DNA from: Clostridia bacterium
GTDB taxonomy: Bacteria > Bacillota > Clostridia > Christensenellales > Aristaeellaceae
NCBI GenBank assembly: GCA_017524615.1
Contig: JAFXVJ010000052.1
Location: 1-44,049 of the forward strand
Reading direction: 5' to 3'
DNA: 44,049 nucleotides
Both the position numbers and the translations under genes were made by a program. Shown here in pieces: positions 1 through 44,049 of this stretch (its first letter is position 1; each line of letters starts with the position of its first letter). Under the pieces are notes generated by a model, which was not told the DNA's origin, did not search any database, and was given only the letters and a program-made list of their open reading frames with translations.

Positions 1-549
1 GGCCGCTTCCAGCTGACCGGCATTCCCGCCGCGCCCCGCGGCGTGCCCCAGATCGAAGTGACCTTCAACATCGACCGCAACGGCATCGTGAACGTCTCCG
101 CCAAGGACCTGGGCACCGGCAACGAGCAGAAGGTGACCATCACCGCTTCCACCAACATGACCGAGGAAGAGATCCAGGCCCGCGTGAAGGAAGCCGAGCA
201 GTTCGCCGAGGCCGACAAGCAGAAGAAGGAAGAAATCGAAACCCTGAACCGCGCCGACAGCCTGATCTACGAAATGGAAAAGCAGCTGAAGGAAAACGGC
301 GATAAGCTGTCCGCGGAAGACAAGGCCACCGTGGAAAACGAAATCGCCTCCTTCAAGAAGGTGCGCGAGGGCAACAACGCCAACGAAATCAAGTCCGCCA
401 TGGACGCCCTGACCCAGAAGGTGTACGCCATTTTCGGCAAGCTCTACCAGCAGCAGGGCGGCCAGCCCGGCCCCGACATGAACCAGGGGCCCCAGGCCGG
501 CACCCAGAACGACGACGGCTCCTTCAACGCCGACGGCTCCGTGCAGTAA
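1..549 (+). CDS. dnaK: Chaperone protein DnaK, C-terminal part (5' truncated by window)
   Basis: C-terminal part of the Hsp70 chaperone, an ATP-dependent cytosolic folding factor working with DnaJ and GrpE. The frame is open from base 1 and begins with [14 protein letters not shown], the conserved end of the substrate-binding beta domain. The helical lid follows ([22 protein letters not shown] and onward). The tail is Gln/Gly/Asp-rich ([16 protein letters not shown]) and ends DGSVQ rather than the commoner acidic DGDFKEVDD-like end. About 182 residues are present; the ATPase domain lies outside the window. dnaJ is 970 bases downstream on the same strand, but a secreted-protein gene and two hairpin repeats separate them. 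Identity is very secure. Confidence 0.97.
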
Positions 550-561
550 CGAGACGATTTT

Positions 562-636
562 TCTGGGGAAAACCATTCTTTGGAGGCCAAAGAATGGTTT
601 TCCCCAGACCCTTTTCCAAGAAAGCCAAATGAAAAG
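562..636. repeat. Palindromic repeat, copy A (perfect 22-bp stem)
   Basis: Bases 562-583 and 587-608 form a perfect 22-bp inverted repeat around a 3-base loop, starting TCTGGGGAAAACCATTC. A tail, ACCCTTTTCCAAGAAAGCC, continues to about 636. The same hairpin plus tail recurs in the opposite orientation at 1415-1493. It lies just after the dnaK stop and could act as a transcript 3' structure, but the T-rich tract expected of an intrinsic terminator is not clean. A mobile or repetitive palindrome is the better reading. Confidence 0.75.
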
Positions 637-690
637 CCTTCCCCTGGAGGGGAAGGTGGCGCGCAGCGCCGGATGAGGTGTCGTGAAACA
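637..690. repeat. Short palindromic repeat (CCTTCCCC-GGGGAAGG type)
   Basis: CCTTCCCC (637-644) pairs with GGGGAAGG (649-656) across a TGGA loop. It is followed by a second small GC stem (GGCGC-GCA-GCGCC) and GGATGAGGTGT. From memory this composite is a very common intergenic palindrome in gut Clostridia such as Faecalibacterium relatives. No coding potential. It lies between copy A and the ribosome binding site of the next gene. Confidence 0.6.
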
Positions 691-711
691 CGCTACAACG
701 GAGGAATGAAC

Positions 712-1347
712 ATGAAAAAGCTGCCGGCAATCATTGCCCTTGCGCTGACTCTCTCCCTGCTCCTGTGCTCCGCCGCCTCTGCCGACACCATCACCGCCCT
801 GGCCACGGAAATCAACCCGGAGCATCTGGAAAAGACGGCCTCCTACGCCCGCATCCTGGGTTACAACGAAGAAACCAACACCTTGAAGGTGGAACTGATT
901 GCACCCGAACGTTTCTCCGGGGAAGAGGTGGCGGCGCTGAAGGAAGGCGACAGTATCTACACGAACGGGCAGGAAGTCCTGATCGAATCGATTAACTATG
1001 ACGACGAGTGGTGTAGTACGGTCTTTTTCAATGGTTGGGATATCATGATGTTCCAGGAGCGTGACGGCAATTATACGATGATGGCGGATGAAGACGACTG
1101 CGTTTGGATTTCTCTTGGCATGATCGAATGTCCGGTACAGGATTCTCTGCTGTGCCTGGATTATATTGACGAGAAAACCAGAAACGCGCTGCCCGATGTT
1201 CACACCGCCCGGGAATTGACCGCCCGGTTGCTGGAGGAGGGCACGGACGAGCCTTATACTGTGGGATTATCGATTAACAACGTGTATGTCGTCTTTGACG
1301 GAGAAGGCAATCTTGCTGCGATCCATCGGTATTGGGTTCTGTGGTAA
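712..1347 (+). CDS. Small secreted protein of unknown function
   Basis: A 211-residue protein I do not recognise. The ATG at 712 is chosen because GGAGG at 700-704 sits 7 bases upstream; the in-frame ATG at 706 would be only one base away. Residues 1-24 form a signal peptide (Lys-Lys, hydrophobic core, SAASA cleavage site), so the mature protein is probably exported. It is acidic, with no lipobox, no transmembrane segment after the signal and only two cysteines in the mature part. The second half has a run of beta-strand-like segments ending NNVYVVFDGEGNLAAIHRYW. It stands alone between dnaK and dnaJ and is bracketed by inverted copies of a hairpin repeat, suggesting insertion into an originally tighter dnaK-dnaJ locus. 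Confidence 0.75.
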   Translation: MKKLPAIIALALTLSLLLCSAASADTITALATEINPEHLEKTASYARILGYNEETNTLKVELIAPERFSGEEVAALKEGDSIYTNGQEVLIESINYDDEWCSTVFFNGWDIMMFQERDGNYTMMADEDDCVWISLGMIECPVQDSLLCLDYIDEKTRNALPDVHTARELTARLLEEGTDEPYTVGLSINNVYVVFDGEGNLAAIHRYWVLW

Positions 1348-1414
1348 TGAATGAAATGAAACCTGCTATCTTTTCCTTTCGTATCATGGGGCAGCTGCTG
1401 GAAAGAGTAATCAT

Positions 1415-1493
1415 TCCTTTCCCCTTATGCCTTTCTCGGAAGGGGGCCTGGGGGAAACCGTTCTTTGGGCAGCAAAGAGCGGTTCTCCCCAGA
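1415..1493. repeat. Palindromic repeat, copy B (inverted relative to copy A)
   Basis: Bases 1448-1467 and 1473-1492 form a 20-bp stem with three mismatches. Preceding bases CCTTTCTCGGAAGGGGG match the tail of copy A when reverse-complemented. Copies A and B therefore face each other across the secreted-protein gene at 712-1347. The rest of 1348-1520 holds nothing else I can identify apart from the dnaJ ribosome binding site region. Confidence 0.75.
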
Positions 1494-1520
1494 TAAAGAT
1501 AATTGTGAGTTGAGGAAACA

Positions 1521-2663
1521 ATGGCAACGAAGAGAGATTACTACGAGGTGCTGGGCGTTCCCAAGAACGCCTCCGCCGACGACATCAAAAAAGCCTACCG
1601 GAAATTGGCCAAGGAATGCCACCCGGACCTGCACCCCAACGACAAGCAGGCCGAGGAGCGGTTCAAGGAGCTGAATGAAGCCAATGAGGTGCTTTCCGAC
1701 CCGGAAAAGCGCGCCCGGTATGACCAGTTCGGCATGGACGGGCCCAACATGGGTGGCTTCGGCGGCGGCGCCGGCGGGATGGGCGGCTTTGATTTCGGCG
1801 GTTTTGGCGGCATGGGCGATATTTTCGACCAGCTCTTTGGCGGCGGCATGGGCGGCAGCGCCCGGCGCAGCAACGCGCCTCAGCAGGGCAACGATCTGCG
1901 GTATGACCTGCGCATCACCTTTGAGGAGGCCGCCTTCGGCTGCGAAAAATCCTTTGAGTTCATCCGCAACGAAGCCTGCGACACCTGCCACGGCACCGGC
2001 GCCAAGCCCGGCACCCAGCCCAAGCAGTGCCCCGTTTGCAAGGGCACCGGCCAGGTGCGCATGCAGGGCGGCTTCATGGTGACTGTGCGCACCTGCTCCA
2101 CCTGCGGCGGCACCGGCAAGGTGATTGCCGATAAGTGCGCCGCCTGCGGCGGCACGGGCCGGCTGCGGCGGAAGCGCACCGCCTCCGTGAAGGTGCCCGC
2201 CGGGATCGACAACGGCCAGACCATCGTGATGAACGGCCAGGGCGAACCGGGACGCAACGGCGGGCCCAACGGCGACCTGTTCATCAACATCACCGTCAAG
2301 CCTCATAAGCTGTTCCGCCGGGATGGCATCAACCTGCATCTGGATATGCCCATCTCCTTTACCCAGGCGGCCCTGGGCGCGGACATCGAAGTGCCCACCC
2401 TGGGCGGCGGCAAAACCACCTTCCACATCCCCGAAGGCACCCAAAGCGATGCCGAATTCCGCATCAAAGGTCAGGGCGTGCAGCAATTGCGCAGCACCTA
2501 CCGGGGCGATATGATCCTGCATATCCGCGTGGAGATCCCCCGCCGACTGAACGACAAGCAAAAGGATCTGCTTCGCCAGTTTGAGGATGCCTCCACTGGC
2601 AAGGAATATGAGAATCGCCGGGGATTCCTCAATAAAGTAAAGGATTTCTTTAACGGACAGTGA
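1521..2663 (+). CDS. dnaJ: Chaperone protein DnaJ (Hsp40)
   Basis: Type I J-protein of 380 residues that stimulates DnaK ATP hydrolysis and delivers unfolded clients. The J domain occupies residues 1-70, with HPD at 34-36. A Gly/Phe-rich linker runs from about 72 to 110. Four CxxCxGxG zinc repeats lie at 153-160, 170-177, 192-199 and 206-213, followed by the C-terminal substrate-binding domain. Length and domain order are normal for the family. The ATG follows TTGAGG. The stop codon overlaps the end of the convergent ogt gene by 14 bases, with no hairpin terminator between them. Confidence 0.97.
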
Positions 2664-3174
2664 TGGAGCGCCCATTTGGCGGTTCCTTCATCACACATAC
2701 ATCGCCGCGCTGCTCCAATGCCAGCAGCGCGGCTTTTCTGTCTATGCCCCCCGCATAGCCCGTCAGGCTTCCGTCCGTCCCAATCACCCGATGGCAGGGA
2801 ATGATGACAGAGATGGGGTTGCGCCCCACCGCCGCGCCCACCGCCCGGGGCGAAGTGCGCAATTGCGCGGCCAGAATTCCGTAGGAAACGGTCTGCCCCC
2901 AGGGAATCCTCAGCAGCGCACGCCACACGCCCTGGCAAAACAGCGTGCCTCTGGGGCGCAGCGGCGGCGTGCATTCCGGCATCCTGCCGATGAAATATTC
3001 ATCCAGCCACCGATCCGCCAGGTCAAAAACAGGCAAAGGCGCCTCTTTACGTTCTGGATTCAGCCCTGCGGCATAATTCTTTTGCCCCTCAAACCACAGG
3101 CCCACCAGGGCGTTTCCGTCGCTGCCAAGCAGCATCGGGCCCAGGGGCGAAGCGTAGCGATGCAGATAATCCAT
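2650..3174 (-). CDS. ogt: Methylated-DNA--[protein]-cysteine S-methyltransferase
   Basis: DNA repair protein that removes O6-alkyl groups from guanine by suicidal transfer to an active-site cysteine. The 174-residue protein has the signature IPCHRVIG, with acceptor Cys at about residue 127, preceded by GQTVSYG and a RNPISVI segment typical of the DNA-binding domain. The start at 3174 is chosen because the family N-terminus ([13 protein letters not shown]) begins there and GGGGGAAAAG precedes it; the open frame upstream is unrelated. It is the last gene of the leftward aro operon, 31 bases after aroQ, and its stop overlaps dnaJ. Its presence there is probably genome hitchhiking rather than pathway function. 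Confidence 0.93.
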
Positions 3175-3205
3175 TTCTTTTCCCCCGGCGGAGCGCATGT
3201 CCGCA

Positions 3206-3637
3206 TCATGTCTTCTGGCCCGCCATCCATTCCAGCGCCTTGCCGTAGCCCTCAAAGCCCATCCCAATGAAATGCGCCTGGCAGGCCATACCGGCATAGC
3301 TCACCTGCCGAAAAGGCTCCCTTTGGGAAATATCGGTCAAGTGCACCTCGGCGGCGGGCAGGCTGACGGCCTTCAGCGCGTCCAGGATGGCCACGGAGGT
3401 GTGGGTATAAGCGGCGGGATTGATGATAATGCCGTCCGCCTGGCCGTAGGCCTGCTGTATTCTGTCCACCAGCGCGCCTTCATGGTTGCTCTGGAAGATT
3501 TCCACGTCGATCCCCAGCGCCGTGGCCCGCTCCCGGATATAAGCCGTCAAATCCTCATAGGTCTGATTTCCGTACAGATGCTTTTCACGAATGCCCAACA
3601 TGTTCAGATTGGGCCCGTTCATCACAAGCACACGCAT
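3206..3637 (-). CDS. aroQ: 3-dehydroquinate dehydratase, type II
   Basis: Converts 3-dehydroquinate to 3-dehydroshikimate, the third step of the shikimate pathway, as a small dodecameric cytosolic enzyme. The 143-residue length is typical of type II enzymes. Motifs seen: NGPNLNMLGIRE near the N-terminus with YG (catalytic Tyr in HLYGNQTYEDL), FQSNHEGALVD, INPAAYTHTSVAI and EVHLTDISQREPFR. The start at 3637 follows GGAGGG by 5 bases. It overlaps the 3' end of the aroE-aroK fusion gene by 53 bases, so the two are probably translationally linked. Confidence 0.96.
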   Translation of the reverse strand: MRVLVMNGPNLNMLGIREKHLYGNQTYEDLTAYIRERATALGIDVEIFQSNHEGALVDRIQQAYGQADGIIINPAAYTHTSVAILDALKAVSLPAAEVHLTDISQREPFRQVSYAGMACQAHFIGMGFEGYGKALEWMAGQKT

Positions 3638-4856
3638 CGAATCCCTCCAGTATCCGTTCCAGCGCCTGCTGAGGCGCCGCGTCGTTCTGCACGTCAAAGT
3701 CCGCCGCTGCGCGGTACAGGGGCGTCCGCTGCTGCTCCATGCGCAGCAGCGCTTCCCTGTCGGCGGACAGCGGGCGGCCTTCCATGTTCAATTGCTCCGC
3801 AGGACGGCGGATCCACGCCACCACGGCGTTTTGCCGCAGCGCCCGCACATTTTCCTTCCGCAGCACGGCCCCGCCCCCGGTGGCGATCACCAGCGCGCTC
3901 TCCCGTCCAAACCGGCGGACGGTCTGGCTTTCCATATCCCGGAAAGCCGCCTCCCCCTGCCGGGCAAATATCGCCGGGATGGGGCCCTGGGTTTTCTCGA
4001 TCTCCGCGTCCAGATCCACGAATTGTCTGCCCAGCCGCTCCGCTGCCAACCGTCCCAGGGTGGATTTTCCGCTGCCAGGCATGCCCACCAGCACCAAGTT
4101 CAGCGTTTGCCGCCGCACCGCGCGATACGCCAGGGCCAATCGGTCCTCCGGGATATCCCGGCCCAGAAACAGCCGGGCGGCGTACCACCCCTGGGCCGCC
4201 AGCATCCACAAGCCGCCCGCGCAGGGAATGCCTCTTTCCTCTGCGTCCATCAGCAGCGCCGTGCGGGCGGGGTTATAAATCACATCCGCCACGCCGGAGA
4301 GGCGCGAAAAGCGGCCCAAATCCACCGGCGACGCCAGATTGTTTGGGTACATGCCCACCGGCGTCGCATTGATGAGCACGTCTGCATCGGTGTGGCGCGC
4401 ATACAGATCGTCATAAGTCACCTGTCCATGCCGCGACACCACCACCGCTTCCCTCGCCTGCCTCGCCCGACAGGCGGCCTGGGCAGTGAGGGAGGTGCCG
4501 CCGCTGCCCAGAATAACCGCCTTTTTCCCGGCAAGGGCGATGCCCGCCCGGTCCAGCATGAGCAAAAAGCCGGACAGGTCGGTGTTATAAGCCGTCAGCC
4601 TGCCGTCCCGCATGACCAGGGTGTTGGCGCTGCCCACCGCCCGTGCGGTATCGGATATTTCATCGCACAGGGGCAGCACCGCCTGCTTATAGGGGATGGT
4701 CACGTTCAGGCCCCGGAACTGCCGGGAGCGCACCAGCGCTTCCATATCCTGCCGGGAAAGAGGGCAAAGCCGATAATCATAGTCCCCGAAGCACCGGTGG
4801 ATCTGTGGGGAAAAGCTGTGGCCCAGCTTTTCCCCGATGAGCCCAAATTCCATCAT
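3585..4856 (-). CDS. aroEK: Bifunctional shikimate dehydrogenase / shikimate kinase (AroE-AroK fusion)
   Basis: A 423-residue fusion of two consecutive shikimate-pathway enzymes. Residues 1-245 are shikimate dehydrogenase: NVTIPYK with catalytic Lys57, NTD with Asp93, NADP-binding GSGGTS at 117-122, and INATPVGM. Residues 250-410 are shikimate kinase: P-loop GMPGSGKST at 258-266, DLD near 281, the intact glycine triplet ATGGGA near 325-330, and the RPL lid near 361. The last 20 residues (DACACDERAQSEH) are an extra tail not needed by either enzyme and coincide with the overlap into aroQ. The ATG overlaps the pheA stop in an ATGA junction. The fusion would couple dehydroshikimate reduction to phosphorylation. 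Confidence 0.95.
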   Translation of the reverse strand: MMEFGLIGEKLGHSFSPQIHRCFGDYDYRLCPLSRQDMEALVRSRQFRGLNVTIPYKQAVLPLCDEISDTARAVGSANTLVMRDGRLTAYNTDLSGFLLMLDRAGIALAGKKAVILGSGGTSLTAQAACRARQAREAVVVSRHGQVTYDDLYARHTDADVLINATPVGMYPNNLASPVDLGRFSRLSGVADVIYNPARTALLMDAEERGIPCAGGLWMLAAQGWYAARLFLGRDIPEDRLALAYRAVRRQTLNLVLVGMPGSGKSTLGRLAAERLGRQFVDLDAEIEKTQGPIPAIFARQGEAAFRDMESQTVRRFGRESALVIATGGGAVLRKENVRALRQNAVVAWIRRPAEQLNMEGRPLSADREALLRMEQQRTPLYRAAADFDVQNDAAPQQALERILEGFDACACDERAQSEHVGHS

Positions 4857-6001
4857 CGCATTTCCTCATAATTGCCCAGAAAAACGAACTGATCCGATTC
4901 GTTTTTCAGCTGGCCGATCAGCGCCCGCACATTAGGATCCAGAATGGACGCTTCAATATCGAAAAAGAAGCGGAATTCAAAATCCTTGCCGGGAATGGGG
5001 CGGCTTTCCAGTTTGGTCAGGTTCAGATCCATCACGGAAATATGGCTCAGCAGCCGGTACAGCGATCCAGGCCGATGGGCGGCGCTGAGCATGAGAGAAA
5101 TCTTGTTGGCCCCCGCATACACCTCCAGATCCTTGGCGATGCAGATGAACCGGGTGGAATTGCTGCTGATATCGCTGACCGCATCGGAGAGGGATTCCAG
5201 GCCGTAAAGCTGCTCACATTCCCGGGACGCAATGGCTGCCAGATCCCTGCGGCCGGACTTTGCCACCCAAGCCGCCGACACGGCGGTGTTTTCCATGGGA
5301 GTCGCCTTGATTTGCGGATGTGCCGCCAGGAACGCGCCGCATTGGCGCAGCGCCTGTTCGTGCGACACCACTTCCCGGATTTCCTGGATCTTCGCGCCGG
5401 GCAGAGCCAGCAGCCTGTGCTCAATCCGCTGGCGGGCAGCCTTGACGATGTGGAAGTGATGCTTCTCCATCAAATCATACACCTGGGTCACCGATCCGGC
5501 CGTGCTGTTTTCAATGGGCAGCACGCCGTAGGGGCACATGCCTTTTTCCACGGCGCTGAATACGTCGTTAAAGGTGTTCATGTACAGAATATCGGCAAAT
5601 TCAAACATTTGATCGCAGATCTTCTGGGAATAAGCCCCCTCCGTGCCCTGGCAGGCCACCAGGGCACGCCGGGGCATTTGGGGACGCACATTCCGGGCCG
5701 CCCGCTCCAGCTCTTCAGCCAGCGCAGAGGGGACCTGAAGCCGCTCTGCCTGATAGGCGCGGCTGACGTTGAACAGCGTCTGATACAGCAGCTTGGCATA
5801 GCGCTCCATATCCTCCCCCGCTGCCAGGGTCACCCGGTTCATGATCTGCCGCTCCCGTCCCGTATCCAGAATGGGCACGCCGTTCTGCTTTTTGTATGCG
5901 GCAACATCCGCCACCAGGCGCATGCGCCGGGTAAATAATTGGATCAGCTGATCGTCAATTTGATCCAATTGACTCCGGATCCCGTTCAAATCCATATCCA
6001 T
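4853..6001 (-). CDS. pheA: Chorismate mutase / prephenate dehydratase (P-protein)
   Basis: Bifunctional enzyme taking chorismate to prephenate and then phenylpyruvate, the committed branch to phenylalanine. The 382 residues divide into an AroH-like chorismate mutase (1-90; LDQIDDQLIQLFTRRM, then DTGREREIM-like DTGRERQIM), prephenate dehydratase (about 112-290; GTEGAYS, PIENSTAGSV, catalytic NSTRF at 281-285), and a C-terminal ACT regulatory domain (about 300-378) with ESRP at 332-335, the usual phenylalanine-binding motif. Feedback inhibition by Phe is therefore expected. AAGGAG lies 8 bases before the ATG. It sits 12 bases after aroC and overlaps aroEK by 4 bases. Confidence 0.96.
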   Translation of the reverse strand: MDMDLNGIRSQLDQIDDQLIQLFTRRMRLVADVAAYKKQNGVPILDTGRERQIMNRVTLAAGEDMERYAKLLYQTLFNVSRAYQAERLQVPSALAEELERAARNVRPQMPRRALVACQGTEGAYSQKICDQMFEFADILYMNTFNDVFSAVEKGMCPYGVLPIENSTAGSVTQVYDLMEKHHFHIVKAARQRIEHRLLALPGAKIQEIREVVSHEQALRQCGAFLAAHPQIKATPMENTAVSAAWVAKSGRRDLAAIASRECEQLYGLESLSDAVSDISSNSTRFICIAKDLEVYAGANKISLMLSAAHRPGSLYRLLSHISVMDLNLTKLESRPIPGKDFEFRFFFDIEASILDPNVRALIGQLKNESDQFVFLGNYEEMR

Positions 6002-6013
6002 GGCTTACGCTCC

Positions 6014-7075
6014 TTATACAATCAAATCGGTCAGCGCCAGGGCCGTGACCGCCTCTGTCACGGGCACCGCCCGGGGCACCACACAGGGATCGTGACGGCC
6101 CCGGAGAAGCAGCGTGGTCTCCTCCATTGTTTCCAAATCCACCGTCTGCTGCGGCTGAGAAATGGAAGGAGTGGGCTTCAGGGAAACGGTGAAATACACC
6201 GGCATGCCGTTGGATATGCCCCCCAGGATGCCACCGCAGTGATTGGTGGCTGCGGTGGGCAGACCGTTTTCCAGGCGGTAGGGGTCGTTGTTCAGGCTGC
6301 CCCGGGGCTGCGTGTCCCCAAATTGAACGCCCTTCACCGCGGGAATGCCGAACAGCGCCTGGGCCAGCTTTCCTTCCAGTCCGCCGAAATAGGGCCCGCC
6401 CACCTGGCCCGGCTTGAGCCCCAGCACGAAGCAGCGCACCGCGCCGTCCACGCTGTCCCCCGCCTGACGCGCGGCGTCAATTTCCCGCTTCATTTTTTCG
6501 CCCTGGTCCGCGTTGATCACCGGGAACGCGCCGTCCGCGTAAAAAGGCAGATGCGGATGAACGGGATCCGGCACGTCGTCCAGGATGTCCCCCACCCTCG
6601 CAATGTGGGCGGCGACGCGGATGCCATACCGCTCCAATTCCTGGACGCACAGCGCGCCGGCCAAGCACAGGGCGGCTGTGAGCCGGGCGGAAAAATGGCC
6701 CCCGCCACGGCAGTCCCATGCGCCGCCATATTTGAAATCCGCCGCGAAATCGGCATGGCCGGGACGCGGCGTACGGGTCAGATCGGGATAATCCCCGGAA
6801 TGGGCGTCGGTGTTCCGGATCAGGAAGGTCAGCGGCGCGCCGCAGGTGAAGCCGTCCTTGCTCAGTCCGCTCAGGGTTTCAAAACCGTCCGTTTCCTTCC
6901 GCCGGGTGCTCCAGGCGTTTTGTCCCGGCGCCCGACGCGCCATGAACGCCCGCACCCGCTCCCAGTCCACAGACCGGCCGGCCGGATACCCCTCGATCAC
7001 GCAGCCCACCGCCGGGCCGTGGGACTGGCCGAACAGGGTCACGCGGAGCTTGTCCCCCACGGTGAAATCAGGCAT
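6014..7075 (-). CDS. aroC: Chorismate synthase
   Basis: Final step of the common pathway: reduced-FMN-dependent 1,4-elimination of phosphate from EPSP to give chorismate. The 353-residue protein shows FGQSHGPAVG, TPRPGHADFAADFKYG, GGGHFSARLTA, and the C-terminal RHDPCVVPRAVPV signature. The start at 7075 (MPDFTVGDKLRVT) follows GGGAGGA; the open frame extends 8 codons further upstream without family similarity. It overlaps the end of aroA by 8 bases, consistent with one transcript and coupled translation. Confidence 0.96.
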   Translation of the reverse strand: MPDFTVGDKLRVTLFGQSHGPAVGCVIEGYPAGRSVDWERVRAFMARRAPGQNAWSTRRKETDGFETLSGLSKDGFTCGAPLTFLIRNTDAHSGDYPDLTRTPRPGHADFAADFKYGGAWDCRGGGHFSARLTAALCLAGALCVQELERYGIRVAAHIARVGDILDDVPDPVHPHLPFYADGAFPVINADQGEKMKREIDAARQAGDSVDGAVRCFVLGLKPGQVGGPYFGGLEGKLAQALFGIPAVKGVQFGDTQPRGSLNNDPYRLENGLPTAATNHCGGILGGISNGMPVYFTVSLKPTPSISQPQQTVDLETMEETTLLLRGRHDPCVVPRAVPVTEAVTALALTDLIV

Positions 7076-8297
7076 GGGTCTGTCCTCCCAACGCTTCAAA
7101 GTCTTTCCAGAATCCGGGATAGGATTTGTTCACCGCTTCCGCACCCAGAATCGTCACCGGTCCGGAGCAGGCAGTGGCGGCGATGGCGGCGCTCATCACC
7201 ACCCGATGGTCGCCCTTTCCATCCACCGTGCCGGCGTTCAGCCTTTTCCCGTGGATGATCAGCCCGTCCGGTTTTTCCTCCGTTTCTCCGCCCAGGGCGC
7301 GGATGGCCTCCGCCATAGCGGCCAGCCGGTCCGATTCCTTGAGCCGCAGGCGCGCGGCCCCGGTAATGCGCGTGGTTTTTCCCAGAACAGCCGCCGCGGC
7401 AGCGGCCAGAATGGGCATCAGGTCCGGCGTGTCGGCCACATCGATCTCCCCGCCGATTTGATCCAGCAGCTTTTCGATGGCCTTGTCCCCCTGGCAGGAA
7501 TGCCCGTTCAGGCCCGTCACCGACACCGCGCTCCCCAGCCTGTTGGCTCCCAGCCAAAAGGCGGCGGCGCTCCAATCTCCTTCCGCTTCCACCGTGCCGG
7601 GAGAATGATACGTCTGGCCGCCCGGCACGCGCCATCCGTTTTCCATCGGCTCCACCCGAAGGCCGAACTGCCGCAGTACGGAAAGGGTCAAATCCACATA
7701 GGGCATGGATTCCAGGGGGGCGGTATACCGCAGGGTGCTGTCCCCGCTCAAAAGCGGCAGGGCGAAGAGCAGGCCGGAAAAATACTGGCTGCTCACGTTC
7801 CCCGGCAGGGCAAAATCCCCGGCCGACAGGCCGCCCTCTGCCGTGAGGGGCAGGAATTCCCCCTGAATCTGGGCTCCATGAGCGCGCAGCACGTCCAAAA
7901 GGGGGCCGTTGGGACGGCTGGGCAGGCGGCCCGAACCGGTCAGAATAACGGCGTGCTTCGCGGGATGATCCAGCGGCTTCGCGGCGCACAGGGGCAGCAG
8001 GAACCGCAGGGTGGAGCCGCTTTCCCCGCAATCCAATATCCCGCGGGGCTGAAAAAAGTGCATGGGGCCGTCCCGGCCGACATGGAGCCAATCGCGTTCT
8101 TTGAAGATCTCTGTATTCAACGCGGAAAGGCAGCGGACGGTGGCGGCGATATCCTCGTTTTCCCCCGGGCAATGGATGTGCGTATGCACGCCCCCGCAGC
8201 ACAGGGCGGCGGCGATCAGCAGCCGATGCACGTGGGACTTGGAGGGCGGAGCCTGTACCGTTCCCCGGATGCGAGATGGATAAACCGTCACATTCAT
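7068..8297 (-). CDS. aroA: 3-phosphoshikimate 1-carboxyvinyltransferase (EPSP synthase)
   Basis: Transfers enolpyruvyl from PEP to shikimate-3-phosphate. The 409-residue protein begins VYPSRIRGTVQAPPSKSHVHR, containing the conserved PPSKS loop, and shows GESGSTLRFLLPL, QYFSGLLFALPL, EGDWSAAAFWLGAN, and LRLKESDRLAAMAEAI. The start at 8297 is supported by GGGAG upstream and an ATGA overlap with the end of aroB. The glyphosate-contact region LDCGESGSTLRF differs from the plant/enteric GNAGTAMRPL class and looks like the class II (Bacillus-type) form; I infer lower glyphosate sensitivity only weakly from this. Confidence 0.95.
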   Translation of the reverse strand: MNVTVYPSRIRGTVQAPPSKSHVHRLLIAAALCCGGVHTHIHCPGENEDIAATVRCLSALNTEIFKERDWLHVGRDGPMHFFQPRGILDCGESGSTLRFLLPLCAAKPLDHPAKHAVILTGSGRLPSRPNGPLLDVLRAHGAQIQGEFLPLTAEGGLSAGDFALPGNVSSQYFSGLLFALPLLSGDSTLRYTAPLESMPYVDLTLSVLRQFGLRVEPMENGWRVPGGQTYHSPGTVEAEGDWSAAAFWLGANRLGSAVSVTGLNGHSCQGDKAIEKLLDQIGGEIDVADTPDLMPILAAAAAAVLGKTTRITGAARLRLKESDRLAAMAEAIRALGGETEEKPDGLIIHGKRLNAGTVDGKGDHRVVMSAAIAATACSGPVTILGAEAVNKSYPGFWKDFEALGGQTHA

Positions 8298-9337
8298 GGT
8301 GTTTCTCCCGTTCCCCTGGCAAAATACCCGGGCAGCTCCTTGATATCGATCGTTTGCAGCCGGCATTTTCCAATTGCCTCCGGCAGCACCAGGGTGATTT
8401 TTCCGCCCCGCCGTTTTTTATCGTGCAGCGCCGCCGAAGCCAGCCTGTCCGCCGGATAGGGGGACGTCACCGGCAGGCCGCAGGCCGCGCAGGCGCTTTC
8501 AATCCCGACTGCATCCATCCCCGCCGCCCGGGCCGCCATCACCAGACCGATGGCCACGCCCTGGCCGTGGGTCAGGACAAAGCCGGAGCACTTCTCCACC
8601 GCGTGGCCGAAGGTATGGCCCAGGTTCAGGAATTGCCGTCTGCCCATGTCCCGTTCGTCTGCCATCACATAATCCCGCTTGATGGCCACGCAGCGGGCGA
8701 TGGTCTTTTCCATTTCGTTTTTCCACGCGCCGGACCGCATCGCCTCAAACAGCGCCGGATCATCCAGGATGCCGTATTTCAGCATTTCTGCGGAACCGTC
8801 CCGGATCAGCTCGTCGGGCAGGGCTGCCATCACGTCCGTATCGCAAATCACCATTTCCGGCTGGTGAAAGGCACCCGCCATGTTTTTGCCGCCCCGGAGA
8901 TCAACGGCCGTTTTGCCGCCCACGGAGGAATCCACCGCCGCCAGCAGGGTGGTGGGGACCTGCACAAAACGCATCCCGCGCCCAAACACCGCCGCGGCAA
9001 AGCCCGCCAAATCCCCCGGCACGCCGCCCCCCAGGGCCACCACCAAATCGGACCGGGAAATCTCCATGGCGCACAGCCATTCCAGCGCCTGGGCCAGGGT
9101 ATCCATGGTTTTGTGCTGTTCGCCATGGGGAAAGGCCCACAGGCAGGGGGAAAAGCCCGCCGCCCGCAGGCTGTGCTGTACCGCATTTCCGTACAGCCCC
9201 GCCACGGTGTCATCGGTGATCACGGCGGCTTTGCAGGGCTTCACCGCCCGAGCGGCCATTTCGCCCACCCGGGCCAGCAGCCCCGGGCCGATCAGCACAT
9301 CATATTCCCCGGACGCTTTGATATGTACCCGTTCCAT
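8294..9337 (-). CDS. aroB: 3-dehydroquinate synthase
   Basis: NAD- and zinc-dependent cyclisation of DAHP to 3-dehydroquinate, the second step of the pathway. The 347-residue product has the NAD-binding ALGGGVPGDLAGF (GGG at 103-105), QVPTTLLAAVDSSVGGKTAVD, the metal-site Glu in AEMLKYG (about 184), and the histidines of NLGHTFGHAVE (about 241 and 245) and THGQGVAIG (257). The start at 9337 follows GGAGG by 7 bases and lies 2 bases after the tyrA stop. The open frame reaches further upstream inside tyrA, which is not used. Confidence 0.96.
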   Translation of the reverse strand: MERVHIKASGEYDVLIGPGLLARVGEMAARAVKPCKAAVITDDTVAGLYGNAVQHSLRAAGFSPCLWAFPHGEQHKTMDTLAQALEWLCAMEISRSDLVVALGGGVPGDLAGFAAAVFGRGMRFVQVPTTLLAAVDSSVGGKTAVDLRGGKNMAGAFHQPEMVICDTDVMAALPDELIRDGSAEMLKYGILDDPALFEAMRSGAWKNEMEKTIARCVAIKRDYVMADERDMGRRQFLNLGHTFGHAVEKCSGFVLTHGQGVAIGLVMAARAAGMDAVGIESACAACGLPVTSPYPADRLASAALHDKKRRGGKITLVLPEAIGKCRLQTIDIKELPGYFARGTGETP

Positions 9338-9339
9338 GG

Positions 9340-10173
9340 TCAATCCTCCAGCGCTTCCTTGATCTCCCGGCCTTCCCTGAGCAATTGCCGCAGCCGCGCT
9401 TCGTCCCGATCCCGCAAGGCGTCCCGATATTCCGTCAGCCGGTCGATCAGGTGCTGGATCTGATCCAGAAGCAAATCGTCGTTTTCCAGAAACAATTCTG
9501 TCCACATGGTTTCATTCAGCCGGGCCACCCTCGTCATATCCCGAAAGCTGCCTGCGGAAAAGCCCTTATGTTGGGTTGCCAGGGGCGTTTTCACATAAGC
9601 GCTGGATACCACGTGGGCCAGTTGGGAAGTGAAGGCGATCATTTCGTCGTGCTCCCGGGGCGTGGTGAACCGCACCCGGCCAAAGCCGATGGACAGGAAG
9701 ATTTCCTTGGCCCGCCGGATGGTTTCGATATCCGTTCCGGGGGCGGGGGCCAGGATCATGGAGGCGTTTTCAAACAAATCGTCCTGGGCGAAGGAAAAGC
9801 CGCTGCGCTCCCGGCCCGCCATGGGATGGCCGCCTATAAAGGTGAAGGCCGTGCCCTGAAACGCGGGAAACAGCCGGTCGCATACGTACCGCTTCACCCC
9901 GCAGCAGTCGATCACCAGCGCGCCGGGCATGAACCGATCCTTGCGGGCCAGCGCCCATTCCACCGCTGCCTGGGGATACAGGGCGATCAACACCACATCG
10001 CAGCTCTCCAGGATTTCATCGGTCAATTCCCCGTCAATGGCCTTCACCATTTTGGCCTGCAGCAGCGCCGTTTCGCTGAGATCCGTCCCGTACACGGTAT
10101 TGTCCGAATGGAATTTGATGCTCCGGGCCAGGGACCCGCCGATCAGCCCCAGACCCACGATGCCGAAAACCAT
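9340..10173 (-). CDS. tyrA: Prephenate dehydrogenase
   Basis: NAD(P)-dependent oxidative decarboxylation of prephenate to 4-hydroxyphenylpyruvate, the committed tyrosine branch. The 277-residue protein opens with the Rossmann motif GIVGLGLIGGSLA (4-16) and has IGGHPMAGRERSGF, with the catalytic His, and AFTSQLAHVVSSAYV. There is no chorismate mutase domain and no ACT domain after the catalytic core, so feedback control must act elsewhere (the ribosomal attenuator and DAHP synthase are candidates). AAGGAGGA precedes the ATG. It lies 16 bases after the HIT gene and 2 bases before aroB. Confidence 0.95.
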   Translation of the reverse strand: MVFGIVGLGLIGGSLARSIKFHSDNTVYGTDLSETALLQAKMVKAIDGELTDEILESCDVVLIALYPQAAVEWALARKDRFMPGALVIDCCGVKRYVCDRLFPAFQGTAFTFIGGHPMAGRERSGFSFAQDDLFENASMILAPAPGTDIETIRRAKEIFLSIGFGRVRFTTPREHDEMIAFTSQLAHVVSSAYVKTPLATQHKGFSAGSFRDMTRVARLNETMWTELFLENDDLLLDQIQHLIDRLTEYRDALRDRDEARLRQLLREGREIKEALED

Positions 10174-10189
10174 GGAGATACTCCTCCTT

Positions 10190-10603
10190 TCATCCGAGCT
10201 CGCGGATTCTCACTTGCTCATAGACTTCACGGATTTCCTTTTTCGCGCCTTCAAAGCGCGGCCAGGCGTCGATCCCGTCGCTGGGCTTTCTTGGAATGAC
10301 GTGGATATGGAAATGGGGAACGGACTGGCCTGCGCTTTCATCGCTGGCGTTGAGCAGATTGACCCCGGAGTAGCCGCATTTTTCCGTTAAGTGCCGGGAA
10401 ACCAGCTGCACGGTGCGCATGACGGCGTCCAGGACGTCCGGAGCGCAGTCCAGGATGTTTTTGCAATGCCATTTGGGCAGGACCAGGATATGCCCGTCCA
10501 CGTCTTTTGCAATGTCCATGATGGAGACCGTTTCCTCATCCTCATAGACCTTCAGGCCGGGGATTTCGCCCGCGGCGATCCTGCAAAAAACACAATCTTC
10601 CAT
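10190..10603 (-). CDS. HIT family nucleotide hydrolase/transferase
   Basis: Histidine-triad protein of 137 residues, probably a purine nucleoside phosphoramidase or dinucleotide hydrolase of the Hint/Fhit type. The catalytic triad HFHIHVIPR places His at 97, 99 and 101. CVFC at the N-terminus with a later His suggests the structural zinc site of Hint-like proteins. GGAGG precedes the ATG. It is embedded between aroF (60 bases upstream) and tyrA (16 bases downstream) in the aromatic operon. I know of no required role in aromatic synthesis; co-transcription may be incidental or may link it to aminoacyl-adenylate turnover, which is speculation. Confidence 0.93.
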   Translation of the reverse strand: MEDCVFCRIAAGEIPGLKVYEDEETVSIMDIAKDVDGHILVLPKWHCKNILDCAPDVLDAVMRTVQLVSRHLTEKCGYSGVNLLNASDESAGQSVPHFHIHVIPRKPSDGIDAWPRFEGAKKEIREVYEQVRIRELG

Positions 10604-10663
10604 TTTTCTTCCTCCATTGCCGCTTCCGGGGGCAAAAGCGCTTGTTTCGGCTCTTTTCCGGAC

Positions 10664-11671
10664 TTACCTGCACGCATAGGGTCGGATGGCGAATACGCAT
10701 TTCGCCACGTCGTCAAAGGCGTCGGGCGTCAGGCTCTGCGCGCCGTCGGAGAGGGCGTGGGGCGGATCGTTGTGCACCTCGATCATCAGGCCGTCCGCCC
10801 CGGCGGCGGCGGCGGCGACGGCCATGGGCTTGACCAGATAGGAATAGCCCGTGGCGTGGCTGGGATCTACGATGACGGGCAGATGGGTCAGCCGATGCAG
10901 CACCGGCACGGCGGACAAATCCAGCGTGTTGCGGGTGGCGGTTTCATAGGTGCGGATGCCCCGCTCGCACAGGATTACATTGTTATTGCCACCGGCCATG
11001 ATGTATTCCGCGCTCATCAGCCACTCCTGGATGGTGTTGGCCAGGCCGCGCTTCAGGAGGATGGGCTTGCGGATCTGGCCCAATTCTTTGAGCAGCTCAA
11101 AATTCTGCATGTTCCGGGCGCCCACCTGAATCACGTCCACCTCCTCGAACAGCGGCAGGTGGTTCACATCCATGATCTCCGTCACGACGGGCAGCCCCGT
11201 TTCCTTTTTCGCCAGCAGCAGCAATCGGATCCCTTCTTCATGCAGGCCCTGGAAGGCGTAGGGCGAGGTGCGGGGCTTGAACGCGCCGCCCCGCAGCAGC
11301 TTGGCGCCCGCTGCCTTCACGCGCTTGGCCACATACACGATCTGCTTCTCCGATTCCACGGAGCAGGGCCCGGCAATGATTTCAAAATGGCCCCCGCCTA
11401 TTGCCACACCGGGCGCGATCTGCACCACCGTGTCGTCGGCATGGAATTTGCGGTTGGCGTTCTTGTAAGGCTCCTGCACCCGCTGCACGTTTTCCACGAT
11501 CTCCAGGGACTTGATCACATCAATGTCCAGGCGGCTGGTATCACCGATCAGGCCCATAATGGTCTGTGTGGCGCCGACCGAGGTGTGAATATCAAAGCCC
11601 ATGGATTTGAGCCAGCCCCTCAGGTTTTCCACTTGTTTTTCATCGGCGTTTTGCTTAAGCAGAATGATCAT
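10664..11671 (-). CDS. aroF: 3-deoxy-7-phosphoheptulonate (DAHP) synthase, N-terminal regulatory-domain type
   Basis: Condenses PEP and erythrose-4-phosphate, the entry reaction of the shikimate pathway. The 335 residues comprise a ferredoxin-like N-terminal domain (1-70), as in the Thermotoga-type AroF, and a TIM-barrel catalytic domain of the KDO8P-synthase-like class I-beta family: [10 protein letters not shown] with the metal Cys at 103, [42 protein letters not shown], and IVDPSHATG. Such N-terminal domains commonly mediate Tyr and/or Phe feedback inhibition. GGGAGGA precedes the ATG. It is the first structural gene of the aro operon, directly behind the predicted attenuator. Confidence 0.96.
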
Positions 11672-11708
11672 CGCTTGTCATCCTCCCGTTCGTTCCCAGT
11701 CATCAGAT

Positions 11709-11743
11709 AAAAAAGGCTTTGCGGTGGCATGTACCGCAAAGCC
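11709..11743 (-). terminator. Intrinsic terminator of the aro leader (attenuator 3:4 hairpin)
   Basis: On the minus strand GGCTTTGCGGT (11743-11733) pairs perfectly with ACCGCAAAGCC (11725-11715) across a 7-base loop, followed by six U residues (11714-11709). This is a textbook Rho-independent terminator placed before aroF and after a short leader reading frame. Confidence 0.9.
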
Positions 11744-11764
11744 CCTGACCTCAGATCAAAAACT

Positions 11765-11842
11765 TTACATGCGGCGGCATGCCTTGCCGGACAAGCCGGT
11801 AAAGCGATCATAATATTCGTAAGCCGCCCGTACAGTCCGCAT
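11765..11842 (-). CDS. Aromatic leader peptide (25 aa, Tyr-rich)
   Basis: A 25-codon frame starts with ATG at 11842, 9 bases after AGGAGG, and ends at a TAA immediately before the terminator hairpin. It contains AYEYYDRF at positions 7-14: three Tyr and one Phe within seven codons, then a basic end (GKACRRM). In-frame ATGs at 11851 and 11860 are alternatives but sit too close to the ribosome binding site. Size, location, and clustering of Tyr/Phe codons before a terminator and before DAHP synthase point to an attenuator leader peptide rather than a functional protein. Confidence 0.75.
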   Translation of the reverse strand: MRTVRAAYEYYDRFTGLSGKACRRM

Positions 11843-11877
11843 GCAAAGCATCCTCCTCATTGCCTGTTTGCGTATTC

Positions 11878-11907
11878 AGCATATCACACCCGCTTGTTCG
11901 CGGTCAA
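11878..11907 (-). promoter_or_regulatory. Promoter of the aro operon leader
   Basis: TTGACC (11907-11902), an 18-base spacer, and TATGCT (11883-11878) on the minus strand, about 20 bases before the leader ribosome binding site. Position fits a transcript starting just upstream of the leader peptide. Confidence 0.65.
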
Positions 11908-11939
11908 GGGGATGATTGTTTTTCCTCTGTTCTCCGGGT

Positions 11940-12449
11940 TTACTGGATGCTCTCCACCAGATCGGTCAGGTTTTTTGCCCCGACGATGAAGCCCTTGGAG
12001 TTGTCCAGCCGATAGTCTGCCGCCGCCCGGTAATGGCCGATGCAGCGGTTGTACTGGTCGATCACATCCTCATGGGAGCCGCCGGCCAGCAGCGGCCGCC
12101 GGTCGGTTTTGATATCGGACAGGATCTGATCCAGGGGCCGGTCGATATGGATGATGATGCCGTGGTTTTTCATGATGGTCACGTTCTCCGAAAAGGTGCA
12201 CAGTTCCCCGCCCGTGCTGACCACGCACGGAGGCTGGCCCACCAATTCGATCAGCACGCCCGTTTCCGCGTTGCGGAACAGCGGTTCCCCGAAGGAGGCG
12301 AAAATCTCATTGACCGTCATGCCCATCAGCTCGCACACCCGCTGATCGGTATCCACAAAATTCCAATTCAGATTTTGCGCCAAGCGACGGCCCAGGCTTG
12401 TTTTTCCAGCGCCCGCCATTCCCACCAGGAAAATATGCATATTCAGCAT
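11940..12449 (-). CDS. Second shikimate-kinase-like P-loop protein
   Basis: A 169-residue NMP-kinase-fold protein of the shikimate kinase family. P-loop GMAGAGKTS lies at 10-18; VDTD gives Asp33 and Asp35; GEPLFRNAE carries Arg59; the lid region is TDRRPLL near 116-121. The glycine triplet that binds shikimate (normally GGG) reads STGGE at 78-82, with Glu replacing the third glycine, whereas the kinase half of the AroE-AroK fusion keeps GGG. It may be a redundant kinase or have diverged to another substrate. The ATG at 12449 follows GAGGGGGG by 7 bases. It precedes aroF by about 270 bases but is separated by the aro promoter and attenuator. Confidence 0.85.
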   Translation of the reverse strand: MLNMHIFLVGMAGAGKTSLGRRLAQNLNWNFVDTDQRVCELMGMTVNEIFASFGEPLFRNAETGVLIELVGQPPCVVSTGGELCTFSENVTIMKNHGIIIHIDRPLDQILSDIKTDRRPLLAGGSHEDVIDQYNRCIGHYRAAADYRLDNSKGFIVGAKNLTDLVESIQ

Positions 12450-12514
12450 GGCGTTTCCCCCCTCGCGCTCGCTTCGGTAACGAAACAAAACCCATATCAC
12501 ACTTCTCTACTTGT

Positions 12515-12543
12515 ATCATAGCATAAAAAAGCCGTTCCCGCAA
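12515..12543 (-). promoter_or_regulatory. Promoter for the shikimate-kinase-like gene
   Basis: TTGCGG (12543-12538), 17-base spacer, TATGAT (12520-12515) on the minus strand, about 65 bases upstream of the ATG at 12449. The -10 is strong, the -35 only partial. Confidence 0.55.
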
Positions 12544-12644
12544 GGATCGAAAGGTCTGAAATGCAAAAAAATTCGGATTTTTCTTCAAATCCACGCATGA
12601 ATTTGCGCGCAATTTCCCATGCTAACCGCCAGGAGGCGATGCAC

Positions 12645-12779
12645 ATGAAGCCCATTCAGCAGGAAGGTCCCGCCAAACCGGAGCGGCAGCCGGACTGCCC
12701 CAAGCGGACGCCGACGGCGCTGTTTTCCATCCTGCCGCCGCAAAGGCGCATGCGGCTCAGACCGGGCATCCGTCATTGA
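12645..12779 (+). CDS. Possible small basic protein (44 aa)
   Basis: A 44-codon frame with AGGAGG 8 bases before ATG and an intrinsic terminator that overlaps its stop codon. The product is basic and proline-rich (PERQPDCPKRTPTAL, then PPQRRMRLRPGIRH), with one Cys and no signal or membrane segment. I recognise no family. A good ribosome binding site followed at once by a terminator argues for a real short transcript. Whether the peptide or the RNA matters is unclear, and no clear promoter is visible on this strand. It lies between the divergent shikimate-kinase-like gene and typA. Confidence 0.4.
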   Translation: MKPIQQEGPAKPERQPDCPKRTPTALFSILPPQRRMRLRPGIRH

Positions 12780-12793
12780 CGGCCCCGGTTTTT
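12761..12793 (+). terminator. Intrinsic terminator after the 44-codon frame
   Basis: ACCGGG (12761-12766) pairs with CCCGGT (12784-12789) and CCGTC (12770-12774) with GACGG (12778-12782) around an ATT loop, followed by TTTTT. It separates the small gene from the typA promoter. Confidence 0.75.
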
Positions 12794-12874
12794 GCCATGA
12801 TGTCCCGATTGCTTTTTCACCGCGTCCTTTCACTTTTTCCATCTCATACCCTTTAATTTTTCCCTCCGCAACGG

Positions 12875-12902
12875 TTGACAAACGGATCGGTTCAGATATA
12901 CA
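12875..12902 (+). promoter_or_regulatory. typA promoter
   Basis: TTGACA (12875-12880), 16-base spacer, TATACA (12897-12902), 43 bases before the typA ATG. Confidence 0.75.
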
Positions 12903-12945
12903 ATGAAGCGTTGGTTTTTCAGCCAACTGGAGGGAGTAAACACAC

Positions 12946-14769
12946 ATGATTCGCAATGATATCCGCAATATCGCTATCATCGCCCACGTGGATCACGGCA
13001 AGACCACGCTGGTGGATCAAATGTTGCGTCAAGGCGGCGTGTTCCGCCAAAACCAGCAGGTGGCCGAGCGCGTGATGGACTCCAACGACCTGGAGCGCGA
13101 GCGGGGCATTACCATTCTGGCCAAAAATACCGCCGTACATTACGGCAACGCGAAAATCAACATTGTGGACACCCCCGGCCACGCCGACTTCGGCGGCGAG
13201 GTGGAACGGGTGCTGAAAATGGTGGACGGCGTGCTGCTGCTGGTGGACAGCTTCGAGGGGCCCATGCCCCAGACCCGGTTCGTGCTGCAAAAAGCACTGG
13301 GCCTGAAGCTGCCCGTGCTGCTGGTGGTCAACAAGGTGGACCGGCCGGACGCCCGCTGCGAAGAAGTGGTAGACGAGCTGGTGGATCTTTTGATCGAATT
13401 GGATGCCGATCCGGAAACCCTGGACCGGCCCATCATCTACGCTTCCGCCCGGCAGGGGACCGCCACGCTGGATCTTGGCCAGCCCGGCACCGATCTAAGG
13501 CCCCTGTTTGACACCATCATGAAATATATCCCCGCGCCCGAAGGCGATCCGGACGGCCCGGCGCAGGTGCTGATTTCCACCATCGACTACAACGATTACG
13601 TGGGCCGCATCGGCATCGGCCGCATCAACCGGGGCACCCTCAGGGACAATATGATGGTGGTGCGGTGCAACGCCCAGAGCGAACAGGTGTCCGCTCCGTG
13701 GCGTCTGACGGGTCTTTCGCTGTATGACGGCCTCAAGCGCGTGGGCGCGGAGACCGTCAGCATGGGCGACATCGTGGCGCTCACCGGCCTTGCCGATATT
13801 TCGATCGGCGATACGGTGTGCGATCCCGCCGTTCCCGAAGCCCTTCCCTTCGTCGCTATCACCGAGCCCACCGTCACCATGACCTTCTCCGTCAACGATT
13901 CTCCCTTTGCCGGACGGGAGGGCCAGTATGTCACATCCCGTCACCTTCGCGCCCGCCTGTACCGGGAAATCGAAACGGATGTGAGCCTGCGGGTCAAGGA
14001 CGGCGAAACGCCGGATCAATTCGAGGTATGGGGCCGGGGCGAACTGCACCTGTCCATCCTGATCGAAACCATGCGGCGGGAAGGGTATGAATTCCAGGTG
14101 AGCAAGCCCGAGGTCATCTATCATTTCGTGGACGGCCGCAGGCAGGAGCCCATCGAGCGCATGGTGGCCGACGTGCCCCAGGCGTATGCCGGCGCGGTGA
14201 TCGAAAAGATCGGCCGCCGCCGGGGCACCCTGGAATCCATGGGCGGCAGCGACCGGGTGCGCCTGGAATTCCTGGTGCCGTCCCGGGGCCTGTTCGGCTA
14301 CCGCAGCGAATTCATGACCGACACCCGGGGCGAGGGCATCATGAGCGCCGTGTTCGATCATTACGAGGATTACAAGGGCGATATCCCCCACCGGAACGTG
14401 GGCGCGCTGGTGTGCTATGAAACGGGCGAAACCACGCAATACGCCCTGTTCAACGTGCAGGATCGCGGCACCCTGTTTGTGGGCAGCCAGGTGCAGGTAT
14501 ACGGCGGCATGATCTGCGGCGAATCCAGCCGCCCCGGCGATATCGTGGTGAACGTTTGCAAGGCCAAGCATGTGACCAACATGCGCAACGCCTCCGCCTC
14601 GGAGGACAGCCTGCGCCTGGTGTCCATCCATCCGCTGACGCTGGAAGAGTGCCTGGAATTCATCGACGACGACGAATTGCTGGAGATCACCCCCAAATCC
14701 CTGCGCATGCGCAAGCGGGAACTGAGCCACGAACAGCGCGCGAAAGCCGCCGCCCGGGCAAAGCAATAA
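12946..14769 (+). CDS. typA: Translational GTPase TypA/BipA
   Basis: Ribosome-associated GTPase of the EF-G family needed for growth and 50S assembly under stress or cold. The 607 residues show the G1 motif AHVDHGKTT, the switch-II motif [22 protein letters not shown], the beta-barrel domain II ([11 protein letters not shown]), EF-G domain V-like segments, and the TypA-specific C-terminal domain ([20 protein letters not shown]; ending in a Lys/Arg/Ala-rich tail). Length is normal. The ribosome binding site is GGAGGGAG ahead of the ATG. It is a single-gene unit with its own promoter and terminator. Confidence 0.97.
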
Positions 14770-14795
14770 CGCCGCGTATTCAAAAAAACATCAAG

Positions 14796-14843
14796 CAAGC
14801 CCCCATGCCGTCCGAACGGACAGGCATCGGGGGCTTGGTTTTT
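14796..14843 (+). terminator. typA terminator
   Basis: CAAGCCCCCATGCC (14796-14809) pairs with GGCATCGGGGGCTTG (one mismatch), with an inner TCCG/CGGA stem, followed by GTTTTTGG. Strong hairpin directly after typA. Confidence 0.85.
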
Positions 14844-14881
14844 GGTTCTTCACGGATTGTCAGGGAAACGAATATCCTTCG

Positions 14882-14990
14882 GCGTCATCCCGAGCAAAGC
14901 GAAGCCCGGAGACGAAGCACAGTCGAGGGATCTGTGTGTGAACCGCTCAATCGGCATACCGATCTTTCGACTCCGTTCCGCTCTTGCTCC
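14882..14990. repeat. Intergenic palindromic repeat in the typA-valS gap
   Basis: The segment CGTCATCCCGAGCAAAGCG runs into ACAGTCGAGGGATC, matching in style the abundant GATCCCTCGAC...GGGATGACG repeat of gut bacterial intergenic regions. GTCGAGGGATC is partly mirrored by GATCTTTCGAC downstream, giving a loose hairpin. The rest of 14844-15119 shows no plausible gene; short open frames there have no ribosome binding sites. Confidence 0.5.
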
Positions 14991-15077
14991 GGAGGACATG
15001 ATCGGCCGTTTCTTCTTCCCTGGCTTTCCGTAAAGATCTGGTTTTTGCAATGCATACGCATGAACCGGCTATCGATG

Positions 15078-15101
15078 GCAGGGTGTCGGTCGGCACCCTG
15101 C
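15078..15101 (-). terminator. Hairpin after valS, possible terminator
   Basis: GCAGGGTG and CACCCTGC form a perfect 8-bp stem 19 bases beyond the valS stop. There is no U tract after it on the minus strand, so it may only protect the 3' end or work with Rho. Confidence 0.35.
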
Positions 15102-15119
15102 ATGGGATTAAAACGTCCC

Positions 15120-17801
15120 TTAGGCTAATTCAGCAATACGCGCGTCCAGCGCAGCCAGCATTTCCTTGTTCTTCTCCAGTTTTTCCCGTTCGGCGGCCAC
15201 CAGATTGGCGGGCGCCTTGCTGACGAAGCCGGGATTGCTCAGCTTGCCTTCCGCCCGGGCGATTTCGCCCATCAGATTCTGACGTTCCTTATTGAGCCGC
15301 GCCCGTTCCTTTTCAAAGTCCACCAGTTCGCCCAGGGGAATGAAGAATTCACCCGCGGTGCACACGGCGCTGACGGTTTTTTCCTTGATTTCCGCGTTCT
15401 TTTCCAGCATTTCCAGTTGGCTGACACTGGCCAGGCGGGCAAAATACACCTCCGTGCCCGCAAAGGCATTCTGCCAGCCGGCAGCGGGACGTACCATCAG
15501 CCGCGCCTTATGGGAAGGCTGCACATTCATGCCCGACCGCAGATTGCGGATGGCGCGGATCATATCCATCACGCCCTCCATCCGGGCGCTGTCGGCGGGG
15601 AAATCGTAGTCAGGCAGCACCTGGGGCCAAGCCGCCAGCATGCAGGAGGCATCCTCATTGCCCGGCAGGTTCTTGTACACTTCTTCCGTCAGGAAGGGCA
15701 TAAAGGGATGCAGCAACCGCAGCAGGCCGGACAGCACCGTTTGCAGCACAGCGCGCACAGCCGCCTTCCGCCGGGGATCCTCGCCCAGCAGGCCGCCCTT
15801 AGCCAGTTCGATGTACCAGTCGCAGAATTCGCTCCAGGTGAAATCGTAAATCTTCTGGGCAGCCAGGCCGTATTCGGCCTCTTCCATGTTTTTGCTGATT
15901 TGGCGCACCGCATCGTTGTATTTGGAAAGAATCCACTGATCCGGCAAGGTCAGTTCCTTTCCGTCCAGCGTTTCCTGCCCGTCCAGATTCATCAAAACGA
16001 ATCGGCTGGCATTCCACACCTTGTTGGCGAAGTTCCGGGCCATTTCCACCTTTTCTGTGGAATAGCGGGTGTCGTTTCCGGGAGAAATGCCCATCACCAG
16101 GGAGAAGCGCAGGGCGTCGGCGCCGTACTGGTCGATCACTTCCAGGGGATCCACACCGTTGCCCAGGGATTTGCTCATCTTTCTTCCCAGCGCATCCCGC
16201 ACCAGCCCATGGATGACGACGGTATCAAAGGGCGTCTGACCCATGTTTTCAATGCCGGAAAAGATCATGCGGGCCACCCAGAAGAAAATGATGTCATAAC
16301 CGGTGACCAGCGTGGAGGTGGGATAGAAATACTGCAAATCCTCGGTATCATCCGGCCAGCCCAGCGTGGAGAAGGGCCACAGGGCGGAAGAGAACCAGGT
16401 GTCCAGCACGTGCTCATCCTGACGCAGATGCCGACCGCCGCACTTGGGGCACACCGTTGGATCCTGACGGCTGACGATGGTTTCTCCGCAGTCGTCGCAG
16501 TACCAGGCGGGGATGCGATGGCCCCACCACAGCTTGCGGCTGATGCACCAATCCCGGATATTTTCCATCCAGTTATAGTAGGTTTTGGCAAACCGATCGG
16601 GCACGAACCGGGTTTCCCCATTCTTCACCGCGGCGATGGCAGGCTTGGCCAGGGGCTCCATTTTCACGAACCACTGCTTGCTGATCATGGGCTCGATGAC
16701 GGTATGGCAGCGGTAGCAGGTGCCCACCTCATGCTTGAGGGGCTCGACGGATTTGAGCAGGCCCAGGGCGGTCAGATCCTCCACGATGGCCTTCCGGGCA
16801 TCCAGCGTGGTCATGCCGGCGTACTTGCCGCAGTTCAGCACGGAGGTGTTGTCCTCCTCCTCCACCAGGTCCCCTTCGCCGGTCATGCGGCCATCGTAGG
16901 TGAACACCCGCACGATGGGCAGGTGATGGCGCTGGCCCACCTCATAGTCGTTGGGATCGTGAGCAGGGGTGATCTTCACCACACCGGTGCCCTTTTCCAT
17001 GTCGGCATGCTCATCGCACACGATGGGGATTTCCTTGTTGATCAGGGGCAGCACCGCATGACAGCCGTGCAGGTGCGCATAGCGGGGATCGGCGGGGTTA
17101 ATGGCCACGGCGGTGTCGCCCAGCATGGTTTCGGGGCGGGTGGTGGCCAACTCCAGCATTTCCCCCGTTTCCTTCACGGGATACAGGATATGCCAGAAGT
17201 TTCCATCCTTTTCCTCGTATTCCACCTCGGCGTCAGACAGGGCGGTGTTGCAGCAGGGGCACCAGTTCACCAAACGGTTGCCCTGATAGATCAGGCCCTT
17301 ATCGTACAGCCGCACGAACACCTCCCGCACCGCGCGCGAACAGCCCTCATCCATGGTGAACCGCTCCCGGCTCCAATCGCAGGAGGAGCCCATTCGGCGA
17401 AGCTGCTGGGTGATGCGTCCGCCGTATTCTTTCTTCCAGGCCCAGCAATGCTCCAGGAATTTTTCCCGGCCCAGCATTTCCTTGGTGATGCCTTCCTTGC
17501 GCAGCTTGTCCACCACCCTCACCTCGGTGGCAATGGCGGCGTGATCGGTGCCCGGCAGCCACAGGGTGGGATCGCCCTTCATGCGGTGATAACGGATCAG
17601 AGCGTCCTGCAGGGTGCAGTCCATGGCATGGCCCATGTGCAGCTGTCCCGTCACGTTGGGCGGCGGCATCACGATGGTGAAGGGCTTTTTGCTGCGATCG
17701 ATCTTCGGTGCGAAGGCGCCGGATTTTTCCCATTTTTCGTAGGTTTCCCCCTCGATGGCCTGGGGATTATAGGTCTTTTCCATGTTGAAGTTTTCAGGCA
17801 C
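15120..17801 (-). CDS. valS: Valyl-tRNA synthetase
   Basis: Class Ia synthetase that charges tRNA-Val and edits threonine. The 893-residue protein has HIGH-type GQLHMGHA at about 53-59, a long CP1 editing insertion (ATTRPETMLGDTAVA), zinc-type cysteine pairs (CDDCGE, CPKCGG), KMSKS in LGRKMSKSLGNG, an anticodon-binding domain, and a C-terminal coiled coil (LVDFEKERARLNKERQ to the end). I choose the GTG at 17801 because AAGGAGGG lies 7 bases upstream; ATG at 17783 is the alternative and longer open frame is noncoding leader. Expression should be controlled by the T-box upstream. Confidence 0.96.
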   Translation of the reverse strand: MPENFNMEKTYNPQAIEGETYEKWEKSGAFAPKIDRSKKPFTIVMPPPNVTGQLHMGHAMDCTLQDALIRYHRMKGDPTLWLPGTDHAAIATEVRVVDKLRKEGITKEMLGREKFLEHCWAWKKEYGGRITQQLRRMGSSCDWSRERFTMDEGCSRAVREVFVRLYDKGLIYQGNRLVNWCPCCNTALSDAEVEYEEKDGNFWHILYPVKETGEMLELATTRPETMLGDTAVAINPADPRYAHLHGCHAVLPLINKEIPIVCDEHADMEKGTGVVKITPAHDPNDYEVGQRHHLPIVRVFTYDGRMTGEGDLVEEEDNTSVLNCGKYAGMTTLDARKAIVEDLTALGLLKSVEPLKHEVGTCYRCHTVIEPMISKQWFVKMEPLAKPAIAAVKNGETRFVPDRFAKTYYNWMENIRDWCISRKLWWGHRIPAWYCDDCGETIVSRQDPTVCPKCGGRHLRQDEHVLDTWFSSALWPFSTLGWPDDTEDLQYFYPTSTLVTGYDIIFFWVARMIFSGIENMGQTPFDTVVIHGLVRDALGRKMSKSLGNGVDPLEVIDQYGADALRFSLVMGISPGNDTRYSTEKVEMARNFANKVWNASRFVLMNLDGQETLDGKELTLPDQWILSKYNDAVRQISKNMEEAEYGLAAQKIYDFTWSEFCDWYIELAKGGLLGEDPRRKAAVRAVLQTVLSGLLRLLHPFMPFLTEEVYKNLPGNEDASCMLAAWPQVLPDYDFPADSARMEGVMDMIRAIRNLRSGMNVQPSHKARLMVRPAAGWQNAFAGTEVYFARLASVSQLEMLEKNAEIKEKTVSAVCTAGEFFIPLGELVDFEKERARLNKERQNLMGEIARAEGKLSNPGFVSKAPANLVAAEREKLEKNKEMLAALDARIAELA

Positions 17802-18039
17802 GGCCTTTCCCTCCTTGCTGTTTTTCCAGGAAGCGCTGATTCTTCCTGCTGCGTTTGCCGACCATTTTTTCCGTTCGGATCCTGGCTTCAAATTCTTTGT
17901 TGATGGATCTCGTGGGGCATGTCCGGTCCGTTTTCTCTATATGTCCTGACCGCGTTCAGGGGCAGGGCGTTGTATGCCACAGCCATGGGCAGTCGAACCG
18001 GATCATACCAGAAATCCGTCGCGGACCTGAACCGACGGT

Positions 18040-18082
18040 AAAAAACACGGGCCATCCCTCCCGAAGGACGGATCGGCCCGTG
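18040..18082 (-). terminator. T-box terminator hairpin
   Basis: CACGGGCC and GGCCCGTG are the arms, with an inner GATCC/GGATG-type stem and TTCGGG loop, followed by six U. The 5' arm overlaps the T-box core, as needed for terminator/antiterminator switching. Confidence 0.88.
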
Positions 18083-18290
18083 GTACCACCTTGCTTCACG
18101 GCAAAATCGCTTTTGCCGCCTCTTTCCGCTGTAATGGGCGAACCCAGGCGAACTACGCTGTCGTTCATCCGCCGTCCTCCCGGGCGACCTTCCGCTTCGC
18201 TTTCCCCGACAGCCTTTCAGCCGATGAGCCGTCTCTCTTTTGGGGAGCTTCAGCGTACTCCTCCCGTTCTTTGGACACCTTTGTATGAAA
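18040..18290 (-). promoter_or_regulatory. T-box leader of valS (tRNA-Val sensing)
   Basis: The invariant T-box core AAGGTGGTACCACGGG lies at 18092-18077 on the minus strand, immediately followed by a terminator. Upstream, AGAGAG plus a CGGCTGAAAG distal-loop-like element and a GGGAG/CTCCC base mark Stem I. A GUC valine codon at 18188-18186 in GGAAGGTCGCC is the likely specifier, which agrees with the downstream valS. Uncharged tRNA-Val would stabilise the antiterminator. About 240 bases separate the terminator from the valS start, with no convincing gene in them. Confidence 0.88.
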
Positions 18291-18337
18291 CACAGGGCAG
18301 AGCGCCGGCCCTCCCCTCGTTTCATGTCACGCGCTTA

Positions 18338-18532
18338 TTACGCGTTCTTCTTTTCTTCGTCCATCACGATGACCTGCTTGCCATCGTAATAGCCGCAATT
18401 CTTGCATACCCGATGCGCCAGCTTCATTTGGTGGCACTGAGAGCACTCCACGATCGCGGGGGCCTCCAGCTTCCAATTGGCACGGCGGGAACGGCCGCGG
18501 GCCTTCGATACTTTTCCTTTGGGCAGAGCCAT
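18338..18532 (-). CDS. rpmF: 50S ribosomal protein L32
   Basis: Small basic ribosomal protein of 64 residues, starting MALPKGKVSKARGRSRRA. Two CxxC pairs (CSQC and CKNC) mark the zinc-binding paralogue. The ATG at 18532 gives the canonical N-terminus; the open frame extends upstream without meaning. It sits 2 bases after yceD, the common yceD-rpmF arrangement. Confidence 0.97.
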   Translation of the reverse strand: MALPKGKVSKARGRSRRANWKLEAPAIVECSQCHQMKLAHRVCKNCGYYDGKQVIVMDEEKKNA

Positions 18533-18534
18533 AA

Positions 18535-19071
18535 TTACACCTCCTGATCCTTTGTCAGCAATTGCTGCAATGCCGAAAAAGGATGCTGGTCGGGCATGTC
18601 CTTCTGGCAAGCATGCGTTTCTTGGGTATCCTCCGCCGACGGCAGTCCGGACAGGGCCGGGCAATGGGGGCTGCATTCAAAGCGAATGGGCAGCTCCAAT
18701 ACCGCCAGGGTCATGGACAGATGCGACAGCTCCACTTTGGAGCCCTCATACATCCATCTTTCCTCCTCGCCGGGAACCTCCTCCGCCTGGGTGAAGCGGG
18801 TCTGCCGGGTGAAGATTTCATCAAAGGGAACCTCCACCGGGTAATCCACCGGCTGCAGGCACCCGGCGCAATGGCCGTGGGCCGTGCAGGTCAGCGTTCC
18901 CCAGATGCGCAGGCTTTCGTCTGCGGCGGCAAAGTGTCCGGTCAGGAGCACATCGTCGAACGTCACCGTTTCGCCGAAGATCTCCTGCGGCGGGATGGCA
19001 TCACGATGCAGGAAGGGGATTTCCTCCCCCGGTGCGCGCAAAGCGCGGGAAATGTCCAGCAGCAAGCACAT
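18535..19071 (-). CDS. yceD: YceD/DUF177 family protein
   Basis: A 178-residue DUF177 protein, the usual partner of rpmF and linked in other bacteria to 23S rRNA/50S metabolism. Conserved features seen are an N-terminal strand with PGEEIPF, LTGHFAAADESLRIWGTL, the cysteines of CTAHGHCAGCLQPVDYPVEVPF, and an acidic middle before the final region. The start is uncertain between GTG at 19074 and ATG at 19071, because GGAG lies only a few bases upstream of both. It is followed after 2 bases by rpmF and driven by the promoter at 19095-19124. Confidence 0.88.
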   Translation of the reverse strand: MCLLLDISRALRAPGEEIPFLHRDAIPPQEIFGETVTFDDVLLTGHFAAADESLRIWGTLTCTAHGHCAGCLQPVDYPVEVPFDEIFTRQTRFTQAEEVPGEEERWMYEGSKVELSHLSMTLAVLELPIRFECSPHCPALSGLPSAEDTQETHACQKDMPDQHPFSALQQLLTKDQEV

Positions 19072-19094
19072 CACTCCAATCGTGACCGAAAGAT

Positions 19095-19124
19095 ATTATA
19101 CCTTGTTTTGGGGGCCTTTGTCAA
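19095..19124 (-). promoter_or_regulatory. Promoter of yceD-rpmF(-valS)
   Basis: TTGACA (19124-19119), 18-base spacer, TATAAT (19100-19095) on the minus strand, about 24 bases before the yceD start. Consensus boxes. Confidence 0.85.
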
Positions 19125-19163
19125 TGTTTTTTTCCGCTCTCCCGGCCATCTTTTGCGGGTTTT

Positions 19164-20033
19164 TTACGCTTTTTTGTCCAGCAGACGCCTTTCCATGCTT
19201 TCCCGGACGGGGTCGGAGCCGTCCTCCATGTGGGCCAGGAAGGCGATCACCCTGTTTTCCCCCGGCAGGACATAGCATTTCTGGCCCCACTTGCCGTTCA
19301 TGCTGCATCCATCCCGGTATTTCCACAGGAAATAGCCGTAGCCGCCTTCCCGGGTCATCTGCTGCACGGCGGTCATTTCCCGGACGTATTCTTCCGATAC
19401 GATCCGTTTCCCTTCGTATACCCCGCCGTTCAGGATCAGCAGCCCCAGGCGGCTCAATTCATGGACGGTCAGTTCGATCCCCGTCGCGCCGTAGAAATAC
19501 CCTTCGGGACTGTACTGACAGGGCGGGTCCTGGATGCCCAGGGGACGGAACAGCTTCCGATTCAGGTATTCCTTCAGATCTTCCCCCACGGCGCAGGCCG
19601 CCGCGGCGCTCACAAGATAAGCGGGAATGTTGCTGTATTCAAACCGGGGCGTTTCCGGATCCGCCAGCGGGACGGCCAGAGAAAAAACCAGCCAGTTTTC
19701 CCCCTCCGGGCGGAACGGATAGCCCGATACCGACATGGTCAGCAGGCGGCGGAGGGTGATGGTCCGATACCTGTCCCGCTGGGCTCCCGTCATTTTTTCC
19801 GCCGCCCGGCCGGGCAGGCAGCGCAGGATATTGGCCTCCAGGCCGATCTTCCCCTCGTCCCGGGCTATGCCCACCGCCAGGGAGGTGACGGACTTGGTGA
19901 TGGAATAAATGGGATGGCGGGTTTGGTTCGTATCCCCGAACGCATGCGTCAGCCTGCCGTTCTCATAGACTTCCGCGCCGAATACCCGCCAGCCGTTTTC
20001 CAGGATGTCCCGCTGAAACGCATCAAAATCCAC
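19164..20033 (-). CDS. Serine hydrolase of the beta-lactamase / penicillin-binding-like superfamily
   Basis: A 289-residue cytosolic protein of the class C beta-lactamase-like group (EstB/AmpC fold). The nucleophile motif SxxK is YSITKSVTS near 43-51, with the tyrosine motif YSN in FEYSNIPAYL. GYFLWKYRDG and GKWGQKC near the end mark the third box. There is no signal peptide, so an esterase or peptidase role inside the cell is likelier than antibiotic resistance. GTG at 20033 is chosen because GGGAGG sits 8 bases upstream. It lies 26 bases after the rRNA methyltransferase gene on the same strand and before the yceD promoter. Confidence 0.85.
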   Translation of the reverse strand: MDFDAFQRDILENGWRVFGAEVYENGRLTHAFGDTNQTRHPIYSITKSVTSLAVGIARDEGKIGLEANILRCLPGRAAEKMTGAQRDRYRTITLRRLLTMSVSGYPFRPEGENWLVFSLAVPLADPETPRFEYSNIPAYLVSAAAACAVGEDLKEYLNRKLFRPLGIQDPPCQYSPEGYFYGATGIELTVHELSRLGLLILNGGVYEGKRIVSEEYVREMTAVQQMTREGGYGYFLWKYRDGCSMNGKWGQKCYVLPGENRVIAFLAHMEDGSDPVRESMERRLLDKKA

Positions 20034-20059
20034 GGCGCATTCCTCCCGCCGCCCAAGGC

Positions 20060-21376
20060 TTACGGCCGCCGCAGCCCCTTGGGGTAATGGTTTTTCATCT
20101 GGCCCTGGGATATTTTCCCCCAGCCCAGCTGCATGCCGTCCAGGACAGGCGTGCAGAATCCCCGCAGCTCTTCGTCCATCGGCAGCACCTGGCCAGCCTG
20201 GTACGCCCGCGCCTGATCCTCCGATACCGGCACGCTAAGGAGGGAACGGCAGGCCAGGGCCAGCGCATGATCGGGCGCAAAAATCTTCCCCCGGATCTGG
20301 CCCACCTCAAGGCCGACCCGCAGTACCCGCACCCCGGACAAAGGCGGCATTTCATCGGGCGTCTGGACCGCATGCCCGGAAAAAACGGCATTGGGCCGCA
20401 CGGGATCTGCGATGTGCTCCCGCAGGAATCCGTCGGCCAAGGCCGCTTCGGGTTTCGGAAGAAGAGGCAGGCCCTCCCGCTTTTCCGTTATCCGTTTTTT
20501 CTCCGTCGGCCGGCCCGAATCCTCCGCTTTCCGCAGCAGCGCCGCGAAATGCCCTTCTCCCTGAATCTCATGAGGCCACAGCCGCAGCATCCCATCGCTG
20601 GCCGGCAATCCGGGCAAGGCAAAGGGGACCAGGGAGAATTCCGGATGCCGGTGCAAAAAGCCCTGGATCACGCCCTCGTTTTCCAGGGCGTTGAATGTGC
20701 AGGTGCTGTAAGCGATAAGACCGCCGGGGCGCAGCATGGCCGACGCATGCTCCAGGATCCTTTCCTGCCGCTGGGCGCAGCCCGCCGGGGCCGCGGCGTT
20801 CCATTCCGCCCGGGTTTCCGGATGCCGGCGGAGCATGCCCTCCCCGGAGCAGGGAGCGTCCACCAGGATCTTATCAAAATACCCCGGCCAGCGGGGCGAC
20901 AGCTCCTCCGGCAGGGCGCAGGTGACCACGGCGTTTATTACGCCCATCCGCTCGATGTTCCGGGACAGCACCTGGGCCCGGGCGGGCACCGGCTCGTTGC
21001 AAACGATCACGCCCCGGCCCTCCATGTACGCGGCCAGCTGGGTGCTTTTCCCGCCCGGCGCAGCGCACAGGTCCAGCACCCTGTCCCCCGGCTCCGGCTT
21101 CAGGGCGGCGGCGGGGACCATGGCGCTGGGTTCCTGAATGTAATACGCCCCCGCCTCATGGAGGGGCGACGCGCCCGCCCCGGAATCCAGCGGCAGATAA
21201 TACCCATTCTCCGCCCACGGGACGGGCTCCCCCGTCCCGGACGGCGGGATGCCCGGACGCATGCGAATCCCCCGCGTGGGCGGCAGATCATAGCTATGCA
21301 AAAAATCGGGCAGCGCAGGCCCCAGCAGGGGCAAAAGCTGCCCGATAAATCCTTCCGGCAAGCACTGTTTCATCAT
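20060..21376 (-). CDS. rRNA (cytosine-5) methyltransferase, RsmF/NOL1-NOP2-Sun type
   Basis: SAM-dependent RNA m5C methyltransferase of 438 residues. Motifs: LDLCAAPGGKSTQLAA (SAM binding), DAPCSGEGMLRR (motif IV Cys, releases product) and YSTCTFNALENEG (motif VI catalytic Cys). The C-terminal 130 residues form a PUA-like extension, as in RsmF-type enzymes (VLRVGLEVGQIRGKIFAPDHALAL; LGWGKISQGQMKNHYPKGLR), supporting 16S rRNA modification. The ATG overlaps the preceding gene's stop by 4 bases. Exact target base cannot be read from sequence. Confidence 0.92.
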   Translation of the reverse strand: MMKQCLPEGFIGQLLPLLGPALPDFLHSYDLPPTRGIRMRPGIPPSGTGEPVPWAENGYYLPLDSGAGASPLHEAGAYYIQEPSAMVPAAALKPEPGDRVLDLCAAPGGKSTQLAAYMEGRGVIVCNEPVPARAQVLSRNIERMGVINAVVTCALPEELSPRWPGYFDKILVDAPCSGEGMLRRHPETRAEWNAAAPAGCAQRQERILEHASAMLRPGGLIAYSTCTFNALENEGVIQGFLHRHPEFSLVPFALPGLPASDGMLRLWPHEIQGEGHFAALLRKAEDSGRPTEKKRITEKREGLPLLPKPEAALADGFLREHIADPVRPNAVFSGHAVQTPDEMPPLSGVRVLRVGLEVGQIRGKIFAPDHALALACRSLLSVPVSEDQARAYQAGQVLPMDEELRGFCTPVLDGMQLGWGKISQGQMKNHYPKGLRRP

Positions 21377-22410
21377 ACGTTCATGTTTCCATTCGATTGC
21401 TGTCCGTTGGGCCAGGGGGCATATCCGTCAGGCTGCTGCTGCGGATACACCGGCTCATGGAATGCCTGCTGGCGATCCACCACCGGCGGAAGGCCGTCCA
21501 GCATGCCCTCTTCCTCCTCCGTTGCATTGGCCAGGCGCTGCCGCCAGGTGGCCCGCCTCCGGTCATACTTATCGCTGCGCCGTTTCCGTCGCGCGGAGGG
21601 CAGATCGGTGGTGTAGGCCGAATTGGGGCGGGAGGGCTCGATAGGCGGCAATTCATAATCCGCTGCCGGCGTGAAACGGCGCATACGTCCGGAATCCTCC
21701 TGCTGGGGTGCCGCGGCGGGGGCATAGGGCGCAGACTGCGCCTGCTGAGGCATCGTCGCGGGCTGGTACCCGGCAGACGAATAGCCAGGGGCAGCCTGCT
21801 GATATCCGGCAGGCACAACGGCCGGCATGGCGGGAGCCATCTGCGCAGCGGGCGCCGGCGCGGCCATTGGCTGTGTCGGAGCGGGCTGCCTCGCGCCCGT
21901 GAAGGGCGGCGTGCCCATAGGCGGCGCGGTCACCACAGGGGACGGAGCCGCCGGCGCAGCAGGCGTCTGATCCGCAGGTTCCATGCCCTGGCTGCGCTGC
22001 CATCGCCCGGTGGGCGATTTCCATTCCTCTTCGGTCAGCTTTTCCTCCGGGGGAGGCGGCATATACCCCATCTGGGACATATCCAAGGCCACCGCGCCCC
22101 GGTAACCCCGGGCAAACTGCCGGGGATTCGTGCTTTCTTCGCCTCGTCCTCCCAGGAAACGCAGCACCCGCCGCAGCTTGGTGCGCCACACCAGATAGGG
22201 CCTCCAGCGGATCATCCACACCGCGAAATCCACCACCGTGCCAATCAGGCACAGCAGCAGCGTGACCAACAGCCAATGATCCCCCAGCCAGGTAAAAAAC
22301 CCGCTGAAGCCCCCGGAAAAAGCGGCGTCCCAAATGCGCTGAAGCAGTCCCCTGGCCCAGCCGAACAGGAACCTGAACAGGGAATCAGCAAATGAATTGA
22401 TCGAACTCAT
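21373..22410 (-). CDS. Proline/alanine-rich membrane-anchored protein in the cdaA-cdaR operon
   Basis: A 345-residue protein of unknown function. Residues 1-75 contain a hydrophobic segment (WLLVTLLLCLIGTVVDFAVW) that should span the membrane, flanked by amphipathic stretches and a basic RWRPYLVWRTKLRRVL. The remainder is low complexity, rich in Pro, Ala, Gln and Met (residues about 135-250), then basic (SARRKRRSDKYDRRR), and ends Gln/Pro/Asn-rich. It is probably a disordered cytoplasmic tail. Overlaps of 4 bases with both cdaR and the rRNA methyltransferase indicate one translationally coupled operon. A role in anchoring or scaffolding the diadenylate cyclase is possible but unproven. Confidence 0.8.
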   Translation of the reverse strand: MSSINSFADSLFRFLFGWARGLLQRIWDAAFSGGFSGFFTWLGDHWLLVTLLLCLIGTVVDFAVWMIRWRPYLVWRTKLRRVLRFLGGRGEESTNPRQFARGYRGAVALDMSQMGYMPPPPEEKLTEEEWKSPTGRWQRSQGMEPADQTPAAPAAPSPVVTAPPMGTPPFTGARQPAPTQPMAAPAPAAQMAPAMPAVVPAGYQQAAPGYSSAGYQPATMPQQAQSAPYAPAAAPQQEDSGRMRRFTPAADYELPPIEPSRPNSAYTTDLPSARRKRRSDKYDRRRATWRQRLANATEEEEGMLDGLPPVVDRQQAFHEPVYPQQQPDGYAPWPNGQQSNGNMNV

Positions 22411-23543
22411 GGCGTATTCTCCGTGCCGCCTTCAGCAGCAGAATTCACAAAGGATTGCGGCAGGATCGTCACGATGATCAGGGCAGAATTGGCGCTGATA
22501 AAATCCATATTCTCCGGCACGCTCAGGCCCACATAGCCGGTCACGGTCTGCGCCGCGCCGCTCAGGCTGATCTGTTCCACCGGATAGATGGCCGCTTCTT
22601 CCGTCCGATAGGGCGCAACGGCGCTTTCGCTGCCCGCGAGGGTAACGCTTTCGGGCACGATGCGCACGCTGCTCACCGCGTAGCCCTCCGCCGGCTGGCC
22701 CACCAAAGCCTGGGAAACGTCCACCGGCACCTGGGCCATATGGTACACCTCTTGGGTGATGCCAATGCGCTGGATGGTGGCGGACTGCCCGGATACGGTG
22801 ACCGTCAGCTTTCCGCTGTCCAGGGAATTGCCTTGGCTGTCCTCAAAGACGAAGGGCAGATTGACCGCGTTGGGACTGTTATTGGGGTTCAGGCCGCTGC
22901 GATCGTATACCACCACGCAGCGGACCGCGGCCTCCACGACCGACTTGGGCCCGCTGATATCCACATAATCCGCCGTGCGCTGGATCTCGCCAGGATAGCA
23001 TCCCTCCGGCGGCTCACCCTCCTGGCGCACCTCCACCGGCACCCGGCGCTGGGTCACGTACTCCTCCACCTCCAGCGTCACCTCCGGCGCCAGCACCTCC
23101 AGCACGGTGCCGTATTGGCTGGCGTTGGTGGCGGCGGCGGTCAGGCTCAAGGTCTGAATGCCCGGTTCCTGGATCTGGCCCAGGTCCAAGCGGGCGGTAT
23201 AATTGCTGGCGGAAGCCGACGGATAATTGCGCTGGGGCACCCGGGCCCGGATGCTGACCGTTTCCAGGTCCTCCAAGCCAGATACCACTATCAGCCCGTT
23301 GCTGCGCAGCACCGCGGCATTGGTGACGGAGATGCGCACATCGGGAATCACCTTATCCCGGGGCAGCGCGTTATCCTGGGAAATCAATACGCCCCACAGG
23401 CACACCGCCAGCACCAGGCTCAGAATTTTCCAGCCCCAGTTGTGGATCAGGCCGCCTAACATCCGCTTGCCAAGGCTCTCTCTGGGTGTGGTTTCCCCGC
23501 CGTTCTGTTCCGGAAGGGCGCGGCCGGCATCACGGTTCATCAT
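22407..23543 (-). CDS. cdaR: CdaA regulatory protein CdaR (YbbR domains)
   Basis: Extracellular regulator of the membrane diadenylate cyclase CdaA. The 378-residue protein has a short cytosolic N-terminus, one membrane helix (WKILSLVLAVCLWGVLIS, about residues 36-54) and a large outside part with repeated YbbR units (VIPDVRISVTN; RVPVEVRQEGEPPEGCYPGEI; VTVSGQSATIQRI; QVPVDVSQALVGQPAEGY). The ATG at 23543 follows AGGAGG by 7 bases. It overlaps the end of cdaA by 14 bases. The usual third gene, glmM, is not next; the proline-rich membrane protein takes its place. Confidence 0.94.
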   Translation of the reverse strand: MMNRDAGRALPEQNGGETTPRESLGKRMLGGLIHNWGWKILSLVLAVCLWGVLISQDNALPRDKVIPDVRISVTNAAVLRSNGLIVVSGLEDLETVSIRARVPQRNYPSASASNYTARLDLGQIQEPGIQTLSLTAAATNASQYGTVLEVLAPEVTLEVEEYVTQRRVPVEVRQEGEPPEGCYPGEIQRTADYVDISGPKSVVEAAVRCVVVYDRSGLNPNNSPNAVNLPFVFEDSQGNSLDSGKLTVTVSGQSATIQRIGITQEVYHMAQVPVDVSQALVGQPAEGYAVSSVRIVPESVTLAGSESAVAPYRTEEAAIYPVEQISLSGAAQTVTGYVGLSVPENMDFISANSALIIVTILPQSFVNSAAEGGTENTP

Positions 23544-24399
23544 TGCCGTCTCCTCCTTTCCGGGCTGCGGGGCGGGTCCGATGGGCCCAGCGCCAGATAC
23601 GGGAATGATCCTCATGGTATATTTCTCTGAGCAGCTTCCGGATGCCCTCGGCGTCCAGATGGCGGGTCAGCTTGCCTTCCCTGGCCATGGATATGATGCC
23701 CGTTTCCTCACTGACAACGAGCACCAGGGCATCGGTGTTTTCGCTGACTCCCAGGGCTGCGCGATGGCGGGTGCCCAAATCGCGGCTGATAGAGCTGTTC
23801 TCGCTCAAGGTGAGCACGCAGGCGGCGGACACGATCCGCTGGCCCCGGATGATCACGGCCCCGTCATGCAGGGGCGTGTTGGGCTCGAAAATATTCTCCA
23901 GCAGCGGCGCCGAAATAGCGGCGTCCAGCTCGGTACCGCTGCGCTCCGTGATGTCCTTGAGGCCCGTGCGCTGCTCGAATACGATCAGCGCGCCCACCCG
24001 CCGGCGGGACAGCCGCAGCAGGCACTGGGTGATTTCATCCACGATCCTTTCGCTTTCGCCCCGCAGAGAAGAACGTTCCAGCTTCGCGCTGCGGCCGATC
24101 TGCTCCAGCGCGCGGCGCAGTTCCGGCTGGAACAGGATCAGCAGCACGATCACGCCGTTGTTCAAAATACTCCTGAGCAGCCAGTTCAGCGCCGTCAGAC
24201 CGGCCAATTCGCTGATATAGCTGGCCACGATGATGACCGCCAGGCCCTTGAGCACCTGAATAGCCCGGGTTTGCCGGGTGAGCACCACCAACTGATAAAT
24301 CAAAAAAGCCAAAATAGCAATATCAATATAATCAACCCATGTAGGCCGATGAATGATGTTCCAAAAAAAGGTCTGTATCTGATCCCAGAAACCAGTCAA
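23530..24399 (-). CDS. cdaA: Diadenylate cyclase CdaA (c-di-AMP synthase)
   Basis: Makes cyclic di-AMP from two ATP, controlling potassium and osmolyte balance and cell-wall homeostasis. The 289-residue protein has three predicted membrane helices in residues 20-92 and the DAC domain from about 100. The catalytic motif DGA lies at 179-181 (TPLHDGAVIIRG) and the RHRA motif at 211-214. The start is TTG at 24399, with GAGGG 9 bases upstream; no nearby ATG gives the family N-terminus. Together with cdaR it is the Gram-positive CdaA-CdaR module. Confidence 0.96.
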   Translation of the reverse strand: MTGFWDQIQTFFWNIIHRPTWVDYIDIAILAFLIYQLVVLTRQTRAIQVLKGLAVIIVASYISELAGLTALNWLLRSILNNGVIVLLILFQPELRRALEQIGRSAKLERSSLRGESERIVDEITQCLLRLSRRRVGALIVFEQRTGLKDITERSGTELDAAISAPLLENIFEPNTPLHDGAVIIRGQRIVSAACVLTLSENSSISRDLGTRHRAALGVSENTDALVLVVSEETGIISMAREGKLTRHLDAEGIRKLLREIYHEDHSRIWRWAHRTRPAARKGGDGNDEP

Positions 24400-24436
24400 G
24401 CCGCACCACCCTCACTTTCGTACGGTTTTCACGGTT

Positions 24437-24442
24437 ATTATA
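24437..24442 (-). promoter_or_regulatory. -10 box upstream of cdaA
   Basis: A perfect TATAAT on the minus strand, about 38 bases before the cdaA TTG. At 17 bases upstream the -35 reads TTTCAA, a weak match. Confidence 0.5.
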
Positions 24443-24573
24443 CTACAGTTTTCCGCCGCTTGAAATCCCCTTTTTGCAGTTTTTTTCGGTTTCTTTACAA
24501 AGCTTTAACGAAATCTTTTCAGAGGGCCGCCCCGGCCGGCCCCCAAGAAATAACGGCCGGAGCTTCTCTTTTC

Positions 24574-24602
24574 TTGCATTTTTTCAGGAAGAATGGTACA
24601 AT
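24574..24602 (+). promoter_or_regulatory. radC promoter
   Basis: TTGCAT (24574-24579), 17-base spacer, TACAAT (24597-24602), 35 bases before the radC ATG. It is divergent from cdaA; the 24400-24637 gap holds just these two promoters. Confidence 0.75.
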
Positions 24603-24637
24603 TTCTTTGTAAAACAACAGCAAGGGGGCGCTCGCCC

Positions 24638-25405
24638 ATGGATCAAGGGAACCATGCGGGGCATCGGGAACGGCTGCGCGCGCGGTATCTTCAGGAGGGA
24701 CTGGATGGCTTCGAGCCTCATGAGATGCTGGAATTGCTGCTCACCTACGCCATCCCCCGGGTCAATACCAATCCCATCGCGCATCGGCTGATAGAACACT
24801 TCGGCTCGCTGCACGGGGTGTTGGAGGCAAGCCCGGAGGAATTGGAGCAGGTGGCCGGGGTGGGCGCCTCCGCCGCCACGCTGATTTCCATGCTGGTGCC
24901 CCTGTTCCGGGCTTATGAGCGCGAAAAAAGCCGGCCCCGGAAGAAAATCGGCACGTATGAGGAATTGACTGCCTACTGCCGTTCCCTGTTTCTGGGCGCC
25001 ACCGCGGAAAAATTCTATTTGCTGAGTCTGGACGCTCAGCTGAAACTGAAATCCACCAAACTGCTGTTCTCCGGCACGCCGTCGGAGGTGCCTGTCAATT
25101 CCCGGATGATCGTGCAGGAACTGATCCGGCAAAACGCCACAGGCGCCGTGATCACCCACAACCACCCCAGCGGCTCCTCCCGGCCCTCCCAGGAGGACGT
25201 GCGCATCACCCAGGACTTGTATTCCCTGCTCCAGGGCATGGGCATCCGCCTGTACGATCACATCATCGTGTCAGGCGCTGAAATCTACAGCTTTTCCCGG
25301 GGCGGCTATCTGCCCTGCGGCGGGGAAAACGCCGCGGGCAGCCAGGAGCCCCTGGCCGCGGACAGGCCCCAACGCACGCTGCCCGTCCGCAAAACCAACA
25401 GATAA
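24638..25405 (+). CDS. radC: RadC/MPN family JAMM metalloprotein
   Basis: A 255-residue RadC protein: N-terminal UPF0758 helix-hairpin-helix region (HRERLRARYLQEGLDGF; EEMLELLL-type segment; VAGVGASAA) and a C-terminal JAMM/MPN+ domain with the metal motif HNHPSGSSRPSQED (His174, His176, Asp187). The historical link to recombination repair is doubtful, and the biochemical role remains unsettled in the family. The ATG at 24638 is selected by AAGGGGG upstream. A 35-residue tail after the JAMM domain is Pro/Ala/Arg-rich and unusual. Confidence 0.93.
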   Translation: MDQGNHAGHRERLRARYLQEGLDGFEPHEMLELLLTYAIPRVNTNPIAHRLIEHFGSLHGVLEASPEELEQVAGVGASAATLISMLVPLFRAYEREKSRPRKKIGTYEELTAYCRSLFLGATAEKFYLLSLDAQLKLKSTKLLFSGTPSEVPVNSRMIVQELIRQNATGAVITHNHPSGSSRPSQEDVRITQDLYSLLQGMGIRLYDHIIVSGAEIYSFSRGGYLPCGGENAAGSQEPLAADRPQRTLPVRKTNR

Positions 25406-25416
25406 AGGAGCGCGCC

Positions 25417-26031
25417 ATGGCATCCCATCCGAAAAAATCCGTCTGGAGAACTGTTATGCGTATGATTATTCTATTCGCGCTGCTGGGCATTTTGTTTTTC
25501 GGCTTGGCGCTGGGCACGCTGTGCTACGCCGAGGCCCATCCCCCGCAATTGCGGGCGGACAGCCAGGCCATCATCGTGCTGGGCTGCCAGGTGTATCCGG
25601 ACGGCGCCCCCAGCCCGCAGCTGGAACTGCGCCTGACCGCCGCTCTGGACGCCTGGCGGAACGATCCCCGGCTGATCATCGTCTGCGGCGCGCAGGGCGC
25701 CAACGAACCCGCGCCGGAGGGCGATATCATGCGCGCCTGGCTCATTGCCCAGGGCGTGCCGGAAAGCCAGGTGGTGGCGGAAACCGTCTCCACCAATACC
25801 CTGCAAAACCTGAAAAACGCACAGGCCCTGCTGCCCGAAGGCACCGCGAGGGTCACCATCGTCACCAGCGATTATCATCTGCCCCGTGCTTTATCCATTG
25901 CAGGCACCCTGGGGCTGGACGCCGACGGCATCGGCAGCCCCTGCAAGCCGGAATTCTGGGTGAAGAACCACACCCGGGAGGTGCTGGCCTGGGGCAAATA
26001 CCTGCTGACGCAGGTAACCGGCGGGGATTGA
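25417..26031 (+). CDS. DUF218 (YdcF/SanA-like) membrane protein
   Basis: A 204-residue protein with one N-terminal membrane helix (about 14-37) and a DUF218 domain. Family motifs: AIIVLGCQVYPDGAPSPQL, EGDIMRAWLIAQGVPESQV, ETVSTNTLQNLKNAQ, and VTSDYHLPRAL. Members such as SanA and YdcF affect envelope permeability or bind SAM, but the enzyme activity is unclear. AAAGGAG precedes the ATG, 11 bases after radC, so the two form an operon ending in a hairpin at 26051 and a terminator at 26154. Confidence 0.88.
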   Translation: MASHPKKSVWRTVMRMIILFALLGILFFGLALGTLCYAEAHPPQLRADSQAIIVLGCQVYPDGAPSPQLELRLTAALDAWRNDPRLIIVCGAQGANEPAPEGDIMRAWLIAQGVPESQVVAETVSTNTLQNLKNAQALLPEGTARVTIVTSDYHLPRALSIAGTLGLDADGIGSPCKPEFWVKNHTREVLAWGKYLLTQVTGGD

Positions 26032-26050
26032 TCGACACCCGCATCAAAAA

Positions 26051-26071
26051 CGGGCGGCATCGCGCCGCCCG
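26051..26071 (+). terminator. GC hairpin after the DUF218 gene
   Basis: CGGGCGGC and GCCGCCCG form an 8-bp stem around ATCGC, followed by the weak tract TTCAATTATT. Likely 3' end structure; the stronger terminator lies 80 bases further on. Confidence 0.5.
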
Positions 26072-26153
26072 TTCAATTATTGAAGAATCACTCCTGGGAT
26101 GCATCGAAGGGCGCGGTCCCCTCGATACATCACTGGCGTTTATGGATTTGTCT

Positions 26154-26192
26154 GACAGCTGTTGATGAATTGTTCAACAGCTGTCTTTTTTT
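26154..26192 (+). terminator. Intrinsic terminator between radC operon and spoVT
   Basis: GACAGCTGTTGA (26154-26165) and TCAACAGCTGTC (26174-26185) are perfectly complementary with an 8-base loop, followed by seven T. Oriented for the rightward radC operon; the same hairpin also lies just past the convergent spoVT stop. Confidence 0.88.
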
Positions 26193-26199
26193 CCGTGAT

Positions 26200-26754
26200 T
26201 TACTGTTCCATCTGCCGGCCCACGATCCCGGCGGCGGTTTCCGCCACCTTGATTTCCGTGTCCCCCATGCGGGCCCCCTGCTCCCGGGACAGAAGCAGCA
26301 CCGCGCCGATGGCCTCGCCGTCCGCGATGATGGGCGACACGACCTGCGCCGTGTAGCCGGACATATCCTCCTCGTTGGTGACGGGCACGATTTTCCCGCC
26401 GCCCGTGCGATTGGAGGTCACCGTTTGCCGCGCCTGAATGGCGCTTTCCAGATCGGGGCTGATGGGCTTATCCCACAATTCCTTCTTGCTCACCCCGCTG
26501 GCCGCCACTACCTGATCCCGGTCCACGATGCAGGCGATGTGTCCCAGCGACCGGAACAGCGATTCCGTGTAGTCCTTGGCAAAGGATGACATCTCCCCGA
26601 TGGGCGAATACTTCTTGAGAATCACTTCCCCATCCCGATCCGTGTAGATTTCAAGCGGGTCACCCTCGCGGATCCGCAGCGTTCTTCTGATTTCTTTGGG
26701 GATCACCACGCGCCCCAGCTCGTCTATTCTTCTTACGATTCCCGTCGCTCGCAA
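26200..26754 (-). CDS. spoVT: Stage V sporulation protein T, AbrB/SpoVT regulator
   Basis: Forespore transcription factor that tunes SigG-dependent genes in endospore formers. The 184-residue protein has an AbrB-like swapped-hairpin DNA-binding domain (1-50; TGIVRRIDELGRVVIPKEIRRTLRIREGDPLEI in outline) and a C-terminal GAF-like domain with HIACIVDRDQVVAASGV and MSGYTAQVVSPII. Length is normal. The start is TTG at 26754, 9 bases after GGAGG. It implies that the host can sporulate. I could not identify a convincing SigG promoter upstream. Confidence 0.95.
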   Translation of the reverse strand: MRATGIVRRIDELGRVVIPKEIRRTLRIREGDPLEIYTDRDGEVILKKYSPIGEMSSFAKDYTESLFRSLGHIACIVDRDQVVAASGVSKKELWDKPISPDLESAIQARQTVTSNRTGGGKIVPVTNEEDMSGYTAQVVSPIIADGEAIGAVLLLSREQGARMGDTEIKVAETAAGIVGRQMEQ

Positions 26755-26870
26755 TGCTTTGCGCCTCCTTGACCGTTTTCAGCAATAGGTTTTCCATGGC
26801 AGGAGGATTTATGCGAAAGCCAGATGCGGGAAGATTTGGCAGGCGCAGTGTTTTTCTGAAAACCGCGCAG

Positions 26871-26897
26871 AAAAAAAGGGCCGGCTTTCTGGCCGGC
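26871..26897 (-). terminator. Minus-strand terminator upstream of spoVT
   Basis: GCCGGC (26897-26892) pairs with GCCGGC (26885-26880) across CAGAAA, followed by CC and seven U. It would stop transcripts coming leftward from the gene at 27065-27532 and insulate spoVT. Confidence 0.7.
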
Positions 26898-26903
26898 AAT
26901 TTT

Positions 26904-27065
26904 ATACTATTCTCAGTATAAAAGATTATCAGATTTGGGATGAGTTTTTCGCCCTGGCTAAGCTGAATGGAGGGAGGTGTAGCAGCGCTACGTTGACCGG
27001 AATGAAGCAACGCCAGGGCGGAAAAGACACCCAAAGATGATAAGATTTTAGATTGAGAATAGTAT
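26904..27065. repeat. Long imperfect inverted repeat (162 bp), MITE-like or structured element
   Basis: Left arm 26904-26958 and right arm 27012-27065 are reverse complements with clustered mismatches: both begin ATACTATTCTCA, share TTATCA, TTTGGG and end CGCCCTGGC. The 53-base centre contains a further stem (GTAGC-AGC-GCTAC). The left end also holds TTTTATACT/AGTATAAAA, a second palindrome overlapping the arm tip. No open frame of note. The right tip supplies the stop codon region of the gene at 27065-27532. Confidence 0.75.
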
Positions 27066-27532
27066 TATTGATCGCTTCCCAGCACGCTGTCCTGGCCGGC
27101 GACGACGATCCGGATATTCAAAGTGCCCTCCTGAGGCGTTGCGACCCCGCTGATTTCACAGTCTGCGGGATGATCCAGAACAGTGAACGTCATGGCCGCG
27201 CCATCCTGGAACTTCTGGGCGTCACTCAGGCATTCTGCCATGAACTGCATGGTCTGCTGCGCCTCTTTGTTCAGCTCATCCGTCCTGTCGCCGTTCATCT
27301 CCCCGCTGTCCGCAAGATAAACCGCGTAAACCATAGCCTTCCCTGGAAACGGGCGCTTCCTCCCAGGTAAAGGTATACCCGCCGCGTTTGCGATGACGCC
27401 AAACACCGATTGGAAGATATCCGACGTGGCGTTGATCGGCGTTCCCGGCTGGATGGTCAGCGTATCCGCAAACGCGCCGACGGATACGAGCGCAAGGGTA
27501 AGTGCCAGAAACATCGCTGCTGTTCTTTTCAT
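27065..27532 (-). CDS. Secreted protein of unknown function
   Basis: A 155-residue protein with a clear signal peptide (MKRTAAMFLALTLALVSVGAFA, cleavage before DT). I recognise no family. The mature part is short and acidic, with one cysteine (ECLSD) early and DCEISG late. Around residues 51-68 the annotated frame reads IPLPGRKRPFPGKAM, basic and Pro-rich, whereas the adjacent frame over the same bases reads YTFTWEEAPVSREGYG, which looks more protein-like. Two compensating indels are therefore possible. The 3' end runs into the tip of the long inverted repeat, which may have replaced the original C-terminus. Confidence 0.6.
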   Translation of the reverse strand: MKRTAAMFLALTLALVSVGAFADTLTIQPGTPINATSDIFQSVFGVIANAAGIPLPGRKRPFPGKAMVYAVYLADSGEMNGDRTDELNKEAQQTMQFMAECLSDAQKFQDGAAMTFTVLDHPADCEISGVATPQEGTLNIRIVVAGQDSVLGSDQ

Positions 27533-27791
27533 GGTGAATTCCCTCCCTGTTTTTTCCGGCTCTCCGCATCCGCTGCATATGCGCGGCGTGCCGCCGAATC
27601 GTTTTGTTTTCCGAAAACATTATATTGTGGTATCTTCCAGCCTGCCCATCAGGAGAACCCTTTGTTTTTTCCGTCATTCCGGCCCATTTTTACGAAAAAT
27701 CCTGACAGCAATCATACTGAAAAGCCGGTGCGGCTGCTCTGATCGCGCCGGAAAATTGGCTGCAGAAAACTGCATCTGCGTCAATCAGGTC

Positions 27792-27820
27792 TGGACGAAT
27801 GCCCGTTGGTATGATATAAT
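27792..27820 (+). promoter_or_regulatory. Promoter for the secreted protein at 27849
   Basis: TGGACG (27792-27797), 17-base spacer, TATAAT (27815-27820), 28 bases before the ATG. The rest of 27533-27791 shows only a TATAAT on the minus strand near 27620 that may serve the leftward gene. Confidence 0.6.
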
Positions 27821-27848
27821 AAAGAAAAAAAGAAAGGGGTATCCTCCT

Positions 27849-28409
27849 ATGAAAAAAATGCTTGCTGTCATCATTGCGCTGTGTATGCTTCTCCCCTTTG
27901 CCGCGTTGGCCGAAACCCCGGATGCCTATACTTCCGCTTCTTCCACAAAGACTGTTCTGAGCGGCGAGGCTCTCCTGGAGGCGGAAAAAGTCCTGGTGGC
28001 GCAAAGCTCTTTGCTTTCCTCCGCCGATGAAGCGAAGGCCGAAGGATACGTGGCAAAGCAGGGAACGTCCACCGCGCAGATCATGAGCATCAATCCGGAC
28101 GGTTCCGTCGGGCTGAGCACCATCAGCGAATGGAAGTACGAAGACGGCAAAGCGTATGTGCGGCTGACGCAAGGCCAAAACGCGCTGAACCTGGCGGCGG
28201 TCGGCGCCACCGGCACCCTGCTGGTAAAGGGCCAGGGCTGCTTCTATCTGCTGCATCTGAAAACTATCGAGGTCGTCGTGCTGGAATACAGCGAAGAGAC
28301 CGCCGGACAGTTCGACCAGTACTATTCCGGCGCTGCCAATAAGCTCAATGAATACGATATCACCTTTGAAGTAAGCACCATTGAGCAGACCTATGCGCTC
28401 ATGTTCTGA
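27849..28409 (+). CDS. Secreted protein, possibly PNPOx-like split-barrel
   Basis: A 186-residue protein with a signal peptide (MKKMLAVIIALCMLLPFAALA). The centre, STAQIMSINPDGSVGLSTI through EDGKAYVRLTQGQNALNL to GTLLVKGQG, resembles the beta strands of flavin-binding pyridoxamine-phosphate-oxidase-like split barrels in order and spacing, but I cannot confirm FMN contacts. An exported split-barrel protein would be unusual, so this is a tentative fold guess. AAAGGGG precedes the ATG and a good promoter lies upstream. A bidirectional-looking terminator follows at 28466. Confidence 0.7.
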   Translation: MKKMLAVIIALCMLLPFAALAETPDAYTSASSTKTVLSGEALLEAEKVLVAQSSLLSSADEAKAEGYVAKQGTSTAQIMSINPDGSVGLSTISEWKYEDGKAYVRLTQGQNALNLAAVGATGTLLVKGQGCFYLLHLKTIEVVVLEYSEETAGQFDQYYSGAANKLNEYDITFEVSTIEQTYALMF

Positions 28410-28465
28410 TTCCGGCGCCGGATGGGCATGAGCAGTCCATCACCGACTGATGCCGAATCGGCACG

Positions 28466-28510
28466 CAAGCCCGCCGTCCCATCGCACGGGGTGGCGGGCT
28501 TGTTCTGTTT
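28466..28510 (+). terminator. Terminator between convergent genes
   Basis: CAAGCCCGCC (28466-28475) and GGCGGGCTTG (28493-28502) form a 10-bp stem followed by TTCTGTTTC. The stem could serve the rightward gene and, less well, the leftward one at 28564. Confidence 0.7.
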
Positions 28511-28563
28511 CAAAACTGAAGATGCAAAACCTTGCTAAAAAGACCGTTGTTTTCTTTTGTATT

Positions 28564-28824
28564 TCAGTTTGCCCGCATAGTGCGCTTCGCTTTTTCTTCC
28601 CGCATACGGTTCGCTTCCAGCCGGTTTTGATTGTCAAGCAGCAGGCTGCGGGTCAAATCCGTCAAATCATCGTTTCCCGCATGGAACACCGCCACCTTGT
28701 ATTTCTGCTTCTGATACTGCCTGTACAGCGGCGGCAGCCGACGCTGCATTGCCAGGTTTTCCTCATCGGCATGCGTCAGCCAGATACACACCAGTCGCTG
28801 ATCCGCGTGTACGTCCACCTCCAT
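28564..28824 (-). CDS. Small hypothetical protein (86 aa)
   Basis: An 86-residue soluble protein beginning MEVDVHADQRLVCIWL, with an Arg/Gln/Lys-rich centre (YRQYQKQKYKVAVFHAG) and a charged helical tail (NRLEANRMREEKAKR). AAAGGGGG lies 7 bases before the ATG. From memory, similar short proteins occur beside conjugation or mobilisation genes in gut Firmicutes, but nothing of that kind is adjacent here. No function can be assigned. Confidence 0.65.
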   Translation of the reverse strand: MEVDVHADQRLVCIWLTHADEENLAMQRRLPPLYRQYQKQKYKVAVFHAGNDDLTDLTRSLLLDNQNRLEANRMREEKAKRTMRAN

Positions 28825-29148
28825 GGGCTGCCCCCTTTCTTCCTGTCCTGTTCCGCCAGGTTCAGTCTGGCAGATTTAGTATGATGAAAGAATTTGATTT
28901 TTATCGCATTCATGCAATTTTTTCCCAAAAGCGCCGCGTCTTGGGCACCTGTTTGGACAGCCCCGTCCGGGGGCGCGGTTTTAAATGCCGCGTCGATTGC
29001 CCGGCGGCTGCCATCAATGCGCGCGCATTCCCAGGCCCTGGAAACAGCCATATTCAGGCAATCCAGGCCATCTTTCGACTGTTTTTCATCGGCAGGAAAC
29101 GCCCATGCGTAATTTCATAGCTTGACCCGATGAAAAAAGCATTGGAGA
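28825..29148. other. Gap with no gene identified
   Basis: About 320 bases holding no open frame with a credible start on either strand. A short GC stem (GCCCC-GTCCG-GGGGC near 28965) followed by GCGGTTTT is the only structure seen. An open minus-strand frame over 28776-29051 overlaps the 86-aa gene and lacks a ribosome binding site, so it is not called. Confidence 0.5.
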
Positions 29149-29177
29149 TTGATTCTTTCACAGCTTTCGGATATAAT
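29149..29177 (+). promoter_or_regulatory. Promoter ahead of the methyltransferase region
   Basis: TTGATT (29149-29154), 17-base spacer, TATAAT (29172-29177), followed by AGGAG and an ATG that opens a broken reading frame. Confidence 0.65.
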
Positions 29178-29180
29178 ACA

Positions 29181-29380
29181 GGAGAAATATGCCTGCAATC
29201 CAGTAAGAAACTATCAGCATGAAAAGCAAAAAACGGAAGAACTGAAAGCGGCAGAAAAGGAAAAAGCGCCGTATATCGCCAGTATTCCGGCAGCCGGACG
29301 CTGTTTCAGATGATGCCGGACAAGTATAAGAAATACGGGCTGCCGGGTTCAAAACAAAGTGGGATCTTTCAGCAAGGAGT
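29181..29380 (+). pseudogene. Possible remnant of a degraded small gene
   Basis: Downstream of a promoter and AGGAG there are protein-like stretches in different frames: RNYQHEKQKTEELKAAEKEK in one, and QYSGSRTLFQMMPDKYKKYG in another. No single frame joins them, and the ATG behind the ribosome binding site stops after five codons. This fits a frameshifted remnant, of unknown family. It may alternatively be only leader sequence for the methyltransferase. Confidence 0.3.
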
Positions 29381-29386
29381 ATGTTT

Positions 29387-30175
29387 ATGAGCACAAGAAC
29401 GGAGATTGTCAGCAGTTTTTACGATCAAGCCGATGAGGACAACCGGCTTCTGAGAAGTAGGCATGGACAGCTTGAATATGCTGTAACCATGCATTACATC
29501 CACCGTTTTGCCGCTCCGGGCTCCAGTTTACTGGAGGTTGGCGCAGGGACCGGCAGGTATTCTATCGCGCTGGCGAAGGAAGGCTTCCATGTGACCGCTG
29601 TGGAATTGGTGGAAAGCAATTTCTCGGTTTTACAGAAAAACAGCAGGGGCATAGAGCAATTAAAGCCGGTTCAGGGCGACGCAACGGATCTGAGCAGCTT
29701 TGCCGATCAGTCCTTTGATGTGACGCTCGTACTGGGGCCTCTCTATCATCTGTATGAAAAAGAAGATATTCACAAGGCGATCAACGAAGCTATCCGGGTA
29801 ACAAAGAAAAACGGGATGATCTTCTTCGCTTTTATCTCTGTCTACGGGATCATGTACGCCAATTATCTTCAGGGCAACTGGGCCGCAGGGATGGAAGAAA
29901 ACTTCACAAAGGATTACAGCGTGCGGCATTTCAAGGAGCAATTGTTTACCGGTTACGATATAACCGAGTTCGAGAAGCTGTTTGAGGAAAAGCCTGTGCG
30001 ATGGATTACTACTACCGGAACGGATGGTATTCTGGAGCCTATTGAAGACCGAGCGGATTTTGATATCACTGATCAGGATTTCAAGGCGTTTGTGAACTGG
30101 TATCTGGCATTTTCGGAAAAACGGGAGCTGCTTGGCAATACCAATCATCTTTTATATCTATGCCAAAGGCTTTGA
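29387..30175 (+). CDS. Class I SAM-dependent methyltransferase
   Basis: A 262-residue soluble methyltransferase. Motif I is SSLLEVGAGTGRYSIALAKEG (about 48-68), then acidic VTAVELVESN, GDATDLSSFADQSFDVTLVLGPLYHL (motif II region) and EAIRVTKKNGMIFFAFI. It resembles the small-molecule methyltransferase group (Methyltransf_11/25), so the substrate is open. The ATG at 29387 is preferred because AAGGAG is 7 bases upstream; an in-frame ATG 6 bases earlier is too close. It is the first gene of the looser accessory stretch and is followed after 58 bases by a membrane protein. Confidence 0.88.
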   Translation: MSTRTEIVSSFYDQADEDNRLLRSRHGQLEYAVTMHYIHRFAAPGSSLLEVGAGTGRYSIALAKEGFHVTAVELVESNFSVLQKNSRGIEQLKPVQGDATDLSSFADQSFDVTLVLGPLYHLYEKEDIHKAINEAIRVTKKNGMIFFAFISVYGIMYANYLQGNWAAGMEENFTKDYSVRHFKEQLFTGYDITEFEKLFEEKPVRWITTTGTDGILEPIEDRADFDITDQDFKAFVNWYLAFSEKRELLGNTNHLLYLCQRL

Positions 30176-30233
30176 CATATTCCGGTTTTACGAAAAAAAC
30201 AAACCGTAAAGAACAGGAGGCAAAAGGACAGCG

Positions 30234-30851
30234 ATGATCAAAACCGCTTTGCTCCTGGCGGTGATCGGCCACATCCTCTGCGGCATATGCGACTGCCTGC
30301 TGAGCTATTCCCCAAAGGGCAGGCTGAACCTGAAGGAGATCAGGGATCCGGAAAAGATGCATGTGCTGTTTGAGGGGATGCCGTTATCGTACCCGATGGT
30401 GTCTATTGTCATGGGCACTTTCGCCATCCTGCTGTTCAGTTTCGGCTATTTTGCACTGAGCCATTGGATGCAGCAGTTCTCCCCCGCCGCGGCGAACATC
30501 CTGTTTATCTCAGCGGCTGTGTTCCTGATCCCGATCACGACCCATCATGTATTCTGCGGCGCTGTCGAATGGCTGTATATCCGGCTGGGCCGCACCAGGG
30601 AAGCCCGGGACGCCGTGCTCGGATTGCAAAAAAAGAGCATCGTTACGATGTTCGCTGGATATGCCGGGCTGCTGGCATTTACGGGGACGCTGTTCTTCAT
30701 GACCGTCACGGGAAGGACCGCCGTTCCGCAATGGGGCTGCGTATTCAACACGCTGATATTCATGCTGGCATTGCTCCCCACAAAGCTGCCGGCAAAGGGA
30801 AACATCGCCGGCGCGCTGATGTTTTTGGGATTGCTGTTCATCATCCCGTAA
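30234..30851 (+). CDS. Integral membrane protein of unknown function
   Basis: A 205-residue protein with about six hydrophobic helices (LLLAVIGHILCGICDCLL; MVSIVMGTFAILLFSFGYF; ILFISAAVFLIPITTHHVFCGAV; VTMFAGYAGLLAFTGTLFF; VFNTLIFMLALLP; IAGALMFLGLLFIIP). Two adjacent histidines in the third helix (ITTHHVFCG) and a Cys-rich first helix are notable. I believe it belongs to an uncharacterised DUF family of Firmicutes membrane proteins. AAAGGA lies close before the ATG. Probably co-transcribed with the methyltransferase. Confidence 0.7.
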   Translation: MIKTALLLAVIGHILCGICDCLLSYSPKGRLNLKEIRDPEKMHVLFEGMPLSYPMVSIVMGTFAILLFSFGYFALSHWMQQFSPAAANILFISAAVFLIPITTHHVFCGAVEWLYIRLGRTREARDAVLGLQKKSIVTMFAGYAGLLAFTGTLFFMTVTGRTAVPQWGCVFNTLIFMLALLPTKLPAKGNIAGALMFLGLLFIIP

Positions 30852-31016
30852 TACGCAACACGTTTTCCGCGCACGGGCAGCGCAGAAAATTTGTGGCAAA
30901 CGGTACAAGGCAAAGGACAGATGCCGTTTCATGCGTATGGGAGCAAAGAGGATCAAGCGATATGGGTGCCGCGCGGCTTCACGCAAACGGATCAGTATTT
31001 CGTGGCAATTTTCTGA
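30852..31016 (+). pseudogene. Possible C-terminal gene remnant
   Basis: Immediately after the membrane-protein stop the same frame continues open for 54 codons and reads like protein: ENLWQTVQGKGQMPFHAYG, then KEDQAIWVPRGFTQTDQYF, ending at a TGA inside the loop of a terminator. No start with a ribosome binding site exists. It looks like the tail of a lost gene that kept its terminator. Confidence 0.3.
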
Positions 31017-31032
31017 TTTTGCCACATTTTTT
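31002..31032 (+). terminator. Intrinsic terminator
   Basis: GTGGCAA (31002-31008) and TTGCCAC (31019-31025), loop rich in T, followed by ATTTTTT. Ends the methyltransferase/membrane-protein transcript. Confidence 0.8.
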
Positions 31033-31074
31033 CAAATAAAATGAAAAATCACCTTGCGTTATGTATTGCTTGTG

Positions 31075-31091
31075 ACGTAACGTTATATAGT
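31075..31091 (+). promoter_or_regulatory. Candidate promoter -10 with overlapping palindrome
   Basis: TATAGT (31086-31091) is preceded directly by TGACGTAACGTTA, which contains the perfect palindrome TAACGTTA. No clean -35 at normal spacing. It may be a regulated promoter for the hydrolase at 31211, 120 bases downstream. Confidence 0.35.
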
Positions 31092-31153
31092 AGGATGTCA
31101 CTGAACGGGGGCACGGAACGATGCCGTAGGACCCCGAAGACCCGGAAGCTGGC

Positions 31154-31188
31154 CTGTACAAAGTGCAGCCGTCGCGGCTTCCGTACAG
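31154..31188 (+). other. Leader hairpin before the secreted hydrolase
   Basis: CTGTAC (31154-31159) pairs with GTACAG (31183-31188), with an inner GCCG/CGGC stem. It ends 6 bases before the ribosome binding site and has no U tract, so it could modulate translation or stability rather than terminate. Confidence 0.4.
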
Positions 31189-31210
31189 AAAGATAGGGAG
31201 GAAAGATCAA

Positions 31211-32548
31211 ATGAAGAAGATGATTTCAGCCATGCTGGCCATGATGATGGTGTTGACCATCTGCGGAGTGAGTTTGGCGGAGCAGGAAGTCAGGAAAATG
31301 GAAACTGCCGCGGACGCGGATGAATTCATGGCGGTATTCCTGGGGGAACATCCGGAAGAACTGGAAGGCGTATGGGCCTTCTCTCCTCAGATGGAAGCCG
31401 CGCTTAAGCAGATGGGCGGCATGGCCGGCATGGCGAAGCAGCTGGCGGCGCTGGGCGCGCCGGAAACCGTGATGCCCGCGTATTCGGGCGAAGTGCGGGG
31501 CCTGAAAGCTTTTTATATCCCCTGTACTTTTTCCGTGATGCAGCTGGATATCATCCTTTTCGTTCAGGACGGTACGATCGCGGGCCTGCAAACCGGCGTT
31601 TACAGTGGCGGCAAGGAAGAGAAAGCCGAATCCAGTCTGTATGACAGCATTGAATTGGCGCTGCCGGTTCCGTCGCTCGGCGAACTGCCCGGAATCCTGA
31701 CAATCCCGAAGGGAGACGGACCGTTCCCGGCGGTGGTTCTCCTGCAGGGCTCAGGCGCGAGCGACAAGGACGAATCGGTCGGTAATCTGAAGCCGTTCCG
31801 GGATCTTGCGGAAGGCCTGTCACAAAGAGGGATTGCCGTCTATCGCTTTGACAAGCGCTCCTATGTGTATGGCATACAGCTGATGACAAACAAGCAGATC
31901 ACATTGGTGGATGAATACCTGGAGGATGCCGTGAACGCGGTGCAGCTGCTTGCTCAGCAGGACAGGATCGATCCGGACAGCATCTATGTGCTGGGTCACA
32001 GCCTGGGTGGGAACGCGATCCCTGCTGTTGCGCGGGAACTGAAAAAAGCCCCGGCAAAGGCGAAGGGATTTATCATGATGGCCGCTTCACCCCGGCCTTT
32101 GGATGTGCTGATGCGGGAACAGTATGATTTCCTGTATTCACTGCTCCCGGAAATCACCGACGAGCAGCAGGCGGAAAAGGACGCGCTTTTTGCGGAACTG
32201 GACAAATTGCAGGATCTGGATGCGCTGACGGAGGACGATACGGTTGCCGGCGTTTACTCCGCTTACTGGAAGTGGCTGGCGAACTACGACATTCTGCAGG
32301 CCGCTGACGAAATCACCGAGCCGGTCCTGCTCCTGCAGGGAGAAGAGGACTATCAGGCGACCATGGAGGACTTCGGCATCTGGAAAGACGCGTTTGGCGC
32401 AAAGGAAAACTGGCAGATGATTTCTTATCCGGGGCTGACGCACATCTTCACCGCAGGGCAGAAAACAGAAGGCGCTGAGGTTTATTCACGCGCTGACAGG
32501 ATGGACGCCCAGGTCATTCAGAGTATTGCGGATTTCGTTGCCCGATGA
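31211..32548 (+). CDS. Secreted alpha/beta hydrolase with N-terminal DUF3887-like domain
   Basis: A 445-residue exported protein. Residues 1-24 are a signal peptide (ending CGVSLAE). Residues 30-140 look like the NTF2-like DUF3887 domain often found ahead of such hydrolases. The catalytic domain follows: GSGASDKDESVG near the oxyanion loop, VLGHSLGGNAIPA with the nucleophile Ser264, LLLQGEEDYQ with a candidate Asp, and GLTHIF with the His. Probably an esterase or peptidase acting outside the membrane. GGGAGG lies 9 bases before the ATG at 31211. A terminator follows directly. Confidence 0.87.
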   Translation: MKKMISAMLAMMMVLTICGVSLAEQEVRKMETAADADEFMAVFLGEHPEELEGVWAFSPQMEAALKQMGGMAGMAKQLAALGAPETVMPAYSGEVRGLKAFYIPCTFSVMQLDIILFVQDGTIAGLQTGVYSGGKEEKAESSLYDSIELALPVPSLGELPGILTIPKGDGPFPAVVLLQGSGASDKDESVGNLKPFRDLAEGLSQRGIAVYRFDKRSYVYGIQLMTNKQITLVDEYLEDAVNAVQLLAQQDRIDPDSIYVLGHSLGGNAIPAVARELKKAPAKAKGFIMMAASPRPLDVLMREQYDFLYSLLPEITDEQQAEKDALFAELDKLQDLDALTEDDTVAGVYSAYWKWLANYDILQAADEITEPVLLLQGEEDYQATMEDFGIWKDAFGAKENWQMISYPGLTHIFTAGQKTEGAEVYSRADRMDAQVIQSIADFVAR

Positions 32549-32578
32549 AAAACAAACCCGAAAACTGCGATTATGCCC

Positions 32579-32608
32579 GCCGAACCATCCGGTTCGGCCT
32601 TTCATTTT
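32579..32608 (+). terminator. Terminator of the secreted hydrolase gene
   Basis: GCCGAACC (32579-32586), loop ATCC, GGTTCGGC (32591-32598), then CTTTCATTTT. Confidence 0.75.
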
Positions 32609-32619
32609 GCAAGGGAAAT

Positions 32620-32661
32620 AAAAAAGATGGGCTTCCGGTATCCGAAAAGATGCCGGAAGCC
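32620..32661 (-). terminator. Terminator of the ABC importer operon
   Basis: On the minus strand GGCTTCCGG (32661-32653) pairs with CCGGAAGCC (32638-32630), followed by CATC and a U6 tract (32625-32620). It lies just beyond the ATPase stop. Confidence 0.82.
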
Positions 32662-32693
32662 CCTTGGCTGGCCATGAAACGGCCGGGATCGTT

Positions 32694-33779
32694 TTACAGC
32701 AGATGCGCGCAGGCAGAATCGAAGGAAATGAAGGCCGAATCGCCCACCTGGAAGATCTTTTTGTTCACCGGGCAGTTATCGGTGATTTTCACCAGCGTGT
32801 CGCCTACGCGCACGTGGTAGTTCTGATAACTGCCCATGAAGCAGCTCAGCTCCACCTTGCAGGGCAGCATGCCCTCGTCCCCGATGATGATGGCTTCGGG
32901 CCGAACCACGATTTCGCACGGGATACCCGCGTCATAGGCGGTTTCCGTCGCCACGGAAACCGTGCCCACGGGCAGCTGCACCCTGGTTTCTCCCTGCTGA
33001 GTGCCCAGGGACGTGCCGTGAAGGAAATTGCATTCGCCGATGAAATCAGCCACAAATTCGCTGTTGGGCCGATAATAGATCTCCGTGGGGCTGCCCATCT
33101 GCGCGATCACGCCGCTTTTCATCAGGATGATCTGATCGGAAATGGACATGGCCTCGCTCTGATCGTGGGTCACGTAGATGGCGGTGATGCCCAGCGTTTG
33201 CTGGATGCGGCGGATCTCCGTGCGCATCTGCACGCGCAGCTTGGCGTCCAGGTTGGACAGCGGTTCGTCAAAGAGCAGCACGCCCGGCTCCACCACCAGG
33301 GCGCGGGCCAAGGCCACACGCTGCTGCTGGCCGCCGGAGAGCTGGTTGGTCATGCGCTGCTCCATGCCGGACAATTCCACCAGCGCCAGGATATCGGTGA
33401 CGCGGCGCTTGATTTCGTCCTTGGGAACGCCGCGCAGCTTGAGGCCGTACGCCACGTTATCGTACACGTTGTAATGCGGGAACAGCGCATAGCTCTGGAA
33501 CACCATGGCGGTGTCCCGCTTGTTGGGAGTCAGGGCGTTGATGGGTTCGCCGCCCAGGTAGATTTCGCCTTCATCCGGCGATTCAAAGCCGGCGATCATG
33601 CGCAGCGTGGTGGTTTTTCCGCAGCCGGAGGGGCCCAGCAGCGTGACGAAGCTGCCAGGCGCAATATCCAGCGTCACGTCATGCACAGCATAGAATTCCT
33701 TGCCGGTTTTCGGATCTTTGTATATTTTTGAAATATGATCCAGCACGACGCCCTTGGGCGATTTATTCTGATTCGGCAT
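32694..33779 (-). CDS. ABC importer ATP-binding protein (FbpC/PotA-like)
   Basis: ATPase of a periplasmic-binding-protein-dependent importer, CUT1/FbpC/PotA type, 361 residues. Walker A GPSGCGKTT at 49-57, Q-loop VFQSYALFPH, signature LSGGQQQR at 147-154, Walker B LLFDEP at 168-173, switch His in YVTHDQSEAMS. After residue 240 comes a TOBE-type domain, the usual site for substrate or regulatory contacts. The ATG at 33779 overlaps the permease gene by 17 bases, with AAAGGAG upstream. Likely substrates, from the partners, are ferric iron or a related anion such as phosphonate or sulfate; the sequence does not decide. Confidence 0.93.
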   Translation of the reverse strand: MPNQNKSPKGVVLDHISKIYKDPKTGKEFYAVHDVTLDIAPGSFVTLLGPSGCGKTTTLRMIAGFESPDEGEIYLGGEPINALTPNKRDTAMVFQSYALFPHYNVYDNVAYGLKLRGVPKDEIKRRVTDILALVELSGMEQRMTNQLSGGQQQRVALARALVVEPGVLLFDEPLSNLDAKLRVQMRTEIRRIQQTLGITAIYVTHDQSEAMSISDQIILMKSGVIAQMGSPTEIYYRPNSEFVADFIGECNFLHGTSLGTQQGETRVQLPVGTVSVATETAYDAGIPCEIVVRPEAIIIGDEGMLPCKVELSCFMGSYQNYHVRVGDTLVKITDNCPVNKKIFQVGDSAFISFDSACAHLL

Positions 33780-35898
33780 TGCTTGACACTCCTTTTCTGG
33801 CCTTTCGTTCTTTCTTCGGTTTGGCGTTTCGGCTCGTGCCGAAATATTTCAACACGACGTTCATGATCACGATGGCGGTGTAGGTGATGGCGATCAGGAT
33901 CGTGGCATAGGCGCAGGCCACGCCGAACTCGCCCTTCTCCGCGTATTCGTTGATGCGGCAGGTGATCAGCAGGAAACGCGGCGTCACCAGCAGGATTACG
34001 GCGCTGATGGCGGTGATGGAGCGAACGAACGTGGTCACCAGGCCGCTGAAGAAGGAATCCTTGATCAGGGGGAGCGTGACCGTCATGAACACCTTGCCGC
34101 TGCCCGCGCCCATATCGTAGGCGCTTTCCTCGATGGACTTATCGATCTGCCGCAGGGCGGAAATGCCGCTGCGGGTGCCCACCGGCAGTGAACGTACCAC
34201 AAACACGATCACCAGGATCAGGCCGGAGCCGTAAATGCTTTGCAGGAAGCCGGTGCGGAAAATGCCGCCGGAAAAGCCGCGGATGAAGCCCACGCCCAGC
34301 ACCGTGCCGGGCACGGCCATGGCCAGCATGGACACGAATTCGATCAGCCCCTTGCCATGGAATTTCCGCTTGACCACCAGGTAGGAAATGATCATGGACA
34401 AAAGCGCCGTCACGGGCGACGCGATGATGGACAGCAGGAAGGAATCCTGGAACGCCTTCCACCCGCCTTCGTGGAACATCTGCTCAAACCACCGGGTGCT
34501 CAGGCTGTAATCGCGCCCCCAAAGCTTGAAGAGCGCGCCGAAGGGCACGGCGATGTACATCAGCACCACGAACAGGGAAATCGTCATGCACAGCACCGTC
34601 AGCGGGTAGCGCACGCTCTTGTCCTCGATCAGCATGCGCGCGCGGCTGGCCTTGCCGCTGAGGGTGGCCGCCGTTTTCTTTTCCAGCACGAACTTCTGGA
34701 TCATGAACATGAACAGCGTCAGGAACAGCAGCACCACAGCCATGGCCGACGCGCCGTTGATATCATACGTGCCGCCGGTGATGCGCAGGTAAATGGTGGT
34801 GGCCAGGGTGTCGTAGGAGCCGCCGATGATCATGGGGTTGGCAAAGTCGGCCACGGATTCAATGAAGGTGACCAGGAACGCATTGCCAAGGCCCGGCAGC
34901 ATCAGCGGCAGGGTGACCGTCATGAACACCTTCCAGCGGCTGGCGCCCATGTCCCGCGCGGCCTCCTCCATGGAAGGGTCGATGTTTTTGAGCAGCCCCT
35001 TGAGCATGAGGTACACCACCGGGAAGAACGTGAGCGTCTGCACGATCACGATGCCCCACATGCCGTATACGTCGCTGTCGTAAATGCCCAGCAGCTTGCG
35101 GGTGATCAGCCCGCCGCGGCCAAAGAGTAATATCATCGACAGCGACAGCACGAACGGCGGCGAAACCACCGGCAGCATGGACACCACGTCGAACAGCTTT
35201 TTGCTGAACCGGCTGCGGATATGCACATACACGTCCACATAGGCGAACAGCAGGCCGATCAGCAGCGAAAAAATGCCTGTCAGCGCACCCAGAAGCAGAG
35301 TGTTCTTCAGGGCGTTGTTGAAGATGTAATCGCTGAAAATGCGCGGAAAGGTGTCCAGCGTCCAGACGCTGGCGTCAATGTGGACGCACAAGGCCGCCGG
35401 ATCCACCCCCGTCATATCCCGGATCAAGCGGTTATTGGGCAGATAGGTCAGCGGTACGTTGGCCACTTTGTCCAATTCGTCCAGAGCAACGTAAGCCGTC
35501 TTATCCTGGCTGTTGACCACCTTCAGGTAGACTTTTGCCCCGCCGCGGGTATCCCTGAGCTGCGCCTTGGCGGCAAAAAAGCCGGTGGATCGGTACAGCG
35601 GCGCGTACTGATCGGGCAGGCTGCCGTCGGGTGAGCGCAGCAGCGCAAAGATCTGATCCTGATCCTGGCTGGCAACGGCGCCATCTCCGGTATAGTATAC
35701 GGGATCGGCATTGCCGGCGTAATCGGCAACGGAGTACAGGTCGTTGCCTTTGATCAGCACGCTGTCCACCAGCAGCATGGACAGCGGATAGAGGATGAAC
35801 AATGCCAGAAAAATGCTCAGAACGATAATGGTGATGACCATGACCGGATCGCCAAAGAATTTTTTCCGGTCCAGCGCCGCGCTTTGTCGTTTGCTCAC
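33763..35898 (-). CDS. ABC importer permease, two fused MetI-like domains (FbpB type)
   Basis: A 711-residue membrane protein holding both halves of the translocation channel. Each half has an EAA loop contacting the ATPase: EEAARDMGASRWKVFMTVTLP in the first and EESAYDMGAGSGKVFMTVTLP in the second (about 20 residues each). Typical FbpB fusions run nearer 550 residues; here an extra hydrophilic segment of about 140 residues (GNDLYSVADYAGNADPVYY to DASVWTLDTFP) follows the first helix and should face outside. The start is GTG at 35898, behind AAGGGGG. It lies 104 bases after the binding-protein gene. Confidence 0.92.
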   Translation of the reverse strand: MSKRQSAALDRKKFFGDPVMVITIIVLSIFLALFILYPLSMLLVDSVLIKGNDLYSVADYAGNADPVYYTGDGAVASQDQDQIFALLRSPDGSLPDQYAPLYRSTGFFAAKAQLRDTRGGAKVYLKVVNSQDKTAYVALDELDKVANVPLTYLPNNRLIRDMTGVDPAALCVHIDASVWTLDTFPRIFSDYIFNNALKNTLLLGALTGIFSLLIGLLFAYVDVYVHIRSRFSKKLFDVVSMLPVVSPPFVLSLSMILLFGRGGLITRKLLGIYDSDVYGMWGIVIVQTLTFFPVVYLMLKGLLKNIDPSMEEAARDMGASRWKVFMTVTLPLMLPGLGNAFLVTFIESVADFANPMIIGGSYDTLATTIYLRITGGTYDINGASAMAVVLLFLTLFMFMIQKFVLEKKTAATLSGKASRARMLIEDKSVRYPLTVLCMTISLFVVLMYIAVPFGALFKLWGRDYSLSTRWFEQMFHEGGWKAFQDSFLLSIIASPVTALLSMIISYLVVKRKFHGKGLIEFVSMLAMAVPGTVLGVGFIRGFSGGIFRTGFLQSIYGSGLILVIVFVVRSLPVGTRSGISALRQIDKSIEESAYDMGAGSGKVFMTVTLPLIKDSFFSGLVTTFVRSITAISAVILLVTPRFLLITCRINEYAEKGEFGVACAYATILIAITYTAIVIMNVVLKYFGTSRNAKPKKERKARKGVSSNAESE

Positions 35899-35942
35899 GG
35901 CGGTTCCCCCTTTTCTTGCATGTGGATAGTTCGTGACTGAAG

Positions 35943-35975
35943 AAAAAAGGGAACGGGGCACTCGGCCTCGTCCCC
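35943..35975 (-). terminator. Weak hairpin between binding protein and permease genes
   Basis: GGGGAC and GTGCCCC (one bulge) on the minus strand with loop GAGGCCGA, then GTTCCC and six U. It could lower permease/ATPase expression relative to the binding protein, a common pattern in such operons. Confidence 0.4.
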
Positions 35976-36002
35976 TTTGGAACAGTTGCGATCAATCGGT
36001 GC

Positions 36003-37091
36003 TTACTCGGTCTTGAAGCGGCTGTCGGCGGCATTGCCCAGCGCGTCAAAGTAGTCCGCCACATATTTGCTGGTGTTGGCTTTCGCGTCGGCAAAGTCGT
36101 AATCGATGGTCTTGGAAGGATCAAGCTCCGGGAAAGCGGCCAGCGCGGCGGGCGTTTCGGCATTGTCGATCACCAGGAACTGATAGCTGCCGGCGTCGTC
36201 AGCCAGCTCCACGCATTCGGGAGACAGCGCGTATTCCACCCACAGCTTGGCGGCGTTCACGTGCGCGGCGCCTTCAAAGATAGCGGTGGAGCCGATTTCG
36301 TAGGAGGTGCCGTCCTCGGGGATGATCAGGCCGATGTTATCGTAGCCCTGCAGGATCTGATACACGCCGTCATGCAGGAAGCCGATGGCGATGACGCATT
36401 CGCCGATACCCACCTTCTTGGAGGGGCCGGAGCCGGATTTGGTATACTGCGCGATGTTCTTGTCCAGTTCCACCAGAAAAGCCAGACCCTCGTCATGGCC
36501 CTTCATCTGCACCATGGTGTTGATCACCAGCTTGGCGGTGCCGGCAGTGTTGGGGTTGGACAGCCAGATCAGGCCTTTGTATTCGTCTTTCAGAAGGTCG
36601 TCCCAGGTGCGGGGCGCTTCCAGATTCAGGCGCTGCAGTTCTTCGTTGTTGACCATGAAGCCCAGGATGCCCTGGTAGATGCCGTACCAGTAGCCGTCCG
36701 GATCACGGTAATAATCCTTGAGCAGATGGCTGCTGTTCTTGGCTTCATAGGCCATCAGCAGGCCGTCGGCAGCGGCTTCGTTGTAAGGATCGTTGGTGCC
36801 GCCGAACCACACGTCGGCGGACGGATTGCCGTTTTCGTTGGCGATCTTGGTTTGCACCTCGCCGGTGGACAGACGCTGATAGCTGACCTTGATGCCATAC
36901 AGCTCTTCAAAATGCTTGCACGCGGCAATCAGGTAGGATTCTTCGCAGGAACCGTAAACGACCAGTTCACCCTCCGCCTGCGCGGCAGCGATCAAATCGG
37001 CGTCAGCGCCGACGCGGTCTTCAGCGGCGGCGAAGGAAGTGCAGCCGAGCAACATCAGCGCAGCCAACAGGATAGCCAGATACTTTTTCAT
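36003..37091 (-). CDS. ABC importer substrate-binding lipoprotein (Fbp/AfuA-like)
   Basis: Extracellular solute-binding protein, 362 residues, type II fold of the iron/phosphonate (SBP_bac_6-like) group. The signal ends in lipobox LMLLGC with lipidated Cys at 17. The mature part shows ELVVYGSCEESYLIAACKHF, SADVWFGGTNDPYNEAAADG, WYGIYQGILGFMVNNEEL, and PNTAGTAKLVINTM, all usual for AfuA/FbpA relatives. I cannot identify a definite iron-ligand tyrosine pair. ATG at 37091 follows AAGGAGG by 8 bases. First gene of the three-gene importer operon. Confidence 0.92.
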   Translation of the reverse strand: MKKYLAILLAALMLLGCTSFAAAEDRVGADADLIAAAQAEGELVVYGSCEESYLIAACKHFEELYGIKVSYQRLSTGEVQTKIANENGNPSADVWFGGTNDPYNEAAADGLLMAYEAKNSSHLLKDYYRDPDGYWYGIYQGILGFMVNNEELQRLNLEAPRTWDDLLKDEYKGLIWLSNPNTAGTAKLVINTMVQMKGHDEGLAFLVELDKNIAQYTKSGSGPSKKVGIGECVIAIGFLHDGVYQILQGYDNIGLIIPEDGTSYEIGSTAIFEGAAHVNAAKLWVEYALSPECVELADDAGSYQFLVIDNAETPAALAAFPELDPSKTIDYDFADAKANTSKYVADYFDALGNAADSRFKTE

Positions 37092-37144
37092 CACGAAAGC
37101 CTCCTTGTGTTGAATATGAGATTGACGATCTCCGTCTGTAAATT

Positions 37145-37173
37145 ATTATATGCGGATCGTATCTTGTTGTCAA
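37145..37173 (-). promoter_or_regulatory. Promoter of the ABC importer operon (perfect consensus)
   Basis: TTGACA (37173-37168), 17-base spacer, TATAAT (37150-37145) on the minus strand, 54 bases before the ATG. Both boxes and the spacer are ideal, implying strong basal activity unless repressed. Confidence 0.9.
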
Positions 37174-37182
37174 GTTGAATTG

Positions 37183-37215
37183 TAAAATAACGGGATGGAG
37201 CGTATAAAATAACGG
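37183..37215. repeat. Tandem direct repeat in the divergent promoter region
   Basis: TAAAATAACGG occurs at 37183-37193 and again at 37205-37215, 22 bases apart (about two helical turns), each followed by GATG or AATG. It lies upstream of the -35 of the importer promoter and could be an activator site or UP-like element. Confidence 0.55.
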
Positions 37216-37249
37216 AATGAAACGGCCCATCCGGTCCGGCTTTTTTTGC

Positions 37250-37278
37250 TTGACAAAACTAACATTTATTAGTATAAT
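37250..37278 (+). promoter_or_regulatory. tetR promoter with embedded operator
   Basis: TTGACA (37250-37255), 17-base spacer, TATAAT (37273-37278). Inside the spacer the inverted repeat ACTAA-CATTTA-TTAGT (37258-37273) is placed where a bound TetR-type dimer would block RNA polymerase, suggesting autorepression. Confidence 0.8.
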
Positions 37279-37317
37279 GCCTAATACCAGTAAGTTCTCA
37301 GGGAGGGAGGCGAAAGG

Positions 37318-37956
37318 ATGGACCGAAAGGAAGAAATTATTCTTGCGGCGCTCGACGTGGCGTCCGAGAACGGGCTGAAATCCCTTTCCATGGCCCGGAT
37401 CGCCGGGAAGGTCGGCATCAAAACGCCGTCGCTGTACAATCATTTCAAGTCAAAGGAAGAGCTCATCAAATCCATGTACGGATTTCTGCGGGAAAAAGCG
37501 CAGCAGAACCGCCCTTCCGGGCTGATCGATCCTGATGCTTATGCGTCAAAGAGCCTGGAGGAGATCCTGGGAGAAGCTCTGTCCGCTTATTACGGCATGG
37601 TCACCGACCCGGATATGCTGCGCTTTTTCAGGGTGCTTTATTCCGAACGGTCCGTCCATCCCTTGGCGGCGGAGATCGTGCTGGAAGAAACGGAGCACAT
37701 GATCCGGGCAACCAGGAATCTTTTCTACGCGCTGTCCGTGCACGGGAAAATGAAAACCGAAGGGATTGACACCGCCGCGATGGTTTTTGCTTTGACGGTG
37801 CATTCGCTGATTGACTGCCGGATGGACAGGATCACCGCCGGGAGAGCGGATCAGGTCCGCAGCGGCGAAAGCCGGTATACACAAGAACTGACGGGCTTTG
37901 TCCGTTGGTTCTGCATACAGATCGGAGGAGATTGCCATGAACAGAAAGCTCATTAA
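37318..37956 (+). CDS. TetR/AcrR family transcriptional regulator
   Basis: A 212-residue repressor-type regulator. The N-terminal helix-turn-helix covers residues 1-48 (EIILAALDVASENGLKSLSM, then IAGKVGIKTPSLYNHFKSKEEL). The C-terminal ligand-binding part starts near 75 and is of the TetR_C_33-like hydrophobic helix type. A palindrome within its promoter suggests it represses itself. It overlaps the DUF998 membrane-protein gene by 20 bases, so that protein is its probable partner or target; regulation of the divergent ABC importer is also possible. AGGGAGGGAGG precedes the ATG. Confidence 0.93.
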   Translation: MDRKEEIILAALDVASENGLKSLSMARIAGKVGIKTPSLYNHFKSKEELIKSMYGFLREKAQQNRPSGLIDPDAYASKSLEEILGEALSAYYGMVTDPDMLRFFRVLYSERSVHPLAAEIVLEETEHMIRATRNLFYALSVHGKMKTEGIDTAAMVFALTVHSLIDCRMDRITAGRADQVRSGESRYTQELTGFVRWFCIQIGGDCHEQKAH

Positions 37957-38611
37957 CTGGCTCGGATTGACCGGGATCGCCGCGTTTCTTTCCTACACGC
38001 TGGCCGTGGTCATTTCCCCGTCCGCTTTTCCGGGATACAAGTGGATGGAGCAGGCCGTCAGCGATCTGTCTGCCGAAAGCGCGCCGTCTAGGGTGCTCTG
38101 GAATCAGATCGCGGCGCTGTACGGCGTTTGCAGCGTGGTCTGCGCGACCTGCGTTTCCATCTATGTATCAGAGAATAAGGTTTCGTCCCGGCTTTTCCGG
38201 ATCGGGATGCACCTGTTCACGGTCATGAACTGGATCTCCAACGTGGGCTATGCGATGTTTCCGCTGTCGGACAGCGGAAAGGAAATCGCTTCCTTCCAGG
38301 AGATCATGCACATGGCGGTAACGGCGGCCGTGGTGCTTTTGTCCATCGTTTCCCTGGTCTGTCTGATCGTCGCCGGATTCAAAAAGGACGGAATCCGGGG
38401 CATTGGCGTCTGGGCGGCCGCCGCGCTCCTGATGATGATGATTGGCGCCATCGGCCAGGGCGCGGTCCCCCCGCAGTATTTCGGGATCGTGGAACGCTTC
38501 AGCGTGTTTGCCGCCGTCGGCTTCAATGCGGTAAACGGCATTTATCTGTTCAGGGGCTTTGCCAGGAAGGCCGGTTCCATCAACGGCAACCTGTTTCCGC
38601 AGCGCTCCTGA
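37937..38611 (+). CDS. DUF998 family membrane protein
   Basis: A 224-residue integral membrane protein with six predicted helices, starting WLGLTGIAAFLSYTLAVVI. The loop after helix 1 (YKWMEQAVSDLSAESAPSR) is the hallmark of DUF998, where a conserved acidic/Ser segment follows the first helix. Function is unknown; members often sit beside TetR regulators. The ATG at 37937 follows GGAGGA by 7 bases and lies inside the end of tetR. A terminator follows at 38633. Confidence 0.85.
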   Translation: MNRKLINWLGLTGIAAFLSYTLAVVISPSAFPGYKWMEQAVSDLSAESAPSRVLWNQIAALYGVCSVVCATCVSIYVSENKVSSRLFRIGMHLFTVMNWISNVGYAMFPLSDSGKEIASFQEIMHMAVTAAVVLLSIVSLVCLIVAGFKKDGIRGIGVWAAAALLMMMIGAIGQGAVPPQYFGIVERFSVFAAVGFNAVNGIYLFRGFARKAGSINGNLFPQRS

Positions 38612-38632
38612 TCGTCAGGGGGGTAAAAAGTC

Positions 38633-38680
38633 AGCCTTCCGGCTGTGGATCATGCGTCCGCAGATCGGATGGCTTTTTTT
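38633..38680 (+). terminator. Terminator of the tetR-DUF998 operon
   Basis: AGCC, TCCG and CTG in order (38633-38644) pair with CAG, CGGA and GGCT (38661-38674) with single mismatches between, ending in seven T (38674-38680). Confidence 0.7.
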
Positions 38681-38856
38681 CTGTTTAGTCCGCATCTTCT
38701 TATTAACAATCAGACACAATTAATATGCGGAAACAAGAGCATTTTGTTGTATGCCATGAAAATTCTTTTATGAGCCAATTTGGATTGTTCTACAGGATCA
38801 AGCCAATCCATACTGTTGGTATGGGAAAATACCCGAATAATTATAACACTTATCTC

Positions 38857-38885
38857 TTTACCGTCCCCAGCTTTTGTTCTATAAT
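38857..38885 (+). promoter_or_regulatory. Promoter of the XRE regulator gene
   Basis: TTTACC (38857-38862), 17-base spacer, TATAAT (38880-38885), 31 bases before the ATG at 38916. The 38681-38856 stretch is AT-richer and holds nothing else I can call. Confidence 0.65.
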
Positions 38886-38915
38886 ACTCTTATCAGCAGG
38901 AAGGAAGCGGACGGC

Positions 38916-39989
38916 ATGGAGACAAGGATTGCGGAAAACATCCGCGCTTACCGGAAACAGCGCGGACTGACCCAGGAACAGTTAGCGGAAGTGCTGGGGG
39001 TATCCGTCGGCGCGGTGTATAAGTGGGAGTCCAGAGCATCGCTGCCCGAATTGCGGCTCATCATGGAGATGGCGGATTTCTTCGAGGTTTCCGTGGACGC
39101 GCTGCTGGGCTATCGGATCAAGGACAACCAGCTGAACGCCGCGGTGGAACGGCTGTGGAAGGCGAGCGGCAGCCGGGATTACGATGCCCTTACAGAGGCC
39201 GAAAAGGCGATTCGGAAATACCCGCATTCCTTCGACGCGGTCTTTGCTGGCGCGTTCCTTTACTATACCTTCGGCGCGGGGACGAAAAAGGAGCCCTGGC
39301 TCCGGCGGGCCATTGAACTGCTGGACAACGCGCGCCTGCTGGTGGCTCAGTGCACGGATTCCCGGCTGAACGAATCCTATCTCTGCGGCATGATGGCGGA
39401 GATGCACGAGATGCTGGGCGAAACGGACAAGGCGCTGGAGCTGCTGAAAGCGCATAACCCCGGCGCGATTTTTGATGATATGATCGGGATCATGCTGCTC
39501 TCCCACGGCGGAGACCCGGAGGAAGCAAACGATTTTCTGGAAGATGGATTCCTGCGGACGATCAGCTCGCTCATTCAAACCGTGATCGGCTATGCGATGC
39601 TGTTTGACGTGAAGAACGACAACGCATCCGGCATGGAAATGATGCGCTGGATCATTCCCGCCCTAAAAGGACTGAAAAAGACCAATGAACCAGGCTTTCT
39701 GGACAAGATGATCGTGGTTTTCGACGTCTTCCTGGCGGTCTTTCAGTACAAGTCCGGCGACCGGAAAGGGGCGGAAGATTCTCTCAGGAAGGCATTGCCC
39801 CTGGCCCTTGCCTTTGACGCCGCGCCGGATTATGCGGCGAACCGGGTGAAATACGTGCGCGAAAAGGAAACCACCAACGCGCATGATCTGCTCGGGAAAA
39901 CAGCCATGGACGCGGCGGCGTATATCCTGCACGACAAAGATCCGGAACTGCGGAAGCTCTGGGCGGAGGTGCGCGGCCATGAAGCCTGA
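38916..39989 (+). CDS. XRE family regulator with large C-terminal helical domain
   Basis: A 357-residue protein. Residues 5-62 are a Cro/C1-type helix-turn-helix (RKQRGLTQEQLAEVLGVSVG, then AVYKWESRASLPEL). The rest is alpha-helical and TPR-like in look (RLWKASGSRDYDALTEAEKA; LLDNARLLVAQC; MHEMLGETDKALELLKAHNP), consistent with a sensory or peptide-binding repeat domain as in RRNPP-like or related stand-alone XRE regulators. It is followed after 41 bases by an esterase-like gene. AGGAAGGAAG precedes the ATG. Confidence 0.88.
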   Translation: METRIAENIRAYRKQRGLTQEQLAEVLGVSVGAVYKWESRASLPELRLIMEMADFFEVSVDALLGYRIKDNQLNAAVERLWKASGSRDYDALTEAEKAIRKYPHSFDAVFAGAFLYYTFGAGTKKEPWLRRAIELLDNARLLVAQCTDSRLNESYLCGMMAEMHEMLGETDKALELLKAHNPGAIFDDMIGIMLLSHGGDPEEANDFLEDGFLRTISSLIQTVIGYAMLFDVKNDNASGMEMMRWIIPALKGLKKTNEPGFLDKMIVVFDVFLAVFQYKSGDRKGAEDSLRKALPLALAFDAAPDYAANRVKYVREKETTNAHDLLGKTAMDAAAYILHDKDPELRKLWAEVRGHEA

Positions 39990-40030
39990 GCAGCCAGTAA
40001 AAAGTAAAACGAATGAAGGAGAGAAAGACC

Positions 40031-41056
40031 ATGATCGATGAAAGAAAGACGCTGAGGGAGCTGCTGTCCGATCCGCTGATTGAAAAGATTGCGCCGGACG
40101 CCATTCGGAACATGGATCTGTCGAAGGACGAAAAGTGGGAAAAATCCCTGGCGCAGCTCAGGCAGGACGGCTTTGGCGGTGATCTTGCCGCGGGATTTGA
40201 TACGCTGTTCCGGGCGGCGAAGCGCGGAAAATGGTATTATCCGCTGTATACGGAAGCTGAATGCGAAGAAGATGCGGGCAGGAAGGGCGCAAACCTGGTA
40301 TGGCTGCCTTCCCAGGCGGAGGATGCGGGCAGCAGGCCTTATATTCTGCTGGTGCCGGGTGGCGGGTTTGTGAACGTGTGGAACCTGACGGAGGGCTGGC
40401 CGGTGGCGGCGCAGTTCAACCGCTTGGGCTACAACGTGTTTGTCCTGACCTACCAGGTGGCGGTGGACGATCATCTGCTGGAGCGGGAGATGGGTGACTT
40501 TGCCCGGGCAATCGCGCTGATCAGGGACGGCGCGGATACGTTCAACGTGGATTGGAAGCGGTATATCACCTGCGGTTTTTCAGCGGGCGGTTATCTGGTG
40601 TGCCTGTGGAATGTGCCTGAAAAGGGCTTTGCCTTCCACGGCCTGCCAAAGCCCCAGGCAGTCTTCCCGGTGTATCCGGCGGTGAGCTGGAAACTGAACC
40701 GTCAGGATTGGGAAGAAGAAGCGGACGGGGAGGACGACGGTTCCGACTTTGCGCTTTTCGGATGCGATATCGAAACCGCGATCCATTCTCCCTTTGAGAT
40801 CCCAGACCATGCGGAATGCTTTCCGCCCTGCGCGGTTTTCCTGACAAAAACGGATGAGTTGGTCAACCCGGAGCATTCCCGCCTGTTGCAGCGGGCTTTG
40901 CAGCGGCACGGGATTCCCTGCAGGCTGGAAGCCGGTCCTTCCAGCGGACATGGCTTTGCCGACGGGACGGGCATGTGCATGGCCGGGTGGATCGAGCGGG
41001 CTGTCCGGTGGTATGAGGAATTGAGCGGTACGGCCCCTGCGGCAAAACAGATTTGA
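40031..41056 (+). CDS. Alpha/beta hydrolase (HSL/BD-FAE-like esterase)
   Basis: A 341-residue cytosolic hydrolase. LLVPGGGFVNVW carries the oxyanion-hole GGG in place of HGGG; the nucleophile elbow is CGFSAGGYL; TKTDELVNPEHS supplies the Asp; SSGHGFADG the His. N-terminal 85 residues are helical and less conserved. AAGGAG precedes the ATG at 40031. The substrate is unknown; relatives act on small esters or acetylated sugars. It follows the XRE regulator closely and precedes a GNAT, suggesting one transcript. Confidence 0.85.
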   Translation: MIDERKTLRELLSDPLIEKIAPDAIRNMDLSKDEKWEKSLAQLRQDGFGGDLAAGFDTLFRAAKRGKWYYPLYTEAECEEDAGRKGANLVWLPSQAEDAGSRPYILLVPGGGFVNVWNLTEGWPVAAQFNRLGYNVFVLTYQVAVDDHLLEREMGDFARAIALIRDGADTFNVDWKRYITCGFSAGGYLVCLWNVPEKGFAFHGLPKPQAVFPVYPAVSWKLNRQDWEEEADGEDDGSDFALFGCDIETAIHSPFEIPDHAECFPPCAVFLTKTDELVNPEHSRLLQRALQRHGIPCRLEAGPSSGHGFADGTGMCMAGWIERAVRWYEELSGTAPAAKQI

Positions 41057-41096
41057 AACGGAAGAAAGCATCGATCGAAGAAAGCGCGGTGACATC

Positions 41097-42053
41097 ATGG
41101 ACATTACCACCAAGCAGTTTCAGCTTTTGTCGGACGTCAATCTGGTCTGGGATTTCCTTACGGACATTTATGACCGGGAGCACGGCAGCGGCGTGGCGGC
41201 GCCGTTCTTTGAGTACGCCCTGCAATCCTCCTGGATGGATCAGTCCTACAGCTTCCTGGACCGGCTGTGGCTGGACGGGGACAGGGTGGCTGCCTTCGTG
41301 TTTTACGAAGCGCCGGTGACGGATATCTTTTTCAGCGTCCGGAAGGGATACGAATTCCTGGCGGATGAACTGGTGGAATACGCCGTTTCCGCCATGCCGA
41401 ACTTTGAAGGCAGGCAGCGGCTGGTGCTCTTCAACGGCCAGGAATACCTGATGGAAGCGGCGGCAAAGCGAGGGTTCATCCTGACGGAAGAATATGAAGA
41501 CCGGCAGTTTGACTTCCGGAACGAATTGGATCATCCGCTGCCCGCAGGCTATCACTTTGTGGATCCGAAAGACGCGGACGGCTTCAGGTTGGCGAAGCTC
41601 TTCTGGTACGGCTTCGGCCACGGCGAAAAAGGGCCCTTTGAGGGCTGGGACCGGCAGGATGATTCCTTTTTCTGGACGCCTGCCAAATCCTATAAGGGCG
41701 TTATCGGCCCCATGACCGCTCCTGCGCCTCATTCCACGCATGAATACGACGTGATCATCGTGGATGAAAACGGAGAGTATGTCTGCTTCTCCGGCATGTG
41801 GTGGGTGCCGGAAAACAAGCTGGCCTACATGGAGCCCCTGTGCACCCATCCGGATCACCGCAGGCGCGGGCTGGCGGGCGCTGCCCTCTCCCGGCACTAT
41901 CATCGGATGAAGGCCCTGGGCGCCACCCACATGACCGGCGGCGGGGATCCGTTTTATGAAAAGATCGGCTATGGGAAGGGAATCCATTGGACGTTCTGGA
42001 AACGGGCGGAAAAGGCGGATGCTCCATTGGCCAACCCCTGTCAGGAAGAATGA
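41097..42053 (+). CDS. GNAT family N-acetyltransferase, two-lobed
   Basis: A 318-residue acetyl-CoA-dependent acetyltransferase. The C-terminal half has the CoA pyrophosphate-binding loop in CTHPDHRRRGLAGAALSRH (about 258-276) and a closing GGGDPFYEKIGYGKG. The N-terminal half (1-150) resembles a degenerate second GNAT lobe without the loop, as in tandem GNAT enzymes. The ribosome binding site is weak (GCGGTGA). The stop overlaps a small downstream frame. Substrate unknown. Confidence 0.85.
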   Translation: MDITTKQFQLLSDVNLVWDFLTDIYDREHGSGVAAPFFEYALQSSWMDQSYSFLDRLWLDGDRVAAFVFYEAPVTDIFFSVRKGYEFLADELVEYAVSAMPNFEGRQRLVLFNGQEYLMEAAAKRGFILTEEYEDRQFDFRNELDHPLPAGYHFVDPKDADGFRLAKLFWYGFGHGEKGPFEGWDRQDDSFFWTPAKSYKGVIGPMTAPAPHSTHEYDVIIVDENGEYVCFSGMWWVPENKLAYMEPLCTHPDHRRRGLAGAALSRHYHRMKALGATHMTGGGDPFYEKIGYGKGIHWTFWKRAEKADAPLANPCQEE

Positions 42054-42163
42054 GTGGAGGGCTTTGGGAGAAAGGATTTGACACCTTCGGCGCATTGCTT
42101 GTCCATAACGGAGAGGCGCTGGAGGAAGCGAGTCGGATTGTCGCATATGTGAAAAAGCTGTGA
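42050..42163 (+). CDS. Short frame or gene remnant coupled to the GNAT gene
   Basis: A 37-codon frame whose ATG overlaps the GNAT stop in an ATGA junction. It reads MSGGLWEKGFDTFGALL and then EALEEASRIVAYVKKL, an amphipathic helix that looks like the end of a folded protein. It is either a translationally coupled small protein or the surviving C-terminus of a lost gene. The following 42164-42253 has only the ribosome binding site of the next gene. Confidence 0.35.
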   Translation: MSGGLWEKGFDTFGALLVHNGEALEEASRIVAYVKKL

Positions 42164-42253
42164 TCCGCTGTGTCAAAAACACTTCCAGCCAAAGACGGTA
42201 TAGCTTTCCCCGTGAATATGCCCTATCATCCTTTCTGAAAGGAGGGCGAAACC

Positions 42254-43000
42254 ATGGCCTATCGGAACGCGCAGGAGATTTTCCCGGAAGGACTCCTCAA
42301 ACAGATCCAGCGGTACGTGTCCGGCGAAACCATCTATGTGCCGGCACGGGAAGAGAAAAAAGCCTGGGGTGAAACATCCGGATATCAGCAGTATATCCGG
42401 GAGCGGAACCTGGGCATTCGCGAAGCCTTCACCCGGGGCGTGAGCATCGAGCAGCTTATGGACCAATATGCGCTCTCCTACGATTCCATCAAACGAATCG
42501 TGTATTCAAGAAAGGAGATCGCTATGCTCAAGTACAGCGCAACGCTGTCCTCCGCCCAGTCTTACGGACAGGCGGGAAAAATGGACGCCTGGATCCATCT
42601 GTATCTCAACGAGGACGGGCGGAACATTCCCTTCTCGGACGGTCTGAAGCTCTTCGACCGGTACTATTTCAGCCCGGCCCTGTTCCCCGTCCGGCTGTTT
42701 CACCGGTGCGCGGGGCCGGAACCGGAGATGAAATATCAGATCGACAGGGACTGGTGGGCCGTCAGGGTGGCCGATCTGGAGAAGAGTATCCAGAACGATC
42801 CGGATATGCCGCCGCTCATTGTTCACTATGCGGATGGTGAATTTGAACTCAACGACGGAAACCACCGCCATAAGGCATATGAAAACCTGGGCATCAAAAA
42901 CGCCTGGGTCATCCTCTGGATCACAGAGGACGCGGAAAAGGAGGACTTCCTGGAAAGATACGGGGAATACGTGAAGGACTGCACCGTGATCCGGAGATAG
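42254..43000 (+). CDS. CD3324-type HTH fused to a ParB/sulfiredoxin-like domain
   Basis: A 248-residue fusion. Residues 1-90 match the small CD3324 family (NAQEIFPEGLLKQIQRYVSGE, IYVPAREEKKAWGE, then a Mor/HTH-like SIEQLMDQYALSYDSIKRIV), which normally ends here. Residues 91-248 form a ParB/Srx-like domain with PPLIVHYADGEFELNDGNHR and DGNHR at 201-205, the motif that binds nucleotide phosphates in ParB CTPases and in free-serine kinases such as SerK/SbnI. An internal AAAGGAG (42511-42517) sits 6 bases before ATG 42524, exactly at the junction, so the second domain may also be made alone. AGGAGGG precedes the main ATG. Confidence 0.8.
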   Translation: MAYRNAQEIFPEGLLKQIQRYVSGETIYVPAREEKKAWGETSGYQQYIRERNLGIREAFTRGVSIEQLMDQYALSYDSIKRIVYSRKEIAMLKYSATLSSAQSYGQAGKMDAWIHLYLNEDGRNIPFSDGLKLFDRYYFSPALFPVRLFHRCAGPEPEMKYQIDRDWWAVRVADLEKSIQNDPDMPPLIVHYADGEFELNDGNHRHKAYENLGIKNAWVILWITEDAEKEDFLERYGEYVKDCTVIRR

Positions 43001-43015
43001 GGAGGGTAAAAGACA

Positions 43016-43528
43016 ATGAAACTGTTTATCATCACCGGCACCTGCGGGGCCGGAAAATCCACCATGAAGGACGAGCTGGCGGCAAGGCTGGACCCGGACC
43101 GGTATGCCTGCGTCGATTCGGACGAAACGGGCCTCAACTGGTGGGACTATGCCGGCACCGAACGGGAAGGACAGTACGCCGCGGACACGCTGCTGGAAGC
43201 GTTCAGGATTGCCGACGGAAGGAACCTGGTTTTCGTTACCTGCATGGCACCCCATGATTACATCACGAAAGCCGCCGTGCCGGAGGAACTGACCGCCACC
43301 TTCTATATCGCGCTGTGGGCAAAGGATCAGATCATCGACCGGCGCCTGCGGGCCCGGCCCAAAGAGCGGGGCTTCACAACGGACGAAGCCATCCGCCCCC
43401 ACATCGAATACAATCAGTGGATCGGCCGGAACCGGGGCAAATATCAGCTGTTTATCGACACCGAAAACCAGACACCGGAAATGACCGCAGGGAAGATTGC
43501 GGCATTCATTTCCGGTCTGCCGGAATGA
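43016..43528 (+). CDS. P-loop kinase (AAA/nucleoside-kinase-like)
   Basis: A 170-residue small kinase: Walker A FIITGTCGAGKSTMKDEL near 4-21, followed by DPDRYACVDSDE with a DxD-type acidic pair, NLVFVTCMAP as the second strand, and a lid with paired arginines (DRRLRARPKERGF). It resembles uncharacterised nucleotide or small-molecule kinases of the AAA_17/AAA_33 type. GGGAGGG precedes the ATG, 15 bases after the HTH-ParB gene; an operon and a shared phosphotransfer theme are likely but unproven. Confidence 0.82.
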   Translation: MKLFIITGTCGAGKSTMKDELAARLDPDRYACVDSDETGLNWWDYAGTEREGQYAADTLLEAFRIADGRNLVFVTCMAPHDYITKAAVPEELTATFYIALWAKDQIIDRRLRARPKERGFTTDEAIRPHIEYNQWIGRNRGKYQLFIDTENQTPEMTAGKIAAFISGLPE

Positions 43529-43552
43529 GGTCAGGATGGAAGGCGGAAATCT

Positions 43553-43715
43553 ATGGATATCAAAACGCATTATGATTTACTGATCGAGGAAAACAACGAT
43601 CCGTTCCGTGATCCGCCGGTTCTGCAGAAATATAATGGAATCATGGGACGGACAGGTGTTCCTGGATTTGATGGAACTGGACGAATCGAAGACTGTCCTT
43701 AAAATCGGGATTTGA
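43553..43715 (+). pseudogene. Truncated, frameshifted SAM methyltransferase
   Basis: The first frame from ATG 43553 reads MDIKTHYDLLIEENNDPFRD; the continuation ESWDGQVFLDLMELDESKTV lies in another frame and ends LKIGI-stop, exactly where the SAM motif (GxGTGR) should follow. So the N-terminal helix of a class I methyltransferase survives with one frameshift and loss of everything after motif I's start. The gene next to it begins 11 bases later in AT-rich sequence, marking a recombination boundary. Confidence 0.65.
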
Positions 43716-43726
43716 TGGAGGAAACT

Positions 43727-44049
43727 ATGTTAAAAGATTATGAGATAAATAAACCAATTCTTGAAACTGACAGATTGATTATTCGTACGATTAACGAGAA
43801 CGATGTGGCTGATTTAAAAGAGTGGCTGGGGAGAGATGAAATCTATACATATTGGGGAAGAAAAGCAAGCAAGAGCGAGAAAAATCCTGAACTTATGTTT
43901 GCTCCTGATCCCCGCCCTTGGGTAAAAAGAAAACCTTCTCCTGATTTTGATTGGGGAATTGTATTGAAAGGATCCAATAAAATGATAGGCATGATTGCGG
44001 TATTTGATATCCAGAATGCCAGAATGGGTGATATAGGATACAGAGTTAA
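43727..44049 (+). CDS. GNAT acetyltransferase, RimJ/RimL type (3' truncated by window)
   Basis: The first 107 codons of a GNAT enzyme: ILETDRLIIRTINENDVADL is the typical N-terminal strand-helix, with WGIVLKGSNKMIGMIAVFD and GDIGYRV approaching the acetyl-CoA site, which lies beyond the window. GGAGG is 5 bases before the ATG. The coding sequence is clearly more AT-rich (AAA, GAT, ATT codons; roughly 38% GC by eye) than the genes to its left, suggesting later acquisition. Confidence 0.82.
   Translation, partial: MLKDYEINKPILETDRLIIRTINENDVADLKEWLGRDEIYTYWGRKASKSEKNPELMFAPDPRPWVKRKPSPDFDWGIVLKGSNKMIGMIAVFDIQNARMGDIGYRV

Follow-up and report, generated by a model that had tools for sequence, protein, structure and literature searches.

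What controls the genes for aromatic amino acid synthesis in Clostridia? The question is raised by a short region in front of aroF in a Clostridia bacterium (Aristaeellaceae; GCA_017524615.1, contig JAFXVJ010000052.1). The window, meaning the whole stretch of DNA that was analysed, is 44,049 nt long, and the leader lies on its minus strand at 11907–11709. Ribosome-mediated attenuators are classical in Proteobacteria, in the trp, phe and his operons. T-box leaders sense tRNA charging by binding the tRNA directly and have no leader peptide. A preliminary description of the window had proposed an attenuator of the trp/phe type here. Our analysis agrees: the Tyr/Phe codons, the terminator, the antiterminator and, class-wide, the protector pairing are conserved or stand above shuffles. 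Judged by its parts, their conservation and their pairings, the leader is very probably a tyrosine-responsive ribosome-mediated transcription attenuator of the aroF operon; folding predicts the switch itself.

Results and discussion

The leader region and its operon

The leader contains the following elements, numbered as segments 1 to 4 in the order of transcription.

11878–11907, minus strand: sigma-70-like promoter read from the sequence, TTGACC-18-TATGCT with an extended -10 TG (-35 at 11907–11902, -10 at 11883–11878)
11852–11857, minus strand: Shine-Dalgarno AGGAGG of the leader frame, read from the sequence
11765–11842, minus strand: leader peptide frame MRTVRAAYEYYDRFTGLSGKACRRM, 25 codons (ATG at 11842, TAA at 11767–11765; Tyr at codons 8, 10 and 11, Phe at codon 14)
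11837–11849, minus strand: start codon region, segment 1 of the preliminary description, pairing with 11774–11762 in this species
11823–11827, minus strand: GCGGC, proposed here as the core of segment 1, 6 to 2 nt before the first Tyr codon
11768–11783, minus strand: segment 2, GGCATGCCGCCGCATG, the frame end and 5′ arm of the antiterminator (sequence, folding and alignment of relatives)
11739–11765, minus strand: inner hairpin of the antiterminator, AAGTTTTTGATC / TGA / GGTCAGGGGCTT, its 3′ arm extending into segment 3 (MFE folds of 20 relatives)
11726–11746, minus strand: segment 3, the 3′ arm of the antiterminator, whose first 14 nt (11746–11733) are the 5′ arm of the terminator
11709–11725, minus strand: segment 4 and T tract, forming the intrinsic terminator with segment 3

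The promoter and the 25-codon Tyr/Phe frame are present on the minus strand where they were first described. The promoter motif occurs once in the leader region, against 0.3 times on average in shuffles, and the relatives carry similar hexamers as judged by eye. The complementarity reported between the start and the end of the frame is also found: GCTTTGCATGCGG forms 13 pairs with CCGCATGTAAAGT, two of them G-U. The second claimed pairing, of the frame end with the 5′ arm of the terminator, turns out to be stronger than described. Segment 2 and the stretch 3′ of the stop codon make up one long antiterminator hairpin, with a folding energy of -27.9 kcal/mol in the window. The intrinsic terminator (11746–11712) has 14 pairs, a loop of 7 and an energy of -21 kcal/mol, and its T tract runs to 11709. 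As had been noted, a DAHP synthase gene follows it; 37 nt separate the end of the terminator from the start of aroF at 11671.

The genes downstream are identified below, by family matches unless stated otherwise.

10664–11671, minus strand: aroF, DAHP synthase (DAHP_synth_Bsub type), first gene of the operon
10190–10603, minus strand: HinT-like histidine-triad protein, between aroF and tyrA
9340–10173, minus strand: tyrA, prephenate dehydrogenase
8294–9505, minus strand: aroB, 3-dehydroquinate synthase; the family match covers the protein from residue 68 onward, the true start probably lying close to 9304
7068–8366, minus strand: aroA, EPSP synthase, from the gene identification in the window
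6014–7099, minus strand: aroC, chorismate synthase
4853–6001, minus strand: pheA, chorismate mutase - prephenate dehydratase
3585–4856, minus strand: aroE-aroK fusion, shikimate dehydrogenase - shikimate kinase, last gene of the operon

The leader thus heads a shikimate operon, as the preliminary description had it, with aroF, hinT, tyrA, aroB, aroA, aroC, pheA and the aroE-aroK fusion in order. By its gene content the operon covers much of the common pathway and both the Tyr and the Phe branches. We note that shikimate kinase is encoded twice on the minus strand, in the fusion (3585–4856) and in a stand-alone gene (11940–12446) just upstream of the leader promoter.

Conservation of the Tyr and Phe codons

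Leaders were sought at 110 aroF loci, namely the best 30 of 51 places in whole genomes and the best 80 of 585 places in public contigs, with a few genomes present twice. A leader was defined as a frame that lies no more than 350 nt from aroF and has a Shine-Dalgarno match of 4 nt or longer, and its densest eight residues were scored for Tyr and Phe (strict threshold at least 5, looser threshold at least 4). The leader in the window has four Tyr/Phe in eight residues. That score is reached by 162 of 2200 shuffled upstream regions (about 7%), so this leader is weak evidence when taken singly and conservation has to settle the matter. Frames with at least five Tyr/Phe in eight residues precede aroF at 81 of the 110 loci (best 30 of 51 and best 80 of 585), against 0/110 reverse strands and 25/2200 shuffles. 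Of the 29 genomes of the genus, 24 contain a close match to DAHP synthase, truncated in one of them by the end of a contig; another genome gives a weak match and the remaining four give none. At the 24 close loci a leader is present in every case at the looser threshold and in 20 at the strict one. A scan of 20 of the 23 loci that score below 4 found no known RNA family at any of them.

Three duplicates (L032, L040 and L049) were removed before the structure, switch-model, codon-count and terminator-control sets were drawn up, which gave 84 leaders, 83 of them for structure. The codons of 83 leaders comprise 374 Phe, 307 Tyr and 5 Trp among 2101 residues, and the densest eight residues hold Tyr and Phe together in 81/83. 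Between relatives, Tyr and Phe codons swap for each other. In five relatives (L006, L007, L009, L013 and L014) the frame ends before segment 2 and the segment-2 DNA is kept; segment 2 therefore appears to be retained as RNA and not as peptide.

Three observations concern single loci. At L031 the aroF gene is 87% identical to that of the window, another gene lies upstream and the leader is absent, which may reflect loss or rearrangement of the control region. L069, on a contig labelled Treponema, has aroF, the leader MKGNFYYSAYYYYSYYATGKGSK and a terminator; it is either a transfer or a mis-binned clostridial contig. L007 and L009 carry a repeat-rich insert between terminator and aroF (GTAGGAGGTAGGAAG in L007 and GTGAGGAGTTAGGAG in L009, with matching inverted stretches).

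Terminator and antiterminator

A hairpin resembling an intrinsic terminator follows 83 of the 84 leaders. Permissive detection finds a hairpin of any energy in 272/420 shuffles, and it is thus the energy-graded counts that should be trusted: 81/84 leaders against 42/420 shuffles at -12 kcal/mol or better, and 50/84 against 2/420 at -20 kcal/mol. In 20 close relatives 99.1% of cells in the terminator stem are paired and 5 of its 11 pairs have changed on both sides, a result matched by none of 500 shuffles.

This covariation, taken with the codon data, bears on the idea that the frame encodes a conserved small protein with a role of its own and that the terminator merely ends the transcript of the upstream shikimate kinase. 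In favour of this idea, the ribosome site of the frame is good, its composition is conserved, and the end of the kinase gene, at 11940, lies some 200 nt upstream of the terminator. Against this, a promoter-like site lies between the kinase gene and the leader, the terminator covaries, Tyr and Phe codons interchange, and the five shortened frames stop ahead of segment 2 with the DNA retained. We consider such a small protein very unlikely.

Control of translation, with the leader governing initiation at aroF by re-initiation or through a hidden ribosome site, would be consistent with leader and aroF probably sharing one transcript. It is made highly improbable by the second hairpin, which has a T tract ending 37 nt before aroF, and by L007 and L009, where the leader is 100–150 nt further from aroF than in the other relatives. 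Transcription attenuation remains our preferred reading.

The antiterminator is found in all 20 relatives as an MFE fold with 9 to 15 core pairs. Its inner hairpin has at least six pairs in 19/20, and the sequence of this hairpin varies between them. The 2:3 pairing (11783–11768 with segment 3) is formed in 93.6% of cells. Column shuffles reach its covariation score in 20/500 and its both-sided pairs in 170/500; they reject 2:3 weakly because the pairing varies little among these 20 close relatives. Across the class, a permutation test of own against foreign partners gave large values for 1:2 and 2:3. We rejected this test as evidence since such values can be obtained from base composition and clade structure, and preferred shuffles within each locus with 1:3 and 2:4 as controls. 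Over 83 loci these give a mean z of -1.57 for 2:3 (p ≤ 0.05 in 28/83) and of -1.26 for 1:2 (27/83), against +0.35 for 1:3 (0/83) and -0.27 for 2:4 (10/83). The 2:4 control, being somewhat below shuffles, is not quite clean.

The cores of segments 1, 2 and 3 read mostly GCGGC/GCCGC/GCGGT in the genus and often GCAGC/GCTGC/GCAGT elsewhere in the class. With motifs fixed, the middle base is Watson-Crick in 30/31 cases for 1:2 and in 35/41 for 2:3, where three are wobble and three mismatched. We regard this agreement as supporting and not decisive, because all four motifs occur in only 15/83 loci and the split mostly follows one clade.

Proposed location of segment 1

The preliminary description had placed segment 1 at codons 1-2. 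The resulting stem is strong in this species, and across 20 relatives it is paired in 60.8% of cells, against 31.9–49.6% for slid versions; we rejected codons 1-2 as a conserved protector. The description had named loss of the Tyr codons or of the alternative stems in relatives as a refutation; the relatives keep the Tyr codons and both the 2:3 and the 3:4 stem, and 1:2 as originally placed is not conserved. A better candidate for segment 1, as judged from the sequences, is the GCGGC core that immediately precedes the first Tyr codon. This core pairs with segment 2 in 91% of cells in the 20 relatives, with genus-level covariation absent and the sequence GCGGC itself present in most; since the repeat is GCGGCGGC, the core slid by three columns still pairs in 88%. 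The description had also cautioned that segment 1 lies at the edge of the footprint of a ribosome stalled at Tyr8. If the GCGGC core is segment 1 this caution falls away, because the core is well inside the footprint assumed for that stall.

A model of the switch

The leader was folded with ribosomes at defined positions, each assumed to shield the RNA from -18 to +12 relative to the A-site codon. In the window's leader, at the stage when segment 4 is still to be transcribed, a ribosome stalled at Tyr8 is predicted to give the full antiterminator. A stall at Tyr10 or Tyr11 gives the inner part of the antiterminator with other pairing, and a stall at Phe14 gives 1:2 instead of the antiterminator. 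A ribosome at the stop codon allows neither the full antiterminator nor its inner part; the inner part also forms when there is no ribosome. Segment 3 is paired at 0.97 in the stalled state, 0.65 at the stop and, at an intermediate value, 0.83 with no ribosome. The switch relies on co-transcriptional timing, because the full-length MFE structure for the window holds the terminator in all six ribosome states tried.

The same calculation over 83 loci, again before segment 4, gives segment 3 an average pairing of 0.73 when the first aromatic codon stalls the ribosome, of 0.54 when the ribosome is at the stop and of 0.61 when there is none. The modelled stalled value exceeds the stop value at 72/83 loci; at 11/83, L020 and L086 for example, it does not. 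The mean difference of 0.19 compares with 0.05 when the between-region is shuffled once per locus (p 3e-8). With the assumed footprint, segment 2 overlaps a ribosome at the stop codon at 73/83 loci.

The mechanism that we propose is as follows. RNA polymerase would leave the promoter at 11907–11878 and a ribosome would start on the leader frame. Under tyrosine shortage the ribosome would be held at Tyr8, with segment 1 hidden beneath its footprint (assumed to span about codons 2-12) and segment 2 exposed. Segment 2 could then form the 2:3 antiterminator before segment 4 is made, and the polymerase would continue through aroF-hinT-tyrA-aroB-aroA-aroC-pheA-aroE/K. With ample tyrosine, translation would run to the stop codon, where the ribosome would occupy segment 2; 3:4 would form and transcription would end at 11709. 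On a transcript with no ribosome, 1:2 could form.

Sensing of both Tyr and Phe had been suggested for this leader. The folding bears out the tyrosine half of the suggestion, the Tyr8 stall being predicted to antiterminate. It does not bear out the other half: the one Phe codon of the frame is codon 14, and a ribosome stalled there is predicted to leave the antiterminator unformed, so that this species should sense mainly tyrosine. Relatives whose clusters combine Tyr with Phe may sense both.

A simpler switch would have two states and no protector. Only 2:3 and 3:4 would matter, the ribosome would act by covering segment 2 at the stop, and an untranslated leader would read through. This would accommodate the poor conservation of the 1:2 stem as first placed and the lack of genus covariation in the GCGGC:GCCGC core, as well as segment 3 remaining paired with no ribosome (0.61 on average, 0.83 in the window). 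It sits less well with the class-wide 1:2 pairing, which is above shuffles at 27/83 loci (p ≤ 0.05) against 0/83 for the 1:3 control, and with the transcripts lacking a ribosome, in which segment 3 is paired less than in the stalled state at 69/83 loci. We judge the two-state version rather unlikely, though it deserves to be taken seriously, and retain the attenuator with a putative protector.

Distribution in Clostridia and relation to T-boxes

For the class we used an even sample of 89 genomes including that of the window, 64 of them with an aroF match. After 11 rows were left out (short pieces, or matches starting after residue 60), which removed genomes G130 and G143, the survey comprised 85 aroF places in 61 genomes besides the window's, every one of which was also scanned against Rfam. 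A leader is found at 25 of these places, a T-box at 13 and, by these criteria, neither at 47. The reverse strands in the survey gave no leader score of 5 or more. The raw leader count (score at least 5) was 27/85; L200 and L207 were removed as their frames overlap the 3′ end of a T-box. We have taken these two to be false leader calls, and the statement that leader and T-box never occur at one place depends on that decision. Cultured species with the leader include Oscillibacter valericigenes, Anaerotignum neopropionicum, Yanshouia hominis and Angelakisella massiliensis.

The occurrence of T-boxes before aroF in the class (13/85) raises the question of whether the window's leader is itself a T-box, or another ligand-binding riboswitch, which the short frame overlaps by chance. 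Its genome has 15 T-box matches, one of them before pheS. At the leader, the T-box candidate was rejected, as the family model (RF00230) is not matched there. No Rfam family is above its cut-off at the leader, and extending the search to an E value of 10 gives four eukaryotic-type matches far below theirs. We give a riboswitch of this kind next to no chance, and continue to read the leader as an attenuator. The T-box that had been reported before valS is present in the window at 18061–18280 (minus strand), and of the genome's 15 matches it is the only one above the Rfam cut-off. Besides the one at pheS, the others include T-boxes ahead of alaS-, serS-, metG-, ileS-, thrS-, hisS-, proS- and cysE-like genes, the -like names being assigned by eye. 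The two kinds of sensor, leader peptide and T-box, thus coexist in one cell.

A covariance model of the leader gave 21 strong matches, of which 20 are its own training sequences. The sole new one, in G014, is directly before tyrA-aroB in a genome that has no DAHP synthase match. This suggests that the leader goes with the operon and not just with aroF. At this locus (L221, G014:C45), aroF and the HinT gene are absent between the leader and tyrA-aroB; the genome is rated 92% complete. Weak matches include non-training leaders before aroF in G024, G012 and G029, and others fall on the opposite strand of the terminator. One weak match lies next to a metG-like gene, on its 3′ side (L222).

Comparison with known systems

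In the literature that we searched, we found no description of a clostridial Tyr/Phe aroF leader. It appears to be an unreported version, within that literature, of a known mechanism, and an unusually widespread one. We lean towards the broader view that these leaders form a class-wide, uncatalogued family of Tyr/Phe attenuators that is a main controller of aromatic operons in Clostridia, interchangeable with T-boxes at one and the same gene, and that ribosomes pace the polymerase at least over the leaders. One consideration counts against a leader switch. PMC13323073 classes Bacillota at phylum level as runaway transcribers whose ribosomes lag, crediting this to Johnson et al. 2020, and control by a ribosome needs it close behind RNA polymerase. 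If our reading holds, the leaders offer a direct test of transcription-translation coupling outside Bacilli.

One comparison at the same gene is uORFC-13-1 (PMC8632094), a predicted aroF attenuator with 24 representatives from Acholeplasma and environmental sequences. It shares with the present leader a small reading frame that includes Phe codons, a terminator ahead of aroF and the prediction of attenuation. It is set apart by a frame with one or more Phe codons, in contrast to the clusters of Tyr and Phe across Clostridia.

Other attenuators are on record in Bacillota. Rli60 of Listeria monocytogenes is an experimentally supported ribosome-mediated attenuator of ilv genes (PMC5864092), and the leucine-rich ilv leader of Staphylococcus aureus is reported, with experimental support, to use the same mechanism (PMC5794164); both, unlike the present leader, concern branched-chain amino acids and Bacilli. 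Attenuators of his genes have been predicted by comparison in the Bacillus cereus group, Peptostreptococcaceae and Erysipelotrichales (PMC9413887, PMC2965389). They too have leader peptides, but control histidine genes and are described from few species.

In architecture the clostridial leader resembles the trp, phe and his attenuators of Proteobacteria, with control codons for the end product, the alternative 2:3 and 3:4 pairings and a putative 1:2, a terminator and the first biosynthetic gene. It differs from them in mixing Tyr and Phe codons and in a segment 2 that overlaps or follows the stop codon at most loci. If our reading is correct, Clostridia control aromatic amino acid synthesis by the same logic as the trp and phe operons of Escherichia coli. 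T-box leaders take the same position before aroF in other Clostridia, with no T-box match at the window's leader. The family lends itself naturally to comparing a leader peptide with a T-box as sensors for a single gene.
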